In this document: positions 1 through 64,000 of the stretch, piece after piece
Position numbering within the stretch: the first letter of the stretch is position 1
How the letters are laid out: each line of letters starts with the position of its first letter
Assembly (NCBI RefSeq): GCF_003992675.1
Contig: NZ_RZMZ01000014.1
Location: 265,760 to 329,759 of the forward strand
DNA from: Flagellimonas marinaquae
GTDB lineage: Bacteria > Bacteroidota > Bacteroidia > Flavobacteriales > Flavobacteriaceae
Reading direction: 5' to 3'
DNA: 64,000 bases
Translations under genes and position numbers: made by a program
The notes under the pieces: generated by a model
Told to the model about the DNA's origin: nothing
The model's database searches: none
The model's input: only the letters and a program-made list of their open reading frames with translations

Positions 1-11
1 AAACGACCCAT
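1..11 (-). CDS. First codons of the next mur gene, probably murD (partial)
   Basis: An ATG on the minus strand at 11-9 lies two bases after the mraY stop and opens a frame beginning M-G-R before the window ends. In flavobacterial division clusters the gene after mraY is murD (UDP-N-acetylmuramoylalanine-D-glutamate ligase), whose protein often begins M-x-R-L-V. Only order and spacing support this; almost no coding sequence is visible. Confidence 0.35.
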
Positions 12-13
12 GC

Positions 14-1234
14 CTATCGAATTTTAAGGGTAACGATACTGATGATGGCCAGCATAATTCCGATAATCCAAAAACGGGTCACTATTTTGCTTTCGTGATA
101 AGATTTCTTCTGATAATGATGATGCAACGGCGCCATCAAGAATATGCGCTTGCCCTCTCCATATTTCTTCTTGGTATGCTTAAAGTAGCCCACCTGCAAC
201 ATCACGGATAAGGACTCAGCAAAGAAGATTCCGCATAAAATGGGAATCAATAGTTCTTTTCTGACTATGATGGCGATTACGGCAATGACGCCCCCGATGG
301 TCAAACTGCCCGTATCTCCCATAAATACTTGAGCCGGAAAGGTGTTGTACCATAAAAAGCCCACCAAAGCTCCAGCGAAAGCGGCAATGAACACCACTAA
401 TTCCCCTACCCGAGGTATATAGAAAATATCGAGATAGCCTGAGAACAGTATGTTTCCAGATATCCAGGCAAAAATCCCAAGGGTCAATACTATAATTGCC
501 GATGAACCTGCTGCCAGTCCGTCGATGCCATCGGTCAAATTTGCACCGTTGGATACGGCTGTCACGATCAAAATCACCACAGGAATAAAGATGAGCCACG
601 CATAGTCTTCCGCTCCTTCACCCATCCATGAAATGAAATCGGCATAATCTAGTTCGTTGTTCTTGAAAAACGGGACGTTGGTCCTAAGTGTTTTGGTCTC
701 TTTGCCGTAGACCTGCTCCACTTGAAAGTTTTTGGTTATGGTGGTGGTGTCCTTCTCTTTGATGGTTACTGCAGGATGGAAATAGAGGGTGAGCCCAACA
801 ATCAGTCCCAAGCCCACTTGGCCCATCACTTTAAACCTTCCTTTAAGACCTTGTTTGTCCTTTTTAAAGATTTTAATATAGTCATCAACAAAACCGATAA
901 TGCCCATCCAAATAGTGGTCACGATCAACAGGATGACGTAAATATTTTTAATGTCAGCAAAAAGAATCACGGGCAAAAGGGTCGAGATGATGATGATCAA
1001 TCCGCCCATGGTAGGCGTTCCTGCTTTTTGTTTCTGCCCTTCCAAGCCAAGGTCACGTATACTTTCGCCTATTTGTTTTTTCTGAAGGAAAATAATGATA
1101 CGCTTTCCGTAGACCATCGCTATCAACAGGGACAACAATACGGACATGGCCGCCCTAAAGGTGAGGAACTGAAAAAGTCCCGCTCCGGGAAGCTGGTATT
1201 GTTTCTCTAGATATTCGAACAGATAGTATAGCAT
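14..1234 (-). CDS. mraY: Phospho-N-acetylmuramoyl-pentapeptide-transferase
   Basis: This integral membrane enzyme transfers phospho-MurNAc-pentapeptide to undecaprenyl phosphate and makes lipid I on the inner face of the cytoplasmic membrane. The 406-residue protein has about ten hydrophobic segments. Visible family motifs are VDDY at 116-119, [10 protein letters not shown] at 232-241, GDTGS at 306-310 and the histidine cluster HHHY at 371-374; the Asp residues in the first three are the Mg2+/catalytic positions of the family. It is longer than the usual 320-360 residues because of a polar insertion at about 155-210, which I recall as common in Bacteroidota MraY. It starts at ATG, 8 bases after the murE stop, and is clearly part of the mra operon. 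Confidence 0.97.
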
Positions 1235-1242
1235 GGACTACA

Positions 1243-2706
1243 TTACTTTTTTAGGCTTTCCAGCGCTTCTTTTACTTCTTTAAAATCGTCAAACTCTACC
1301 CGGACCCCATTGGTTTCCTGATAGGTTTCGTGGCCCTTTCCCGCCACTAGGATAATATCGTTGGGCACCGCCAATTTGCAAGCGGCCTTAATGGCCTGTC
1401 TTCTATTTTCTATGGACAGCACCTTGCGAACGTTCTGCGCTTCCACTCCAGCCTCCATCTCTTCGATGATGGTTGTGGGCGATTCGGTTCTTGGGTTATC
1501 CGAAGTAAATATGGCCTGGTTGCTCATTTCGGATGCGATATGACCCATAACCGGACGCTTAGACTTGTCACGGTCACCACCACACCCCACTACGGTGATG
1601 ACGTTTTCATTTCCAGTCCTCAATGCATTGATGGTTATCAACACATTTTTTAGTGCATCCGGCGTATGGGCATAATCAACAATAGCCGTTATCTTATCTT
1701 TTGATATGTAATATTGAAACCTGCCATCCACATTTTCCAGCTCACTCATCAATCGTAGGATCTCCATTTTTTCGAGACCCAAAATATCGGCGGTGGCGTA
1801 AATGGCCAGTAAATTGTACGCATTGAAGTCCCCAATTAGCCTAGACCACAATTCATTGTCATCTACCTTTAACAACTGACCGTTGAATTGTTTTTCCAAA
1901 ATTTGGGCCCTGTAATCAGCAAAGGATTTTAAGGCGTAGGTATATTTTTTGGCCTTGGTGTTCTGCAGCATCACCAAACCATTTTTATCGTCGTTATTTA
2001 CCAAGGCAAATGCCTTTTTGGACAGTCCGTCGAACAACTTTTTCTTGGTGTCTCTGTATTCGGCAAAGGTTTTATGGTAATCCAAATGATCGTGGGACAA
2101 ATTGGTGAAAATGGCGCCTTCAAAATGCAATCCCTCAGCTCTTTTCTGATGGATTCCGTGTGAGCTTACTTCCATAAAGCAGAACTCTACCCCAACTTCG
2201 TTCATTTTGGACAGATAGTTGTTGGTGGTAAGCACATCGGGAGTCGTATGGGTTGCTTTGTATTCCTGATCATCCACCAGCACTTTGATGGTAGAAATCA
2301 ATCCCACCTTAAATCCAGCTTTTTTGAACAAATTGTACAAGAGTGTGGTTACCGTAGTCTTTCCGTTGGTACCCGTTACCCCGACCAGTTTCAGGTTCTT
2401 GGATGGGTTACCATAAAAATTGGAAGCGATTACGGCCAAGGCACTATTGCAATTAGCAACCTGCAAATAGGTAACGCCGTTCACCATGAGCTCGGGAAGT
2501 TCTTCGCAAACGATGGCCCTGGCCCCAAAGTCTACGGCTTTTTGGATAAAGTTATGACCATCGGCTACCGTACCACGAATGGCCACGAACACATCATCCA
2601 TCTCCACTCTTCTGGAATCGAAATGCACATCGTTCACCATAACGTTGGTATCCCCGCTCACTGCGGAGAGACTTACTCCATATAATATGTCCTTCAATAA
2701 CTTCAT
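1243..2706 (-). CDS. murE: UDP-N-acetylmuramoyl-tripeptide synthetase (meso-DAP adding)
   Basis: This cytoplasmic ATP-dependent ligase adds the third stem-peptide residue to UDP-MurNAc-L-Ala-D-Glu. The 487-residue length is normal for the family. The P-loop GTNGKTT is at 112-118, the central Mur ligase domain follows, and the C-terminal domain carries DNPR (in TSDNPRTESP), the motif that marks recognition of meso-diaminopimelate rather than lysine. The wall is therefore predicted to be the DAP type, as expected for Bacteroidota. Its ATG overlaps the ftsI stop by four bases, so translation is probably coupled. Confidence 0.97.
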   Translation of the reverse strand: MKLLKDILYGVSLSAVSGDTNVMVNDVHFDSRRVEMDDVFVAIRGTVADGHNFIQKAVDFGARAIVCEELPELMVNGVTYLQVANCNSALAVIASNFYGNPSKNLKLVGVTGTNGKTTVTTLLYNLFKKAGFKVGLISTIKVLVDDQEYKATHTTPDVLTTNNYLSKMNEVGVEFCFMEVSSHGIHQKRAEGLHFEGAIFTNLSHDHLDYHKTFAEYRDTKKKLFDGLSKKAFALVNNDDKNGLVMLQNTKAKKYTYALKSFADYRAQILEKQFNGQLLKVDDNELWSRLIGDFNAYNLLAIYATADILGLEKMEILRLMSELENVDGRFQYYISKDKITAIVDYAHTPDALKNVLITINALRTGNENVITVVGCGGDRDKSKRPVMGHIASEMSNQAIFTSDNPRTESPTTIIEEMEAGVEAQNVRKVLSIENRRQAIKAACKLAVPNDIILVAGKGHETYQETNGVRVEFDDFKEVKEALESLKK

Positions 2707-4712
2707 GAAAGCTCCAATACTATTTTTTTGACTTGCTTGATGCTAGTTCCTTGGTTCACTGATTGATTTTTAACCTTTCCATTACCATGCACCTCCACTT
2801 CTATTCCTAAATTCTCCAATAAGGAAACTGCATCCATTCCACTCATTCCTCTGAGATTGGGAACAGTACTGTGTTTCTTTTGGACTTGGGCAAAGTATTG
2901 TTTGTATGCTTCGTCCAGCTTTTTGTCCTCTATCAGTTTGCCATCTACCTCATCGACCATGGGTGAAATGGCATGAATCTTTTGTGCCATGGACTTGAAT
3001 ACAGGACCCGATACATCAGCACCGTAGTAGCCCTCTTCTTTATCCGGCTCATGGATAACAACAATGCACGAGTATTTTGGATCATCTGCCGGAAAATATC
3101 CCGCGAAAGATGATATGTACGCCAATTTATCTGGGTTCTTCTCCACATAATTCTTTTGCGTGGTGCCGGTTTTGCCTGCCATGGAAAAGTTTTTGGAATA
3201 CATTCGATGGCCGGTTCCATAATCCTTCTCCACAACATCCTTTAAAAGTTGTTGTGCTTTTTTTACGGTTTCCTTGGAACAGATGGAAGGATTGAGCACC
3301 TCTCTATCAAATCGCTTGACCACCTTGTTTCCCTCCCGGACCTCTTGTATCAAACGGGGCTTTACATATTCGCCATCGTTGGCAATGGCATTATAAAAGG
3401 CCAAAGTTTGAATCGGGGTGAGCGAAACCTCATACCCATGCGACATCCAACCAAGGGAAATACCGGACCATCCTTTATCGCCAGGGTACCGAATGACCGG
3501 GTCGCCCTCCCCTATAATGGGAAGGTCCAATTTTTTATGAAGCCCCATGTTCATCAGGCGATTGACGAACTTTTCGGGTTGCTCTTTGTAATTTTCATGT
3601 ATGATTTTGGCGAAAGCGGTATTGGAGGAAACAGCAAAGGCCTCGGCAGCCGAAATCTTACCATATCCGCCCCACTTGGAATCTTTCACCACCCCATCAT
3701 AGATACGATAGCGGCCTTTTTCGGTATCAATCACGGTACTCGTATCGATGACCTTGTCTTCCAAAGCAGCTACCATGGACATTAATTTAAAGGTAGAACC
3801 TGGCTCATGGGACTCCCCGACCGCATAGTTCAATTTTTCGTAATATTTTCCTTCTGAGGTCCTTCCCAAATTGGAAATCGCCTTGATTTCGCCCGTCTCT
3901 GTTTCCATGACCACCACACAACCGTGGTCTGCCTTATATTTTTCGAGTTGCTTTAGCAATTCGTGATGGGCAATATCCTGTATGTTGATGTCGATGGTGG
4001 ACACCACATCCAAACCATCTTTGGGCTCCACAATATTGTCCAGCCCAACAGGCTTCCATTGTCCCTTGGCTATTTTCTGCTTTAATCGCTTGCCTTCTTT
4101 GCCCCTCAAATAGGTTTCTCCAAAGGCACCGTCCAGCCCCACACGTGTGTAGTATCCATTTTCATCCACACGCTCATAACCAATACTTCTGGCCGCCATT
4201 TTTCCCAAAGGATATTCCCGAACCACTCGATGCGTTTCTATGAATCCACCTTTATAGGGTCCTAGATTGAACAATGGAAATTGTTTGATGCGGACATAAT
4301 CCAGATAGCCCACATTACGGGCCACCAATTGATATCGATTACCATTGGCACGCGCTTTTCTAAACAATTGCCTGTAATACGAAGAAGGTCTGTCGAACAT
4401 ATTGCCCAAGGAATCGGAAAGGGCTCCCACGTAGTTTTCAAAATTTTCTTGGGAGACGGTCTGCGCATCGAACCTGATTTCATATTTGGGAACGGATGCG
4501 GCCAACAAGCTACCATCCTCCGAGTATAGGTTACCCCGATTGGGCTCAATGGTAAACATCTTCTCGGTCTTGCTCAAGGCGAGCTCCTTATATTTTTCGC
4601 CCTGCACCATTTGGATATCCACCAACTTTACCACTACGGCAATGGCCAAAACAAGAAGTCCCCCAGCTACGAGGTACAGTCTGTTCATGATATTTTTTTC
4701 CGTAATGGCCAC
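2703..4712 (-). CDS. ftsI: Division transpeptidase (class B penicillin-binding protein with PASTA domain)
   Basis: This D,D-transpeptidase cross-links septal peptidoglycan. The 669-residue protein has one N-terminal membrane anchor (about 11-32), a dimerisation domain, then the transpeptidase domain with catalytic STFK (306-309), SSN (362-364) and KTGT (514-517). A single C-terminal PASTA domain (about 610-669, beginning TVPNLRGM) is present. The GTG start is chosen because it shares a base with the ftsL stop and because family proteins begin M-A-x-T-E-K-N; the next ATG is eight codons later. It sits between ftsL and murE, the standard position for the division PBP. Confidence 0.95.
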   Translation of the reverse strand: MAITEKNIMNRLYLVAGGLLVLAIAVVVKLVDIQMVQGEKYKELALSKTEKMFTIEPNRGNLYSEDGSLLAASVPKYEIRFDAQTVSQENFENYVGALSDSLGNMFDRPSSYYRQLFRKARANGNRYQLVARNVGYLDYVRIKQFPLFNLGPYKGGFIETHRVVREYPLGKMAARSIGYERVDENGYYTRVGLDGAFGETYLRGKEGKRLKQKIAKGQWKPVGLDNIVEPKDGLDVVSTIDINIQDIAHHELLKQLEKYKADHGCVVVMETETGEIKAISNLGRTSEGKYYEKLNYAVGESHEPGSTFKLMSMVAALEDKVIDTSTVIDTEKGRYRIYDGVVKDSKWGGYGKISAAEAFAVSSNTAFAKIIHENYKEQPEKFVNRLMNMGLHKKLDLPIIGEGDPVIRYPGDKGWSGISLGWMSHGYEVSLTPIQTLAFYNAIANDGEYVKPRLIQEVREGNKVVKRFDREVLNPSICSKETVKKAQQLLKDVVEKDYGTGHRMYSKNFSMAGKTGTTQKNYVEKNPDKLAYISSFAGYFPADDPKYSCIVVIHEPDKEEGYYGADVSGPVFKSMAQKIHAISPMVDEVDGKLIEDKKLDEAYKQYFAQVQKKHSTVPNLRGMSGMDAVSLLENLGIEVEVHGNGKVKNQSVNQGTSIKQVKKIVLELS

Positions 4713-5029
4713 TATTCCGCTGATTTAACTTTGATTTTTTTTGGTGGGTTTTGTGATGGCACCAATCCTTTTTCGGCCACCACCTCCCGCAAGGTCGATT
4801 CGAGTTTCAATTGCTGTACACTGGAACGGGCTTCGAAAAACTCACTTTTAAGTTTTCTAACCTCCTCATTGAGTTCGGCAATCTCCAATACTTTTTTATC
4901 GGCATTATGACTGCTGGAAATCATCAAAGCCGCCAAGAAAGAGGCAAACAACAAAAACATCCAGTTCTTGGGAGCATCCCCGCTCACCAAAAACTTTCCT
5001 TTTAGTATGTCCAGTAATCCTTTTCTCAT
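4712..5029 (-). CDS. ftsL: FtsL-like cell division protein
   Basis: A 105-residue bitopic membrane protein with a short cytoplasmic N terminus, one membrane segment (residues about 24-41, NWMFLLFASFLAALMI) and a coiled-coil-like region rich in Glu/Leu. This is the layout of FtsL, the scaffold for FtsB and the division PBP. FtsL sequences hardly conserve, so the call rests on size, topology and position between rsmH and ftsI. The frame stays open 17 codons upstream, but that stretch is a dispersed repeat translated as G-W-I-P-A-C-A-G, so ATG 5029 is the start. Confidence 0.85.
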   Translation of the reverse strand: MRKGLLDILKGKFLVSGDAPKNWMFLLFASFLAALMISSSHNADKKVLEIAELNEEVRKLKSEFFEARSSVQQLKLESTLREVVAEKGLVPSQNPPKKIKVKSAE

Positions 5030-5045
5030 ATTGTGTTCTTTTTGT

Positions 5046-5065
5046 ATTCCCGCGCAGGCGGGAAT
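5046..5065. repeat. Short perfect palindrome (WIPACAG-type repeat)
   Basis: ATTCCCGC and GCGGGAAT form a perfect 8-bp stem around a GCAG loop, just upstream of ftsL. When read in frame this element gives W-I-P-A-C-A-G, a string known from spurious ORFs in many bacterial genomes. It is a dispersed non-coding hairpin, not part of ftsL. Confidence 0.8.
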
Positions 5066-5114
5066 CCATCCACATCCCATCTTTCGACTTCTAGTTCTCT
5101 TACGCTTCGACTAC

Positions 5115-5134
5115 CCCTTCGACTGCGCTCAGGG
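5115..5134. repeat. Dispersed hairpin repeat, copy A
   Basis: Stem CCCT/AGGG encloses the loop TCGACTGCGCTC. The loop recurs in other intergenic regions of this window (27581, 52657, 53005) while the stem bases change in a compensating way. It lies in the 129-bp gap between rsmH and ftsL, followed by GTGACA, a tail also seen in the copies near 40068, 44601 and 49868. Confidence 0.8.
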
Positions 5135-5158
5135 TGACAGCTCAGCGTCCGAGAATTT

Positions 5159-6061
5159 TTATGTTTTTTCCGCAATGCGGAGCTTTGCACTTCTTGCTCT
5201 ATTATTATTGGCTATTTCTTCTGCTGATGGAGTGATCAACCCCCCTATTTTTTTCAAGGGAACATTGATATTCCCATAAAAATCCTTTTCCGGCTCTCCC
5301 TCAAACTTTCCTGATCGGATGAATCGTTTGGCCAATCTATCTTCCAAGGAATGATAGCTGATAACACTCAATCGTCCACCTTCCTTCAGCACCTCTGGCA
5401 CCTGCTCAAAAAATTCCTTTAGCACCTCGATTTCTTGGTTGACCTCAATTCGAATGGCCTGATAGATCTGTGCCAAAATTTTATTCTCTTTCATTTTGGG
5501 CAAAAACCTACTCAACACCTTTTTAAGGTCATCGGTAGTTTTGATGGGCTCCTCCACCCTGGCCTCAACTATGGTTTTGGCCATGGCATTGGCATTGCGC
5601 AACTCGCCATATTGAAAAAGAACCGATGCTAATTCTTCTTGGGAATAGGTGTTTACGACCTGATAGGCCGATAATTCGCCGCTTTTGTCCATCCGCATAT
5701 CCAAATCCGCATTGAAACGGATGGAAAAACCTCGTTCAGCCTCATCGAACTGATGGGAGGAAACCCCAAAATCCGCCAAGATTCCATCAACTTTCCGAAT
5801 GCCATAGAACTTCAAAAACTGTTTGAGATAGCGAAAGTTCTGATTGATCAATTGAAACCTCTCATCTTCCAATGCATTCTGCAAGGCATCTTCATCTTGA
5901 TCAAAGGCGAACAATTTTCCGCCCTCACCCAATCTTTTCAAAATTTCTTTGGAGTGCCCACCGCCACCAAAAGTGACATCCACATACACTCCATCTTGCT
6001 TTATGTTCAATCCGTCCACCGACTCTTTCAAGAGTACGGGGTTGTGGTATGCACTACTCAT
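5159..6061 (-). CDS. rsmH: 16S rRNA (cytosine(1402)-N(4))-methyltransferase
   Basis: This SAM-dependent enzyme (formerly MraW) N4-methylates C1402 of 16S rRNA in the decoding centre. The 300-residue protein begins S-S-A-Y-H-N-P-V-L-L-K, and the SAM-binding motif is at VDVTFGGGGHS. The frame is open 33 codons further upstream, but that part lies inside mraZ in another frame and has no family similarity; ATG 6061 overlaps the mraZ stop by eight bases, the usual arrangement. Second gene of the mra cluster. Confidence 0.96.
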   Translation of the reverse strand: MSSAYHNPVLLKESVDGLNIKQDGVYVDVTFGGGGHSKEILKRLGEGGKLFAFDQDEDALQNALEDERFQLINQNFRYLKQFLKFYGIRKVDGILADFGVSSHQFDEAERGFSIRFNADLDMRMDKSGELSAYQVVNTYSQEELASVLFQYGELRNANAMAKTIVEARVEEPIKTTDDLKKVLSRFLPKMKENKILAQIYQAIRIEVNQEIEVLKEFFEQVPEVLKEGGRLSVISYHSLEDRLAKRFIRSGKFEGEPEKDFYGNINVPLKKIGGLITPSAEEIANNNRARSAKLRIAEKT

Positions 6062-6509
6062 CGTCGTCAAAAATCTCCTCGGCCAAATCGGCATAGTCCT
6101 TCTCACCTTCTGCCAAGACTTTCTCGTACATATCTTTGTTCCAAATCTCGATTTTATCAAAAACCGCGTTCAGGACCACTTCCTTTTCTATAGCCGCAAA
6201 ATCAACCAGGTTCTTGGGAATTTGAAGTCGTCCGGAATCGGCATCAATGCTCACTTCCTTCATACCTGCCACAAAATTTCTCACAAAAGCATCATACTTT
6301 CGGTTGATTTTGCTTTTCTTCATCACCTTCTGCATCAAGACATCGAACTGTGCTTTGGGATATAGTTCCAAACACTGCTGAAAGACCGACCGTTTGATGA
6401 CAAACCCATCCTTGATTACGGGCACCAATTGGTTCTTCAAAGAAATGGGCAACAATACCCTTCCTTTGGAGTCCGCTTTGCAATCATGTTGTCCGATGAT
6501 ATGGGTCAC
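6054..6509 (-). CDS. mraZ: Transcriptional regulator MraZ
   Basis: This DNA-binding protein of the AbrB-like double SpoVT fold forms rings and regulates its own division and wall operon. The 151-residue protein starts T-H-I-I-G-Q-H-D-C-K-A-D-S-K-G-R, the first of two MraZ repeats; the second is near SIDADSGRLQIPKNL (about 93-107). An in-frame TGA nine bases upstream leaves GTG 6509 as the first possible start. The acidic tail ends DDDE. It is the first gene of the cluster and has a likely operator directly upstream. Confidence 0.95.
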   Translation of the reverse strand: MTHIIGQHDCKADSKGRVLLPISLKNQLVPVIKDGFVIKRSVFQQCLELYPKAQFDVLMQKVMKKSKINRKYDAFVRNFVAGMKEVSIDADSGRLQIPKNLVDFAAIEKEVVLNAVFDKIEIWNKDMYEKVLAEGEKDYADLAEEIFDDDE

Positions 6510-6538
6510 TAGAAATCAATTGGTTAGTTAATACAACT

Positions 6539-6546
6539 CAAATATA
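6539..6546 (-). promoter_or_regulatory. Predicted -7 element for the mraZ operon
   Basis: TATATTTG on the minus strand matches the Bacteroidota -7 consensus TAnnTTTG. Transcription would begin near 6532, giving a leader of about 23 bases before the GTG. No good -33 TTTG is visible; the GTGG repeats cover that position. Confidence 0.6.
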
Positions 6547-6558
6547 TAGATTTTATTT

Positions 6559-6603
6559 CCACATTTCTCCACTTACCACCACTTTTGTTAATAAATTCTC
6601 CAC
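6559..6603 (-). promoter_or_regulatory. Predicted MraZ operator: four GTGG direct repeats
   Basis: On the minus strand the element GTGG occurs at 6562-6559, 6572-6569 and 6582-6579, exactly 10 bp apart, and again at 6603-6600, 21 bp further. The flanks agree on roughly AAGTGGWG. E. coli MraZ is known to bind TGGGN repeats with 5-nt spacers, which is also a 10-bp period. The repeats lie just upstream of the mraZ -7 element. Confidence 0.6.
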
Positions 6604-6740
6604 TTTTAGACGAAAAGCACATCTCCTTACCCTCAAATGGAAGCTGAGTTTTCTTGTTGATAGGAAATGTGTTTTGTCCGGAATTGAAAAACTTCTGTCG
6701 GATATGTTAAAAACCTAAAATCTTTGTGATATGAAATTCC

Positions 6741-6748
6741 TATATTTG
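6741..6748 (+). promoter_or_regulatory. Predicted -7 element for the alpha/beta hydrolase gene
   Basis: TATATTTG fits TAnnTTTG 26 bases upstream of the ATG at 6775. The rest of the 265-bp divergent region (6510-6774) shows only the mraZ promoter and MraZ boxes. Confidence 0.55.
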
Positions 6749-6774
6749 CGCCTCTTACTACCAACTGACTATAG

Positions 6775-7539
6775 ATGGAAGAGCACTTAATTGAGGATGG
6801 CAAATACCGGTATATAGAAAAGGGAGAAGGTACTCCCATGATCATACTACACGGTTTGATGGGAGGGTTGAGCAACTTCCAAGGCGTATCGGAATATTTT
6901 CCATCGAAAGGCTACAAGGTGCTGATTCCCGAACTGCCCATTTACGACATGCCCCTCTTGAAGACCACGGTAAAGAACTTTGCCAATTTTTTGGAGGGCT
7001 TCATTGAGCACAAAGGACTTAAAGATGTGATTTTGTTGGGAAATTCACTTGGCGGACACATTGGCCTCTTGCACACCAAAATGTTTCCTAAAATGGTCAA
7101 GGCATTGGTGATTACCGGCAGCTCTGGACTCTATGAGAGTGCCATGGGCGATGGTTACCCAAAGCGCGGCGACTACGAGTTCATCAAAAAGAAGGCAGAA
7201 GACGTATTCTACGACCCAAAAGTAGCCACCAAAGAAATCGTTGATGAAGTATTCGCTACGGTAAACGACCGAATGAAATTGGTAAAAACGTTGGCCATTG
7301 CCAAAAGTGCAATTCGCCACAACATGGCCAAGGATTTACCACATATGCACACGCCAACCTGCATTATTTGGGGAGAAAATGATACGGTGACCCCTCCAAA
7401 TGTAGCCAAGGAATTCCATGAGCTCTTGCCAGATTCCGATTTGTATTGGATAGAAAAATGCGGCCACGCCCCTATGATGGAGCACCCCAACGACTTTAAC
7501 CGAATTCTGGAAGCTTGGCTGAAAAAGCGTAACTTCTAG
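6775..7539 (+). CDS. Alpha/beta hydrolase
   Basis: A 254-residue cytosolic alpha/beta-fold hydrolase without a signal peptide. The oxyanion-side motif HGLMGG is at 26-31, the nucleophile elbow GNSLGG gives Ser91, the acid is probably Asp203 (GENDTVTP) and the base His231 (CGHAPMMEHP). The fold and triad are clear; the substrate is not. It is two bases upstream of engB and thus likely cotranscribed, an arrangement I recall in related flavobacteria. It could be an esterase or a C-C bond hydrolase of the MhpC type. Confidence 0.88.
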   Translation: MEEHLIEDGKYRYIEKGEGTPMIILHGLMGGLSNFQGVSEYFPSKGYKVLIPELPIYDMPLLKTTVKNFANFLEGFIEHKGLKDVILLGNSLGGHIGLLHTKMFPKMVKALVITGSSGLYESAMGDGYPKRGDYEFIKKKAEDVFYDPKVATKEIVDEVFATVNDRMKLVKTLAIAKSAIRHNMAKDLPHMHTPTCIIWGENDTVTPPNVAKEFHELLPDSDLYWIEKCGHAPMMEHPNDFNRILEAWLKKRNF

Positions 7540-7541
7540 GC

Positions 7542-8156
7542 ATGAAAATCACCTCGGCAGAATTTGTGATGAGCAACTCGAATGTTGCCAAATGCCCCAA
7601 TGAACCGTTGCCCGAATATGCGTTTATCGGGAGGTCCAACGTGGGAAAATCTTCCTTGATCAATATGCTGGTAGAGCGCAAAGCATTGGCCAAGACCTCG
7701 GGAAGACCTGGAAAAACGCAGCTCATCAACCATTTTAAAATCAACAGCAATTGGTTTTTGGTGGACTTGCCGGGATATGGCTATGCCCGCGTCTCCAAAA
7801 AAGACAAAAAGACCTTTCAAAAATATATCACCGACTACTTCCAACAGCGCAAACAACTGGTCTGCGGTTTTGTTTTGGTGGATATACGCCATGACCCGCA
7901 ACCTGTGGATTTGGAATTTATGGAATGGCTGGGCACCAACCAGATTCCCTTTGCTATTATTTTTACCAAAGCGGATAAACTGAAACCCAATGCCATCGAA
8001 CGCCAAGTAAACTATTATTTACAAAAATTATTGGAAGGGGCCTGGGAAGAAGCACCTCCACATTTCACCACTTCCTCCAGTAATCGAATGGGACGGGAAG
8101 AGCTTTTGGAATTTATTGATGGCATTAACCAAGAGTTTTTTCAAAGCAACAAATAA
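7542..8156 (+). CDS. engB: Ribosome biogenesis GTPase EngB (YsxC/YihA)
   Basis: This essential TRAFAC GTPase works in assembly of the large ribosomal subunit. The 204-residue protein carries G1 GRSNVGKSS (30-38), G3 DLPGYG (75-80) and G4 TKAD (142-145). It begins two bases after the hydrolase stop. Together with nearby nadE, gldB and gldC it forms a neighbourhood typical of gliding flavobacteria. Confidence 0.96.
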   Translation: MKITSAEFVMSNSNVAKCPNEPLPEYAFIGRSNVGKSSLINMLVERKALAKTSGRPGKTQLINHFKINSNWFLVDLPGYGYARVSKKDKKTFQKYITDYFQQRKQLVCGFVLVDIRHDPQPVDLEFMEWLGTNQIPFAIIFTKADKLKPNAIERQVNYYLQKLLEGAWEEAPPHFTTSSSNRMGREELLEFIDGINQEFFQSNK

Positions 8157-8266
8157 TAGCAAAGCTCCCAATTTTACCGATGAGCCAAAACGGTAAGATT
8201 CTGTTGATAGGTACGACTAATCCCATACCCAAAAATTATTTTTTTAACTATTAAAAGATTGATAAA

Positions 8267-8995
8267 ATGAAATCTGTATTGCACAAAGCAGCGACCCGCG
8301 GACACGCAGACCATGGCTGGTTAAATTCATACCACACCTTTAGTTTTGCAGGATACCATGATCCAGAGCGCATGCACTTTGGGGTGTTGCGCGTACTGAA
8401 TGACGACCAAGTTGCTCCTGGAAGAGGTTTTGGCACCCACCCACACGACAATATGGAAATCATTTCCATTCCTTTGGAAGGGGATTTGGAACACAAGGAC
8501 AGCATGGGCAATACCACGACCATTAGGGAAGGTGATGTTCAAGTAATGAGTGCAGGAACCGGGATTCAACATAGCGAATACAACAAAAACAGTGACCAAG
8601 AGGTTAAGTTCTTGCAGATTTGGGTTTTCCCCAACAAACGTAATGTGGAACCCCGATACGACCAGATTTCCATTCGGGATATCGAGAAGGAAAATGCATT
8701 TTACCAAGTACTTTCGCCCAATCCTGATGACGAAGGAGTTTGGGTACACCAAGACGCTTGGTTCCATTTAGGGAAATTTGAGGCAGGTGCCACCGATTCC
8801 TATCACATCAAAAAAGAAGGGAATGGGGTGTATGCCTTTATTCTGGAAGGAGCAGTGGAAATAGATGGTCAAAAATTGGACAAACGGGACGGTTTTGGTA
8901 TTTGGGATACCGATTCGTTTAACATTACATCACTTACCAACAGCAGGGTGTTGCTTATGGAGGTCCCCATGAGCTTAGACCAAATTGGACGATAA
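8267..8995 (+). CDS. Pirin family protein
   Basis: A bicupin of 242 residues. The N-terminal cupin keeps the metal set His58, His60, His102 and Glu104 (GTHPHDNME and GIQHSEYN). Bacterial pirins of this YhaK/YhhW type bind Fe(II); some act as quercetin dioxygenases, others as redox-sensitive regulators, so the role is open. The 110-bp gap before it has no clear -7 motif. A strong hairpin terminator follows. Confidence 0.9.
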   Translation: MKSVLHKAATRGHADHGWLNSYHTFSFAGYHDPERMHFGVLRVLNDDQVAPGRGFGTHPHDNMEIISIPLEGDLEHKDSMGNTTTIREGDVQVMSAGTGIQHSEYNKNSDQEVKFLQIWVFPNKRNVEPRYDQISIRDIEKENAFYQVLSPNPDDEGVWVHQDAWFHLGKFEAGATDSYHIKKEGNGVYAFILEGAVEIDGQKLDKRDGFGIWDTDSFNITSLTNSRVLLMEVPMSLDQIGR

Positions 8996-9005
8996 GTTGT
9001 CCATC

Positions 9006-9034
9006 AAAAAAAGCCCCGAAACGGGGCTTTTTTG
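9006..9034. terminator. Bidirectional rho-independent terminator between pirin and gldC
   Basis: AAGCCCC-GAAA-... pairs with GGGGCTT, flanked by an A run on the left and a T run on the right, so it can end transcripts from both convergent genes. Confidence 0.9.
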
Positions 9035-9038
9035 TTAC

Positions 9039-9374
9039 CTACTTTTTCAATTCCAGCTTTTCCGCAAAATAGTCACAGAAATCCTTCATGGTAGCTGTCA
9101 TTTTTTCGTCTTGGGTCGCCTTGTAAAAAGTATCGGCCATGGTCACCAAGGTTTGATGGAAAAATATCTTCATTTCATCCACGGGCATATCCTTGGTCCA
9201 CAAATCTATTTTGAGGGATTCTTGGTTTTTGCTGTCCCAAACGGACAATAGCATGGCTTTGGCCTCCTCTTCATTGATGCCACCATCCTGTGCCGACCAC
9301 TTCAATTCCTCGGGAACTCGGTTCTCGTCCAATCCTACTTTTAAAGTGATTTCCGAAGTATGTTTTACTGCCAT
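9039..9374 (-). CDS. gldC: Gliding motility protein GldC
   Basis: A 111-residue soluble protein with the family strings ENRVPEELKWSAQDGG and LLSVWDSKNQESLKIDLWT and the ending DFCDYFAEKL. In Flavobacterium johnsoniae GldC supports gliding together with the lipoprotein GldB; its biochemical role is not known. The ATG directly abuts the gldB stop with no spacing, so the two are one transcript. A shared bidirectional terminator follows. Confidence 0.9.
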   Translation of the reverse strand: MAVKHTSEITLKVGLDENRVPEELKWSAQDGGINEEEAKAMLLSVWDSKNQESLKIDLWTKDMPVDEMKIFFHQTLVTMADTFYKATQDEKMTATMKDFCDYFAEKLELKK

Positions 9375-10364
9375 TTATCGTTTTGGTTTGTAATTTGACT
9401 GTTTTAAAATTTCATCCGCTGACATTTCCAGCAATTGCTGCAAATCAGTTTCATTTTTTTCCATGAAGGCCCTTACAATTTGCCATCCCATATACCTTCC
9501 CAAACGCGGAGGGGATTCATTGTCGAGCTCCAGACCAAACTTGGTGAAGGGTGCAGGGTCCAAAAATTTACGGTCCAAGCCCGTATCTGTACTGTACAAC
9601 AGTTCTCTCTCTACAAAATAGGTCCACATTTGCTCTTCATTCGCTTTGGCCCAATCCATTTGTTCTTGGGAATATCCTATTTTTTGGGCATCGGTAGCCG
9701 ATGGAATCAATTTGTCCTTTAAGTAGAGTTCCTTTCCATAATAGACCATTCGGGAGAGAAGCGTTCGGTTGCGTGGATAGGAAAGTACTTTCTTGGCAAA
9801 GGCACTCGCCACATCTGAAATCAAAAACTCTTTGTTCAGCGATGCTGCAATATAGCGTTGCATCCCTTCATAAAAGTGATGGTCCTCTCCCAAATAATTA
9901 TCAAGACCAATGAGCAAAAGGGAATCCGTCAATATAATCCGGTTCTCATATCTTACATCGGAAGTCAACGTTACCACATGGGGTATCTTGGTATCAGGAA
10001 AGTAATATTTAATATGCTTGAAAAGGGATTCCAAATCAGCAGCTTCCGCCTTAAAGTTACCAAAAGCCTTTTCCACTTCTTCGGAAAGTTCCACTTGTAT
10101 GGTATCTGTAAGTTTGGCTACCCAAACACTATCGGGGAACTGTTCCGGGAACAGGTAGGGATACGTCGCCTTCAATCCTGGAATGTCGGCTGCATCGGCA
10201 TTTGCAAATTCTTGATCGAACCTTGAAATCTGCAAATCAATGGCAACTTTATTGATTTCTGCTTCCGTTTGGTCCGTTTCCCCACAGGATGAAAGCATTA
10301 AGATAAGTGCCAAAGAAAGCCCATGGCCTATCGGATTCCTAAAGTATTTCAACAACCACTTCAT
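9375..10364 (-). CDS. gldB: Gliding motility lipoprotein GldB
   Basis: A secreted lipoprotein of 329 residues: a hydrophobic signal ends in a lipobox (LMLSSC), so the mature protein is anchored in the envelope. Family members have a distant zincin-like fold; GldB is required for gliding and for stability of the type 9 machinery in F. johnsoniae. The frame is open 31 codons further upstream, but ATG 10364 gives a normal signal peptide and lies about 27 bases after the start expected from a -7 element at 10398-10405. gldC follows immediately. Confidence 0.9.
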   Translation of the reverse strand: MKWLLKYFRNPIGHGLSLALILMLSSCGETDQTEAEINKVAIDLQISRFDQEFANADAADIPGLKATYPYLFPEQFPDSVWVAKLTDTIQVELSEEVEKAFGNFKAEAADLESLFKHIKYYFPDTKIPHVVTLTSDVRYENRIILTDSLLLIGLDNYLGEDHHFYEGMQRYIAASLNKEFLISDVASAFAKKVLSYPRNRTLLSRMVYYGKELYLKDKLIPSATDAQKIGYSQEQMDWAKANEEQMWTYFVERELLYSTDTGLDRKFLDPAPFTKFGLELDNESPPRLGRYMGWQIVRAFMEKNETDLQQLLEMSADEILKQSNYKPKR

Positions 10365-10397
10365 TTTTAAGGGTACAGGGTTTAAATTTACAGGGCA

Positions 10398-10405
10398 CAA
10401 AGGTA
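10398..10405 (-). promoter_or_regulatory. Predicted -7 element for gldBC
   Basis: TACCTTTG on the minus strand fits TAnnTTTG. It lies inside the longer gldB ORF, which supports the downstream ATG as the true start. Confidence 0.5.
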
Positions 10406-10430
10406 AATTATTGAATCTAAATAGGAAGAT

Positions 10431-11219
10431 ATGCAAACAGAAAAGGTAATTGAGCACATTGTTGGTTGGTTAAAGTCGTACGCAGAAAACGCCAATTGTA
10501 AAGGTTTTGTCATTGGAGTTTCGGGAGGCATAGATTCTGCGGTCACCTCTACATTATGTGCCAAGACCGGACTGAACCTTTTGTGTTTGGAAATGCCCAT
10601 CCACCAAGGAAAAAGTCAAGTAACCAGGGCCGACAACCATATTGATTGGTTAATGGAAAACTTCCCAAATGTTTCCAGGCAGCCAGTCGACCTTACACCT
10701 GTTTTTGACAGTTTGGTAGATGCTTTCCCAAAAGTACAGGATGAAGAAGAACGGCTCATGTCGTTAGCCAATACCCGTGCAAGGCTCCGAATGACGACCC
10801 TTTATTATTTCGCAGCCTTAAAAGGGTATTTGGTGGCAGGTACCGGAAACAAGGTGGAAGATTTTGGCGTTGGATTTTATACCAAATACGGAGATGGTGG
10901 CGTAGACCTTAGTCCTATTGCCGACCTAGTAAAAACGGAAGTTTACGAACTGGGAAAAGTACTCGGTATTCATCAGGATATTATGGAAGCGCCACCAACC
11001 GATGGCCTTTGGGGGGACAGCAGAACGGATGAAGACCAAATAGGGGCATCGTACCCCGAACTGGAATGGGCCATGGAAATGGACGATAAGGGTAAAACCG
11101 CAGCGGATTTTTCGGGACGCGAAAAAGAAGTGTTTATGATTTATAAAAGATACAATACAGCCAACAAACACAAGATGGTTCCGATTCCTATTTGTGAAAT
11201 TCCAAGTAATTTAAAATAG
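10431..11219 (+). CDS. nadE: NH3-dependent NAD(+) synthase
   Basis: This enzyme amidates nicotinic acid adenine dinucleotide to NAD+. The PP-loop motif SGGIDS is at 31-36 and a second ATP/substrate region at GTGNKVEDFGVGF (about 139-151). At 262 residues it lacks the N-terminal glutaminase domain, so it should use free ammonia, or ammonia from a separate protein. A GGAAG sequence precedes the ATG. It is divergent from gldB across a 66-bp region. Confidence 0.95.
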   Translation: MQTEKVIEHIVGWLKSYAENANCKGFVIGVSGGIDSAVTSTLCAKTGLNLLCLEMPIHQGKSQVTRADNHIDWLMENFPNVSRQPVDLTPVFDSLVDAFPKVQDEEERLMSLANTRARLRMTTLYYFAALKGYLVAGTGNKVEDFGVGFYTKYGDGGVDLSPIADLVKTEVYELGKVLGIHQDIMEAPPTDGLWGDSRTDEDQIGASYPELEWAMEMDDKGKTAADFSGREKEVFMIYKRYNTANKHKMVPIPICEIPSNLK

Positions 11220-11253
11220 CGGTTCACCCTTAAAACCCTTGATTAAGACGAAA

Positions 11254-11279
11254 AAAACCATAGAAAAACTATGGTTTTA
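11254..11279 (+). terminator. Weak hairpin terminator after nadE
   Basis: AAAACCATAG and CTATGGTTTT form a 10-bp stem around AAAAA. The downstream T run is the short TTTT that is part of the stem, so efficiency is uncertain. Confidence 0.55.
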
Positions 11280-11378
11280 AGAAAAAAGTTACAGTTTTAC
11301 ATGATTAAATTGTTATCTTGCTTGCTAATTATTGTAAGTTTTTAGCCACTAACCATTCATTAAACAAAACTTAAGAAA

Positions 11379-12008
11379 ATGATAAAAGTATTGATAGCTG
11401 ATAACCATCCGGTTGTAAGGCTTGGTATCAAAAAGGTACTTGAATCCAGCTCTGACATTGAGGTCACAGCAGATGTTTCGACTACCGAAGAGCTTTTTAA
11501 TACATTGAAATCCATAACCCCCGATGTAGTTATTTTAGAGATGGACATTCCCGAAATCAACGGAATTGCCACCCTAAGAAAAATGAAACAGGATTTCCCT
11601 GACATTAAAACTTTAATGTACAGCGGACAGTCCGAAGACGTTTACGCCCTAAGCACCATCCGTGCCGGTGCCTATGGGTACCTTTCCAAAACTGCCGATT
11701 TGGAGTACATTATTTCAGCCGTAAGAAAAGTGAGCGAAGGCAATATGTTCATCACCAATGAACTGGCCCAAAGACTCGCCTTCGATGAAAGTACCCAGAA
11801 ACCAAGAAGATTCTTTAGAAAACTTTCTTCCAGAGAAGTTGAAGTATTGAAGCTGTTGGCCAGCGGTAAAAGGAACAAAGAGGTTGCAGAGGGACTAAAT
11901 CTGAACGAAAAAACGGTAAGTACCTACAAAGCCAGATTGATGAAGAAGTTGAACGTAGATAATTTGGTGGACTTGCTACAACAGGCCAAAGCCTTGGAAC
12001 TCTATTAG
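11379..12008 (+). CDS. Orphan NarL/LuxR-type response regulator with Glu at the phosphorylation site
   Basis: A 209-residue protein with a receiver domain (1-120) and a LuxR-type helix-turn-helix (about 150-195, SSREVEVLKLLASG then NEKTVSTYKARL). In receivers the phosphorylated Asp sits four residues before the conserved Pro; here the string is E-M-D-I-P, so that position is Glu54. The acidic pocket is Asp8/Asn9; Lys104 and Ser82 are kept. It is therefore either constitutively active (Glu mimicking phospho-Asp) or controlled without phosphorylation. No histidine kinase is nearby. The terminator at 12039 suggests a monocistronic unit. Confidence 0.9.
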   Translation: MIKVLIADNHPVVRLGIKKVLESSSDIEVTADVSTTEELFNTLKSITPDVVILEMDIPEINGIATLRKMKQDFPDIKTLMYSGQSEDVYALSTIRAGAYGYLSKTADLEYIISAVRKVSEGNMFITNELAQRLAFDESTQKPRRFFRKLSSREVEVLKLLASGKRNKEVAEGLNLNEKTVSTYKARLMKKLNVDNLVDLLQQAKALELY

Positions 12009-12038
12009 AAATACCCAACCAAACCAACTATTGTATTG

Positions 12039-12068
12039 ACCCTTTTCAATTCTATTGGAAAGGGTTTT
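12039..12068 (+). terminator. Rho-independent terminator of the response regulator gene
   Basis: A 12-bp stem (ACCCTTTTCAAT with ATTGGAAAGGGT, one G-U pair) with a TCT loop is followed by TTTTT on the plus strand. On the minus strand there is no T tail, so it acts for the regulator gene rather than dnaG. Confidence 0.8.
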
Positions 12069-12073
12069 TACGT

Positions 12074-14047
12074 TTAGGATAGCACCCTGTTCAATTTAGC
12101 GTTCAAGAGTTTGTTGAGTTGAAGGTAATTCATGATTTCCTCCAAAATTTCCGTGTTATCTCCCAAGTTGTCCTGTGTTCTTTCCTTCAGTTTTTCGATC
12201 CTATTTTTAATAAGGTTGCATCGAAGGGTTAGAATGGTCTCACCTACCAATTGGGCCACACCAATTTTTTTCTCTTTAGGATAAATATCCCGTCGCTCCC
12301 AATCATGGAGCACATATTGCTCCTCCTCCATCAATATGGAGGATACCTCAGCAACCACTTCTTGGTCCAGTTCCGATAGAAAAGAACTCACCGAAAACTC
12401 GGTATCCTCGTTCAGTCGCTCTATCAATTTATAATAAATGGTCTTGAACTGCTCATTGGTCAGTTCGATTTCATCATCCTGAAGATCCAAATACACTTTT
12501 TCATATACTTTGGATTCCACAATTTCTGGCTCCAAGACCAATTCTCCATCTTCATTCTCTTTCAGCACCAAGTCCTCAAATTCCTGTTTTTGATTACCGT
12601 ACAACAAGAGAACCTCTATAATCTTACGCTCCAGCTCGTACTGGACATCCACCTTTTCCACGACGGCATCGTTCTTGACCACTTCAAAGGCCTTCTGTTC
12701 TAGCTTGGCCTTTTTAGCCGTATCGGTCTGGTGCTTTTTGTCTAATTGCGCCAAGGTATTATACAGCACTTCTTCGGAAATCTGCATCATCTTGGCACAT
12801 TCCTGCACATAGATTTCCTGTCGGATACGATCGGGAATTTTACTGATACTGTTTACAATATCCCGCACCGTATCTGCCCTTTTGATAGGATCGTTGGCAG
12901 CTTCCTTGGCCAACAAGGAGGTTTTGAACTGAATAAAATCCATGGCATTCTCCTCCAAATAGCCCACCAAATCCTCGTAGGTATTGTTTTTTGAAAAACT
13001 ATCGGGGTCTTCGCCTTCAGGAAAAGTGCACACCTTTACGTTCATCCCCTGTTCCAAAATAAGGTCAATACCACGCAAGGATGCCCGAAGACCAGCTGCA
13101 TCGCCATCAAAAAGCACAGTGATATTTTTGGTCAACCTATTGATAAGGCGAATCTGCTCTGGGGTCAGTGCCGTTCCGCTTGAGGATACCACATTCTCAA
13201 TACCACTTTGGTACATTTGGATGACATCCGTGTATCCTTCCACCAAAAAACAGTTGTCCTCTTTGGCAATGGCCTGTTTGGCAAAATAAATACCGTAGAG
13301 CACCTTACTTTTATGATAAATATCGCTCTCGGGCGAGTTCAAGTATTTGGCAGCTTTCTTATCATTCGTCAAAATACGTCCACCAAAACCAAGTACCCGT
13401 CCACTCATGGAATGTATCGGAAACATGACCCTACCCTTGAAGCGGTCGAACGTTCTGCTTTCGCCTCCCGTTTGTTCCTTGACTATGGTTAGTCCCGTTT
13501 TTTCCAAAAACTCCAATTGATACCCTTTATCCAACGCTGTTTTGGTAAAGGCCTCCCACTCGTCCAAACTGTAGCCGAGACCAAATTTTTTAATAATGTC
13601 GTCCGTAAATCCCCGTTCCTTGAAGTACGAGAGCCCTATGGCCTTCCCCGGCTCGCTTTGCCACAAAGTTTCCTCAAAGTACTTTTGGGCATATTCCGAG
13701 ACCAAATACATACTTTCCCGTTCGTTGGCCTGTTCCTTTTGCTCATTGGTCTGTTCGGTTTCCTCTACCTCAATGTTGTATTTTTTGGCTAGGTATTTTA
13801 TAGCTTCGGGATAGGTAAAATGTTCGTGTTCCATCAAGAAAGCCACCACATTCCCGCCTTTCCCACTACTAAAATCCTTCCAAATCTGTTTTACCGGGGA
13901 AACCATGAAACTAGGAGTCCTTTCATCCGTGAATGGACTTAATCCCTTAAAATTGGAACCCGATTTTTTTAATTGGACAAAATCACCGATTACCTCCTCC
14001 AAACGGGCAGTTTCATATACTTGGTCTATGGTGGTTTTTGAAATCAC
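12074..14047 (-). CDS. dnaG: DNA primase lacking the zinc ligands
   Basis: DnaG makes RNA primers for replication. The 657-residue protein has an N-terminal CHC2-like domain, the catalytic TOPRIM core with Glu270 (VEGYTDV) and Asp314/Asp316 (FDGDAAG), and a C-terminal helicase-binding part. In the N-terminal domain the four zinc ligands of E. coli DnaG (Cys40, His43, Cys61, Cys64) align with Ser37, Thr40, Asp58 and Ser61, although the surrounding strings SPFTDERTPSF and SGKGGNVVAF are kept. The zinc site is thus lost but the fold presumably not; I recall this in other Flavobacteriia. GTG start, matching the family N terminus M-I-S-K-T-T-I-D. Confidence 0.95.
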   Translation of the reverse strand: MISKTTIDQVYETARLEEVIGDFVQLKKSGSNFKGLSPFTDERTPSFMVSPVKQIWKDFSSGKGGNVVAFLMEHEHFTYPEAIKYLAKKYNIEVEETEQTNEQKEQANERESMYLVSEYAQKYFEETLWQSEPGKAIGLSYFKERGFTDDIIKKFGLGYSLDEWEAFTKTALDKGYQLEFLEKTGLTIVKEQTGGESRTFDRFKGRVMFPIHSMSGRVLGFGGRILTNDKKAAKYLNSPESDIYHKSKVLYGIYFAKQAIAKEDNCFLVEGYTDVIQMYQSGIENVVSSSGTALTPEQIRLINRLTKNITVLFDGDAAGLRASLRGIDLILEQGMNVKVCTFPEGEDPDSFSKNNTYEDLVGYLEENAMDFIQFKTSLLAKEAANDPIKRADTVRDIVNSISKIPDRIRQEIYVQECAKMMQISEEVLYNTLAQLDKKHQTDTAKKAKLEQKAFEVVKNDAVVEKVDVQYELERKIIEVLLLYGNQKQEFEDLVLKENEDGELVLEPEIVESKVYEKVYLDLQDDEIELTNEQFKTIYYKLIERLNEDTEFSVSSFLSELDQEVVAEVSSILMEEEQYVLHDWERRDIYPKEKKIGVAQLVGETILTLRCNLIKNRIEKLKERTQDNLGDNTEILEEIMNYLQLNKLLNAKLNRVLS

Positions 14048-14184
14048 GGTATTCGACTAAAATAGCTGTTAAAGGTAAATAAAAACAATGTTTTGATGAA
14101 TCCAAAAAGGAATTCCCTCTTTTACATTTTGTATCTTAGAGGTTCTTGCCATCGGAGCAAGGAAACTTTGTAACAAGGGATATC

Positions 14185-16008
14185 ATGATCAAAAAAATTG
14201 CTGGCCCCTCATGGGCAATCACCGCCTTACTGTTCACTTTCGTTGTGTCGTCTTATGGGCAAATGGCCAAAAAGGCCGAACCCATCATCGAAAATGGCGA
14301 AGCACAAGTGGTAGAAGCATTTTCCGACCCAAGTAAATGGATTCGCCATGACCTCTGGGTGGAAACCGAGTTTGATTCGGATGGGGATGGAAAACTTGAC
14401 CGTATGCACGTGGATGTAACCCGGCCGGAGCAAACAGATTCCGAAGGGCTACAACTTCCCATAATTTACGAATCCAGTCCCTATTATGCTGGCACTGCCG
14501 GTATGGACAAAGCTATTTTTTGGAACGTACAGCACGAACTGGGTGAAGTTGGAAAACCTAGAACGCACCCCAACGTTACACGCGTGGGCGAACGCCCTAT
14601 TATATCCAACTCCCAGGTGATGACATGGGTCCCACGAGGTTACATCGTGGTTCATTCCTCTTCGCCGGGCACAGGTCTTTCGGACGGCGCCCCAACAGTG
14701 GGAGGCGACAACGAATCCTTGGCTCCCAAAGCCGTTATTGATTGGCTCAACGGAAGGGCCAAAGGCTATTCTGAAAGAGACGGGGACACCGAAGTGAAGG
14801 CCTACTGGTCTACAGGAAAGGTTGGCATGACCGGTACTTCGTACAACGGAACCATTCCATTAGCCGCAGCGATCACAGGGGTCGAAGGACTTGAGGCCAT
14901 TATACCCATCGCTCCCAACACCTCGTATTACCATTATTACCGTTCCAATGGATTGGTACGTTCTCCTGGCGGCTATTTGGGAGAGGATATTGATGTTCTT
15001 TATGACTTTATCCATAGCGGTGACGAATCTAAAAGGGAACGGAACAATAAAGTGGTCCGCGACACTGAAATGAAGAACGGACTAGATCGTATTACCGGTG
15101 ATTACAATGACTTTTGGGCTGGACGGGATTATCTCAACGATATGAAGCCGATGAAAGCAGCCCTTTTCATGTCTCACGGTTTTAACGATTGGAACGTAAT
15201 GCCAGAGCATAGTTATCGGATTTATAAAAAAGCCAAGGAAATGGGATTGCCCGTGAAAATCTATTACCATCAGAACGGGCATGGTGGCCCTCCCCCAATT
15301 TCCATGATGAACCGATGGTTTACACGTTATTTGTACGGAGTGGAAAATGGAGTGGAAAACGAACCAAGGGCATGGATTGTAAGGGAAAATGATACAAAGG
15401 ACAACCCAACACCCTACGAGGACTACCCCAACCCAGATGCCAAAGACATTACCCTTTACCCGAGCCCCGGTGCTCCCAGAAAAGGTATTTTGACTGTGGA
15501 CAAACCAAAAAAGGCAGGGACCGAAACCTTGGTCGATAATTATTCCTTTTCAGGTTCCAGTCTGGCAGCTGCAGAAACCACGGAACACCGATTGCTATAT
15601 GTTACTCCCACTTTGACCAAGGATGTCCACATTTCTGGGACGCCAAAAATCAAAATCAAGTTAGCAAGTAGCAAACCTGCCGCCAATCTATCCGTTTGGT
15701 TGGTTTCCTTGCCGTGGTCCGAAGCCTTGAACACTAAAATAACAGATAACATCATTACCCGTGGATGGGCCGACCCCCAAAATCATAGTTCCTTGACCGA
15801 AAGTGAACCCTTGGTCCCTGGAAAATTTTATGAAATGGAATTTGAATTGATGCCAGATGACCAAATTATTCCAAAAGGCCAACAAATAGGACTGATGATT
15901 TTTTCCAGCGATAAGGAATTCACCCTTTGGCCGGAGCCCGGCACCGAATTGACGGTAGATTTGGACGGAACAGCACTCACTCTTCCCATTGTTGGCGGCA
16001 AATTATGA
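14185..16008 (+). CDS. Secreted S15-family (Xaa-Pro dipeptidyl-peptidase/CocE-like) hydrolase
   Basis: A 607-residue exported serine hydrolase. ATG 14185 (after AAGGGA) gives a clean signal peptide ending near SSYGQ; the 13 codons before it start from TTG and are unlikely. The catalytic serine is in GMTGTSYNG (about residue 219), the acid in HGFNDWNV, the base in QNGHGG. The C-terminal third is the jelly-roll domain of S15/CocE enzymes. A calcium-loop-like DSDGDGKLD lies near residue 64. Family members remove X-Pro dipeptides or cleave esters; which applies here cannot be told from sequence. It probably feeds on peptides outside the cell or in the periplasm. Confidence 0.88.
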   Translation: MIKKIAGPSWAITALLFTFVVSSYGQMAKKAEPIIENGEAQVVEAFSDPSKWIRHDLWVETEFDSDGDGKLDRMHVDVTRPEQTDSEGLQLPIIYESSPYYAGTAGMDKAIFWNVQHELGEVGKPRTHPNVTRVGERPIISNSQVMTWVPRGYIVVHSSSPGTGLSDGAPTVGGDNESLAPKAVIDWLNGRAKGYSERDGDTEVKAYWSTGKVGMTGTSYNGTIPLAAAITGVEGLEAIIPIAPNTSYYHYYRSNGLVRSPGGYLGEDIDVLYDFIHSGDESKRERNNKVVRDTEMKNGLDRITGDYNDFWAGRDYLNDMKPMKAALFMSHGFNDWNVMPEHSYRIYKKAKEMGLPVKIYYHQNGHGGPPPISMMNRWFTRYLYGVENGVENEPRAWIVRENDTKDNPTPYEDYPNPDAKDITLYPSPGAPRKGILTVDKPKKAGTETLVDNYSFSGSSLAAAETTEHRLLYVTPTLTKDVHISGTPKIKIKLASSKPAANLSVWLVSLPWSEALNTKITDNIITRGWADPQNHSSLTESEPLVPGKFYEMEFELMPDDQIIPKGQQIGLMIFSSDKEFTLWPEPGTELTVDLDGTALTLPIVGGKL

Positions 16009-16096
16009 TGCTTTTGGATGGTAAACTGACCAAAATCATGTAACTTAAAGGGGATATTCATGAACTTAGGGTAGTTTAACCAATACCTTAATTCCC

Positions 16097-16630
16097 ATGA
16101 AAATATTGATTATTTATGGTACCGTGGAGGGGCAGACCCGAAAAATTGCCCGGTTTATGGAACAGGTACTTCAAGAAGAGGGGCATCAAGTGGTTATTGC
16201 CAACGCCGTGGAAGAACCACCTATACCCGACGATTTTGACGCAGCCCTGATCGGGAGTTCCGTGCATGTGCAGAAATACAATACCTCGATCAAGGATTAT
16301 GTGATAGAGCATTTAGATACCTTGAACAGCATGCCAACGGCCTTTTTTTCGGTGAGTATGGCCATGGCTTCTTCCATTAAAGAGGAACATGCGGAGATAG
16401 CCCAAGTAGCCGAGGACTTTTTAAAAGAGACCCAATGGAATACCTCTACTGTTTGGCACATCGCTGGCGCATTGAAATACACAAAATATAATTATTTCAA
16501 AAAATTGATCATGCGCTCCATTGCCAAAAAGGAAGGTGGATCTGTGGATACGGACAAAGATCATGAATATACGGATTGGACCAAGGTAAAAGAACAGGTT
16601 CTCAGTTTTTCGAACCGATTAAAAACATAA
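16097..16630 (+). CDS. Flavodoxin-domain protein, HemG-like
   Basis: A 177-residue flavodoxin fold. The FMN phosphate loop is YGTVEGQTRKIA (7-18), and the second loop IGSSVHVQKYN (about 52-62) is that of menaquinone-dependent protoporphyrinogen oxidase HemG. The C-terminal part with DTDKDHEYTDW matches the same family. If it is HemG it oxidises protoporphyrinogen IX for haem synthesis with quinone as acceptor. No other haem genes are in the window, so a general redox role is possible. Confidence 0.72.
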   Translation: MKILIIYGTVEGQTRKIARFMEQVLQEEGHQVVIANAVEEPPIPDDFDAALIGSSVHVQKYNTSIKDYVIEHLDTLNSMPTAFFSVSMAMASSIKEEHAEIAQVAEDFLKETQWNTSTVWHIAGALKYTKYNYFKKLIMRSIAKKEGGSVDTDKDHEYTDWTKVKEQVLSFSNRLKT

Positions 16631-16639
16631 TCAGTACAT

Positions 16640-16951
16640 ATGGATAGACATAGTTTCACAACACTTTCAGAAGCAATAAATACCCTTACCCAAGAGGATG
16701 GATACAAAGAGGATTTTGAGGCAGAAGAAACATGTATCAAAGCACTTTATTCCAAAAGGGAGTATCAGCCGAGTGACCTGAAAATAATCAATTCATATCG
16801 TTTTGAAGGCATGACAAACCCAAGTGATGAATCTATAGTATTTACCATTGAGGCCAAAGATGGCACCAAGGGAACATTGGTAATGTCCTATGGTGCATCA
16901 ACTGTTCAAAACGAGAGTCTTATTCAGCAGATTCCGGGTAAAAAGGATTGA
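16640..16951 (+). CDS. Small conserved Bacteroidota protein of unknown function
   Basis: A 103-residue soluble acidic protein with the string SYRFEGMTNPSDESIVF. Short proteins with R-F-E-G-M-S/T-N-P-x-D are widespread in Bacteroidota and are sometimes mislabelled as phosphoribosylpyrophosphate synthetase; there is no PRPP-binding motif here. The start is ATG, nine bases after the flavodoxin stop, so the two are probably cotranscribed. Function unknown. Confidence 0.7.
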   Translation: MDRHSFTTLSEAINTLTQEDGYKEDFEAEETCIKALYSKREYQPSDLKIINSYRFEGMTNPSDESIVFTIEAKDGTKGTLVMSYGASTVQNESLIQQIPGKKD

Positions 16952-17581
16952 TTAAACAAACAATTTGCCCACCGACGAGGGTTGGTACAATAACCATCCA
17001 GTGAGGCTAAATCTGCTTTTGTGGGCTTTGAGGACAGCATGCGGTACTTCTGCACTCTTGAACATCACACATCGACCGGCCAAGGGTTCTACCAAAAAAC
17101 TGGAACCATCTTTTTCAAAGATTTCCAACTCACCGCCATCCCCTTGTTTCCAGTCATCGTTCAAATAGATGATCATGGATATCATCCGGTTATTACGGTT
17201 TTCGAACTGGTCCAAATGTTTATCGTAATGGCCACCTGATGGGTAATGGGCCAAGTGGAATTCGTATCCCGACAGACTGAGGTAGCAATATCGGTTGAAA
17301 ATATGCATCGTCTCATCCAGCAGGCTCCAATAGTCCGTTAATTGCGCATCTCGGTTCCTATCCAACCAATAGGTGAAATCGCCCCTTATTTTTGCGTCAA
17401 TTTGATTATCCGCATGGGCACCAATCCCTGCTTCCTTAAAATTGGGGAGCTTACCAAGAAAAAAAGATTTGATCTCGGTATACAGCTCGTCCCGCAGAAA
17501 ACGGTCGATAATCACATAATCCTTACTGGAGATGTCATCCATCCAAGACAACCAATCGTCCAAACCGTGATAGGTGTTCAT
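16952..17581 (-). CDS. 2-oxoglutarate/Fe(II)-dependent oxygenase (prolyl 4-hydroxylase-like)
   Basis: A 209-residue cytosolic protein with the P4H signature: Y-P-S-G-G-H-Y-D-K-H-L-D gives Fe ligands His122 and Asp124, the distal ligand is His181 (EVPHAV), and Arg190 (KSRFSLTGW) should bind 2-oxoglutarate. Bacterial relatives (SM-20/EGLN type) hydroxylate proteins such as elongation factor Tu or ribosomal proteins, but the substrate here is unknown. It converges on the small gene before it with no gap: its stop begins right after that gene's stop. Confidence 0.85.
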   Translation of the reverse strand: MNTYHGLDDWLSWMDDISSKDYVIIDRFLRDELYTEIKSFFLGKLPNFKEAGIGAHADNQIDAKIRGDFTYWLDRNRDAQLTDYWSLLDETMHIFNRYCYLSLSGYEFHLAHYPSGGHYDKHLDQFENRNNRMISMIIYLNDDWKQGDGGELEIFEKDGSSFLVEPLAGRCVMFKSAEVPHAVLKAHKSRFSLTGWLLYQPSSVGKLFV

Positions 17582-17656
17582 GTTTCAAAAATGTGGGCGA
17601 ATGTAGAAAATAATTAAAAACGAAATTCATTTTTCTTTAATCATTGCTGAAAATGC

Positions 17657-17664
17657 TACTTTTG
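17657..17664 (+). promoter_or_regulatory. Predicted -7 element for the zinc-ribbon gene
   Basis: TACTTTTG fits TAnnTTTG and lies 23 bases before the ATG at 17688. Confidence 0.5.
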
Positions 17665-17687
17665 AAAACCATGAATATTGATTTGCG

Positions 17688-17930
17688 ATGATTCTTTTTT
17701 TCGGAACACGACCAGGCAAAAAAGAGACCAAGGTGCTTACCCATATCACTTGCCCTTATTGTAACCAGACAGGGACATTGACAGCGGTGGCACAACCTAA
17801 CTATGCCCATTTGTTCTGGATTCCCATCTTTACCATCAACAATATCCGCTATGCGGAATGTTCCCACTGCAAAAAGGTCTACTACAAGGAAGACTTTACG
17901 CCAGAAATGGAACAGGCCCTTTTGGAATAA
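17688..17930 (+). CDS. Small zinc-ribbon protein
   Basis: An 80-residue protein with two CxxC knuckles, CPYC (22-25) and CSHC (58-61), separated by a hydrophobic stretch. This is the plan of small zinc-ribbon proteins related to the zinc-ribbon_15 type. Its role is unknown. It has its own promoter-like element and ends at a terminator hairpin shared with the convergent gene. Confidence 0.8.
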   Translation: MILFFGTRPGKKETKVLTHITCPYCNQTGTLTAVAQPNYAHLFWIPIFTINNIRYAECSHCKKVYYKEDFTPEMEQALLE

Positions 17931-17933
17931 AAA

Positions 17934-17957
17934 AACGGCCGGGAAACCCCGACCGTT
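17934..17957. terminator. Hairpin terminator between convergent genes
   Basis: AACGGCCGGG pairs with CCCCGACCGTT (one G-U pair) around AAA. It sits between the zinc-ribbon gene and the outer-membrane protein gene. The A run before it serves as the T tail for the minus strand, so it suits the minus-strand gene best. Confidence 0.7.
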
Positions 17958-17976
17958 CGTTCAACCTTGGAAATGG

Positions 17977-19047
17977 TCATATATCAAACCGAAGGCCCAG
18001 TGATATATTGTTTTGTTTGATTTCCGCATCCTTGAAAATTGGGTTCAAGTCGTATTTGATGTAGAGCAACACCCCGTCGAACCCCATATATCCGCTTACA
18101 CCATAAATAAGGTCGCTACTATTGTAATCCCTTTTGAGTTTATCCTTGACATTCTCGCCGTCCCGATTGTACTTTAATTTTTGACGGGTACCCAGACTAA
18201 ATCCGCCGTAACCACCGAAGCCAAGCCTAAATTGATCTCTGATGGAGTATCGCAAGGTACGCTCAGTTTTACGCAAGCGTGAAGGGCCAACTTCAAAATG
18301 AACAGGAAAAACAAGATTGTCCATTCGAAACTTAGATTTGTCCAAATCGTATTCAAACTCCTCCAAAACGGTTTGGTTCCCCTCTTGAACAAAAATTCGG
18401 TTTCCGTCGGGTTTTAGGCCATTGAACTGAAAGGAAAAACCGTAGTTGAACCGCAACCAGTTTGAATTTTGAAATACCCTGGTGCGCCATTGCCAGCCCA
18501 TTTCAAAAAAACGGCTGCCCCCAACTTTATAGGGCGAATCGCTTAGGGATTGTCCTTCAATAATGGCATTGTTTAAACCAACGGCCATCACAAAATCAGA
18601 ATACGTACGTCTATCGTATTGGATTTCTCTTTTCCTTCGATGGGGCTTGAAGCTAATTATCGGTTTGCCATCAATCAAAAGACCAAGCCGCATTCTGTCC
18701 CCATAAATGGTGTCCATTTCGGTTAATGTCAACACATCCCCTTGGTTGCGTTCCAATAGAGCTATCTTGTTCTCTATAATGGCAACCCTGTTTTCAATAT
18801 TTAGGGCACGTTGCTTGGCCACCTCTTCCTTTAAGCTTCTTGCTTCATTTTCGCTGATATCGCCATTCTCCAAACGCTGGTTGATGTCCCTTACTTCAAA
18901 CTTTAGGGCTTCCTTTTCCTGCTCTATGATGCGCTGCTTTTCCTGTTTCAGCGCTTCAATTTTCTGTTGATAGTCTTCTTGTCCAAAAGCCATTACGGAA
19001 CCAAGGAACAAGATTAAGATAGTTGAATAAAATGCAATTGTTTTCAT
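17977..19047 (-). CDS. Outer-membrane beta-barrel-like protein with N-terminal coiled coil
   Basis: A 356-residue exported protein. The signal peptide ends at AFGQ; then about 75 residues rich in Gln/Glu/Lys form a predicted coiled coil (about 24-98); the rest alternates polar and aromatic residues and ends F-D-I, as in outer-membrane beta barrels. I do not recognise the family. It is the last gene of an operon with an ECF sigma factor and a single-pass membrane protein, which suggests that the sigma factor senses or controls this surface protein. Confidence 0.7.
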   Translation of the reverse strand: MKTIAFYSTILILFLGSVMAFGQEDYQQKIEALKQEKQRIIEQEKEALKFEVRDINQRLENGDISENEARSLKEEVAKQRALNIENRVAIIENKIALLERNQGDVLTLTEMDTIYGDRMRLGLLIDGKPIISFKPHRRKREIQYDRRTYSDFVMAVGLNNAIIEGQSLSDSPYKVGGSRFFEMGWQWRTRVFQNSNWLRFNYGFSFQFNGLKPDGNRIFVQEGNQTVLEEFEYDLDKSKFRMDNLVFPVHFEVGPSRLRKTERTLRYSIRDQFRLGFGGYGGFSLGTRQKLKYNRDGENVKDKLKRDYNSSDLIYGVSGYMGFDGVLLYIKYDLNPIFKDAEIKQNNISLGLRFDI

Positions 19048-19132
19048 GATTGTTTTTGGATTATAAACCTCCCTCCTTCCTGCCCGTTTGAACAGGAAGC
19101 TGTGAGAGGTTTGACTTGATTGATGAATAATT

Positions 19133-19855
19133 TTACTGATTTCGGTCTGCCACCGCAGTACGTAATTTTAGGTATCCTGATTTTAGGGCATCAAAGATTT
19201 GGTCCCGAAATGTCTCGTCCAGCTCGTCTTCCACTTCGGCCAAAAGTGACATCGCATCCACGGAACCACTTTCCGTGAACAGTTTATCCGTTAAGATTTG
19301 GCGTTGCGCCGCCCTCAAAAGGGAGTCTACCTCAGCATCGGTCACATCCTGTTGCGCATGCTCCATCAGTTCTACCTGTGCCACCACTTCTTCTACTTTT
19401 TGGGCAATCAATGCATCTGAATTGATCAAGATTTCATCCTTTAGCGGGGCTTTCGTCTCTTCTTGGACCAATGCACCGTTGGAAATCGGGTTATCCGCAT
19501 CCATTGTTGGGTTTTCTTCGGTAATCTTGGAATCCGCTTCGATTGCCGCCACCTCAATCGATTCCTCCATAGATTCCTTGCCGGTGGTTTGTTCTGGTTC
19601 GGTTATGACTCCGGTTTTTGTTTCTGTTTCCACTACTTGGTTTTCATCCACCCTTGGCGACTCGTTTGTGAAAAAATAAACTGATACCAATACCACACCA
19701 ACCACACTTGCCGCTACGGCATATATTAACCAAGGGGTTCGCTTTTTAGGTGAAGAACTCTTGATCTGTGAAGCAATCTTATCCCAAGCACCTTCGGATG
19801 GCGCAATGGTTCGCTCCTCCAGCTTATCCTTGATATGTTTTTCCAATTTATCCAT
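19133..19855 (-). CDS. Single-pass membrane protein, candidate anti-sigma factor
   Basis: A 240-residue protein: a short cytosolic N terminus (MDKLEKHIKDKLEERTI), one membrane helix (about 43-63, WLIYAVAASVVGVVLVSVYF) and an acidic low-complexity exterior rich in Glu, Thr and Val, then a short alpha-helical C terminus. It begins five bases after the sigma factor stop. Position and topology fit an anti-sigma factor, but no zinc-binding anti-sigma motif is visible, so the call is by context. Confidence 0.6.
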   Translation of the reverse strand: MDKLEKHIKDKLEERTIAPSEGAWDKIASQIKSSSPKKRTPWLIYAVAASVVGVVLVSVYFFTNESPRVDENQVVETETKTGVITEPEQTTGKESMEESIEVAAIEADSKITEENPTMDADNPISNGALVQEETKAPLKDEILINSDALIAQKVEEVVAQVELMEHAQQDVTDAEVDSLLRAAQRQILTDKLFTESGSVDAMSLLAEVEDELDETFRDQIFDALKSGYLKLRTAVADRNQ

Positions 19856-19860
19856 ATCCC

Positions 19861-20439
19861 TTATTGTTTGTTCGCCGATTGTGATTTGGGCGACATTCCC
19901 TTTAAATTCAAATTATCTTGAAGCATCTTTCGGGCCTTGAACAATTGTGATTTTGATGTGCCCTCCGTGATTTCGAGCATCTCAGCGATTTCCTTATGTC
20001 CATAGCCTTCAATGGCATTTAACAAAAACACAGTTTTATAACCTTCTGGAAGTCCATCGATCAAATGCTGTACATATTCCACATCCAATACACCGGTGTT
20101 GGGGGTCAAATCAGTGCTGTGGGGCTCCTTCATGGCTTCATCATCGTAGACCACAAACTGTCGTTTCCGCAGATATGAGATACTTTCCCGTACCATAATG
20201 GTTCGAATCCAACCTTCAAAACTTCCTTTAAATTGATAAGAGCTTAAATGGTTGAATACCTTTACAAAGCCATAGATCATCACATCTTCCGCAAAATGCA
20301 GGTCCTTAATGTACTGCCGACAAACACTTAGCATCTTTGGCGAGAACCTATCGTACAGCTGCTTTTGGGCCTGCGGATCTCCTTTGATCGATTTTTTGAT
20401 CAACTGCCTTTCGTTGTTATGTAGCGCGATGATTTTCAA
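19861..20439 (-). CDS. ECF RNA polymerase sigma factor
   Basis: A 192-residue sigma-70 family protein: region 2 (YDRFSPKMLSVCRQYIKD, then AEDVMIYGFVKVF) binds core polymerase and the -10 element; region 4 (LPEGYKTVFLLNAIEGYGHKEIAEML) is a helix-turn-helix for the -35. The start is a TTG; family relatives begin M-K-I-I-x-L-H, which agrees, and no ATG lies upstream in frame. Likely regulated by the membrane protein encoded just downstream. Confidence 0.9.
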   Translation of the reverse strand: MKIIALHNNERQLIKKSIKGDPQAQKQLYDRFSPKMLSVCRQYIKDLHFAEDVMIYGFVKVFNHLSSYQFKGSFEGWIRTIMVRESISYLRKRQFVVYDDEAMKEPHSTDLTPNTGVLDVEYVQHLIDGLPEGYKTVFLLNAIEGYGHKEIAEMLEITEGTSKSQLFKARKMLQDNLNLKGMSPKSQSANKQ

Positions 20440-20552
20440 AAAAAGTTTGGTTTACAAAAGTGCTTCTATTAACATAGACGGGATATCAACAAAAATGGTT
20501 GCCTGAAAAGTACAGATTTTCAGTATATGATTGATTTTCAAACTATTAAAAA

Positions 20553-21527
20553 TTATTTTTTTCGGTCAACCACGTAGTTGACCATAAGTTTGAGGGCACT
20601 TTTGTATTCGGAATCGGGGTAATTGTCCAATATGGCCAAGGCTTCATCCTTAAACTCCAACATCTTCACCACGGCATAATCCAATCCGCCCTTCGCTTTT
20701 ACGTAGGATATGACTTCCTTGACCCGTTTTTTGTCCTTGTTGTGCTTTTTGATGGAGTTGATCAACCACTTTTTCTTTTCCTTATCACTATGGTTTAAGG
20801 CATAGATCAATGGAAGGGTCATTTTTTGTTCCTTGATATCGATTCCAGTGGGCTTGCCGATTTTTTCGGCGCCGTAGTCAAAAAGGTCATCTTTTATTTG
20901 AAACGCCATGCCGCAGAGTTCCCCAAATTTTCTGAAGGTTTCCACTTCTTCCGAATCGGGGCGTACGGAGCAGGCTCCCATGCTGCAACAGGCTGCAATC
21001 AAAGTGGCGGTCTTCTGCCGGATGATATCGTAATACACCTCTTCGGTGATGTCCAAAAGACGTGCTTTTTCGATTTGGAGCAGTTCCCCCTCGCTCATAT
21101 CGCGAACGGCATTGGAAATAATGTGCAGTAAATCGTAATTCTTGCCTTCCAAAGAGACCAAAAGGCCTTTGGAGAACAGAAAATCGCCCACCAAAACGGC
21201 AATTTTATTTTTCCACAGGGCATTGATGGAGAAAAAGCCCCTGCGTTTGTTGCTATCGTCCACCACATCATCATGCACCAAGCTTGCCGTATGTATCAAC
21301 TCAATAATGGAAGCTCCTGTATAGGTGCGCTCGTTAACTTCACCGTTCAGTAATTTGGCCGTTAAAAAAACGAACATGGGCCGCATTTGCTTGCCCTTTC
21401 TATTGACTATGTAGTAGGTAATCCTATTGAACAACGCGACTTTAGAGGACATGGATTTGAGGAATTTTTCCTCGAAAAGCTGCATCTCCTTTTCAATGGG
21501 CTCCCTTATCTGCGAAACGATTTTCAA
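20553..21527 (-). CDS. ispB: All-trans polyprenyl diphosphate synthase
   Basis: This prenyltransferase extends farnesyl diphosphate with isopentenyl units, here most probably for the menaquinone side chain. The 324-residue protein has the first Asp-rich motif DDVVD (86-90) in LVHDDVVDDSNKRRG, and the second, DDLFD, in FQIKDDLFDYG. The chain length made cannot be read from sequence. The start is TTG, agreeing with the family N terminus; no in-frame ATG precedes it. The 185-bp gap to rlmN holds nothing I recognise. Confidence 0.92.
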   Translation of the reverse strand: MKIVSQIREPIEKEMQLFEEKFLKSMSSKVALFNRITYYIVNRKGKQMRPMFVFLTAKLLNGEVNERTYTGASIIELIHTASLVHDDVVDDSNKRRGFFSINALWKNKIAVLVGDFLFSKGLLVSLEGKNYDLLHIISNAVRDMSEGELLQIEKARLLDITEEVYYDIIRQKTATLIAACCSMGACSVRPDSEEVETFRKFGELCGMAFQIKDDLFDYGAEKIGKPTGIDIKEQKMTLPLIYALNHSDKEKKKWLINSIKKHNKDKKRVKEVISYVKAKGGLDYAVVKMLEFKDEALAILDNYPDSEYKSALKLMVNYVVDRKK

Positions 21528-21712
21528 CGTAACGGGTGGTGTTTGGTTTTGAAACCCTAAAAGTAGGGAAAATGAAAGAGTTGATGGAATGAAATCCGAG
21601 TTTTAAGATACAGTCCTAAAACTATCGGTGATTTGCAGGGAATGAAGCAAAAGGGTGAAAGGTGGAAGGCAAAAGGATGAACAACATATTTCCCGTCTTC
21701 TGTGTGTAAAAA

Positions 21713-22753
21713 CTAGCTCTTATTCGCAAGCTGACCACAAGCAGCGTCAATATCCTTGCCACGGGACCTACGAATCGTGACCGTGATTCCATTTCTTTCC
21801 AAGGTGTTTTGGTACATTTCCACCGCTTGATTGGAAGCCTGTTGAAATTCCCCGTCATCAATGGGGTTGTACTCTATCAGATTCACTTTTGATGGCGCAA
21901 ACTTGCAAAACTTGACCAAGGCATCCGCTGCTTCTTGAGTATCGTTGATTCCTTTCCACACCACATATTCGTAGGTAATCCTGTTCTTGGTCTTACTGTA
22001 CCAATATTCCAAGGACTCCCGCAAATCTTTTAAAGGGAATGTGGCATTAAAGGGCATGATGGAAGTTCGCACCTCATCAATTGCCGAATGCAAGGACACC
22101 GCCAAGCCGAACTTGACTTCTTCGTCGGCCATTTTCTTTATGATTTTGGGTACGCCAGAGGTGGAAACCACAATCCGTTTGGGGGACATACCGAGTCCCT
22201 CAGGGGAAGTTATCTTATCAATGGCCTTGAGCACATTGTTGTAGTTCATCAAGGGTTCGCCCATCCCCATAAAAACGATGTTGCTCAACGGACGGTCAAA
22301 ATACAATCGGCTTTCGTTGTCAATGGCTACTACTTGGTCATAGATTTCATCCGGATTTAGGTTTCGCATCCGCTTTAATCGTGACGTTGCACAAAATCGG
22401 CAATCCAAACTACAGCCTACTTGACTGGAAACACATGCCGTGGTGCGGGTTTCAGTGGGTATCAGAACGGACTCCACCACCAGACCATCGTGTAATCGAA
22501 CGGCATTCTTAATGGTACCATCCGAGCTACGCTGCATTTGGTCCACCCGAATGTGGTTGATCACAAAGTTATCCTCCAGCATTTTACGGGTTTCCTTGGA
22601 AATATTGGTCATGGCATCAAAATCGTGGGCAGACTTTTGCCACAACCACTCATAGACTTGGTTGCCACGGAACGCCTTATCGCCTTGCTCCATGAAAAAA
22701 TTGCGAAGCTGGTCCTTGGTCAATGCCCTTATGTCCTTTTTTTTGACTTCCAC
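21713..22753 (-). CDS. rlmN: Dual-specificity 23S rRNA/tRNA adenine-C2 methyltransferase
   Basis: A radical-SAM enzyme methylating C2 of A2503 in 23S rRNA and A37 in some tRNAs. The 346-residue protein has the iron-sulfur motif C114-x3-C118-x2-C121 (GCSLDCRFC), the methyl-carrier Cys339 near the end (DAACGQLA), and Cys107, which aligns with Cys118 of E. coli by spacing. The start is GTG: the in-frame TAA three bases upstream (after one CTA codon) excludes anything earlier. Confidence 0.95.
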   Translation of the reverse strand: MEVKKKDIRALTKDQLRNFFMEQGDKAFRGNQVYEWLWQKSAHDFDAMTNISKETRKMLEDNFVINHIRVDQMQRSSDGTIKNAVRLHDGLVVESVLIPTETRTTACVSSQVGCSLDCRFCATSRLKRMRNLNPDEIYDQVVAIDNESRLYFDRPLSNIVFMGMGEPLMNYNNVLKAIDKITSPEGLGMSPKRIVVSTSGVPKIIKKMADEEVKFGLAVSLHSAIDEVRTSIMPFNATFPLKDLRESLEYWYSKTKNRITYEYVVWKGINDTQEAADALVKFCKFAPSKVNLIEYNPIDDGEFQQASNQAVEMYQNTLERNGITVTIRRSRGKDIDAACGQLANKS

Positions 22754-22770
22754 TAGTTAAAGATAAGCAA

Positions 22771-22806
22771 GAAAAAATCCCGCTGGCCATAAGCGAACGG
22801 GATTTC
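22771..22806 (-). terminator. Rho-independent terminator of queA
   Basis: AAATCCCG and CGGGATTT (22775-22782 and 22798-22805) form an 8-bp stem, followed on the minus strand by a T run. It lies between queA and rlmN, so rlmN needs read-through or its own promoter. Confidence 0.85.
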
Positions 22807-22825
22807 TGTTTTATAAATATTCCGT

Positions 22826-23875
22826 TTACAGAATCAACATCGCATCGCCATAGGAATAGAAGCGATATCCTTCCAAAATGGCCTGTTTGTAGGCCTTTTT
22901 CATCAGGTCGTGACCCATAAATGCCGAAATCATCATCAATAAGGTGGATTTGGGCAAGTGAAAGTTGGTCACCATACAATTGGCTATGCTGAATTCATAG
23001 GGAGGGAAAATGAACTTGTTGGTCCAGCCCTCAAACGTATTCAATGTATGCTCGGATGAAACGGCACTTTCCAAACTTCTCATCACTGTGGTTCCTACGG
23101 CACACACCTTGCGTTTGTTGGCCTTGGCCGTGTTTACAATTTCGGTGGCCTTTTCATCGATTACCAATTCCTCGCTATCCATTTTGTGCTTGGATAGGTC
23201 TTCCACCTCAACAGGGTTAAAAGTACCCAATCCTACGTGCAGCGTAACCTCGGCAAAGTTGATACCTTTTATTTCCAATCGCTTGAGCAAATGCTTGGAA
23301 AAGTGAAGTCCTGCAGTGGGGGCGGCTACGGCACCTTCATGCTTGGCATAAATGGTCTGGTAACGCTCCTCATCCTCTGGGGTCACTTCCCTTTTAATAT
23401 ACTTTGGAAGAGGCGTTTCACCCAGCTCCCTCAATTTTCTTCTAAAATCGGTATAAGAGCCATCGTAAAGAAAACGAAGGGTCCTACCTCTTGATGTGGT
23501 GTTATCGATAACCTCAGCCACCAAACTTTCGTCATCACCAAAATAAAGTTTGTTTCCGATACGGATCTTTCGTGCTGGATCTACCAACACATCCCACAAA
23601 CGCTGTTCTTGGTTTAGTTCCCGTAATAGAAAAACCTCGATACGGGCTCCTGTTTTTTCCTTGTTACCGAAAAGTCGGGCTGGAAATACCTTAGTATTGT
23701 TCAAGACCAAGACATCGTCTTCATCAAAATAATCGACTAGGTCTTTGAACATTTTATGTTCAATTTTTCCGCTATCACGGTGAACCACCATTAGTCTGGA
23801 TTCGTCCCTGTGTTCCGCAGGATATTCTGCCAATAACTCTTTAGGCAATTCAAAATTGAAGTTTGATAATTTCAT
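22826..23875 (-). CDS. queA: SAM:tRNA ribosyltransferase-isomerase
   Basis: QueA transfers and isomerises the ribosyl part of SAM onto 7-aminomethyl-7-deazaguanine in tRNA, giving epoxyqueuosine. The 349-residue protein has the family strings [19 protein letters not shown] near the start, APTAGLHFS in the middle and [16 protein letters not shown] near the end. It has its own promoter-like element and terminator. It is one more SAM user among the several in this window. Confidence 0.96.
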
Positions 23876-23907
23876 GTGGACTTTTTTTCGATTTTTTTAA
23901 AGAGGGG

Positions 23908-23915
23908 CAAATATA
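23908..23915 (-). promoter_or_regulatory. Predicted -7 element for queA
   Basis: TATATTTG on the minus strand fits TAnnTTTG, about 33 bases before the queA ATG. Confidence 0.55.
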
Positions 23916-23962
23916 CGACCTACCCATAGCGGATGTCAAGTAATTTGATGATTAAATGTGGA

Positions 23963-25219
23963 TTACAGTTCTTGGACCGGGAATCCAAGCGTCTTTAGGT
24001 CGCTCCAAAAATCGGGATAAGATTTGGAAACCACCTCAGCATCGTTCACGGTAAAATCAACCTTGAGCGCCAGTGGACCAAAGGCCATCGCCATTCTATG
24101 ATCGTTGTAGGTGTCGACCCTAACCTCTTGATTTAGGACCTTTTGTGGATGCAAGGTCAAGCTCTCGGCATCAATATCCACCTTGGCCCCAAACTTGCCC
24201 AATTCGGTCTGCAATGCAGCCAAACGGTCGGTTTCCTTTATGGGGAGGGTGTGCAATCCCGTCAAGTGGCATCCTATGCCCAAACCCAAACAGGTCACAG
24301 CGATGGTCTGTGCAATATCCGGGGCATTGGACAGGTCATACTCCAAATGATCTACAATGGGAGCAGTGGTTTTTTTCAACACAATGGTGTTGTTGGCAAA
24401 TGAAGTCTCAACTCCAAAATGTGTATAGATTTCGGTTAAAATGCTATCTCCCTGCAATGAATTTTTTTTATAAGATGCCAGTTGAATTTCTGAGCCTGCT
24501 TCGCTGAGCGCAATTATGCTGTAAAAATAACTAGCGGAACTCCAATCGGATTCCACTACCAATGTGATATCTTCAACGGTCTTTTTTGGCGCAACGGTGA
24601 TTTTGTTTCCTTCAAAATTGGTTTCTACACCAATTTGTTCCAAAAGAGCCAGGGTCATTTTAATGTAGGGCACCGACGTAATCTTTCCTACCAGTTCCAA
24701 CTCTAGGCCATTTTCTAGGCTCGGCGCAATCAACAATAGCGCTGAAATGTATTGGCTACTGATATTAGCTGGAAGCGAAACCTGACTTTTTTCCAACGTT
24801 TTCCCTTTGATGTTCAACGGAGGGTAGCCTTCCTCTTTAAGGTATTCGATATCCGCACCCAAGGAGCGTAACGCATCGACCAAGATTTTGATAGGGCGCT
24901 CTTGCATGCGCTCCGAACCTGTCAGGGTAACGTGCTTGCCTTCTTGCGAAGCAAAATAAGCAGTTAAAAAGCGCATGGCTGTGCCTGCGTGATGAATATC
25001 AACCTCACCTTCAGACTTGGACAACCCTTTCTGCATTACCTCTCCATCATCAGAATTGGAACGATTCTCTATGTTGATATTGGGAAAAAGTGCCTGCAAC
25101 AACAAAGAGCGGTTGGTTTCACTCTTGGAGCCAGTAATGGCAATGGTCTTTTGGATTTTTTTGTGGTCGGGTGCTGAAAGTTGGAGTTTCAATTCTTTTG
25201 GGTTTGCATGAATGGTCAA
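23963..25219 (-). CDS. aroA: 3-phosphoshikimate 1-carboxyvinyltransferase (EPSP synthase)
   Basis: This shikimate-pathway enzyme joins phosphoenolpyruvate to shikimate 3-phosphate. The 418-residue protein has the substrate-binding string GSKSETNRSL (28-37), HHAGTAMRFLTAY for the PEP region, and DTYNDHRMAMAF near the end. The N-terminal string lacks the GPGSKS form of many homologues, as in other flavobacteria. The TTG start is the first available in frame. It follows mazG by 42 bases and probably belongs to the rsgA-dtd-mazG-aroA transcript; it supplies chorismate to the aromatic operon at 28.5-32.4 kb. Confidence 0.93.
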   Translation of the reverse strand: MTIHANPKELKLQLSAPDHKKIQKTIAITGSKSETNRSLLLQALFPNINIENRSNSDDGEVMQKGLSKSEGEVDIHHAGTAMRFLTAYFASQEGKHVTLTGSERMQERPIKILVDALRSLGADIEYLKEEGYPPLNIKGKTLEKSQVSLPANISSQYISALLLIAPSLENGLELELVGKITSVPYIKMTLALLEQIGVETNFEGNKITVAPKKTVEDITLVVESDWSSASYFYSIIALSEAGSEIQLASYKKNSLQGDSILTEIYTHFGVETSFANNTIVLKKTTAPIVDHLEYDLSNAPDIAQTIAVTCLGLGIGCHLTGLHTLPIKETDRLAALQTELGKFGAKVDIDAESLTLHPQKVLNQEVRVDTYNDHRMAMAFGPLALKVDFTVNDAEVVSKSYPDFWSDLKTLGFPVQEL

Positions 25220-25261
25220 AACTAGAAAAAACAGCCTTAATGTCCTGTCAGCAGGCCAACT

Positions 25262-25588
25262 TTATTTGAGCTTTTTGTTATTTTGATGACGGTCGTGGTC
25301 GCGTTTGGTCTTTAGGTCCAACTTTTTATCAAAAGCCTGTTGTAGGTCAATGCCTGTTTGATTGGCCAAGCAAAGTACCACAAAGACCACATCGGCGAGT
25401 TCTTCCCCTAGATCTTTGGCCTTGTCGGATTCCTTTTCGCTTTGCTCACCGTAGCGTCTGGCTATTATTCGTGCCACCTCGCCCACTTCTTCGGTGAGCT
25501 GGGCCATATTGGTCAATTCGTTAAAGTATCGGACCCCATGGTTCTTGATCCATTCATCAACCGCTTTTTGTGCGTCTGCAATATTCAT
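25262..25588 (-). CDS. MazG-like nucleotide pyrophosphohydrolase
   Basis: A 108-residue all-alpha NTP pyrophosphatase of the single-domain MazG type. The metal-binding pattern is EEVGE near residue 30 and EELADVVFVVL (about 63-73). Such enzymes hydrolyse nucleoside triphosphates to monophosphate and pyrophosphate and probably clean the pool. The start overlaps the dtd stop by one base (TAATG), so the two are translationally coupled. Confidence 0.88.
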   Translation of the reverse strand: MNIADAQKAVDEWIKNHGVRYFNELTNMAQLTEEVGEVARIIARRYGEQSEKESDKAKDLGEELADVVFVVLCLANQTGIDLQQAFDKKLDLKTKRDHDRHQNNKKLK

Positions 25589-26040
25589 TATTCCTTATTT
25601 TTTGTGTCAATTACTATGGTCACTGGACCATCATTAAGTAGTTCCACTTTCATATCGGCACTAAAGATGCCAGTACCCACCTTCTTCCCGAGCTTTTGTT
25701 CCAAAACAGACACGAATCTTTCGTACATAGGAACAGCAATATCGGGTTTGGCGGCTTTGATGTAGGAAGGTCTATTTCCTTTTTTGGTTTGGGCATGCAA
25801 GGTAAATTGGCTCACTACAATAATTTGACCATGAACATCGAGCACCGATCGGTTCATCACATCATTTTCATCATTGAAGATGCGGAGATTTACAATCTTG
25901 TTTGTCAACCATTCCACATCCTCTTGGCCATCGGCATCCTCAATCCCCAATAAAACCAATAGGCCTTTCCCAATGGACGAAATCAACTCGCTATCTACGG
26001 TAACGCTTGCTTTGGATACTCTTTGCAATACAGCTCTCAT
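25588..26040 (-). CDS. dtd: D-aminoacyl-tRNA deacylase
   Basis: This proofreading enzyme frees tRNA from D-amino acids. The 150-residue protein carries both signatures of the family, SQFTLHA (about 79-85) and NDGPVTI (about 137-143). It starts eight bases after the rsgA stop and shares a base with mazG, forming a tight cluster of translation-quality genes. Confidence 0.95.
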   Translation of the reverse strand: MRAVLQRVSKASVTVDSELISSIGKGLLVLLGIEDADGQEDVEWLTNKIVNLRIFNDENDVMNRSVLDVHGQIIVVSQFTLHAQTKKGNRPSYIKAAKPDIAVPMYERFVSVLEQKLGKKVGTGIFSADMKVELLNDGPVTIVIDTKNKE

Positions 26041-26048
26041 AATATTCC

Positions 26049-26981
26049 CTACCTATATGTTTGATCTTCTTCCCCTGTAATCATCTGAACATAGCTTCGG
26101 TAACGGCTAGCAGCTATTTCATCGTGTTCCAAGGCTTCCTTTACCGCACATTTGGGTTCGTCCAAATGGAGACAATTATTGAACTTACATTCGGATTTTA
26201 ATGCAAAAAACTCGGGGAAATAATCACCGATTTCCTCCTTCTCCATATCCACAATTCCAAATCCTTTGATCCCAGGGGTATCAATGATTCGGGCATCAAA
26301 AGAAAGGTCGTACATCTCGGCAAAAGTGGTCGTATGCTGTCCCTGCATATGCTGTTCAGAAATCTCCGCGGTCTTGAGTTGTAGTCCAGGTTCCAAGGCA
26401 TTGACCAGGGTTGACTTTCCCACGCCAGAGTGCCCAGCGAACATGCTTGTTTTGCCAAGCATCAATTCCTTTACATTCTCCAAATTTTTGGCTTGTTTGG
26501 CCTCAATTTGAAGACAACTATACCCTATTTTAGTGTACAAATCCACCAAATAAGAAACCTCGGCTCTTTCTTCATCGGTATACGTATCCATCTTGTTAAA
26601 AAGAAGCACCACGGGAATATCGTAAGCTTCTGCCGTAACCAAAAATCGGTCGATAAAACTGGTAAAGGTGGTGGGATTGTTCAATGTAACCAACAAAAAT
26701 ACCTGGTCTAGGTTGGCTGCTATTATATGGGTCTGCTTGGAAAGATTAACCGATTTGCGAACTATATAGTTTTTGCGATCCCCTATACTGGAAATCACCC
26801 CAACAGTTTCATCCCCAATGGTTTCCAATTGAAACTCCACATGATCGCCTACGGCGACGGGATTGGTACTCTTAATTCCCTGTGTCCGGAACTTGCCCTT
26901 GATGCGGCACTCGTAAAAAGCTCCTTCGGAGGATTTTACAGTGTACCAACTTCCCGTTGATTTATAAACAGTTCCGTTCAC
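26049..26981 (-). CDS. rsgA: Small ribosomal subunit biogenesis GTPase RsgA
   Basis: A circularly permuted GTPase that checks maturation of the 30S subunit. In order: an OB-fold domain, G4 NKMD, G1 GHSGVGKST, G3 DTPGIKGF, and a C-terminal zinc knuckle CKFNNCLHLDEPKC. The 310-residue length is normal. The start is GTG. It leads the rsgA-dtd-mazG-aroA series and is divergent from the small secreted protein at 27076. Confidence 0.95.
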   Translation of the reverse strand: MNGTVYKSTGSWYTVKSSEGAFYECRIKGKFRTQGIKSTNPVAVGDHVEFQLETIGDETVGVISSIGDRKNYIVRKSVNLSKQTHIIAANLDQVFLLVTLNNPTTFTSFIDRFLVTAEAYDIPVVLLFNKMDTYTDEERAEVSYLVDLYTKIGYSCLQIEAKQAKNLENVKELMLGKTSMFAGHSGVGKSTLVNALEPGLQLKTAEISEQHMQGQHTTTFAEMYDLSFDARIIDTPGIKGFGIVDMEKEEIGDYFPEFFALKSECKFNNCLHLDEPKCAVKEALEHDEIAASRYRSYVQMITGEEDQTYR

Positions 26982-27034
26982 CTTTTGTTCATATTTTGAT
27001 TACAAAGAAACAATATTCCTTCTTTTTCGTCGTA

Positions 27035-27042
27035 TATCTTTG
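27035..27042 (+). promoter_or_regulatory. Predicted -7 element for the small secreted protein
   Basis: TATCTTTG fits TAnnTTTG. Transcription would begin near 27049, after the first codon of the longer ORF, which supports ATG 27076 as the start. Confidence 0.5.
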
Positions 27043-27075
27043 TTAACAGTTTTAACAATCATTAACGTATTTATT

Positions 27076-27516
27076 ATGAAAAAAATCATTTTGGCCGCTG
27101 TGGTATTGTTCGCAGCAACGTTTACCATGAGTGCACAGCAGTACCGGGTCATTACCAGTGTTGAATCCATCGTCCCCAATGGTTTGGGAAGATCGAGGAT
27201 TATCAATGCCCTGGAAGAGAAAGATTATAAGGAATTTACCACTGTACAAACGGAGGACGACAACACGCGAAACAAGTCAGATAGAAGCGAAATCCGTGTA
27301 AAGAATTTTGAGGAGACCAAGCTTTTGAACTTCTATAACCTCGGTGGTATCCGGTTCCAGAATATCGCTGCCAACGATGCCGTGATCACTTCCATGATCA
27401 ATGATATGATTTCCAATGGATGGGAATTGGCCTTTGTGGTAAGTGGTGTTGAGAGTGAAGGTGGAAAAGGAGATGGACAGGGTATTTTTATCACCCGATA
27501 TATCTTTAGAAAATAG
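27076..27516 (+). CDS. Small exported protein of unknown function
   Basis: A 146-residue protein with a typical signal peptide (MKKIILAAVVLFAATFTMSAQ, cleaved near SAQ). The mature part is a small polar domain: a charged middle part and an end I-F-I-T-R-Y-I-F-R-K. I do not recognise the family. An earlier in-frame codon at 27040 falls before the predicted transcription start. It is monocistronic by context, with a divergent gene upstream and a palindrome downstream. Confidence 0.75.
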   Translation: MKKIILAAVVLFAATFTMSAQQYRVITSVESIVPNGLGRSRIINALEEKDYKEFTTVQTEDDNTRNKSDRSEIRVKNFEETKLLNFYNLGGIRFQNIAANDAVITSMINDMISNGWELAFVVSGVESEGGKGDGQGIFITRYIFRK

Positions 27517-27545
27517 GTCTTACTACCTTTTTAAATCAAAAAGAA

Positions 27546-27670
27546 GTTGTCTAAAAAGCGGTAATATCTGAACTTTGTCAGGTTGAGCGCAGTCGAAACC
27601 CATTGATCACCAATGCGTCTTAAGTTCTCGACTGCGCTCGAACCGACAGGCAAACAGCTTTTTAGACAGC
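27546..27670. repeat. Long imperfect palindrome containing two hairpin-repeat copies
   Basis: GTCTAAAAAGC at 27549-27559 is matched by its exact reverse complement at 27657-27667. Inside lie GGTTGAGCGCAGTCGAAACC (27581-27600, copy B of the dispersed hairpin) and a diverged inverted copy around 27628-27648. The whole can fold into one large hairpin. It sits between two convergent genes and may also terminate both transcripts. Confidence 0.8.
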
Positions 27671-27696
27671 CTCTTGTTTTTTGTTAACAAGTTTCA

Positions 27697-28371
27697 TTAA
27701 TCCTTAATGTAGACCCTTCCGCCCACAAAGGTTTTTTTGTTCACGGTTTGCGGATTTCCATACACATAAACGTCTCCTCCAGCCCTTACATTAATATCCA
27801 CAAGCTCCGAAGCAAATACATCAGCCTCGCCTCCAGCGGAAATCTTTACGTCGGTGGTGCTGGTTCGTAGTTCCCGACCTTCAAAAATACCACCAGTATT
27901 GATTACGACAGTTTGGTTTTTGGCCAGTCCTGAAGCCTGAACAATACCTCCTGTAACCGCCCGTATGTCCGCATAATCCACATCCATCCCAATACGGATG
28001 GTAGCGCCTTCTTGCACCCTAAGCTCAATTCTGCTTTTCTGAACCATTTCGTTGCAGGTAATTTGGGCTCCTTCGTTGCCATCGATCACATCCAAATTGG
28101 TGTAATAGACTTCAATCAAGGTATCCTCACCCTGAAACTTTTTGTCCAATTGCATACGGAGTTTCAAAGTCCCGTTTTTGTTGGTCCATTTGATGTCATC
28201 AACATTCCAGCCTTTGATCATAATCTTGTTCTCATCGGATTGGATCAAATTGACCTCGATCAAGTCAAAAACTTTGATTTTATTGAACTCTCCAACCTCA
28301 GTATCGATGATTCGTTGCGAAAACATGACCAAGGGAAGCAAAAGCAAACCTAATGTGTATATTTTTTTCAT
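27697..28371 (-). CDS. Exported GIN-domain protein (DUF2807)
   Basis: A 224-residue exported protein: signal peptide ending near LVMFSQ, then a right-handed beta-helix-like repeat domain of the DUF2807 (head GIN) family, with recurring strings such as TGGIVQASG, NTGGIFEG and AGGDVYVYGNP. The family is widespread on Bacteroidota surfaces and its function is unknown. There is no lipobox Cys, unlike the second GIN protein at 36484. It is separated from the aromatic operon by a terminator. Confidence 0.85.
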   Translation of the reverse strand: MKKIYTLGLLLLPLVMFSQRIIDTEVGEFNKIKVFDLIEVNLIQSDENKIMIKGWNVDDIKWTNKNGTLKLRMQLDKKFQGEDTLIEVYYTNLDVIDGNEGAQITCNEMVQKSRIELRVQEGATIRIGMDVDYADIRAVTGGIVQASGLAKNQTVVINTGGIFEGRELRTSTTDVKISAGGEADVFASELVDINVRAGGDVYVYGNPQTVNKKTFVGGRVYIKD

Positions 28372-28430
28372 GATAAAGTGTTTTTACCCTTAAAAGATAC
28401 CCATTCTCAAGTTTTGTTACAGTTTGGGCT

Positions 28431-28481
28431 AAAAAAAACTATTTGCAGATCCGATTTTTTATCGAAACCACAAATAGTTTT
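28431..28481 (-). terminator. Terminator of the aromatic operon
   Basis: On the minus strand AAAACTATTTG pairs with CAAATAGTTTT (28471-28481 and 28435-28445), with an inner CGAT...ATCG pairing, followed by a run of T. It ends the pheA-tyrA-aroG transcript. Confidence 0.85.
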
Positions 28482-28508
28482 GTAAATCAATCCACTATGA
28501 AAACTCGC

Positions 28509-29591
28509 TTATGCGTTGATGATTTTTTCTTGGTGGTTGATGGATTCCTGGTGAATGGCCTTGAACATTTTAAGAATAAACTCTTCGCTCAAACCTCGCT
28601 GCTCGCCCTCCAAGATCATGCTGCCCAGAATAGCGTTCCAGCGGTTGCTCTGAAGCACCGCTACGTTCCTTTGCTTTTTCAACTCGCCAATACCGTCCGA
28701 AACCTTCATTCTTTTACCCAATAGATCGATCAACTGATTGTCCAGCACATCGATTTGGGCCCTAAGGTTGCTCAAACTGTTGTTGTATTCCGCTTCTTCA
28801 TCAGTTTCTTTTCTGATTCTAAGATCTTTCATGATTTGTACCAATGTTTTAGGGGTCACCTGTTGTGCAGCATCACTCCATGCGTTATCTGGGTCGTAAT
28901 GTGTTTCGATCATCAACCCGTCAAAATTCAAGTCCAAGGCAGTTTGCGATACATCAAAAATCATATCTCGCTTCCCGGTAATATGGCTTGGGTCGTTGAT
29001 AATGGGCAGATCGGGGAACTTGGTCTGCAATTCGATGGCCAATTGCCACTCTGGTATATTTCGGTATTTGGTTTTTTCGTAGGTAGAGAATCCTCTGTGG
29101 ATCACACCCAATTTTTCAATATTGGCAGAATACAAGCGCTCTACGGCACCTAACCAAAGGGATAGATCTGGGTTCACAGGGTTCTTTACCAAAACAATTT
29201 TGTCCGTTCCCTCTAATGCATCGGCGATCTCTTGAACAATAAATGGACTCACAGTAGAGCGCGCTCCTATCCATAACAAATCTACATCGTGTTCCAAGGC
29301 AAGGTCCACGTGTGCCCTATTGGCAACCTCCGTAGCGGTTTTTAGCCCAGTTTCTTCCTTTACCTTTTGCAACCACTTCAAACCAATGGCCCCAACACCT
29401 TCAAAGTTTCCAGGTCGAGTTCTTGGTTTCCAGATTCCGGCACGGTAATAGCTCACATCGGTATCCTTTAATTCGTGTGCTATTTTTAGTACTTGGTCTT
29501 CGGTTTCGGCACTGCACGGACCCGCTACTACCAAGGGATGACCCAAGTTCATGTCATCCAACCATTTCCTCATTTCCTTTTTGTTTTCCAT
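28509..29591 (-). CDS. Bifunctional DAHP synthase/chorismate mutase
   Basis: Residues 1-265 are a DAHP synthase of the KDO8P-synthase-like class (strings VVAGPCSAE, YRAGIWKPRTRP and DPSHITGKRD); residues about 270-360 are a type II chorismate mutase (LRAQIDVLDNQLIDLLGKRMKV). The enzyme makes the first shikimate-pathway intermediate and rearranges chorismate to prephenate, so it holds the entry and the branch point to Phe and Tyr in one chain. The mutase domain probably gives feedback control, as known in other DAHPS-CM fusions. Last gene of the operon. Confidence 0.93.
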   Translation of the reverse strand: MENKKEMRKWLDDMNLGHPLVVAGPCSAETEDQVLKIAHELKDTDVSYYRAGIWKPRTRPGNFEGVGAIGLKWLQKVKEETGLKTATEVANRAHVDLALEHDVDLLWIGARSTVSPFIVQEIADALEGTDKIVLVKNPVNPDLSLWLGAVERLYSANIEKLGVIHRGFSTYEKTKYRNIPEWQLAIELQTKFPDLPIINDPSHITGKRDMIFDVSQTALDLNFDGLMIETHYDPDNAWSDAAQQVTPKTLVQIMKDLRIRKETDEEAEYNNSLSNLRAQIDVLDNQLIDLLGKRMKVSDGIGELKKQRNVAVLQSNRWNAILGSMILEGEQRGLSEEFILKMFKAIHQESINHQEKIINA

Positions 29592-29599
29592 AATACTCT

Positions 29600-30460
29600 C
29601 TATTTTTTTGTAAGTGGTATTCCTTTTAGTATTTGTTTTATTTTATTGGTATTGCTCATTTCTTGGTGGACCTGCTCAAAATCGTTGTCCAAAATCAGTT
29701 GTTTGAAAGCAGTCAAGTTCTGAATGTACTCCTCCAAAGTTTCCACCACATTGTCCTTGTTCTGTTCAAAAATGGGCGTCCACATATCGGGTGAACTTTT
29801 CGCCAAGCGAACGGTGCTCTCAAAACCACTTCCCGCCATGTCAAAAATATCACGCTCATTTTTTTCCTTCTCAATAACTGTCTTTCCCAACATAAAAGAG
29901 CTAATGTGTGATAAATGGGAAACGTAGGCGATGTGTTTATCATGTGCTTCGGGATTCATATATCGAATTCGCATCCCGATATCTTGAAAAATGGCCAATG
30001 CCTTTTCCTGAAGTTTGAAAGCCGTTTTCTCCACCTCACAAATAATCATCGTTTTGCCGGCGTACAACCCCTCCAAAGCTGCTGTAGGACCAGAAAATTC
30101 TGTTCCCGCGATGGGGTGACAGGCCATAAAGTTCCTACGCTTGGGATGATCGGCTACCTGCTCGCAAATCAAACGCTTGGTAGAACCTGCGTCCATGACC
30201 ACGGTTTCTTCCCCAGCAGCATCCAATATGCCGGGCAATTCGCTGACCAAGACATTTACCGGAATGCTCAAGTAGACCATATCTGCCGCAGCCAATGAAT
30301 CGTAATTCCCCTTTGTATCGATAATCCCAAGTTGTAATGCCTCCTCAAGATGAGCTTCACTCTTATCCACACCAATAATCTCCGCTTCGGGATGTAGTCT
30401 TTTCACATCCTTGGCAAAGGAACCACCAATCAATCCAACTCCTATAATAACTACTTTCAT
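29600..30460 (-). CDS. tyrA: Prephenate dehydrogenase
   Basis: This NAD-dependent enzyme makes 4-hydroxyphenylpyruvate from prephenate, for tyrosine. The 286-residue protein begins with a Rossmann motif GVGLIGGS (7-14) and has the family string MACHPIAGTEFSGP, where the His is the conserved active-site region. No ACT or mutase domain is attached. It lies three bases after the aminotransferase and eight before the DAHP synthase. Confidence 0.94.
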   Translation of the reverse strand: MKVVIIGVGLIGGSFAKDVKRLHPEAEIIGVDKSEAHLEEALQLGIIDTKGNYDSLAAADMVYLSIPVNVLVSELPGILDAAGEETVVMDAGSTKRLICEQVADHPKRRNFMACHPIAGTEFSGPTAALEGLYAGKTMIICEVEKTAFKLQEKALAIFQDIGMRIRYMNPEAHDKHIAYVSHLSHISSFMLGKTVIEKEKNERDIFDMAGSGFESTVRLAKSSPDMWTPIFEQNKDNVVETLEEYIQNLTAFKQLILDNDFEQVHQEMSNTNKIKQILKGIPLTKK

Positions 30461-30463
30461 ATC

Positions 30464-31606
30464 CTAAAATCTTGCTATGGCCTCCTCAATTTTTTCTTCG
30501 GTCACACAAAGCGAAAACCGAATATAGCCCTCGCCATTGCTTCCAAAAATGGTTCCTGGAGCAATAAAAATATCCTTATCGTAGAGCACTTGGTCTATAA
30601 ATTCTTCCGATGGCCCAGCCCCTTCTGGCAACTTGCACCAAACAAACATTCCCACAGCATTTGTATCGTAAGTACAACCTAGTTTATCCGCTAGTTTGAA
30701 CATCAACGCTCGCCTTCTGGTGTATACCCGATCCAGGGCCTCAAACCATTCCGCACCACTTTGTAGGGCAGCTATTGCGCCCATTTGGATACCGTAAAAC
30801 ATCCCGGAATCCATATTGCTTTTCACCTTCAACACCGCCGTGATGTGCTCTGCACTACCGAGTACCATTCCCACACGCCAGCCTGCCATATTAAAGGTTT
30901 TACTTAAACTGTTGAGTTCCAACGTGTGCTCTTTGGCATCTTTAATGGACAAAATACTGGTTGGATTATGGGACAGGACAAAACTGTATGGGTTATCGTT
31001 CACCAAAAGGATGTTGTTCTTCCTGGCAAAATCTACCAAAGATTCCAATTGCTCCGTCGTTGCTGTCGCGCCTGTAGGCATATGCGGATAACTGACCCAC
31101 ATCAACTTTACTTTTGACAGGTCCATTTTAGCCAGTTCCTCCAAATCAGGAAACCAGCCATTATCTGCCGCAAGGTCGTATGTAACAGGTACACCACCCA
31201 CCAAATTGGTGACAGACGCATACGTAGGATATCCAGGGTTGGGCAGTAGCGCCTTATCGCCTTCGTTCAAAAAGGCCATACTGATATGCATTATGCCCTC
31301 CTTAGATCCCATTAAAGGCAAAATTTCAGAATCTGACTCCACTGCGACACCGAACTTTTGCTGATAAAAATCGGCAATAGCCTTCCTCAACTGTGGCAAT
31401 CCCTGATAGCTTTGGTATTGGTGCGCACCGGCATCGATAATGGAATTTCGAAGGGTTTCCAATACCTGAGGCGATGGAGCCAAATCCGGGCTGCCTATCC
31501 CCATATTGATGATGGGCTTCCCTTGGGCCATTAATCCCCTAACCTCTCTCAACTTTTTCGAGAAGTAATATTCCTGAACGCTATTTAATCGATCCGCTGT
31601 TACCAT
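30464..31606 (-). CDS. Class I/II PLP aminotransferase of the aromatic operon
   Basis: A 380-residue fold-type I aminotransferase. The PLP lysine is Lys236 in NSLSKTFNMAGWR, with NDNPYSF for the pyridoxal-ring Asp/Tyr contact and IRFSL near the end for the carboxylate-binding Arg. Position between prephenate dehydratase and dehydrogenase suggests it transaminates phenylpyruvate and hydroxyphenylpyruvate, or prephenate. Related proteins are annotated as LL-diaminopimelate or aspartate aminotransferases, so the substrate is an inference. Start overlaps the pheA stop by one base. Confidence 0.88.
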   Translation of the reverse strand: MVTADRLNSVQEYYFSKKLREVRGLMAQGKPIINMGIGSPDLAPSPQVLETLRNSIIDAGAHQYQSYQGLPQLRKAIADFYQQKFGVAVESDSEILPLMGSKEGIMHISMAFLNEGDKALLPNPGYPTYASVTNLVGGVPVTYDLAADNGWFPDLEELAKMDLSKVKLMWVSYPHMPTGATATTEQLESLVDFARKNNILLVNDNPYSFVLSHNPTSILSIKDAKEHTLELNSLSKTFNMAGWRVGMVLGSAEHITAVLKVKSNMDSGMFYGIQMGAIAALQSGAEWFEALDRVYTRRRALMFKLADKLGCTYDTNAVGMFVWCKLPEGAGPSEEFIDQVLYDKDIFIAPGTIFGSNGEGYIRFSLCVTEEKIEEAIARF

Positions 31607-32433
31607 TACAACAATGCATTTTTATATTCTCCCAAAACCTTGAAATCCTCAGCCATAATCTGCATCAGGGATTTGGTTTTGGCAAAGTGCTCGTATTCAT
31701 CAAAAGTTACATCCACAAAAAAGGCGTATTTCCAGGGAGTTTCGATCACGGGCAATGACTGTATTTTGGTCAGGTTCATGTTACAATCGCTCATCACGTT
31801 CAAAACGGTGGCCAAACTGCCTCTTTTGTGATCGGTGATAAACCGAAGGGACGCTTTATTGATTTCCTCCTCTGGGAGTACTTTGTTCTGTTTTTTTAGG
31901 ATGATAAATCTTGTGGAATTATTCACTATGGTCTGGATATTATCCGCGATAATCTCCAAATCGTAAAGGTCGGCAGCCATTTTAGGGGCAATCGCGGCAA
32001 TATGCCCTAACTCTTCCTCTTGAATCCGCTTCGCTGTCTCTGCCGTATCCACGCTTTCCACCAACTTGATCTGTGGGTGTGCCTTAAAAAATTCCTTGCA
32101 CTGCAACAACGCCATCGGGTGCGAATGTACCTCTTGAATGTCATCAAAGGTTTTTCCCTTCATCACCATAAGGTTATGATGAATGTTCAAATAATGCTCC
32201 CCGATCACATGAATATTATTGTGGTACACTAAATTGTAATTGGGGATGATGGACCCCGCTATGGAATTCTCAATGGCCATTATGCCCTTATCGGCCGCCC
32301 CCACCAACAAACTGTCGATTACCGCGTCAAAGGAATTACATTCCAATAGTTCAATTGCTTCTCCAAAAAAATCGATGGCCACTTGATGATGGTTCGATCC
32401 CTTGATTCCTTGTATGGCGACTTTTAAAGACAT
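31606..32433 (-). CDS. pheA: Prephenate dehydratase
   Basis: This enzyme makes phenylpyruvate from prephenate. The 275-residue protein has the catalytic domain (IENSIAGSI near 55; NSTRFIIL near 176, where Thr/Arg/Phe form the TRF motif) and a C-terminal ACT domain (IQSLPV) that should bind Phe for feedback inhibition. It is the first structural gene of the operon, behind a 154-base leader that holds the attenuator. It thus has two levels of Phe control: allosteric and transcriptional. Confidence 0.94.
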   Translation of the reverse strand: MSLKVAIQGIKGSNHHQVAIDFFGEAIELLECNSFDAVIDSLLVGAADKGIMAIENSIAGSIIPNYNLVYHNNIHVIGEHYLNIHHNLMVMKGKTFDDIQEVHSHPMALLQCKEFFKAHPQIKLVESVDTAETAKRIQEEELGHIAAIAPKMAADLYDLEIIADNIQTIVNNSTRFIILKKQNKVLPEEEINKASLRFITDHKRGSLATVLNVMSDCNMNLTKIQSLPVIETPWKYAFFVDVTFDEYEHFAKTKSLMQIMAEDFKVLGEYKNALL

Positions 32434-32449
32434 TCTTTTTGTATGTTAG

Positions 32450-32487
32450 ATCCCGAAACACCTTGCCTGCCGGCAGCAGTTCGGGAT
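32450..32487. repeat. Palindromic repeat with a nested palindrome
   Basis: ATCCCGAA and TTCGGGAT form the outer stem; inside is the perfect palindrome CTGCCGGCAG. The architecture (hairpin within the loop of a hairpin) recalls the interrupted repeats at 44564 and 49826. It lies between the attenuator terminator and the pheA start. Confidence 0.75.
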
Positions 32488-32531
32488 GAATTCAATCATT
32501 AAATTGGCAGTTGCCAACTTGGATTTCATTC

Positions 32532-32563
32532 AAAAAAAAAGTCCCGATGCATCGGGACTTTCT
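32532..32563 (-). terminator. Attenuator terminator of the aromatic operon
   Basis: The palindrome GTCCCGATGCATCGGGAC (32541-32558), extended by AAA/TTT, is followed on the minus strand by nine T. It stands between the leader ORF and pheA, so unless it is prevented from folding it ends transcription before the operon. Its 5' arm is complementary to the end of the leader ORF. Confidence 0.9.
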
Positions 32564-32601
32564 ATAGTGGTTATACTTTAAACGTATCTATAACAGTCCC
32601 G
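32553..32601 (-). promoter_or_regulatory. Antiterminator helix of the aromatic attenuator
   Basis: On the minus strand CGGGACTGTTATAG (32601-32588, the last codons and stop of the leader ORF) can pair with CTATAGAAAGTCCCG (32567-32553). The 7-bp CGGGACT/AGTCCCG core is extended across a small internal loop by TATAG/CTATA, with a further ATAC/GTAT hairpin at the tip. The helix uses the 5' arm of the terminator, so the two structures exclude each other. Confidence 0.8.
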
Positions 32602-32659
32602 CTCCCCTCTCAAAAAAGAAGTAAAAATAAAAACGGTTCCAGAAATACGTGTTTGTCAT
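32588..32659 (-). CDS. Phe/Tyr-rich leader peptide of the pheA operon
   Basis: A 23-codon ORF from ATG 32659 to TAG 32588. Codons 5-16 read YFWNRFYFYFFF: six Phe, three Tyr and one Trp in twelve codons. It ends in the sequence that forms the antiterminator and is 25 bases upstream of the terminator stem. By analogy with E. coli pheL, a ribosome short of Phe-tRNA (or Tyr-tRNA) would stall in this run, free the end of the ORF to form the antiterminator, and let transcription continue into pheA-aminotransferase-tyrA-aroG. No Shine-Dalgarno is visible, as usual in this phylum. The peptide itself probably has no function. Confidence 0.88.
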   Translation of the reverse strand: MTNTYFWNRFYFYFFFERGAGLL

Positions 32660-32874
32660 CTCGTTGTTAATTGTCGGCTAATTTAGGTATTCAATCGGAA
32701 AGACCCAGAGATTCCCAAATTTTTTTTGATTTTTTTCAAAAAAGACATTTTCGCTGCACATTATTTTATAGAAATGATACTTTTTTACGAATACTCATGT
32801 TTCCATTAATTCCAAGAAAAGTGTCGTTTCATTTTCCAGTTTTTGAAATGTAAGGTTTACAATGACTAAAAGTG

Positions 32875-32882
32875 TATTTTTG
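32875..32882 (+). promoter_or_regulatory. Predicted -7 element for gldA
   Basis: TATTTTTG fits TAnnTTTG, 20 bases before the gldA ATG. The 243 bp between the leader ORF and gldA are AT-rich; besides this element I see no further features there. Confidence 0.5.
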
Positions 32883-32902
32883 AAATCAAAGAATTCAACG
32901 GA

Positions 32903-33796
32903 ATGTCCATCACTGTTCAGAACATTACAAAAACCTTTGGTACGCAAAAAGCATTGGACAATGTGTCCTTTAGCATCAACAAAGGGGAGGTTGTTGGTTT
33001 CTTAGGCCCAAATGGTGCAGGAAAATCCACCATGATGCGCATTTTGACCACCTACTACAAAGCGGACCAAGGTACTGCTGCCGTAAATGGGTTCGATGTA
33101 TTGGGAGATGAAAAGGCCGTTCAAAAAAGTATCGGATACCTACCAGAGCACAATCCGCTGTACCTGGAAATGTACGTGAAGGAATATCTGGCCTTTAATG
33201 CCGATGTTTACCAAGTGGACAAATCCAAAATCAATGAGGTTATCGAACAAACAGGGTTGTCCCCGGAAGCACACAAAAAAATAGGGCAATTATCCAAAGG
33301 GTATCGTCAACGGGTTGGGCTTGCTGCGGCCTTGTTGCACAATCCCGAAGTGCTTATTTTGGATGAGCCCACCACAGGGCTTGACCCCAACCAATTGATC
33401 GAAATCCGAAAATTGATTCGTGAGATAGCAAAGGAAAAGACCATTTTGCTTTCCACACATATCATGAAGGAAGTAGAGGCCGTCTGCGACCGAGTAATCA
33501 TCATCAATAAAGGGAAATTGGTAGCCGATAAAAAGCTGGAGGAACTTCGCGAGGCAGAAGAACAAATCATTGAAGTGGAATTCGACTATCGGGTAGAGGA
33601 ACAGTTACTGCAACAACTTCCCGATGTTTCCAAAGTTAAAAATACCGGTGGCTTTATCTATGAAATCACGTTTACCACTTCCAAGGATATGCGGCCTGCT
33701 GTTTTTGATTTTGCGCACGACAACAAATTGAAAACACTTCAACTGAGCAGAAAGAACAAAAATCTCGAAAGTCTTTTCACCGAACTTACTTCTTAG
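32903..33796 (+). CDS. gldA: ABC transporter ATP-binding protein GldA
   Basis: A 297-residue ATPase with Walker A GPNGAGKST (35-43), signature LSKGYRQRVG and Walker B LILDEPTTGLDPNQ, followed by a C-terminal domain typical of gliding/Nos-type ABC ATPases. In F. johnsoniae GldA works with the membrane proteins GldF and GldG, which are encoded elsewhere, as appears to be so here. The call as GldA rather than another ABC-2 ATPase rests on full-length resemblance to flavobacterial GldA as I recall it. Confidence 0.85.
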   Translation: MSITVQNITKTFGTQKALDNVSFSINKGEVVGFLGPNGAGKSTMMRILTTYYKADQGTAAVNGFDVLGDEKAVQKSIGYLPEHNPLYLEMYVKEYLAFNADVYQVDKSKINEVIEQTGLSPEAHKKIGQLSKGYRQRVGLAAALLHNPEVLILDEPTTGLDPNQLIEIRKLIREIAKEKTILLSTHIMKEVEAVCDRVIIINKGKLVADKKLEELREAEEQIIEVEFDYRVEEQLLQQLPDVSKVKNTGGFIYEITFTTSKDMRPAVFDFAHDNKLKTLQLSRKNKNLESLFTELTS

Positions 33797-33862
33797 GTTT
33801 TCCGTTATCCAATTTGATGGGAGAAGACCCCCAAATGAGGTGGAAAACCGCTCCAAATATGG

Positions 33863-33870
33863 TACTTTTG
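33863..33870 (+). promoter_or_regulatory. Predicted -7 element for the PLP decarboxylase gene
   Basis: TACTTTTG fits TAnnTTTG, 22 bases before the ATG at 33893. Confidence 0.5.
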
Positions 33871-33892
33871 CAGTCCAGAAGAAATTGGACAC

Positions 33893-35344
33893 ATGAAGAA
33901 GAACAACGCCAGATTGGAACTTTCGAAAGAGGAAATGCAAAAATACGGGTATGAGGTTGTTGATGCCATTGTGGAACACTATGCCACCCAAGCAGAGAAA
34001 CTGCCCGTAGCTTCCGGCTCCCGAGAAGAAATGGACTCCTTGTTTTTGGAAGAGGCTCCCGAAAAAGGTTCCGACCCATCCCAAGTGCTCCATTTTGTTT
34101 TGGAAAAAGTAATGACCAATAGTGCCAATATGGCCCATCCGAAATCATTTTCCTTTGTTCCGGGACCGAGTAACTTTATCAGTGTTATGGCCGACGCCTT
34201 GGCAACAGGCTACAATATTTTTTCTGGGGGATGGGCAGCTAGCCCGGCAGCAGCAGAGCTGGAAATAGTGACCATTCAATGGTTATTGAAAATTTTTGGT
34301 TTCCCAAAGAAAAAAGGTGGTGGTATTTTTACCAGTGGTGGCTCCATGGCCAACCTTACTGCAGTGGTCACCGCACGCAGGATCAAATGTGGTGATGATT
34401 TTTCCAAGGCCATCATCTATCTATCCGATCAGGCGCATTCTTCCAATATCAAGGCTATTCGGGCACTCGGGTTCAAAAAAGAACAGATCCGAATCATTCC
34501 CACCGACAATGAACTCAAGTTTTCCGTCAACAAATTAAAAAACTGTATCGCCAAGGATAGATTGGAGGGCCTTTATCCCTTCTGTTTGATTGCAACTGCG
34601 GGAACCACCAACACTGGAACCGTAGACCCCTTAGTGGAATTGGGCAAAATCTGCAAGAAAGAAGATATCTGGTTCCATATTGACGGCGCCTACGGCGGAG
34701 CGTCGATTTTATCCCAAAAGGGCAAGCAGGCCATGAAAGGCATCGAAAAAGCGGACTCCTTGACGGTGGACCCACATAAATGGTTCTTTCAGCCTTACGA
34801 AATGGGGTGCCTTTTGGTTCGAAACCATAAAAACCTGAGCCATACCTTTACCGAAAAGCCCGAATATTTAAGGGATATCGAAGGCAACACATCGGAAATC
34901 AACTTTTATGACCATGGTATCCAACTGACCCGAAGATTTAGGGCATTGAAATTTTACATGTCCTTAAAAACCTTCGGTTTAAAGGAGTTCCGTGATGCCA
35001 TTACCTACAACATTGATTTGGCCGAAGAAGTGGAAACTATGCTTCGTGGTAGTAAAAGTTGGGAAGTGGTATACCCGGCCACCTTGGCGGTCATCAATTT
35101 TAGGTATAACCCCATCAACAAAAATTATTCGGAAAAGGAACTGGACAGTATCAACCAATACATTTCTGGCAAAGTGATGGCATCACGCAAGGCCATGCTC
35201 GTCACCACCATTTTGAACGGACAGGTGGTATTGCGAATGTGTCTCATCAACCCGCGGACAACTATGGAAGATGTTACCGATACCTTTGACCTTTGTAAGG
35301 CCTATGCCCATGACATCGAAGAGCAGTTGGCAAGCAAAGTCTAA
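33893..35344 (+). CDS. Group II PLP-dependent amino acid decarboxylase
   Basis: A 483-residue fold-type I decarboxylase. Lys296 in TVDPHKWFFQP is the PLP lysine, HIDGAYGG (262-269) supplies the pyridine-nitrogen Asp, and His182 (SDQAHSS) stacks on the cofactor. The family includes aromatic-L-amino-acid, glutamate, aspartate and diaminobutyrate decarboxylases; the substrate cannot be fixed, but an aromatic one is plausible. Its stop codon overlaps that of the convergent serine hydrolase. Confidence 0.85.
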   Translation: MKKNNARLELSKEEMQKYGYEVVDAIVEHYATQAEKLPVASGSREEMDSLFLEEAPEKGSDPSQVLHFVLEKVMTNSANMAHPKSFSFVPGPSNFISVMADALATGYNIFSGGWAASPAAAELEIVTIQWLLKIFGFPKKKGGGIFTSGGSMANLTAVVTARRIKCGDDFSKAIIYLSDQAHSSNIKAIRALGFKKEQIRIIPTDNELKFSVNKLKNCIAKDRLEGLYPFCLIATAGTTNTGTVDPLVELGKICKKEDIWFHIDGAYGGASILSQKGKQAMKGIEKADSLTVDPHKWFFQPYEMGCLLVRNHKNLSHTFTEKPEYLRDIEGNTSEINFYDHGIQLTRRFRALKFYMSLKTFGLKEFRDAITYNIDLAEEVETMLRGSKSWEVVYPATLAVINFRYNPINKNYSEKELDSINQYISGKVMASRKAMLVTTILNGQVVLRMCLINPRTTMEDVTDTFDLCKAYAHDIEEQLASKV

Positions 35345-36426
35345 CCTAAAGGATCATCAAAAAGAGCGTTGATTGCTTCATCCAAAACAGGCTGCACTTT
35401 TGGATCGGTGCAATTGATTAAAATAGCAACTACTTTTTGCTGCTGCGGATATACAAAAAGGTTGGTGTATGCGCCAACGCTATTGCCTACGTGACCTACA
35501 AACGACCTTCCTTTGGCATCTTGGCTCACTTGAAACCCCAATCCGTAATGAGTAGGATTTCCGTTAATAATCTGAGAGGTCAGCAATTGTTGATAGGTGG
35601 TATCTTTGAGCAACTTTTTTTCCATGATGGCCTGCCCCAATTTAGCTACATCTGCACAGGTAGACAAATAGCCACCGCCAGCCAGTTTGTAGTTGTTATT
35701 TACCTCAACTGCTCTTGTAAAACCTAATGCTCTTTTGGTATAGAATTGCGCTATGTTCTCGACTCCAATCGAACTGAAATTTTCTGATGGTGGAAATGTA
35801 TTTTTCAACCCCAACGGAATCAAAATCTGCTCCCTTACATACTGCTCAAATGGAATTCCACTGGCTTCCTGCATGGCCAAGGACAGTAGCACAAAATCAA
35901 AACTATTGTATAGATAACTGGTACCGGGTTGAAAAAAGAGAGGGTCATCTTTAAAGACTTCAATACCCTCTTTAATGGAAAAGTCTTGATTCAGGGCGTA
36001 TTCTTTGCCACGGTATCCTCGAATTCCAGCGGTATGACTGGCCAATTGGCGTAACGTGAAATCATACTTTTTTTGGGGAAAGTAAGGCACGTAAGTATAT
36101 AAGGATTCATCCAAGTCCACCACCCCATCTTCTGCCATATTGCCCAAAGCAAGTCCCGCAATACATTTGGAAATACTTGCGATACGGAAAACCGTACGCT
36201 CGGGATACACCTTTATACGCCTTTCCAAATCAGCGAAGCCATATCCTTTTTCGAGAATGGTTTGCCCATCTTCCAAGATGGACACTGCCAATCCTGGCAC
36301 CTTTTTCTCAGCTACCAGATTATGAAAAAGCACATCCACTTTTTCCAATCCAGTCAGTCCATTCATGGATGTAACCTTCGGATAAGGTGAAAAGATGTTT
36401 TTGATATGTGAAATTAAATTTCCCAA
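35341..36426 (-). CDS. Beta-lactamase-family serine hydrolase
   Basis: A 361-residue class C beta-lactamase/DD-peptidase fold: SISK (84-87) gives the nucleophile and lysine, Tyr in LYNSFDF the second motif, and GHVGNSVG the third (HxG in place of KTG). No obvious signal peptide; it may be a cytosolic or poorly recognised exported esterase/peptidase. The first start is TTG 36426; ATG 36366, preceded by GAAGG, is a good alternative that shortens it by 20 residues. The stop overlaps that of the convergent decarboxylase gene. Confidence 0.82.
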   Translation of the reverse strand: MGNLISHIKNIFSPYPKVTSMNGLTGLEKVDVLFHNLVAEKKVPGLAVSILEDGQTILEKGYGFADLERRIKVYPERTVFRIASISKCIAGLALGNMAEDGVVDLDESLYTYVPYFPQKKYDFTLRQLASHTAGIRGYRGKEYALNQDFSIKEGIEVFKDDPLFFQPGTSYLYNSFDFVLLSLAMQEASGIPFEQYVREQILIPLGLKNTFPPSENFSSIGVENIAQFYTKRALGFTRAVEVNNNYKLAGGGYLSTCADVAKLGQAIMEKKLLKDTTYQQLLTSQIINGNPTHYGLGFQVSQDAKGRSFVGHVGNSVGAYTNLFVYPQQQKVVAILINCTDPKVQPVLDEAINALFDDPLG

Positions 36427-36483
36427 TAAGTCGGTTTGAACATCGAAAATAAAGAGAAAAATGATGTTTTTTGAAGATGAATG

Positions 36484-37308
36484 TCAATCCTGAAAAATCA
36501 ACCGCCCATTGAAAATTTCTTCCACATCGACTTCTGGCGGTGTATTAACGCTTATTATATTGCCCGTTCCCCGGATAACGCCCGATAACCGTTGTTGTGG
36601 ATTCACAAAAACGTCATTGGAACCTCGGTGATTGACATTTACATTTTCTGAAACTAGATTTTCTGCTTCAATTCTCGAATCTCCAGCTGCTACACTAACA
36701 GTTAAATTTTCCGTTTCCCCACGAAGTTTAAAATAAGCGATGCCGTTCACCACAATCCTCACGTTGGTAGCAATAAGGTGCATATCAAATGAACCATCCG
36801 TGGTTTCAGTTTCTGGGTTTACAAAACTCTCTGCCAATAGATTGAGGTTGGGATAATTCAACACCCCATCACTGGAAATTAAAAGTCCGGTGCTGCTGCG
36901 TATGTCAATAAGGTTGGGAGCAGTCACATAAATCGTGGTGAGTCCATAATCCCGGACAAAATTGCAGCCATTCTCGTTCCGAAGTACGAGACGGTCACCC
37001 TCTACCACGGCAGAAACCTCGTTGAACAAATATTCGCCCGTTTCCACTTCAACGCTATATGCATCACCTTGTTTGACAACCATATTGAGGTTTTCAAAAA
37101 CGGTAATCTTGCTAAAATCCGACACCTCGATGGGTCGCCTTACCAAATCGCCAGCGTTTTGGAAACAGTCGGGAACATTGTCGCCGTTGCAAGAAATCAA
37201 TATTAGAGAAATTGCCAACAAAAAGCACCTCTCGACTACCTGCCCGTAGCCCAAGTGGGCCCAAGAGGCAACATTCTTTAACGGAGATAAACTTTTTAAT
37301 TCCAACAT
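36484..37308 (-). CDS. GIN-domain lipoprotein (DUF2807)
   Basis: A 274-residue surface or periplasmic lipoprotein: lipobox LILISC with the Cys near residue 40, then a DUF2807 beta-helix-like domain. The region before the hydrophobic core is unusually long for a lipoprotein signal (about 26 residues) and is encoded by a diverged copy of the dispersed hairpin repeat (37228-37268). The start lies seven bases after the stop of the PagL-like gene, so the two are coupled. Function unknown. Confidence 0.8.
   Translation of the reverse strand: MLELKSLSPLKNVASWAHLGYGQVVERCFLLAISLILISCNGDNVPDCFQNAGDLVRRPIEVSDFSKITVFENLNMVVKQGDAYSVEVETGEYLFNEVSAVVEGDRLVLRNENGCNFVRDYGLTTIYVTAPNLIDIRSSTGLLISSDGVLNYPNLNLLAESFVNPETETTDGSFDMHLIATNVRIVVNGIAYFKLRGETENLTVSVAAGDSRIEAENLVSENVNVNHRGSNDVFVNPQQRLSGVIRGTGNIISVNTPPEVDVEEIFNGRLIFQD
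37228..37268. repeat. Diverged interrupted hairpin repeat inside a coding region
   Basis: CCTCT (37228-37232) and AGAGG (37264-37268) form the outer stem; the loop begins CGACTAC as in the repeat family and contains a nested hairpin GCCC/GGGC (37249-37252 and 37257-37260). It is read in frame as the N-terminal part of the GIN lipoprotein. Confidence 0.5.
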
Positions 37309-37315
37309 CGCTATA

Positions 37316-38416
37316 CTATAACCTAATTCCTATTCCAAATTCAATGGCTTCTGCTTTCGCCCCATGCGATTTTAGGGTCACGGCGCCAAAAACCCTATCC
37401 CCAAAATACCGTTTCAACCCTATCCGATTATATACCCTACCTTCAAAATCGAAGGGATAATATACATAATACCCCAATTGTGCCACTACGCTCAATTTGT
37501 TTACGAACAGTTCATGACCAACAAATACCCCCACCCTTTTATAATCCGTATCTGGAGCTACATCAAGTTCGGGAAAAGAAATGGACTGATATCGTATCAA
37601 TTCCTTTAAAAAATTTGAAAAGAAGATATCGGTTCCCAACTGAATGGCACTGCGATTGCCCAATCGTTTATCGGCGTAGGCGGAAACTATGGCAAAGCCA
37701 TATTGCCCCATGTTGATGACATCGCTCTCATTGACCCCACCACGTAGCACGATATTGTATCGGATGGGTTCTTTGATTCTTTCCTTGGGCTCAGGTACCA
37801 AATAGTCCTGTACCACCGCTTGGTTCAAATCATAGGTGAGCCCAAAATTGAAAGCCATGGTATTGGTGGAGGTGTTGGGAGCCTTAAAATTGGCATTGGA
37901 ATAATGTAACAGAGAAATCCCGACCTTAAAGCCCAGTCCAGCTACGATGTTCTCTCGGTGATAGTTGAACATCAACATGGTGGAACTCAACAAATGAGTA
38001 CCGTAGGCGTTATTCCTGAAGTTTTCGGTCCTATCGTACGGATTGGTGTTATAAGAAACGCCCTGCGCGACCCTAAACTGCAAATTCCGTTTGAAGAAAT
38101 AAAAATTGTAATGCGCATACAATCCAAAATGCTTACCAAGGGTTGGATTGTTCATATCCTGATAAACAAACGAAAAACCGGTATCGGGATATCCCAAATC
38201 GGCTTCCCAGTATTCGTGACCGAATCGTTTTCTGTTGAAACCGATAATAACCCCACCCGGGTGATTGGTAATCAAATGGGAAATGTCCGGATTGTGCAAA
38301 AGTATAGAACCATAAAATTGGCTGACATCCAAAGTATACTTCTTGGGAATATTACCATCTTGGGCAAATCCAAAGCAAACACACAGCAGAACAACCAAGT
38401 ATAGTAGGTGCTTCAT
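37316..38416 (-). CDS. PagL-like outer-membrane acyloxyacyl hydrolase
   Basis: A 366-residue exported protein (signal ends near FGFAQ) with a beta-barrel pattern. The string LLHYSNANFKAPNTSTN resembles the active site of lipid A 3-O-deacylase PagL, which uses a His-Ser pair in HxSN. If right, it removes an acyl chain from lipid A in the outer membrane. It is about twice as long as PagL, so there may be an added domain. It leads a two-gene unit with the GIN lipoprotein. Confidence 0.68.
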   Translation of the reverse strand: MKHLLYLVVLLCVCFGFAQDGNIPKKYTLDVSQFYGSILLHNPDISHLITNHPGGVIIGFNRKRFGHEYWEADLGYPDTGFSFVYQDMNNPTLGKHFGLYAHYNFYFFKRNLQFRVAQGVSYNTNPYDRTENFRNNAYGTHLLSSTMLMFNYHRENIVAGLGFKVGISLLHYSNANFKAPNTSTNTMAFNFGLTYDLNQAVVQDYLVPEPKERIKEPIRYNIVLRGGVNESDVINMGQYGFAIVSAYADKRLGNRSAIQLGTDIFFSNFLKELIRYQSISFPELDVAPDTDYKRVGVFVGHELFVNKLSVVAQLGYYVYYPFDFEGRVYNRIGLKRYFGDRVFGAVTLKSHGAKAEAIEFGIGIRL

Positions 38417-38435
38417 GGGACGCTAAAGTAGGAAA

Positions 38436-39389
38436 TTAAAAAAGTTCCCGAGCTATGTCCATGATATTATCCGATTTACCCATGGAGTAGTAATGCAACA
38501 CGGGCACTCCTGCTTCCCGAAGTTCCTTGGATTGCTGTATGGCCCATTCCACGCCCACTTTACGGACTTCCTTGTTATCTTTACAGGCCTCTACTGCTTC
38601 AATGAGTTCTTGCGGAATATCAACCCGAAACACTTGTGGCAATAAGTGAAGGTGCTTTTTCACGGCAATCGGCTTGATTCCGGGAATGATTGGCACATCT
38701 ATTCCCATTTCGCGGGCCGCTTCTACGAACGCAAAGAACTTTTTATTATCGAAAAACATCTGGGTCACCACATAATCCGCTCCCAAATCTACCTTCTCTT
38801 TTAAGCGCTTTAAATCGGACTGGAGCGATGGAGCTTCCATATGCTTTTCGGGGTATCCCGCCACACCTATACAAAAACTAGTCAAATCGCTGGACTCAAA
38901 AGTCTCATGTAGATAATTTCCCTTGTTGATGTTCTGGATTTGCGCAACCAACTCTGTCGCATATTGATGTCCACCCTTGGTTGGGGTAAAATATTTTTCT
39001 TCCTTTCGGGCGTCCCCACGCAAGGCCATGACGTTTTCAATCTCCAGATATTGACAGTCCACTAGCAAATACTCCGTCTCCTCTTTGGTGAATCCACCAC
39101 ATAGCACGTGGGGAACGGTATCCACATCGTACTTGTGCTTTAACGAAGCGCAAATGCCCAAGGTCCCGGGACGGGTACGAATCAGTTTTTTGTCCAACAG
39201 ACCGTCTTTCTCCTTGTAAATGTATTCCTCGCGGGAGGTCGTCACATCAATGAACGGCGGTTTAAATTCCATTAAAGGATCAATGTTGTTGTACAGCTCC
39301 TGGATACTCTTTCCTTTTACGGGCGGGACAATTTCAAAACTGAAAAGGGTTTCGCCGTTCGCTTTTTTTATGTGGTCGGTAATCTTCAT
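38436..39389 (-). CDS. metF: 5,10-methylenetetrahydrofolate reductase
   Basis: This FAD enzyme makes 5-methyltetrahydrofolate, the methyl donor for MetH. The 317-residue TIM barrel has the family strings FSFEIVPPVKG near the start, VMALRGDARK and VTQMFFDN. It starts three bases after the metH stop, so metH and metF are surely cotranscribed under the SAM-I riboswitch at 43.2 kb. Confidence 0.96.
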   Translation of the reverse strand: MKITDHIKKANGETLFSFEIVPPVKGKSIQELYNNIDPLMEFKPPFIDVTTSREEYIYKEKDGLLDKKLIRTRPGTLGICASLKHKYDVDTVPHVLCGGFTKEETEYLLVDCQYLEIENVMALRGDARKEEKYFTPTKGGHQYATELVAQIQNINKGNYLHETFESSDLTSFCIGVAGYPEKHMEAPSLQSDLKRLKEKVDLGADYVVTQMFFDNKKFFAFVEAAREMGIDVPIIPGIKPIAVKKHLHLLPQVFRVDIPQELIEAVEACKDNKEVRKVGVEWAIQQSKELREAGVPVLHYYSMGKSDNIMDIARELF

Positions 39390-39392
39390 CGG

Positions 39393-42122
39393 TTATTCAT
39401 CAACAATATTGGGAGCCAGCCATTTTTGGGCTTTCTCCAAAGTTATATGTTTTCGTTCGGCAAAATCCTGAACTTGGTCCTGTTTTATTTTTCCCAAACC
39501 AAAATACTTGGCCTCGGGATGTGCAAAATAATACCCACTGACACTGGCGGCGGGCCACATGGCTAAACTATCGGTGAGCTTGACCCCTATTTTTTCCTCC
39601 ACCTGCATCATTTCCCATATAGTGAGCTTTTCCAAATGGTCGGGACAAGCGGGATAGCCAGGAGCAGGTCGGATTCCACGGTACTTTTCCTTGATCAATT
39701 CATCGTTGTCCAGATTCTCGTCCACTGCGTAACCCCAAAAACGGGTCCGTATTTCTTTGTGCAGATATTCGGCAAACGCCTCGGCAAACCTATCCGCCAA
39801 AGCTTTGATCATGATCGAGTTGTAATCGTCGTGGTTCTTTTCGAACTCCGCGGCCAATTCCTGGGTTCCGAAACCAGTACTCACACAAAAGCAACCGATA
39901 TAATCCTGAATTCCCGATGCTTTGGGCGCTATGAAATCGGCCAGGGCGATATTGGGAACCCCTTCGCGCTTTTTGGTTTGCTGGCGAAGCGTTCTAAATA
40001 GGAAGGTTGCATCTTTTGTCATTTCGAGCGCATCCGATTCATCACCTCTTGCCTGCGCTCGGGGTGACAAGTGCACTTCAATATCATCTTCGTTGACTTG
40101 ATTGGCTGGAAACAATCCGAAAATAGCCTTGGCCTTCAATAACTTCTCGTCCAAAATCCGTTGGAGCAGGACCTTCGCATCCTCAAAGAGTTCTTTGGCC
40201 TGTTCGCCAACCACTTCATCGTTCAAGATATCGGGATATTTGCCATGCAAATCCCAACTTCTGAAAAATGGAGACCAATCGATAAAATCTACCAGTTTTT
40301 TCAAGTCAAAATCATCCCAGACTTCTATACCCAATTGGTTTGGCTTTTTGATGTCTGATGTCTTCCAATCAATTTGAAGTTTATTCTCCCTAGCTTGCGA
40401 CAAGGTTAAATATTCCTTTTGCTTGCCACGTTTTAGAAACTTCTCCCTAAAACTTTCGTAATCCAGTTTGATGGATTTTTTATAGTTGGCCGAGGTTTCT
40501 TCCTGAAGCAAATCGCCCACCACGGTTACAGCCCTTGAGGCATCATTGACGTGTACCACGGCTTGACTGTATTGCGGGTCGATTTTTACAGCCGTGTGCG
40601 CCTTGCTCGTTGTCGCACCACCAATCAACAAGGGAACATCGAAGTTTTGGCGTTCCATTTCTTTTGCCAAGAAGACCATTTCGTCCAATGAAGGTGTAAT
40701 GAGTCCGCTCAATCCAATGATATCTACTTGCGCTTCCTTGGCCTTATTGATGATTTTCTCTGGGGGTACCATCACGCCCATATCCACAATTTCATAATTG
40801 TTGCAGGCTAGCACCACACTTACAATGTTTTTTCCAATGTCGTGCACATCGCCTTTCACGGTGGCCATCAATATTTTTCCGGCTGCTTTGGCGTTCTTGT
40901 CTTTGGATGCCTCAATATAGGGTGTCAAATAGGCCACAGCTTTTTTCATCACACGGGCGGATTTGACCACTTGGGGCAAAAACATTTTTCCACTGCCGAA
41001 CAGATCACCTACCACATTCATCCCTGTCATCAGATTACCTTCGATGACCTGTAAAGGCTTGGCGGCCTGTTGACGGGCCTCCTCCACATCTTCGATGATA
41101 TATTGGTCAATGCCCTTCACCAAGGCCCGGGTAATCCGATCTTGAAGCGGGTCTTCCCGCCATGATAAATCGACCTTGCTTTCCTTGGCTGTTCCTACAA
41201 CAGTCTCTGCAAATTCGAGCAATCGTTCGGTAGCATCGTCGCGCCTATTGAGCAGCACATCCTCTACGTGCTCCAAAAGATCTTTTGGAATATCGTCGTA
41301 CACCTCCAACATGGTGGGGTTTACGATACCCATGTTCATCCCAGCTTTGATGGCATGGAACAAAAAGGCGGAGTGCATGGCCTCACGAACAGGGTTGTTC
41401 CCCCGAAAGGAGAAGGATACGTTGCTCACACCACCACTTACGCTGCAGTAGGGTAAATTTTCTCTCACCCAACGTGTCGCCTCAATAAAGTCGATGGCGT
41501 TATTCTTATGCTCGTCCATTCCCGTGGCCACGGGAAAGATGTTCAGGTCGAAGATGATATCCTCGGGAGGAAAATTCACCTCGTTGACCAAAATATCGTA
41601 GGAACGCTTCGCAATTTCAATACGGCGCTCATAATTATCCGCCTGTCCCACCTCATCAAAAGCCATTACAATAACGGCCGCACCATATCGCTTGATCAAT
41701 TTGGCATGATGGATAAACTCTTCCTTGCCTTCTTTCAAGCTGATAGAGTTGACCACACATTTCCCCTGCACTACCTGAAGACCAGCTTCAATAATTTCCC
41801 ATTTGGAACTATCGATCATTATGGGAACGCGGGCAATATCGGGTTCGGAAACGATCAAATTCAAGAACCTGACCATGGCTTCCTTTCCATCAATAAGACC
41901 ATCATCCATATTAATGTCGATAATCTGGGCCCCGCCCTCCACTTGTTCACGGGCGATATCCAAGGCTTCATCGAATTTTTCTTCTTTGATGAGCCTTAAA
42001 AAACGTTTGGAGCCCGCCACATTGGTTCGTTCCCCCACATTGATGAAATTGCTTTCCGGGGTAACGACCAAGGGCTCTAGACCTGATAATTTTAAGTATC
42101 GCTGTTCGTTATTCGTTGCCAT
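39393..42122 (-). CDS. metH: Cobalamin-dependent methionine synthase, folate/B12/activation part
   Basis: The 909-residue protein holds the pterin-binding domain ([12 protein letters not shown] near 31-42), the cobalamin domain with Asp425-x-His427-x-x-Gly430 (GDVHDIGKN, where His ligates cobalt), and the reactivation domain with [12 protein letters not shown]. The homocysteine-binding module is a separate gene (42132). Together they remethylate homocysteine. Residues about 685-694 ([10 protein letters not shown]) are encoded by a copy of the dispersed hairpin and lie in a loop between DDIEV and LRQQ of the activation domain, apparently tolerated. Confidence 0.95.
40042..40067. repeat. Dispersed hairpin repeat, copy E, inside metH
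   Basis: TCACCTC and GGGGTGA form a 7-bp stem (one G-U) around TTGCCTGCGCTC, whose second half TGCGCTC matches the loop of copy A, and ACA follows as in GTGACA at copy A. It is translated in frame as part of MetH. Confidence 0.7.
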
Positions 42123-42131
42123 AAGCCTTCG

Positions 42132-43133
42132 CTATGCGTGCGTCAAAACTTTTCGAGGTTCATAATTCTTTACTACATCTGCAATGGCTTTGATATGCTC
42201 CGGAGTGGTACCGCAACAACCGCCCACGATGTTCACCAATCCTTTTTCCACATACTCTTTTATTTGAACGGCCATTTGTTCTGGAGTTTCATCATATTCC
42301 CCAAAGGCATTGGGCAATCCTGCATTGGGGTGGGCAGATATGGCAAATTCCGATTTTGCAGACACCACTTGTAAGTGGGGCACCAACTGTTTGGCTCCTA
42401 GGGCACAATTGAATCCGACGGATAAAATGGGAATATGGGATATCGAAATCAAGAAGGCTTCGGCAGTCTGACCGGACAATGTTCTGCCCGAAGCATCGGT
42501 GATAGTTCCGCTTACCATCACTGGCACATCAATATTTCGCTCCTCTTTTACTTCTTCGATGGCAAACAGTGCTGCTTTGGCGTTCAGCGTGTCAAAAATA
42601 GTCTCCACCAACAAAATATCGGCGCCTCCATCAAGAAGGGCCTCAATCTGTTGTTTGTATGCTTTACGCAGCTCATCAAAGGAAATAGCACGGAAACCCG
42701 GGTCGTTCACATCGGGCGACATGCTGGCCGTTTTGTTGGTAGGGCCTATACTACCCGCCACAAACCTAGGTTTATCGGGATTTTTCTGGGTAAATTCTTG
42801 GGCAACTTCCTTGGCGAGCTTCGCCGATTCATAGTTCAGTTCATATACCAATTCTTCCATGCCATAGTCGGCCATGGCAATGGTGGTGCCAGAAAAGGTA
42901 TTGGTTTCAATGATATCCGCCCCTGCTTCCAAAAACTTCCGATGGACTTCCTTCACCGCTTCAGGTTGGGTCAAGGACAATAGGTCGTTATTGCCCTGCA
43001 GATCACTGGGCCAATCCTTGAATCGTTCTCCCCTAAAATCGGCTTCCTTGAATTTGTACCGCTGCAACATGGTGCCCATGGCTCCATCCAGCACTAAAAT
43101 CCGCTTTTTTAATATGTCTTCAATTTTTCCCAT
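42132..43133 (-). CDS. Homocysteine S-methyltransferase module of methionine synthase
   Basis: A 333-residue TIM barrel matching the N-terminal module of MetH. It has DGAMGTML near the start, GFNCALGA with the first zinc Cys, and [12 protein letters not shown] with the other two. It transfers the methyl group held by the cobalamin protein to homocysteine. The next gene, nine bases on, encodes the rest of MetH. ATG 43133 is preceded by AAGGAA; six further upstream codons begin with TTG and are unlikely. Translation is probably controlled by the riboswitch upstream. Confidence 0.93.
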
Positions 43134-43143
43134 AGTATCATTT

Positions 43144-43161
43144 TCCTTCAAAAAAAGGATA
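43144..43161 (-). promoter_or_regulatory. Possible Shine-Dalgarno sequestering hairpin of the metH riboswitch
   Basis: On the minus strand TATCCTT (43161-43155) is followed by a T run and AAGGA (43148-43144), a purine-rich site ten bases before the ATG. TCCTT can pair with AAGGA. TATCCTT can instead pair with AAGGATA (43216-43210), which overlaps the 3' strand of riboswitch helix P1. The two pairings exclude each other. Confidence 0.5.
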
Positions 43162-43206
43162 TCGTGCAGTCAAGAAAAGTGTGTGGATACGTTGCGGTAT
43201 GCGTTT

Positions 43207-43358
43207 CGTTATCCTTCCCCCTATACAAATATTAGGTATAAATACGCTCCATGTGGTCCCCAACAAGTTGCGGACCGGGGTAGAATGTAGCACCTTCTCG
43301 AAGACGAGGGTTGCTAAGGCTTCAAAGGGTCCAATCCCTCCACCTTTCTTGATAACAC
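43207..43358 (-). ncRNA. SAM-I (S-box) riboswitch upstream of metH
   Basis: On the minus strand, from GTTATC (43356) the consensus follows: AAGAAAGGTGGAGGGA, then GAAGCCTTAGCAACC and AAGGTGCTACATTCTACC. The 3' strand of P1 is GATAAC at 43213-43208, after an enlarged P4 region with an extra GGTCC/GGACC hairpin. It leads metH-N, metH-C and metF. SAM binding should lower their expression; the downstream elements suggest control of translation. Confidence 0.92.
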
Positions 43359-43417
43359 TTTCAATCTATTAATGAACTGAACTGCAAAGAAACGGTACTC
43401 CCAAGTGAAAAGCAAAA

Positions 43418-43452
43418 AAACCTCCCAAAATCGCTTCCGGAAGGCTTTTCAC
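43418..43452 (-). terminator. Rho-independent terminator after the ferredoxin-NADP reductase gene
   Basis: On the minus strand CCTTCC and GGGAGG form a stem (one G-U), extended by AAAA/TTTT, followed by seven T. It ends the sulfate-assimilation transcript and separates it from the metH riboswitch. Confidence 0.8.
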
Positions 43453-43473
43453 TTCTAAAAACTAATAATTTTC

Positions 43474-44535
43474 TTAGTTGATGCTCTGCACCACTTCTTT
43501 TTTGGCCTCTTTTTTGGAACCATCAAATCCTTGTACGCCCCCAACGGTGGTATACTTCATCACAAATCTTTTATCGGGTTTGATGATTTGATATGCATAT
43601 TGACACATTACGGCCGCTTCGTGGAACCCGGACAGGATCAACTTAAGTTTGCCCGGATAGGTATTCACATCTCCAATGGCAAATACCCCTGGGATATTGG
43701 TCTGATAATCCTTTGCATTGTTAACCTTGATGGCGTTTTTTTCGATTTCCAAGCCCCAATTGCCCAATGGACCCAATTTTGGGGAGAGTCCAAACAGCGG
43801 GATAAAGTAATCGGTTTCCACATAGGTGGATTCTTTTTCACCTTCGTTATATTCAATGACCACTGCATGCAAATCTTCCTTCCCGTGTATTTCTTTCACT
43901 TCTGCCCTGGTGTAGAGTTGAATCTTGCCCAATTTGGCGAGTTCGCGTGCCTTTTCCACGGAATCCAGCGCTCCTCGGAACTCATTTCTTCGGTGTACCA
44001 AAGAAACTTCCGAAGCTACATCGGCCAAGAAAATGGCCCAATCCAAAGCGGAATCGCCCCCACCGGATATCACTACTTTTTTATCTCGGAATTGCTCCGG
44101 GTCCTTGATCATATATTCCACCCCTTTGCTTTCAAAAAGTTCGATGTTGGGGATGAGAGGCTTTCTAGGCTCAAATGAGCCCAAACCACCTGCAATCACC
44201 ACAACAGGAGCATGATGCTGGGTTCCCTTGTTGGTAGTGACGATGAAGCTCCCATCTTCTTGTTTGTCCAAAGTTTCCGCACGCTCGCCCAAGGTAAAGC
44301 CGGGCTCAAAAGGCTTTATTTGCTCCATGAGCTTATCCACCAAAGTACCTGCCAAAATCTCTGGATAGGCGGGAATATCGTAAATGGGCTTTTTTGGATA
44401 TATCTCGGAACATTGACCCCCTGGCTGTGCCAAGGCATCGACTAAATGACATTTTAACTTGAGCAATCCAGCTTCAAAAACGGTAAACAAACCGGTTGGA
44501 CCTGCTCCAATGATAATGATATCTGTTTTGATCAT
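43474..44535 (-). CDS. Ferredoxin-NADP(+) reductase, thioredoxin-reductase-like
   Basis: A 353-residue FAD flavoprotein: FAD site GAGPTGLF (10-17), second nucleotide site SGGGDSALDW (about 155-164), and AIGDVNTYPGKL near the C-terminus. There is no CxxC redox pair, which separates it from thioredoxin reductase and fits the YumC type of ferredoxin/flavodoxin reductase. As the last gene of the sulfate cluster it probably supplies electrons to the sulfite reductase through ferredoxin. Confidence 0.88.
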   Translation of the reverse strand: MIKTDIIIIGAGPTGLFTVFEAGLLKLKCHLVDALAQPGGQCSEIYPKKPIYDIPAYPEILAGTLVDKLMEQIKPFEPGFTLGERAETLDKQEDGSFIVTTNKGTQHHAPVVVIAGGLGSFEPRKPLIPNIELFESKGVEYMIKDPEQFRDKKVVISGGGDSALDWAIFLADVASEVSLVHRRNEFRGALDSVEKARELAKLGKIQLYTRAEVKEIHGKEDLHAVVIEYNEGEKESTYVETDYFIPLFGLSPKLGPLGNWGLEIEKNAIKVNNAKDYQTNIPGVFAIGDVNTYPGKLKLILSGFHEAAVMCQYAYQIIKPDKRFVMKYTTVGGVQGFDGSKKEAKKEVVQSIN

Positions 44536-44563
44536 ATTTCTCTTTTTAAATAGTCTTAAGTCC

Positions 44564-44606
44564 CCTTCGACGGCCTACCTGCAACAGGCGAGCGCTCAGG
44601 ATGACA
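44564..44606. repeat. Interrupted hairpin repeat, copy F
   Basis: CCTTCGAC ... CGCTCAGG followed by ATGACA is the dispersed repeat split by about 20 bases. The insert contains GCCT/AGGC (44573-44576 and 44586-44589), so a second hairpin is nested in the loop of the first. It lies in the 92-bp gap between cobA and the reductase gene. Confidence 0.7.
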
Positions 44607-44627
44607 AAATCTGACCCGATTCTTGAT

Positions 44628-45404
44628 TTAAATTTTCTCTAGCAATTTTATTTCTTGATGTTGGTAGCTGTTTTGGATATCGACCATGTTTTGACGATGA
44701 TTGACCACGTCCCCGATCACAATAATGGCTGGATTGGACAACTGCTGCTCCCTTACCTTGTCCTCAATCGAAGTAACAGTGCCAATTCCTATTTTTTCAT
44801 GTTCGGTGGTTCCATTCTGAATAATGGCCACTGGGGTCTCCATTTTGCCCTCTTTTTTAAAGAGCTGCATGATTTCCCCGAGTTTGGACATTCCCATGAG
44901 TATGACTACGGTAGCATTTGATTTTGCTGCCAAAGCCACATCATTGGACAGTTTATGTTCTTTCGTGGTCCCGGTAATTACCCAAAAACTTTCTGCTGCT
45001 CCCCTTTTGGTCACGGGAATATTTTGTGAAGCAGGCACCGAAAGTGAAGACGAAATACCTGGAACCACATCCACTTCCACGCCGAAGGCTGCGGCATGCT
45101 CCATTTCTTCGGCACCCCTTCCAAACACGAAAGGATCCCCTCCCTTTAACCTTAGCACGTGCAATCCTTGTGTCGCGCGTTCCACGATCAAATCATTGAT
45201 TTGGGCCTGTTGGTACGAGTAACAGCCCCTTCGTTTGCCTACAAATATTTTTTCGGCATTGGGTGCGTACTCCAAAAGTTCATGGGATACTAAGGCATCG
45301 TACAGGACCACATCGGCATTTTGTAAAGCCTTTACGCCTTTGAGCGTTATCAAATCCACATCGCCCGGGCCTGCGCCCACCACTGTCAACTTTCCTCTAC
45401 GCAT
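44628..45404 (-). CDS. cobA: Uroporphyrinogen-III C-methyltransferase
   Basis: This enzyme makes precorrin-2 with two SAM, the first step to sirohaem for the sulfite reductase next to it. The 258-residue protein has VGAGPGDVDLITLKG (8-22), DALVS and RLKGGDPFVFGRG, the family signatures. The CysG-type dehydrogenase/ferrochelatase is not attached or nearby. It overlaps the sulfite reductase gene by eight bases. Confidence 0.95.
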   Translation of the reverse strand: MRRGKLTVVGAGPGDVDLITLKGVKALQNADVVLYDALVSHELLEYAPNAEKIFVGKRRGCYSYQQAQINDLIVERATQGLHVLRLKGGDPFVFGRGAEEMEHAAAFGVEVDVVPGISSSLSVPASQNIPVTKRGAAESFWVITGTTKEHKLSNDVALAAKSNATVVILMGMSKLGEIMQLFKKEGKMETPVAIIQNGTTEHEKIGIGTVTSIEDKVREQQLSNPAIIVIGDVVNHRQNMVDIQNSYQHQEIKLLEKI

Positions 45405-47487
45405 GTTGCAACTCTATTTTTCTGAACGCTTCCAATCGTTGCAATACCCCTTTGGCATCTTGTAAATAGGATTTTGCAAAGACTTCGGATGGTTCGTTCT
45501 TGTTCAATTGAAGGGCTATGTTAGCAAACCCACCCTCAAAGGCTATTTTTCCAGATTCCACATACAGCTCATCAAAATCCTTGACGATACTGGCATGGGT
45601 ATTGGTCTTCACTTTTTCCGATGTCAACAATGCTTTGGCGGAATTGACTATGGATTGATAGGAATAATAAATGCTCGCTGCCCATTTATTTTCTTGGAGG
45701 GCTTCTTCGGCTTTTTCAATCTTCTCTTGACTCTCCAGGAAGAGGGTTGCCACAAGGTCAACTATCACGCCTGCACACTCTCCAATTCCTATCTCTTGTT
45801 TATACTTTTCCTCGTTCCCCCAATCGATAAAATCATCTTGGGTGAGATTGTCAGTATCGGTCAATGGTTTTAGAAAATCATAGAAATATAACTGCCCCTT
45901 TTTCTCATAATAATCGGTGAAGGAGGCTCCATTTCCGTTGGCTTCAAAATCGTCCAAAATAAGACGCAAAGCCTGTGGGCCTCTCTTGCTTGGGATTTTG
46001 GCTACTTTATCCGCAAATCGGGCCCTGCCATCGCCAAAATTTCCACCTCCCAACAAAACCTGAAGCGCAGGCGCCACCAACTTATCCTTGGTCCGAACAG
46101 ACATTCCTTGGAAACCGATATGCGCCATATTGTGCTGCCCACAAGCGTTCATACACCCGCTGATCTTGATGACAACATCTGGATTCTTGATGTATTGCGG
46201 ATATTCCGCCTTGATTACCCTTTCGAGTTCGGCTGCGATTCCGGTACTGCTGGCAATACCCAGATTACAGGTATCGGTGCCGGGACAAGCCGTTATGTCC
46301 AATGCTTTGTTGTATCCCGCTTCGGCAAATCCAAGTTTTTGAAGTTCCTGATAAAAGAAGGGAATCAACTCTTCCTTCACGTAGGGAATCAAAATATTTT
46401 GCCTGAGCGACAAACGAATCTCTCCGGCCGCATAATCTTGCACCAATTGGGCCAATTCGCGTGCCTTGTCCGTGTAGAAATCTCCCAAAAGTACTTTGAT
46501 TCCAATGGCAACATAGCCCTGTTGTTTCTGAGGCACCAAATTGGTGGACTTCCAGTCTTCAAAAGCTTGTTGATCTTCTAGGACCACTTCAGGAACTTCC
46601 ACTTCGGCCACTTGAACCTTTGGATAACTTTCAAAATCGATAGGATATGTTTTGACAGGAATGGCGGTCTGTTCTTCCTCCAACAATTGTTTGAAGTTAT
46701 CCAGACCAATATCCTTCAACAGAAATTTCATTCTGGCCTTTGCCCTACTTTTCCGTTCCCCATATCTATCAAACACACGGATGACTCCTTCCATCAAAGG
46801 GATGATTTTGTCAGTGGACAAAAAGCTGTACAGTTCGTCGGCATGGCGTGGCTGTGAACCCAGTCCGCCTCCAAGCATCACTTTAAAACCTCTTTCACCA
46901 TCTTTTTCTTTGGCAATAAAGCCTAGATCGTGCATGTAGGAAAGTCCGGTATCGGCATCGCTAGCGGAAAAGGACACTTTAAACTTCCTACCCATTTCCT
47001 GACCTATCGGATTTCTAAGGAAGTACTCAAAAACGGCTTGGGCATAGGGAGAAACATCAAAGGGTTCGTCTATATCGATTCCTGCGGTTTCGCTGGCGGT
47101 TACGTTTCGAACGGTATTTCCGCAAGCTTCGCGAAGGGTTACCTTGTCCCTTTCCAGCTGCGCCCAAAGTTCCGGGATGCGTTCCAAATCGACATAGTGG
47201 ATTTGGATATCCTGTCGGGTAGTGATGTGCAATCTTCCTCTGGAGTACTCATCGGAAACATCGGCGATACGAAGCAATTGGTTGGATGTTACTTTTCCGT
47301 AGGGCAACTTGATTCGAATCATCTGAACCCCTGGTTGGCGTTGTCCATATACCCCACGTGCCAAACGCAGGCTGCGGAATTTCTCCTCATCCATTTCACC
47401 ACCTTTGAACTGACGGATTTTCTTCTCCAATTCGATGATGTCCTTTTCTACCACCGGGTTTTCTATTTCTGTTCTAAAGCTTTTCAT
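45397..47487 (-). CDS. Sulfite (or nitrite) reductase haemoprotein with C-terminal HEPN-like domain
   Basis: Residues 1 to about 530 are a sirohaem/4Fe-4S reductase with two ferredoxin-like repeats; the cluster and sirohaem ligands are in TACPGTDTCNLG and KISGCMNACGQH (Cys-x5-Cys and Cys-x3-Cys). Context with cysD, cysN, cysH and cobA points to sulfite reduction. The last 150 or so residues are an added alpha-helical region (SIYYSYQSIVNSAKALL), resembling a HEPN domain; the reductase core does not need it. The role of the tail is unknown. Length 696. Confidence 0.9.
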   Translation of the reverse strand: MKSFRTEIENPVVEKDIIELEKKIRQFKGGEMDEEKFRSLRLARGVYGQRQPGVQMIRIKLPYGKVTSNQLLRIADVSDEYSRGRLHITTRQDIQIHYVDLERIPELWAQLERDKVTLREACGNTVRNVTASETAGIDIDEPFDVSPYAQAVFEYFLRNPIGQEMGRKFKVSFSASDADTGLSYMHDLGFIAKEKDGERGFKVMLGGGLGSQPRHADELYSFLSTDKIIPLMEGVIRVFDRYGERKSRAKARMKFLLKDIGLDNFKQLLEEEQTAIPVKTYPIDFESYPKVQVAEVEVPEVVLEDQQAFEDWKSTNLVPQKQQGYVAIGIKVLLGDFYTDKARELAQLVQDYAAGEIRLSLRQNILIPYVKEELIPFFYQELQKLGFAEAGYNKALDITACPGTDTCNLGIASSTGIAAELERVIKAEYPQYIKNPDVVIKISGCMNACGQHNMAHIGFQGMSVRTKDKLVAPALQVLLGGGNFGDGRARFADKVAKIPSKRGPQALRLILDDFEANGNGASFTDYYEKKGQLYFYDFLKPLTDTDNLTQDDFIDWGNEEKYKQEIGIGECAGVIVDLVATLFLESQEKIEKAEEALQENKWAASIYYSYQSIVNSAKALLTSEKVKTNTHASIVKDFDELYVESGKIAFEGGFANIALQLNKNEPSEVFAKSYLQDAKGVLQRLEAFRKIELQHA

Positions 47488-47562
47488 AATCTAGTTATCC
47501 TATCTATTTTATAGATTTTTGACAAAAAAAATACCAACTCCCTTTTGCTAGGCAAAAGAGCA

Positions 47563-48810
47563 TTATTCTATAAATCCAACACCTGCTGTATTATTTGTGC
47601 GGCTATCAATAATGATAAAAGAACCGTTGGTTCGGTGCTCCTTGAACTTATCGTAAAAAATGGGTTTGTTGAGCCTTAGCCTTACCTTGGCAATATCGTT
47701 CATTTGCAGCGAGCTCACATTTTCTTCGATTCCAGAGTAGTCGGGATGGATTTTGTGCTCAATGGCATCCACTTTGGCCAAAACCTTGTTTACACCATGT
47801 TGAAGCACATACTTACCTCCCGGAGTGAAACTGGCACTGTCCATCCACGATACCGTTGCCGTAAGTTGTTTGTCAATCGTAGGCAAGTCACCTACCTTCA
47901 CCAACATATCTCCACGACTTACATTCACCTCATCTTCCAAAGTGATGGTCACTGAAGACCTTCTTGGAGCCGTTTTATACTGCTTGTTGTAAAAATAGAT
48001 GTCCTTTATCCTGGATTTGGTCATCGATGGCAGCACTACCACTTCATCACCAACATTGAGTTCTCCGCCGTACACCTTTCCCGCAAATCCACGAAAATCA
48101 TGGAAATCCTCTGTTTTGGGTCGGATGACGTATTGCACTGGAAAACGTGGCGTTCCTGTATTGTAAATATCCTTCTGGTCCAGTTCCTCCAAATGCTCCA
48201 AAAGCGTTTGGCCATTGTACCAAGGTGTATTTCCCGAACGATTCACCACGTTGTCACCTTTAAGTGCGCTCACTGGAATAAAGGTGATGTTCTGATCCTG
48301 GTAATCCCGTTTTTTCATCAATTCCTGAAAATCGGCTTTGATTGTATTATAGGTTTCTTCCGAAAAATCGACCAGATCCATCTTGTTGATGGCCACAATT
48401 ACGTCCTTTATACGTAAAAGGTTGTTGATGAAAAAGTGACGATGCGTCTGTTCGATAACCCCTTTTCTTGCATCAATCAATATGATGGATGCCTGTGATG
48501 TCGAAGCGCCCGTAACCATGTTCCGGGTGTATTCCACATGGCCAGGGGTATCAGCGATAATGTAACTTTTGGATGGGGTAGAAAAATAGATATGGGCCAC
48601 ATCGATGGTGATACCCTGCTCCCTTTCGGCCACCAATCCATCCGTCGCCAAAGAAAAATCGAGGTAATCGTATCCTTTTTGTTTACTGGTCCGCTCGATT
48701 GCTTCCAATTTATCGTCTGTCATGGATTTGGTGTCGTACAATAATCTTCCGATCAAGGTACTTTTACCATCATCCACACTACCTGCTGTTGCTATCTTTA
48801 AAACTTCCAA
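47563..48810 (-). CDS. cysN: Sulfate adenylyltransferase subunit 1 (GTPase)
   Basis: With CysD this EF-Tu-like GTPase activates sulfate to adenosine 5'-phosphosulfate (APS). G1 GSVDDGKST (10-18), G3 DTPGH and G4 NKMD are visible. At 415 residues there is no fused APS kinase (CysC). The start is TTG: an in-frame TAA lies four codons upstream, and the family N terminus M-E-V-L-K-I-A-T-A-G begins here. Confidence 0.94.
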   Translation of the reverse strand: MEVLKIATAGSVDDGKSTLIGRLLYDTKSMTDDKLEAIERTSKQKGYDYLDFSLATDGLVAEREQGITIDVAHIYFSTPSKSYIIADTPGHVEYTRNMVTGASTSQASIILIDARKGVIEQTHRHFFINNLLRIKDVIVAINKMDLVDFSEETYNTIKADFQELMKKRDYQDQNITFIPVSALKGDNVVNRSGNTPWYNGQTLLEHLEELDQKDIYNTGTPRFPVQYVIRPKTEDFHDFRGFAGKVYGGELNVGDEVVVLPSMTKSRIKDIYFYNKQYKTAPRRSSVTITLEDEVNVSRGDMLVKVGDLPTIDKQLTATVSWMDSASFTPGGKYVLQHGVNKVLAKVDAIEHKIHPDYSGIEENVSSLQMNDIAKVRLRLNKPIFYDKFKEHRTNGSFIIIDSRTNNTAGVGFIE

Positions 48811-48860
48811 TGCTTTGTATTTTTAGTTTTCCACCAAAGGTGAAATCGACTTATTTTTTT

Positions 48861-49808
48861 TTAGAAATACCCTTGTTGTTTCCGCTTTTCCATAGCGGCT
48901 TCGGAACGCTTATCATCGATTCGGGCGCCCCGCTCCGAGATTCTGGAATTCCTGATTTCAGCGACCACCTTGTCTATGGTATCGGCATGCGATTCCACAG
49001 CTGCGGTACAGCTCATATCACCAACGGTTCTAAAGCGCACCATCCGCTCTTCCACCTTTTCGTCTTCTGCCCTAAAAACAACCTCGTCTTCGGCGGACCA
49101 AATCAGTCCGTCCCGAAGGAAGGTCTTGCGTTTATGAGCGAAATAAATGGAGGGTATTTCGATATTTTCTTTTTGGATATAGCTCCAAACATCAAGTTCG
49201 GTCCAGTTGCTGATCGGGAACACACGAACGTTTTGTCCCATTTCGATTTGCCCATTGAGCATATCGAAGAGCTCGGGGCGCTGATTTTTCTCGTCCCATT
49301 GGCCAAAATCGTCACGGACCGAAAAAATCCGTTCCTTGGCCCTAGCTTTTTCTTCGTCCCTGCGGGCGCCACCGATACAGGCATCAAACTTAAATTCCTC
49401 GATGGCATCCAACAAAGTTGTTGTTTGAAGCATGTTCCTGCTGGCGTACTTTCCAGTTTCCTCCACCACTTTTCCTTCGTCGATGGAATCCTGAACATTG
49501 CGAACTATCAATTCCACACCCAATTCCTCTACTAACCTATCCCTAAACTCAATGGTTTCGGGAAAGTTGTGGCCCGTATCGATATGCATCAAAGGGAATG
49601 GAATTTTGGCGGGCCAGAATGCTTTTTGCGCCAAACGCACCAAGGTGATGGAATCCTTTCCTCCTGAAAACAACAGCACAGGTTTTTCAAACTGTGCGGC
49701 GACCTCGCGCATGATGTAAATGGCTTCGTGCTCCAGCGCGTTGGCGCTTGGCCTATCAACTCCGTTCAAGAGCTCTGGTCTTTTAATTTCTTCTGTGAGT
49801 GTACTCAA
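48861..49808 (-). CDS. cysD: Sulfate adenylyltransferase subunit 2
   Basis: The ATP-sulfurylase catalytic subunit, a PP-loop enzyme forming APS from ATP and sulfate. SGGKDS is at 48-53; HIDTGHNFPETIEFRD and GARRDEEKARAKER follow, both typical. 315 residues. The start is TTG, after an in-frame TAA two codons upstream. The 78-bp gap to cysH holds an interrupted repeat. Confidence 0.95.
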   Translation of the reverse strand: MSTLTEEIKRPELLNGVDRPSANALEHEAIYIMREVAAQFEKPVLLFSGGKDSITLVRLAQKAFWPAKIPFPLMHIDTGHNFPETIEFRDRLVEELGVELIVRNVQDSIDEGKVVEETGKYASRNMLQTTTLLDAIEEFKFDACIGGARRDEEKARAKERIFSVRDDFGQWDEKNQRPELFDMLNGQIEMGQNVRVFPISNWTELDVWSYIQKENIEIPSIYFAHKRKTFLRDGLIWSAEDEVVFRAEDEKVEERMVRFRTVGDMSCTAAVESHADTIDKVVAEIRNSRISERGARIDDKRSEAAMEKRKQQGYF

Positions 49809-49825
49809 AGCTTATTTCTGTTTTA

Positions 49826-49869
49826 ACCTCTCGACTGCGCCTTTCTGCTGACAAAGGCAGGCTCGAGGT
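49826..49869. repeat. Interrupted hairpin repeat, copy G
   Basis: ACCTC (49826-49830) and GAGGT (49865-49869) form the stem; the loop TCGACTGCG-CTC is split after TGCG by a 22-base insert with its own hairpin CCTTT/AAAGG (49840-49844 and 49853-49857). GACA follows, as in other copies. It lies between cysH and cysD. Confidence 0.75.
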
Positions 49870-49886
49870 GACAATTCATACTTTTA

Positions 49887-50510
49887 TTAAGTGTGCAAAC
49901 CGCATTCACGGTTGGCCAAAACTTTTGTAGGGTCAAAATATTTGTGCTCGTTGGGCAACTGGCGCGCTTTTAGGTAAGCATCCAATTGGGTATCGCTCCA
50001 ATGATAAAATGGACTTACTTTCAGCACACCATCTTTACTCAAACTCAATACATCCAACGAATCGCGGTGGGCGGTCTGGCCTTTGCGCAGGTTAGTGAAC
50101 CATACATCAGGTTTATGCTCTTCCATCGCTCTTCGGAAGGGTTCCAGCTTTACCTGCTCCGTAAATTCTTGGTGCAATGGATTGTCTATCTGTGGGATAC
50201 CCATAACAGCGTCTCTATGGGCGCTCGTTTGTTTGGGTACATACAATTTGATGTTGAGGCCCAATCTGGCAATCAACTCTTCTGCATGTTTATAGGTTTG
50301 GGGGGTATTGTACCCCGTATCGCACCAAATTACCGGAATACTGGAATCTACTTCGGTAACCGCGTGGAGGATAGCGACTTCGTAGGGCCTAAAATTGGTG
50401 GTGACCACAGATGTTTTTCCATGGTTAATGGCCCATGAGATGATTTCCTCTGGTGGAATGCCCTTAAATTGACGGTTCAAATTCTGTATTTCTTCTTGTG
50501 TCAATGCCAT
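49887..50510 (-). CDS. cysH: Phosphoadenylyl-sulfate reductase family protein
   Basis: This enzyme reduces activated sulfate to sulfite with thioredoxin. Catalytic Cys203 is in ECGLH at the C terminus, and WCDTGYNTPQTYK and TNLRKGQTAHRD mark the substrate pocket. The Cys-Cys and CxxC ligands of the 4Fe-4S cluster of APS reductases are absent, so by the usual rule it should use PAPS, yet no APS kinase gene is near. 207 residues. It starts 11 bases after DUF2061. Confidence 0.92.
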   Translation of the reverse strand: MALTQEEIQNLNRQFKGIPPEEIISWAINHGKTSVVTTNFRPYEVAILHAVTEVDSSIPVIWCDTGYNTPQTYKHAEELIARLGLNIKLYVPKQTSAHRDAVMGIPQIDNPLHQEFTEQVKLEPFRRAMEEHKPDVWFTNLRKGQTAHRDSLDVLSLSKDGVLKVSPFYHWSDTQLDAYLKARQLPNEHKYFDPTKVLANRECGLHT

Positions 50511-50521
50511 TGCCTTACATT

Positions 50522-50785
50522 TTATTTACCCCACTTGATGGAGTTCCAAATTCGTTCATGAAAAAAATAAAGCACCATTTTGGTGACCAGTTCCACCAAA
50601 CCAATTGAAAATGCCAGACTTAAAGTACCCGTAACGATCCATGAAATGATGATGGTATCCAAAGTGCCTACGATACGCCAGCTAATGGATTTTGCTATAC
50701 TTCGTTTTGGGCTTTCAGAAGCACTATCCTTGGTGTACGTGCTTTGCTGTTTATCACTTTTTAAAATCAATTGATCGGTTATCAT
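50522..50785 (-). CDS. DUF2061 membrane protein
   Basis: An 87-residue protein with two membrane segments and the family string KSISWRIVGTLDT, ending HERIWNSIKWG. DUF2061 proteins are often encoded at the head of cys operons; some are fused or adjacent to CysC. Here it is the first gene of the cys cluster, directly behind an operator-like palindrome. A role in sulfate handling is inferred from context only. Confidence 0.85.
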   Translation of the reverse strand: MITDQLILKSDKQQSTYTKDSASESPKRSIAKSISWRIVGTLDTIIISWIVTGTLSLAFSIGLVELVTKMVLYFFHERIWNSIKWGK

Positions 50786-50801
50786 TTTCGCTCCTTTATT
50801 A

Positions 50802-50820
50802 CCCTACTTAATTGGTAGGG
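50802..50820 (-). promoter_or_regulatory. Predicted Rrf2 operator in the cys promoter
   Basis: CCCTACTTAATTGGTAGGG is a 19-bp near-perfect palindrome (arms CCCTAC and GTAGGG). It begins five bases downstream of the -7 element of the cys cluster, where a repressor would block initiation. An Rrf2-type gene is adjacent. Confidence 0.6.
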
Positions 50821-50824
50821 ATTT

Positions 50825-50832
50825 CAAAAGTA
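50825..50832 (-). promoter_or_regulatory. Predicted -7 element of the cys cluster
   Basis: TACTTTTG on the minus strand fits TAnnTTTG; a TTTG sits 16 bases upstream (50852-50849), slightly closer than usual for -33. Confidence 0.6.
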
Positions 50833-50965
50833 AATTATATTTTGGGAACAAAAAGCAAAATCAATCATAAATTTACTTTTATCCTATAGTTTTAGTAGAT
50901 TATCTAAAATAAATAAGGAATTTTAAGGATTTCGAACTCAATAAAATAGATTGATAAGCAACTTA

Positions 50966-51373
50966 TCAGAGTAGATCGGCAAGGGAGTTATTGCGATACA
51001 CGTCCAGTGCACTGTCTCGCACTTGAAGCATCAGTTTATGAACGGAACACTCTTCTTCATCGGGACAATCTTCACATTTTTCGTAGAAATTCAGGCTTAC
51101 GCAGGGTACCATGGCTATTGGTCCTTCCAAAACGCGCATCACTGTGGTCATGTGGATTTCTTTGGGATCTTTGATCAAATAGTATCCGCCACCCTTTCCT
51201 TTTTTGGAGCCCAACAGTCCATTTCTTCGCAGCGTAAGCAAAATACTTTCCAAGAATTTTTGGGAAATGTTCTCGCACTTGGCAATTTCGGCAATCTGCA
51301 CAGGTTCCCTTCCTTCAACTTTTGCAAGATAGGTAAGTGCCTTGAGTCCGTATTTTGTCTTCTTGGAGAGCAT
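50966..51373 (-). CDS. Rrf2 family transcriptional regulator
   Basis: A 135-residue winged-helix regulator: MLSKKTKYGLKALTYLAK at the start, the recognition helix around ISQKFLESILLTLRRNGLL and the wing SKKGKGGGYYL. The C-terminal half has four Cys (in CVSLNFYEKCEDCPDEEEC), which in relatives bind an Fe-S cluster or sense sulfur status. Placed next to the cys cluster it is most likely its repressor, comparable to CymR. ATG 51373 is taken over the GTG one codon earlier. Confidence 0.9.
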   Translation of the reverse strand: MLSKKTKYGLKALTYLAKVEGREPVQIAEIAKCENISQKFLESILLTLRRNGLLGSKKGKGGGYYLIKDPKEIHMTTVMRVLEGPIAMVPCVSLNFYEKCEDCPDEEECSVHKLMLQVRDSALDVYRNNSLADLL

Positions 51374-51429
51374 CACACGAAGATAGGGAAAATTAACAAT
51401 CCTCTCTTAAAAACTGGATCATGGAAAAA

Positions 51430-52596
51430 TCAGCCCAACGCCTGCTCAATATCAGCTATGATATCATCAATATGCTCCAATCCTACCGATATGCGCACCA
51501 TGCCATCCGAAATACCTACAGCATTGCGCTCTTCGGTGGTCAGTTTACTGTGCGTGGTCGATGCGGGATGTGTTACGATACTTCGGGCATCCCCCAAATT
51601 AGCGGACAGGGACAACAATTGAATGCTATCGAAAAATTTTCGACCAGCTTCGAGGCCTCCCTTCACTTCAAAGGCAACTACGCAGCCGCCTGCCTTCATC
51701 TGTTTTTTAGCAATTTCGTATTTGGGGTGCGACTTCAAAAATGGATATTTCACCCATTCGATTTTTTCATGGCCTTCCAAATACGAGGCAAGTTTCAGGG
51801 CATTTTCGCAATGCCTGTCCACCCGAATGGCCAGAGTTTCCAAACTTCTGGAAAGCACCCAGGCGTTAAAAGGTGACAATGCGGGACCGGTTATCCGGGA
51901 AAAGCGGTATACCTTGTCCATTAATGTTCCACTACCCACGGTGATGCCTGCCAAAACCCTTCCCTGACCGTCCATCAATTTGGTGCCAGAGTGAATGACC
52001 AGGTCTGCTCCAAATTTTATCGGTTGTTGTAAGTAGGGGGTCGCAAAGCAATTATCCACAACAAAAATGAGGTTGTGCTTTTTAGCGATTCGAGACAATT
52101 CTTCCAAATCCAGCACATCCACCCCAGGGTTGGTCGGTGTTTCTGCATAAAGAATCTTGGTGTTTGGCCGTATCAACCCTTCGATTTCCGAAAGATTATT
52201 GGCATCAAAATAACTGCTTTCGATGTTCCATTTAGGGAAAAACTGAGTGAACAGGGTATGGGTAGAGCCAAAAATACTTTTGGACGACACCACGTGATCC
52301 CCTGCATCCAACAAAGCCGCCAAGGTGCTAAAAACAGCCGCCATTCCAGAGGCGTAGGCAAAGCCATTTTCGGCACCTTCCATTTGGCACACCCTATCGA
52401 TCAACTCAGAGGAGTTAGGATTGGAGTATCGGGAGTAAATATTGCGTTCTTTCTCCTCTGCAAAAGACGCACGCATATCCTCTGCATCTTCAAAAACAAA
52501 GCTGGAAGTCATATAAATAGGGCTGGAATGCTCCAAATTTTGACTTCGCTCCATTTGTGTCCGTATGGCTTTTGTCTCGAATTTTTTGTCTTTCAT
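51430..52596 (-). CDS. O-acyl-homoserine sulfhydrylase / trans-sulfuration PLP enzyme
   Basis: A 388-residue Cys/Met-metabolism PLP enzyme. The PLP lysine is in IHSGTKLMDGQGRV, and NGFAYASGMAAV marks the phosphate loop. In context it should join sulfide from sulfite reductase to O-acetyl- (or O-succinyl-) homoserine from the MetX fusion, giving homocysteine for MetH. Cystathionine gamma-synthase activity cannot be excluded. Often named metZ or metY. It lies upstream of the Rrf2 gene on the same strand. Confidence 0.88.
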   Translation of the reverse strand: MKDKKFETKAIRTQMERSQNLEHSSPIYMTSSFVFEDAEDMRASFAEEKERNIYSRYSNPNSSELIDRVCQMEGAENGFAYASGMAAVFSTLAALLDAGDHVVSSKSIFGSTHTLFTQFFPKWNIESSYFDANNLSEIEGLIRPNTKILYAETPTNPGVDVLDLEELSRIAKKHNLIFVVDNCFATPYLQQPIKFGADLVIHSGTKLMDGQGRVLAGITVGSGTLMDKVYRFSRITGPALSPFNAWVLSRSLETLAIRVDRHCENALKLASYLEGHEKIEWVKYPFLKSHPKYEIAKKQMKAGGCVVAFEVKGGLEAGRKFFDSIQLLSLSANLGDARSIVTHPASTTHSKLTTEERNAVGISDGMVRISVGLEHIDDIIADIEQALG

Positions 52597-52654
52597 GTTG
52601 TACTGTTTTTTGCTGGTTGGACTAAGTTAATCTTTCCAACCTACTTGTATTTGG

Positions 52655-52678
52655 GTGGTTGAGCGTAGTCGAAACCAC
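52655..52678. repeat. Dispersed hairpin repeat, copy C (left flank of GIY-YIG gene)
   Basis: GTGGTT and AACCAC enclose GAGCGTAGTCGA. It ends one base before the stop codon of the GIY-YIG gene. Copy D on the other side of the gene is its inverted partner. Confidence 0.85.
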
Positions 52679-52993
52679 TTATTGCTTTTCCTTATAATAT
52701 TTAAAGTTTGTCTCATTCGTGCATTTGGACAAATTACGGAGGAGGTTACATTCTCCATTTATCAATGCTTCTTTTTTTGCTCTTGACCATCCTTGAATCT
52801 GCTTTTCCCGTTCAAATGCCGTCGCAATATTTAAATACTCTTCAACATATAACAGCTCTACAGGCAACCTCTTTTTGGTATGATTGGCACCACGGCCATC
52901 TTGATGTTCCTTTAACCGTTTATCCAAATCAATAGTACTTCCTGTGTAGTAACTTCCATCTGAGCACTCCAATATGTAGACGTATCCTTTCAT
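52679..52993 (-). CDS. GIY-YIG nuclease-like protein bracketed by inverted repeats
   Basis: A 104-residue single-domain GIY-YIG protein (UPF0213/YhbQ size). The GIY and YIG motifs read YVYIL (4-8) and YTGST (15-19), the Arg is in DKRLKEHQ, and the catalytic Glu is in FEREKQIQGWS. The longer frame adds eleven residues (beginning A-E-R-S-R-S) that are just the translated repeat copy D, so ATG 52993 is the start. It is flanked within 1 and about 11 bp by inverted copies of the dispersed hairpin. Relatives are usually annotated as excinuclease-like; their role is unknown. Confidence 0.85.
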   Translation of the reverse strand: MKGYVYILECSDGSYYTGSTIDLDKRLKEHQDGRGANHTKKRLPVELLYVEEYLNIATAFEREKQIQGWSRAKKEALINGECNLLRNLSKCTNETNFKYYKEKQ

Positions 52994-53003
52994 TTCTATA
53001 GTA

Positions 53004-53025
53004 TGGCTTCGACTACGCTCAGCCA
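53004..53025. repeat. Dispersed hairpin repeat, copy D (right flank of GIY-YIG gene)
   Basis: TGGCT and AGCCA enclose TCGACTACGCTC, the exact reverse complement of the loop of copy C. Relative to copy C the stem has changed at both paired positions (T-A to C-G), so pairing is kept. Confidence 0.85.
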
Positions 53026-53094
53026 CCGTTCCGATAATGTTAGTTCACTAGGAGCAAACACATATTCCCAAAAAAATTATACCCAAGATCCAAA

Positions 53095-56000
53095 CTACAC
53101 TTTCTCCGCTATTCGTAAAATATCGCCAAAGACGCCTCTCGCTGTCACCGCAGCTCCAGCACCAGCGCCTTGAATCACTAAGGGCTGCTCTCCATAGGAT
53201 TCCGTATAAATTTCAATGATGGAATCAGAACCCTTTACCTGCCCCAATGCACTTTCTTTAGGAACGGACACCAATTTTACGTCTAAAATACCCTTGTCCT
53301 GTTGCAAATCGCCATGTAAATCCCCTATGTAGCGAAGCACGTGACCTTTTTCTTGGTTTTCTTTGATGTCTTTGTAGATACGGTCCATCTGGCCTATCCG
53401 TTCCATAAACTGGTCAAAATCCAAGGTTTGAAGCTCTTCAGGAATCAGGTTTTGCACACCAATATCGGAAAACTCATTTTGAAGATCTAACTCTCTGGCC
53501 AAGATCAACAATTTGCGACCCACATCATTACCAGATAAATCTTCCCTTGGGTCGGGTTCGGTAAAGCCACTTTCCATGGCCTCCCTTACAATTTCAGAAA
53601 AAGAAACATCCTTCTCAGAAAAGGTGTTAAAAATATAACTCAAGGACCCTGAAAACACCCCTTTGATTCGTGTAATGTTTTCCCCCGATAAATGCAATAG
53701 CTTGATGGTATCTATCAATGGTAATCCCGCTCCCACATTGGTTTCGTAGAGGTATTGCTTTTGATTTTTGTCCAAGCAACGTCGAATGGACCTGTATGTC
53801 TCAAAACTTAAGGTATTGGCGATTTTGTTCGAAGAGACCAAATCAAAACCATGGGCTATCAAAGGTTCGTAATGTTCCACAAAAGTCTTGCTTGCCGTAT
53901 TGTCCACCGCAATCAGGTTTTCCAGGTGGTGCTTTTTGGCAAAGGCCGTAATGTCTTCCAGCTGATAGGGTTGCCCCTCTTTTTCCAAACGTTCCTTCCA
54001 ATCCAAACCCACTCCCGAAGCATCCAAAAGCACCTTCTTGGAATTGGCTACGGCAAACACCTTTAGGTCAATGCTTTTCCGTTCTTCAATATTTTTCTTA
54101 GAATCCAATATTTGACCTATCAGGGTTCCTCCAACATTGCCGTGTCCGAACAATGCCAGATTGATTTTCTTGGCGATGCCAAAAATCTGTCCGTGAATGA
54201 CATTGATAGCCTTGTTCAAGTCGGACTTTTTGACCACCATGCTCACATTCTTGCCTGTAACGGTATTATTGAACAACAACGGAATAATCTGGTTTTTGGC
54301 CAAGGCGTTGAAGGGCTTATGGAAACTGCTCAGGTCCATTCCTACAATGGAAATCACCGAAACATCCTTGACCACGGAGATTTGGTTGATATCCTGGGAG
54401 GAATAATCGGTTTCGAACTCCAAATCGAGTACTTTTTTGGCCTTATCCGCTTTAGAGGCATCGACCACTAAACCAATTCCACGCTCGGACGACCCTTGTG
54501 ACACGATACCAACGCTAATCCCATTTTGACCCAAGGCTCTAAAAATCCGCATGTCCACCCCAACTTTACCGAGCAGTCCCCTACCCTCCAAATTGATAAG
54601 CGCCATATGGTCCAGCACAGAAAGGGATTTGATCCCCCCATTGTCGGTCTTAGGACCAATTAATGTCCCTTGATTGTCATCATTAAAGGTGTTGCAAATT
54701 CGCAAGGGTATATTTTTTTCAATAAGGGGGATAATGGTTTTGGCGTGCAAAATGTTTGCCCCGAAGTTTGCCAACTCGTTGGCTTCTCCATAGGAAATCA
54801 CATCGATTAATCGGGCATCCTGTACCAAATCAGGGTTGGCGGTAAAAATTCCGTCCACATGGGTGTAATTGATCAACTCGCCAGCATCCAAAAAGTTGGC
54901 CAACAAGGCAGCGGAATAGTTGCTTCCGTTTCTGCCCAAGGTTGTTGTGGAACCATCGCGGTTGGAACCTATAAATCCAGTAATGATGGGAATGGTTCCC
55001 TTTTCCAGTTCGTGGAAATAGCGAAGCACATTTTCCTTGGATGCACCTTGGTCCACCTCTGCATTGCTATAGTTATCATCCGTGGTTATCAACTCTCTGG
55101 AATCAAAAAGCTTTGCCTTTAATCCCTTTGCATTGAGCGCAGCGGTTACATATTTGGCGGATAACAATTCGCCGAAAGACAAGACCTCATCCTTGGTCTT
55201 TAAGCTGTAATCACCCGTTAAGGAGACTCCATTTAATATTTTCTCAATGGTGGCCAGCTCTTCGCCAAGATCCACGCCATCGAAATTGTTCTTTTGATAG
55301 TCGGCAAACTTTTTAAGGTCTGTCTGGAAATCGGCCCCTTTGGCCGCTTTTTCCAACAAACTCTCCAGCTGGTCCGTAGCTTTGCCTCGAGCGGAAACCA
55401 CTACTGCAAAATGCTCCTCACCTTCATGTCGTTTACGAATGATGTTCAACACTCGGTCTATCCCCTCACCGTTGGCCAACGATTTCCCGCCAAATTTCAA
55501 AATTTTGATACGCTCCGTATTCTTTTGGAAAACGGTCTCCAACAATTTTTCCAACTGTTCAAACTCCATCAAAAAGGCATCATGTCCATGAACGGATTGC
55601 ACCTCACCGTAGGTCACATTGGTATTGGCCTGGGCCAATCGCTTAAAGGTTTCCTTGTTTTCTTCAGCGGTGAAAAATAAATCGGAATTGACCCCGACAA
55701 TATGGATTTTGGTATCGCTCTCCTGCAATGCCCTAAAGGCTTCTTCACCATTTCGGGTTATATCGATGGACTTCAACAATTGGTTCATCAACTTGTAGGC
55801 GGACAATTGAAAACGCTCCTGCAACTTTTTACCGTGGTGCATCAACCAAGATTCCACATTGAACACCTGTAGCTCTTCATTGGTACTTCGCTTAAATCGT
55901 TCTTTGAACGATTCCGGTGTACGGTAACATAGCATTGCATGCATGCGCGCGTCATGAACTGGCTGTTTGGAATTTACCAAAAATTGTTCCTGAATCTGAC

Positions 56001-56478
56001 AATTGGCAATTAGCCAATCCGTGGATTTCCAATCGGATGCCACTGGAATCAAATGTTCTGTGATGTTTGGGTTGAGGGCTGCCATTTCCCAGGCAATACC
56101 TCCACCAAGGGAACCACCGATAATTACGAACAATTTCTCAATCTTTAATTGTTCCAATCCCCATAGGAATATCCTTGCAATATCGGCAGCGACAAAATCC
56201 TTGTAGTTGTCAATCACAAAACCATCGAAGCCGTTGCCCGGAATGTTAAATGACAAAATGGTGTATTTCTCTGTGCCGATACATTTTCCATCCCCGATCA
56301 AATCGGACCACCATCCATCTTTTCCTGCCACATTGGAATTGCCGGTGAGTGCATGATTCACCAAAACAATCGGTGCAGTGTGCAAGGGTTTTCCAAAAAC
56401 CTGATATGACAATTGTATGTCCTGAACAGAACCACTTGTTGTTTTAAAATCCGATATGGCCAAATGCCTTAAATCCAT
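53095..56478 (-). CDS. Triple fusion: homoserine acyltransferase (MetX-like) - aspartokinase - homoserine dehydrogenase
   Basis: One 1127-residue chain. Residues 1 to about 322 are an alpha/beta-fold homoserine O-acetyltransferase: nucleophile Ser123 (GGSLGGG), acid Asp266 (VNSDLFF), base His299 (VHGHDAFL). Aspartokinase follows from about 325 (ILKFGGKSLANGEG), then ACT-like regulatory domains, then homoserine dehydrogenase from about 770 (LFGHGNVGG; GSLSYIFNTFSE). The chain holds the first, third and acylating steps from aspartate to O-acetylhomoserine; aspartate-semialdehyde dehydrogenase is not in the window. A SAM-I riboswitch precedes it. Confidence 0.93.
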   Translation of the reverse strand: MDLRHLAISDFKTTSGSVQDIQLSYQVFGKPLHTAPIVLVNHALTGNSNVAGKDGWWSDLIGDGKCIGTEKYTILSFNIPGNGFDGFVIDNYKDFVAADIARIFLWGLEQLKIEKLFVIIGGSLGGGIAWEMAALNPNITEHLIPVASDWKSTDWLIANCQIQEQFLVNSKQPVHDARMHAMLCYRTPESFKERFKRSTNEELQVFNVESWLMHHGKKLQERFQLSAYKLMNQLLKSIDITRNGEEAFRALQESDTKIHIVGVNSDLFFTAEENKETFKRLAQANTNVTYGEVQSVHGHDAFLMEFEQLEKLLETVFQKNTERIKILKFGGKSLANGEGIDRVLNIIRKRHEGEEHFAVVVSARGKATDQLESLLEKAAKGADFQTDLKKFADYQKNNFDGVDLGEELATIEKILNGVSLTGDYSLKTKDEVLSFGELLSAKYVTAALNAKGLKAKLFDSRELITTDDNYSNAEVDQGASKENVLRYFHELEKGTIPIITGFIGSNRDGSTTTLGRNGSNYSAALLANFLDAGELINYTHVDGIFTANPDLVQDARLIDVISYGEANELANFGANILHAKTIIPLIEKNIPLRICNTFNDDNQGTLIGPKTDNGGIKSLSVLDHMALINLEGRGLLGKVGVDMRIFRALGQNGISVGIVSQGSSERGIGLVVDASKADKAKKVLDLEFETDYSSQDINQISVVKDVSVISIVGMDLSSFHKPFNALAKNQIIPLLFNNTVTGKNVSMVVKKSDLNKAINVIHGQIFGIAKKINLALFGHGNVGGTLIGQILDSKKNIEERKSIDLKVFAVANSKKVLLDASGVGLDWKERLEKEGQPYQLEDITAFAKKHHLENLIAVDNTASKTFVEHYEPLIAHGFDLVSSNKIANTLSFETYRSIRRCLDKNQKQYLYETNVGAGLPLIDTIKLLHLSGENITRIKGVFSGSLSYIFNTFSEKDVSFSEIVREAMESGFTEPDPREDLSGNDVGRKLLILARELDLQNEFSDIGVQNLIPEELQTLDFDQFMERIGQMDRIYKDIKENQEKGHVLRYIGDLHGDLQQDKGILDVKLVSVPKESALGQVKGSDSIIEIYTESYGEQPLVIQGAGAGAAVTARGVFGDILRIAEKV

Positions 56479-56480
56479 AC

Positions 56481-56505
56481 AAAAAGGTGATAGGCCCCAT
56501 GGGCC
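56481..56505 (-). promoter_or_regulatory. Hairpin with T tract just before the metX-thrA start
   Basis: On the minus strand GGCCC-ATG-GGGCC forms a 5-bp GC stem; five T end three bases before the ATG. It may be the expression platform of the riboswitch, as terminator or as a structure that blocks ribosome entry. I could not find a clear competing pairing with P1. Confidence 0.4.
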
Positions 56506-56557
56506 GATGATTACTAAAAAATAAGGTTATAAGAAAAGATGGCAGAAACTACCCGTG

Positions 56558-56661
56558 ATGTTATCTATTCCCTGTGGGATAGAATGTAGCACCTTCTCGA
56601 CAAGCGTCAAGGGTTGCTAAGGCTTCAAAGGGTCTATTCCCTCCACCTTTCTTGATAACTT
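56558..56661 (-). ncRNA. SAM-I (S-box) riboswitch upstream of metX-thrA
   Basis: On the minus strand P1 is GTTATC (56659-56654) with GATAAC (56565-56560). Between them are AAGAAAGGTGGAGGGA, GAAGCCTTAGCAACCC, GAGAAGGTGCTACATTC, and a compact P4 (TATCCC-ACA-GGGAATA). This is a full, standard-size S-box. It begins about 20 bases after the transcription start predicted from the -7 element at 56687. Confidence 0.93.
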
Positions 56662-56686
56662 ACAATACATATTTGAACTTCGTGGA

Positions 56687-56694
56687 CAAATATA
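56687..56694 (-). promoter_or_regulatory. Predicted -7 element of metX-thrA
   Basis: TATATTTG on the minus strand fits TAnnTTTG and places the 5' end near 56680, just before the riboswitch. Confidence 0.6.
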
Positions 56695-56770
56695 CTGATG
56701 GAAAGGCCGATTTTCCTAATCTTTTGGGAAATTTTCAAAAATCGACCTTACCAATAGCTTTTATTTTTTT

Positions 56771-58705
56771 CTATTTCAACACCGTAAACTCAATATTGGA
56801 ATCGGTAAATACGGTATGGGTCTGTGTCTTGAAATCGGATTCGTCCGCCTTAAAGATATTGTCCACATACGTTTGTGGATTTAAATCAATCAGTGGGAAC
56901 CAGGTGCTCTGCACTTGAATCTGCAATTTGTGTCCCTTTTTGATGGTATGGAACACATCCTGAAGCTTAATGTTTACATCTGTTTTTTGATTGGGTGTAA
57001 AGGGCTCCGGGTCGGAAAAGCTGTTTCGGAACCTTCCACGAAGCACCTCGCTCCTTACCATTAAATGGTAATTGCTCAGTTTCAGGTGGTCCTGCATTTC
57101 CTCATTGGTCTCGGCATCCGGTGGGTGCACATCAATGACCTTTACAATCCAATCGGCAGCAGTCCCCGTTGTTGCCACTTTCAATTTGGCCATAATATCT
57201 CCTGCCAAAGTAAAGTCTTCGTCCATGACATCGGTTTCAAAAACCAACACATCGGAACGACGGGCCGCAAAACGCTGATCGTCCGTCATGTATTTACGTG
57301 GGGTAAACACCGTTTTTACATCTTCGGAGTACGGAACGGGCTTCTTGACATCGCTGATAAACTGGATTCCCTTGATTTCCTTCGGTTCTGAGGTGAGTTC
57401 TTGGTTGTCTGAGAGATACATGGTCTGTTTGGTGGCATTCTCTGGCGGCCAAGTATCATATTTCTTCCATTCCTTTTTACCTGAATCGAACACATAAGCT
57501 TCCGGTAAACCTGAATCCTTGTCTCCCTCTCCTTTTAAAAAGTGATTGAAAAACTTGGTCTCAATTTCCCTTTGGTAAAACAATGAAATCGAGTCACCAA
57601 AATAATAGTTGCCCACGGTATTTCGCACCTTGTCCCGCGCCCAAGCTCCGTGATCCCATGGACCAAACACCATGGTGTTATAATTGTCCTCGTTGTATTT
57701 TTCAATGTTCTTATAGGTTTCCAACGGCCCGTAGAGGTCCTCGGCATCAAACCAACCGCCTACAACCATAGTGGCGACGCTGCTTTTTACGTTCTTTAAA
57801 TGTTGAATCAATCCCCTACTCTGCCACATCTCATCATAGTTCGGATGCTCTTTAAGTTCGTTCCAAAAGAAATCATCGGTTACGCCTTCTGGACGCATCG
57901 TTGGGGTATCCGCCGTTTCATATTCAAAAAAGTAATCCAAGTTTTTGAGCGGCCCGGCATCCAAAAAGAACTGATATTGGTCTTCCGTGGGTAAACTGGG
58001 TAAGGTGTACCATGCCGTATCGATGGGCGCATCCCCATTGGGTCGTGGTGTACCAAAGAGTGAAGTCGCCCTAAAATAGCTCAACAAATAAGCGCCATTA
58101 TGGTGAAAATCATCAAAAAAGAAGTCACCGATACAAGCTTGGGGTGAAGCGGCCTTTAAGGCTGGATGGGCATCCACAGTAGCGTAGGTGGCGTAATAAC
58201 CGGGATAGGAAATCCCCCAAACACCCACATTGCCGTTATTGTTCTCCACATTGTTTACCAACCATTCGATGGTATCGTAAGTATCCGTGCTCTCATCCAC
58301 TTGATCATTCGAAGTTTTATTGGGAATGTAGGCCCTCATATTTACATAATGGCCTTCGCTCAGCCATCGTCCTCTTACATCTTGGTAAACGATAATGTTT
58401 CCCTCTTTCATCAAATGCTCATTGGGACCGATTTTCGTCCTAAAATTGTCTTCGCCGTAGGGTCTGGAACTGTAGGGGGTACGTTGCATGATAATGGGGT
58501 ACTTTTTGGAAGTATCCTTTGGGGAATAAATGGTCGTGTGCAGTTTTACCCCGTCCCTCATCTCAATGTCAACCTCTTTTTTGGTGTAGTTATCAGCAAC
58601 ATAGGTATCTACCGTTTCGGTTTGCGTTTTGACGGTCTTTTTACAACCAACGGCAACAAACAACACTAACATTCCAAGGAACAGGATTCTGAACGAACTT
58701 CTCAT
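56771..58705 (-). CDS. CocE/NonD-family lipoprotein hydrolase
   Basis: A 644-residue serine hydrolase. ATG 58705 gives a lipoprotein signal (LFVAVGC, Cys21); the 23 codons before it are not typical signal sequence. The catalytic Ser is in GVWGISYPG (about 166), the Asp in GGWFDAED, the His in GPWDHGAW. The C-terminal jelly roll is that of CocE/glutaryl-7-ACA acylase. It differs from the S15 homologue at 14185 in length and anchor. Probable esterase, acylase or dipeptidase in the periplasm or on the surface. No link to the methionine genes other than position. Confidence 0.88.
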   Translation of the reverse strand: MRSSFRILFLGMLVLFVAVGCKKTVKTQTETVDTYVADNYTKKEVDIEMRDGVKLHTTIYSPKDTSKKYPIIMQRTPYSSRPYGEDNFRTKIGPNEHLMKEGNIIVYQDVRGRWLSEGHYVNMRAYIPNKTSNDQVDESTDTYDTIEWLVNNVENNNGNVGVWGISYPGYYATYATVDAHPALKAASPQACIGDFFFDDFHHNGAYLLSYFRATSLFGTPRPNGDAPIDTAWYTLPSLPTEDQYQFFLDAGPLKNLDYFFEYETADTPTMRPEGVTDDFFWNELKEHPNYDEMWQSRGLIQHLKNVKSSVATMVVGGWFDAEDLYGPLETYKNIEKYNEDNYNTMVFGPWDHGAWARDKVRNTVGNYYFGDSISLFYQREIETKFFNHFLKGEGDKDSGLPEAYVFDSGKKEWKKYDTWPPENATKQTMYLSDNQELTSEPKEIKGIQFISDVKKPVPYSEDVKTVFTPRKYMTDDQRFAARRSDVLVFETDVMDEDFTLAGDIMAKLKVATTGTAADWIVKVIDVHPPDAETNEEMQDHLKLSNYHLMVRSEVLRGRFRNSFSDPEPFTPNQKTDVNIKLQDVFHTIKKGHKLQIQVQSTWFPLIDLNPQTYVDNIFKADESDFKTQTHTVFTDSNIEFTVLK

Positions 58706-58762
58706 ACGTTTAATTTTTGATAGGCTAAAGCTACTAAAGTTCGGGAGAGTATGCCAATAAAA

Positions 58763-58787
58763 AAAGGAGCCCAAAAGCTCCCTTTTT
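58763..58787. terminator. Terminator between metK and the CocE gene
   Basis: GGAGC and GCTCC around CCAAAA, flanked by A and T runs. On the minus strand the T run follows the stem, so it ends metK. Confidence 0.88.
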
Positions 58788-58807
58788 CTTTTATTGATGT
58801 TGATGGA

Positions 58808-60061
58808 TCAAAGGCCAAAGGTTTCCTTTACCTTATCCACCATATCCAATTTTTCCCAAGTGAAAAGTTCCACTTCCTTTTCAATACGGCCGTTATAGGG
58901 GGATTCAAAAACCTTGTTTACCATTTTAGGTTCTTTGCCCATATGCCCATAGGCCGCTGTCTCCAAATAAATAGGATTACGAAGTTTCAAGCGTTCCTCA
59001 ATGGCGAATGGACGCATATCAAAAAGTTCAGATGCTTTTTTGGCTATTTCACCATCACTCATTTTCACATTGGAAGAGTTGTAGGTATCTATAAAAATAG
59101 AGGTTGGTTCCACCACTCCAATAGCATAGCTCACTTGCACCAAAATTTCACCTGCAACCCCTGCGGCCACCAAGTTTTTGGCCATGTGCCGTGCAGCATA
59201 GGCCGCACTCCTATCCACCTTGCTCGGGTCTTTTCCGCTAAAGGCACCACCTCCATGGGCCCCTTTACCGCCGTAAGTGTCCACAATGATTTTCCTTCCG
59301 GTAAGACCCGCATCACCATGGGGTCCTCCGATTACGAACTTTCCGGTTGGATTGATGTGGTATTTGATATCGTCGTTGAACAGTTTCTGGATGCTTTCCG
59401 GCATGAGTTGTTTCACCTCCGGAATCAAAATATTCACAATATCCTGCTTGATTTTGGCCAACATAGCTTCATCCCCATCAAATTCATCATGTTGCGTTGA
59501 AACCACGATCGTATCGATACGTTGGGGAACATTGTCATCAGAATATTCAATGGTCACCTGGGCTTTGGCATCAGGTCTTAAATAAGGAATTCGGGTTCCT
59601 TCCCTTCTTAAATCGGCCAAAACCTCCAATATTTTGTGTGAGATATCCAACGCCAAAGGCATATAATTGGCCGTTTCAGTGGTAGCGTAGCCGAACATCA
59701 TACCTTGATCACCTGCCCCCTGCTCCTCTTTGGTACCGCGGTCCACACCTTGGTTAATGTCCTGTGACTGTTCGTGAATCAAAGAAATCACACCACAAGA
59801 GTCTCCACTAAACTTGTATTCACCTTTGGTGTAGCCTATTTTGTTGATCACCTCCCTGGCAATACTCTGTAGGTCCACATAGGTATGGCTCTTGACTTCA
59901 CCGGCCAGAACAACCTGCCCTGTGGTCACCATGGTTTCGCAGGCTACCTTACTTTCAGGGTCAAAGGCCAAAAAATTATCCAATAAAGCATCACTGATTT
60001 GATCTGCAATCTTATCGGGATGTCCTTCACTAACAGATTCTGATGTAAATAAATACGCCAT
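58808..60061 (-). CDS. metK: S-adenosylmethionine synthetase
   Basis: MetK makes SAM from methionine and ATP. The 417-residue protein has [15 protein letters not shown] near the start, [12 protein letters not shown] and GGGAFSGKD, the three family signatures. ATG 60061 is the family start (M-A-Y-L-F-T-S-E-S). The frame is open 34 codons further to an ATG inside the SAM-II riboswitch, but that part has no family similarity. Controlled by its product through the riboswitch. Confidence 0.97.
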
Positions 60062-60147
60062 TTCCAATTTTTTAAAAAATGTAAAGATTTGACCAAAGTG
60101 CGAAGAAGTTCTTAACCTTGAAGAAGGGGCACCAACCGAAGCCAGCG

Positions 60148-60220
60148 CGAACTGCTTTAGCATTTTTACTCGCCCTTTTTGGGCAATCGAGGTTGCAATC
60201 AGTCAAATCTTTCCTCGTTT
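60148..60220 (-). ncRNA. SAM-II riboswitch upstream of metK
   Basis: On the minus strand CGAGG-AAAG-ATTTGACTGATTGCAA-CCTCG gives P1 (CGAGG/CCTCG) and the loop string that matches the SAM-II core GATTTAACCG..ATTGCAA; downstream TAAAAATGCTAAAGC matches the conserved 3' part that forms the pseudoknot. Between them is an extra small hairpin GCCC-AAAAA-GGGC in the connecting loop. It starts just at the transcription start expected from the -7 element at 60228. Confidence 0.85.
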
Positions 60221-60227
60221 TGAGGGG

Positions 60228-60235
60228 CAAAAGTA
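60228..60235 (-). promoter_or_regulatory. Predicted -7 element of metK
   Basis: TACTTTTG on the minus strand fits TAnnTTTG; the transcript would begin near 60221, at the first base of the SAM-II aptamer. Confidence 0.6.
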
Positions 60236-60318
60236 CGTATTTACCGCTTATTTTAAAACTTTGTTCGCACCTAATCCAACATCGCCCGTTTGAACCAGTT
60301 TATTTTCGATAAGCGGAT

Positions 60319-60326
60319 TAACTTTG
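60319..60326 (+). promoter_or_regulatory. Predicted -7 element of the deoxynucleoside kinase gene
   Basis: TAACTTTG fits TAnnTTTG, 56 bases before the ATG. With the metK promoter and riboswitch this accounts for the 321-bp divergent region 60062-60382. Confidence 0.5.
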
Positions 60327-60382
60327 TATATTGCGGCGATTAGATTTCCCTCATACCAACAACTAAAAAATATTCACATCAT

Positions 60383-61000
60383 ATGCATATTGCTGTGGCA
60401 GGCAACATTGGGGCCGGAAAAACGACGTTGACCAATTTACTTGCAAAACATTACAAGTGGGAGGCCCATTTTGAGGATGTGGTGGATAATCCTTATTTGG
60501 ATGACTTTTATACCCAGATGGAGCGTTGGAGCTTTAATCTTCAAATTTACTTTTTGAACAGTAGGTACCGTCAAATCCTAAAAATCAGGGAAAGTGGTAA
60601 GAGCGTTATCCAAGACCGAACCATCTATGAGGATGCCCATATTTTTGCACCCAACCTGCATGCCATGGGTTTGATGACCAATAGGGATTATGAAAATTAC
60701 AAAGGTCTCTTTGAGTTGATGGAAAGTTTGGTGCAACCGCCCGATCTTTTAATATACTTGCGAAGCACCATTCCCAATCTAGTGAACCAAATCCATAAAC
60801 GCGGACGGGAATATGAAAATTCCATTTCCATTGATTACCTCAGCCGTTTGAACGAGCGTTACGAGGCATGGATAAATACGTACGAAAAGGGCAAGCTGCT
60901 TATTTTTGATGTGGACAATATCAATTTTGTGGACAATCCTGAAGACTTAGGGGAGGTCATCAACCGCATCGATGGTGAGATTCACGGATTGTTCGAATAA
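60383..61000 (+). CDS. Deoxynucleoside kinase
   Basis: A 205-residue dNK-type salvage kinase. P-loop GNIGAGKTT (7-15), the substrate-binding and catalytic motif QDRTIYEDAHIF (about 77-88), and the Arg-rich lid RGREYE. It phosphorylates deoxynucleosides with ATP; specificity (dA/dG/dC) is not evident from sequence. Own promoter-like element; the next gene is 204 bases away and that gap shows nothing I recognise. Confidence 0.92.
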   Translation: MHIAVAGNIGAGKTTLTNLLAKHYKWEAHFEDVVDNPYLDDFYTQMERWSFNLQIYFLNSRYRQILKIRESGKSVIQDRTIYEDAHIFAPNLHAMGLMTNRDYENYKGLFELMESLVQPPDLLIYLRSTIPNLVNQIHKRGREYENSISIDYLSRLNERYEAWINTYEKGKLLIFDVDNINFVDNPEDLGEVINRIDGEIHGLFE

Positions 61001-61204
61001 TCTATATGTAAAGACCAAAGCAACGCCTTCCCAAATTCCATCAAGGAAGTGTTTGGATACCATATCCAGACCATTTTTCCATTTCACTCAATCAAAAGCA
61101 CCATACACTCATTACCGATTTACTTCCGTCATTTTTCAAGCTAGTTTAGGATTGGGATTGTCCCACTGCTATTAACTGGCCCCCTGGCCAAAACTTTGAA
61201 AATT

Positions 61205-61921
61205 ATGGAACCGAAAAAGAATCCGCACCTTGATGTAAAACGAAACAGCATGCTCTACTTTTTTATGGGTATGACATTTGTACTGTTAATGGCCTATTTG
61301 GCCCTGAACTGGAAAACCTATTACTCGGAGAATACCTGGGACGTAGGGGCCGTAAAAGTAAATGAAGACCTGATCGAGGAAACCCCTTTCTTGAAGTTGA
61401 AACTGCCAGACCCACCACAGCCCAAAATCCAAAGTCCCCCAAAAATTGAAATTGCAGAGGATGATGAAAAAGTGGAAGAAACGGTTATTGAGGCGAACGA
61501 CGTAGATCAGGACACGGAAATTTCCGATATTGAATCCATTGATGTGGTAGAGGATGATATTCCTGATGAGATTCCGTTTATCCTGATTGAAAACGCACCC
61601 ATTTTTCCCGGTTGCGAAAACGAAAGGACCGAAAAGGAAAAAAGGGCATGCTTTCAGGAACAAATGTTAAAGCATATCCGTAAGAACTTCCGGTATCCTG
61701 AAGTCGCCCGAGAATTGGGACTGGAAGGTCGCGTAAATGTCATTTTTACGGTACAGAAAGATGGGAGCATTGGCGATGTTCGCCTTCGAGGTCCACATGA
61801 GAGCCTGGAAAAAGAAGCTGCGCGCATCATCTCCAAATTGCCGAAGCTGCAACCTGGAAAACAAAGAGGTACACCTGTTAAAGTACCCTACTCCATTCCC
61901 ATCACCTTTAGATTGAATTAA
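61205..61921 (+). CDS. TonB-like energy transducer protein
   Basis: A 238-residue protein: cytoplasmic N terminus, one membrane helix (about 18-36), a Pro/Glu/Asp-rich periplasmic linker (PDPPQPKIQSPPKIEIAEDD), then a C-terminal TonB domain (YPEVARELGLEGRVNVIFTVQKDGSI; ending P-I-T-F-R-L-N). It should couple the proton-motive force to outer-membrane SusC/TonB-dependent receptors. The string APIFPGCEN is typical of Bacteroidota TonB homologues. ATG 61205 is used rather than a TTG three codons upstream. No ExbB/ExbD nearby. Confidence 0.9.
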   Translation: MEPKKNPHLDVKRNSMLYFFMGMTFVLLMAYLALNWKTYYSENTWDVGAVKVNEDLIEETPFLKLKLPDPPQPKIQSPPKIEIAEDDEKVEETVIEANDVDQDTEISDIESIDVVEDDIPDEIPFILIENAPIFPGCENERTEKEKRACFQEQMLKHIRKNFRYPEVARELGLEGRVNVIFTVQKDGSIGDVRLRGPHESLEKEAARIISKLPKLQPGKQRGTPVKVPYSIPITFRLN

Positions 61922-61971
61922 TAAATAGATCTATTAGATTTCCCACGCTCCCTTAGCTTCTATAAAAAATA

Positions 61972-62000
61972 AAAAAACCACGCCAATTGGCGTGGTTTTT
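61972..62000. terminator. Bidirectional terminator between tonB-like gene and hppA
   Basis: AAAACCACGCC and GGCGTGGTTTT form an 11-bp stem around AATT, with A and T runs outside, between convergent genes. Confidence 0.92.
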
Positions 62001-62023
62001 CCAGCTTTGCGGTTAAGCGAGAG

Positions 62024-64000
62024 CTAATCCTTTGCCTCGGCACTCTTATACGCTTCAATTTTTTTATCCAATGCTTCTTTGGTATCGGCAGTAAACTCCT
62101 TGGTTTCCTTCATTGTTTCTCCATTTTCATTGGAACTTGAAGTAACCACTGCTTTGTACCCTCCGTCAGCGGTGTTGCTCACCTCTACACGAATTTGCTT
62201 TTCTACCATCTTGGATTCTTTCATCCCCTCTTCGGTAATGGTAATCATGGTTCCATCTTCCTTCAACATGCTCACTTCGTCTGCCGGCGCAAGGCTTACC
62301 AAACTCGGGGCGATTACCAATGCCACTACGGACATTAATTTAAGTAGAATGTTCAGGGAAGGACCTGAAGTATCCTTAAAAGGATCTCCAACGGTATCCC
62401 CTACTACGGCTGCCTTGTGGGCATCGCTACCTTTACGGCCTTCACTTTCGATAGTCTTTTTGGCGTTGTCCCATGCTCCACCTGCGTTGGACTGGAAGAT
62501 GGCCATCAATACACCTGCTGTGGTTACACCGGCCAACAAGCCACCGAGCATTTCGGCTCCTCCAATAAATCCGACCGCTACGGGTACGGCTATGGCCAAC
62601 AATCCGGGCAATACCATTTCTTTGATAGATGCCTGTGTTGAGATGGCCACACATTTTTCATACTCAGCTTTGCCATCTGCGGCCTCAAAAATTTCCCTAT
62701 CCTCTTTGGTCGCTTTGGAGAGATCGGCATCGTATTTTCTCATGACTTCTAAAGCGGCCTTTAGTTCTGGAATATCCTTGAACTGGCGACGCACTTCCTC
62801 GATCATGGACATAGCAGCCCTACCTACGGCATTCATGGACAGTGCTGAGAATACAAAAGGAAGCATTCCCCCAATCAATAATCCAGCCATAATATCGGGT
62901 CTGGACACGTCGATGGATTGCACCCCTGCAGTTTTCATAAAGGCAGCAAATAGAGCCAATGCCGTCAGTGCGGCGGAAGCAATAGCAAAACCTTTACCGA
63001 TAGCTGCCGTGGTGTTACCAACGGCATCCAATTTATCCGTTCTCTCACGAACTTCGCTGGGGAGTTCGGCCATTTCGGCGATACCTCCTGCGTTATCTGA
63101 AATGGGTCCGTAAGCATCAACAGCCAACTGGATTCCTGTGTTGGCCAACATTCCTACTGCTGCAATGGCAATACCATACAATCCAGCAAAATAGTGCGAT
63201 ACCAAAATAGCGGCCGCAATCAATAAGATTGGAATGGCGGTGGACATCATTCCCACGCCAAGTCCAGCGATAATGTTTGTGGCAGAACCTGTCTCGGATT
63301 GACGCACAATGGAGTTCACAGGTTTAGTTCCTGTTCCTGTATAATATTCGGTTACTTTTCCAACCAACAATCCGGCCACGAGACCTGCAATGGTCGCCCA
63401 GAAAACGCCCATGGAAGTGAATTCTTTTCCACCTTCAACCCATGTTTCAGGGAGCATAGCATTGATTATAAAATAGGAAGCTACCAGCATTAAGCCTGCA
63501 GAACCAAATTCACCAATATTCAATGCTGTTTGTGGATTTCCGCCATCTTTCACTCGAACAAAAAAGGTTCCGATGATGGACATGATGATTCCCACCGCTG
63601 CCAATGCCAAAGGCAAATACACGGCACCAAGACCGTCAAAAGCCGCTTGAAATTCGGGTAGACCTGCAAAAACAGCTCCCAAAACCATGGTTCCGATAAT
63701 GGACCCTACGTATGATTCAAAAAGATCGGCTCCCATTCCGGCCACATCACCTACGTTGTCTCCCACGTTATCGGCAATGGTAGCAGGGTTCAACGGGTGA
63801 TCCTCTGGAATTCCTGCTTCAACTTTTCCAACCAAATCCGCTCCTACGTCGGCAGCCTTGGTATAAATACCTCCGCCCACACGGGCAAAAAGCGCAATAG
63901 AAGATGCTCCAAGGGAGAAGCCAGAAAGTACATTGAGTACTTCTGCGATTTCCCATCCTTGTCCGCTGTAAATCATAAAGAGTCCGCTCAAGCCTAGAAC
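62024..64000 (-). CDS. hppA: Ion-translocating membrane pyrophosphatase (partial, 5' end outside window)
   Basis: The visible 659 or so residues are the C-terminal part of a membrane pyrophosphatase that pumps Na+ or H+ with the energy of PPi. Motifs: [14 protein letters not shown] and [15 protein letters not shown] for PPi/Mg2+ binding; [10 protein letters not shown], where Ala (not Lys) marks the K+-dependent class. The string between them reads PEDHPLNPA where most family members have PEDDPRNPA. After the last membrane helix there is a polar tail of about 85 residues (ending A-E-A-K-D) absent from most homologues. The N-terminal region lies beyond 64000. Confidence 0.93.

Follow-up and report, generated by a model that had tools for sequence, protein, structure and literature searches.

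We describe here an element upstream of pheA in Flagellimonas marinaquae which, judged from its sequence and from modelled folding states, is very probably a ribosome-mediated transcription attenuator of the pheL/trpL type that would sense the charging of tRNAs for Phe, Tyr and probably Trp. Its short ORF, the competing RNA segments, their conservation and covariation, and their spacing can be read directly in the DNA. In the following, the window denotes the whole 64,000-nt stretch that was analysed; coordinates refer to it, and all features given with coordinates lie on its minus strand.

Leader ORF and terminator upstream of the pheA operon

The operon begins with pheA for prephenate dehydratase (31606..32433; PDT 195 bits, with ACT below threshold at 20.1 versus a cut-off of 27), followed by genes for a class I/II aminotransferase (30464..31606), for prephenate dehydrogenase (tyrA, 29600..30460) and for DAHP synthase fused to chorismate mutase type II (CM_2; 28509..29591). 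These Pfam and NCBIfam assignments bear out the gene order proposed in an earlier, sequence-only reading of the window. Of 80 titled relatives, 78 have the same order, and the remaining two end early downstream of pheA. The closest titled PheA, which is 99% identical, comes from Muricauda sp. ARW1Y1 (L033), and the next ones come from Allomuricauda and Flagellimonas.

In front of pheA stands a leader ORF of 23 codons plus TAG (MTNTYFWNRFYFYFFFERGAGLL, 32588..32659), read directly and conserved in relatives, with its ATG starting at 32659 and its stop codon at 32590-32588; the peptide matched no Pfam or NCBIfam model. Codons 5-16 (YFWNRFYFYFFF, 32612..32647), the putative control codons, contain 10 aromatic codons in 12, in the order Y, F, W, F, Y, F, Y, F, F, F, exactly as the sequence-only reading had counted them. 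When the 839 ATG ORFs of the window that have 12-40 codons were compared, both strands included, this leader ranked top with 10/12 and the runner-up had 7/12; no ORF attained 8/12 in 40 dinucleotide shuffles of the window. The aromatic density of the leader ORF is beyond chance. Moreover, nine ORFs in the window have at least six aromatic codons, and by our script's rule only the pheA leader has a terminator within 100 nt.

This predicted intrinsic terminator, located between the ORF and the first gene of the operon, is a perfect hairpin, GTCCCGATGCATCGGGAC (32558-32541), with nine T behind it (32540-32532), and here too direct reading agreed with what had been claimed. Segment 2, the antiterminator strand CGGGACT (codons 20-22, 32595..32601; placed by pairing, covariation and modelled states), is complementary to AGTCCCG (32559-32553), a stretch spanning the beginning of the terminator. 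Pairing and covariation define segment 3 (AAGTCCCGA, 32552..32560) as both the terminator 5′ arm and the partner of segment 2, and segment 4 (32532..32547) comprises the terminator 3′ arm TCGGGAC and the nine T, by direct reading and covariation. Codons for the end products of the operon are clustered, and the antiterminator uses the 5′ arm of the terminator, so that the two structures exclude each other.

Simple terminator-like patterns are frequent here (5 in 2 kb versus 2.0 in shuffles), and the hairpin might simply terminate an upstream gene or a small RNA. However, the gene upstream of the leader, gldA, is divergent, and thus the leader terminator serves no upstream gene; in addition, segment 2 and the terminator co-evolve (see below), and we regard an ordinary terminator as hardly conceivable. 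A candidate -7 promoter element, TAAATTAG (32678..32685), is found 18 nt 5′ of the leader ATG and is a variant of TAnnTTTG, which we take to be the Bacteroidota -7 promoter consensus.

Distribution of the leader

In our surveys a leader was called when an ORF upstream of pheA had at least 7 aromatic codons in 12, strand-aware. At this threshold 1.5% of 1656 random 450-nt stretches from the titled loci passed, and 6.1% passed at 6. The leader was present in 30/30 loci of the same genus, our own included (34 of 35 other genomes were matched, 29 of which were read), and in 80/80 loci of titled relatives, including Maribacter, Arenibacter, Croceitalea, Croceivirga, Sediminicola, Kriegella and Eudoraea. 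In the family, where 107 of 120 genomes were matched (own included) and 89 of the 106 others were read with the remaining 17 left out, 86 of 89 loci carried it, 85 within 450 nt and one (L130) at -460, and it was absent from the three other loci read (L151, L172 and L194). The conservation of the aromatic run in relatives, which the sequence-only reading had proposed to examine, was thus found at each of these levels.

In the order set 61 of 98 genomes were matched, giving 25 new loci, some of them from genomes already in the family set (G161, G167 and G173), and 19/25 passed at 7. One of these passes (L253, 7/12) is probably due to chance in an AT-rich 600-kb genome. It belongs to four loci of the order set, all from 600-kb genomes of genus g218 (L249, L251, L253 and L254), in which pheA is kept and a convincing leader was found in none of the four, as if leader regulation had been lost with genome reduction. 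In the class set the picture is patchy, with 16/28 loci passing at 7 or more and 20/28 at 6 or more, and a clear absence in at least 7 of the 28 (L203, L209, L213, L214, L218, L226 and L229); due to the fact that the single-protein query matched 30 of 109 genomes, this picture covers the matched part of the class only, and of the 28 loci one is from the same family and one from the same order. In the phylum set 102 of 118 genomes were matched, and no leader was seen within 400 nt upstream of the open frame in the 28 loci outside the class among the best 30 of 103 matches, the maximum being 4/12 aromatic codons.

In total 252 upstream regions were scanned, some of them from one genome under two locus ids, and 21 gave no leader plus terminator by script. 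In six of these misses (L210, L215, L219, L221, L223 and L250) an aromatic ORF is visible on inspection, and therefore the script undercounts. Removal of identical leaders left 202. A TAnnTT[TA]G box lies at most 60 nt upstream of the leader in 168 of these 202, where 20.2 were expected from mononucleotide shuffles.

Two class loci (L215 and L228) show, by eye, two tandem aromatic leader ORFs upstream of pheA, each followed by a hairpin and a T-run.

Aromatic codons persist while the peptide changes

In the diverse set of 114 leaders, the mean number of aromatic codons was 8.68/12 in frame 0 and 2.56 and 3.49 in the other frames. Because the ORFs were chosen as the most aromatic ones, this contrast mainly shows that the stretch is not merely rich in T whatever the frame. 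An ATG start was found in 201/202 leaders; like the aromatic content and frame figures, this number leans upward, since the script favors ATG starts and selects the ORF with the highest aromatic content. ORF length changes are whole codons, within the run in L111, L114 and L124 and close to the start in L127. In one leader of the same genus (L004), a one-base deletion 3′ of the aromatic run extends the ORF from 23 to 26 codons and shifts the stop codon, and the run is intact.

These observations bear on the idea of an untranslated structured element, riboswitch-like or protein-bound, in which the ORF would be incidental. The leader region is strongly structured (RNA fold z-score -3.33), and in near leaders of 23 codons two codons are themselves fixed (codon 14 is TTC and codon 15 is TTT in 86/86; codon 16 is TTT in 79/86), both of which would suit such an element. 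Nevertheless, the aromatic content is specific to one frame, the ORF changes length by whole codons, and the leader has no Rfam match at gathering score, and we consider an untranslated element extremely unlikely.

Another explanation is that stalling is caused by the growing aromatic peptide, which would make the ribosome respond to a free aromatic amino acid and not to a lack of charged tRNA; TnaC is the model of an arrest peptide of this kind. In the near set the peptide is indeed strikingly conserved (YFWN-FYFYFFF), but part of this conservation can reflect RNA pairing of codons 8-10, and across family and class the peptide is almost wholly different and the stop position variable, whereas the number of aromatic codons is kept. 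An arrest peptide is thus very unlikely, and a peptide that varies with its aromatic codons and frame kept is what would be expected if selection acted on the aromatic codons and not on a single peptide.

The run had originally been described as one of Phe and Tyr codons. Both occur in 114/114 diverse leaders; the run of the window also has a Trp codon, and Trp codons occur in 69/114 diverse leaders. Hence the signal probably comprises all three aromatic amino acids, and from the codon content of these ORFs we would expect that Phe, Tyr and Trp are sensed together.

The antiterminator and terminator helices covary

Covariation was tested with an alignment of 60 leaders (A1) and 500 shuffles. 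In the antiterminator helix 95.5% of cells are paired and 7 cells are changed on both sides, in the terminator helix 99.3% are paired and 15 are changed on both sides, and for each helix 0/500 shuffles matched the covariation score. Slid versions of the helices pair in at most 62.9% of cells (A1), and the outermost pair of the antiterminator (columns 62/114) does not hold in 14/60. In the 114 diverse leaders, the duplex of segment 2 with the terminator arm had a native mean of -11.57 kcal/mol versus -8.03 kcal/mol with permuted arms (0/10000), and with one leader for each of the 18 arm types the values were -11.42 versus -7.61 kcal/mol (0/10000). The two helices covary, and the compensatory changes that the sequence-only reading had named as a check are present in both of them.

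The pairing as first drawn, CGGGACT..TATAG with CTATA..AGTCCCG, needs to be narrowed. Its core, GGGACT/AGTCCC, is shared in A1, whereas the extension by a possible pairing of TATAG (32592-32588) with CTATA (32567-32563) is peculiar to the window-type sequence and is also seen in L033.

The RNAalifold consensus adds a helix between segment 2 and codons 8-10 (segment 1, 32630..32638), a putative protector (1:2), and in the window's own minimum-energy fold this pairing is slightly shifted relative to the consensus. Although 96.7% of its cells are paired, the 1:2 helix shows no more covariation than shuffles do (145/500). In the diverse set its native pairing beats permuted ones with a z of -10.4, and one control pairing reached -2.5, which indicates that relatedness inflates permutation tests. 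Pairing of the ORF start with bases 3′ of the stop codon also beats permutation, with z of -8.0 (diverse set) and -4.0 (near set), and three controls gave -1.5 to 0.8.

Ribosome positions and modelled states

In the 114 diverse leaders segment 2 starts at a median of 12 nt (sd 1.9) beyond the last aromatic codon, and the distance of the stop codon is much more variable (sd 7.7). The fraction of leaders in which segment 2 starts at 9-12 nt is 0.70 in the native leaders versus 0.63 with permuted arms, and thus spacing alone is a modest argument.

States were modelled by partition-function folding of the RNA up to the 3′ arm, with the leading edge of the ribosome placed 10 nt beyond the A-site codon, the value known from E. 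coli toeprints. In this model, the antiterminator captures the terminator 5′ arm in 199/202 leaders when the ribosome occupies the last aromatic codon and in 202/202 when it is four codons before it, and with a ribosome at the stop codon the arm is captured in 13/202. When no ribosome is present the arm is captured in 175/202, unlike in classical superattenuation. For the window, the corresponding capture values are 1.0 for the last aromatic codon, 1.0 for four codons earlier, 0.56 for the stop codon and 1.0 for no ribosome. The spacing for masking and freeing segment 2 is thus present in the model, with the window stop state at 0.56; this value reflects an alternative of -2.6 kcal/mol that is replaced by the terminator fold (-16.3) once the 3′ arm is made. 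In full-length RNA beside a stalled ribosome, the terminator fold (-18.6) wins over the antiterminator region alone (-17.0). Hence, antitermination must be kinetic, i.e. 2:3 pairing would have to form before segment 4 is made, and kinetic read-through of this kind, in which the antiterminator pairs first, is typical of classical attenuators.

A hairpin at this position could also act mainly by hiding the pheA start, transcription termination being minor, and in favor of such translation control the T-run ends 2-3 nt 5′ of the start of the PheA match in 44/88 near leaders. In the window, however, the T-run lies 98 nt from the pheA ATG, and in the 114 diverse leaders the distance from the T-run end ranges from 4 to 335 nt with a median of 22 (approximate, as it was measured to the match start) with the T-rich tail kept. 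We regard translation control as quite unlikely and retain transcription attenuation as the preferred reading.

The 98 nt between terminator and pheA (32434-32531) hold a second hairpin, ATCCCGAACTG...CGGGAT (32487-32450). A mobile origin of this stretch was considered and it was matched against 36 genomes, among which a full-length match was found only in the own genome and in G018 (97%), and short pieces were found in G005 and G001. A stretch related to these 98 nt is also held by L020, and in both a short ORF starting MKSK.ATANLM.EFIP can be seen by eye.

Proposed mechanism

From these data we infer translation of the leader, ribosome stalling, termination, a response to amino acid supply and a role for the 1:2 helix, in the following way. 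RNA polymerase would transcribe the short leader ORF upstream of the operon. With ample charging of the tRNAs for Phe, Tyr and probably Trp, the ribosome would reach the stop codon and cover segment 2 (CGGGACU), upon which segment 3 would pair with segment 4 and transcription would stop at the U-run. When charged aromatic tRNA is scarce, the ribosome would stall within codons 5-16, and segment 2, lying just past its leading edge, would be able to pair with segment 3 before segment 4 exists, leading to read-through into the operon. The weaker pairing of the middle of the ORF with segment 2 (1:2) may serve as a protector. In the sequence-level respects analysed here, with the exception of the protector helix, the element is built as an aromatic leader-peptide attenuator, and it would be expected to function as one.

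Such a leader would provide a concrete, codon-level model of aromatic pathway control for a widespread marine and soil family, with no protein regulator needed. It also offers a test of transcription–translation coupling in Bacteroidota, and its many divergent natural variants lend themselves well to working out the rules of attenuation.

Comparison with known attenuators

In E. coli pheL/pheA and trpL, a leader peptide rich in the amino acid made by the operon is combined with an antiterminator that competes with a terminator. The leader in the window resembles these systems in its amino-acid-matched peptide, its competing antiterminator and terminator, and their order and spacing, but differs from them in belonging to another phylum, in its mixed Phe, Tyr and Trp codons, in an uncertain protector, and in an operon that also contains tyrA and the DAHPS/CM gene. 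Attenuators of Bacteroidetes may be listed by Vitreschak et al. in 2004 and by Lopatovskaya et al. in 2010. The Rfam model Phe_leader (RF01859) spans the whole leader of the window at 28.5 bits (E 0.53), below its gathering score of 55, and models without relation to it reach similar scores there (for example rimP, 31.2 bits), so no significant kinship is indicated.

In the family itself, PMC9723704 describes 64 structured 5′ regions in F. psychrophilum and, in its main text, reports 'strong clues' that leader-peptide attenuation acts in front of amino-acid operons; it also describes structured elements before pheA and hisG that are conserved in other Flavobacteriaceae genera and have no Rfam hits. 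Hence, an element at this place was already known to exist in the family. As the pheA element of F. psychrophilum precedes the same gene in the same family, is kept across genera and has no Rfam hit, as is the case for our leader, the two are very probably the same element. The main-text account (supplements aside) gives no peptide, codons, pairing or class-wide range for it, and the present analysis adds the peptide and its codons, the segments with their covariation, the modelled states and the range. A worked-out pheA attenuator in Bacteroidota was not found in our literature search, subscription papers and supplements aside. Leader ORFs in general are treated in PMC4833913, and PMC7366714 mentions short ORFs of B. 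thetaiotaomicron that resemble leader peptides.

Within the phylum, Bacteroid-trp (RF01692), listed in PMC2864571, is likewise a leader-peptide attenuator. It is also present in the genome of the window, but it has Trp codons and belongs to the Trp branch, and it gave no gathering-score match at the pheA leader. In this genome, a WWW leader, MIYRTTNNWWWINLRQTS, precedes a chorismate-binding gene (L257), probably trpE, and the stretch matches Bacteroid-trp at 57.3 bits (gathering score 49). Moreover, a His-rich leader, MRNKNTHHHFYTCPQAR, stands upstream of hisG (L255) and is followed by a terminator, with the 5′ arm of which the leader tail can pair at -7.9 kcal/mol. With His and Trp leaders in the same genome, leader-peptide attenuation looks like a general strategy of this organism.

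We lean towards a broader view, in which an ancestral attenuator of Bacteroidia would pool the charging of Phe, Tyr and Trp tRNAs into one signal for the common and the Phe/Tyr branches. It would have persisted despite near-total replacement of its peptide and have been lost from the 600-kb genomes of at least one group, and together with the His and Trp leaders it would imply tight coupling of transcription and translation at leaders in this phylum.

A riboswitch or T-box at the leader was considered and rejected, as no Rfam match at gathering score was obtained there; the whole window gave just three matches, all of them SAM-type riboswitches outside the leader. These are located at 43246-43358, 56558-56661 and 60147-60222, and two of them are of the SAM family and one is a SAM-II long loop.
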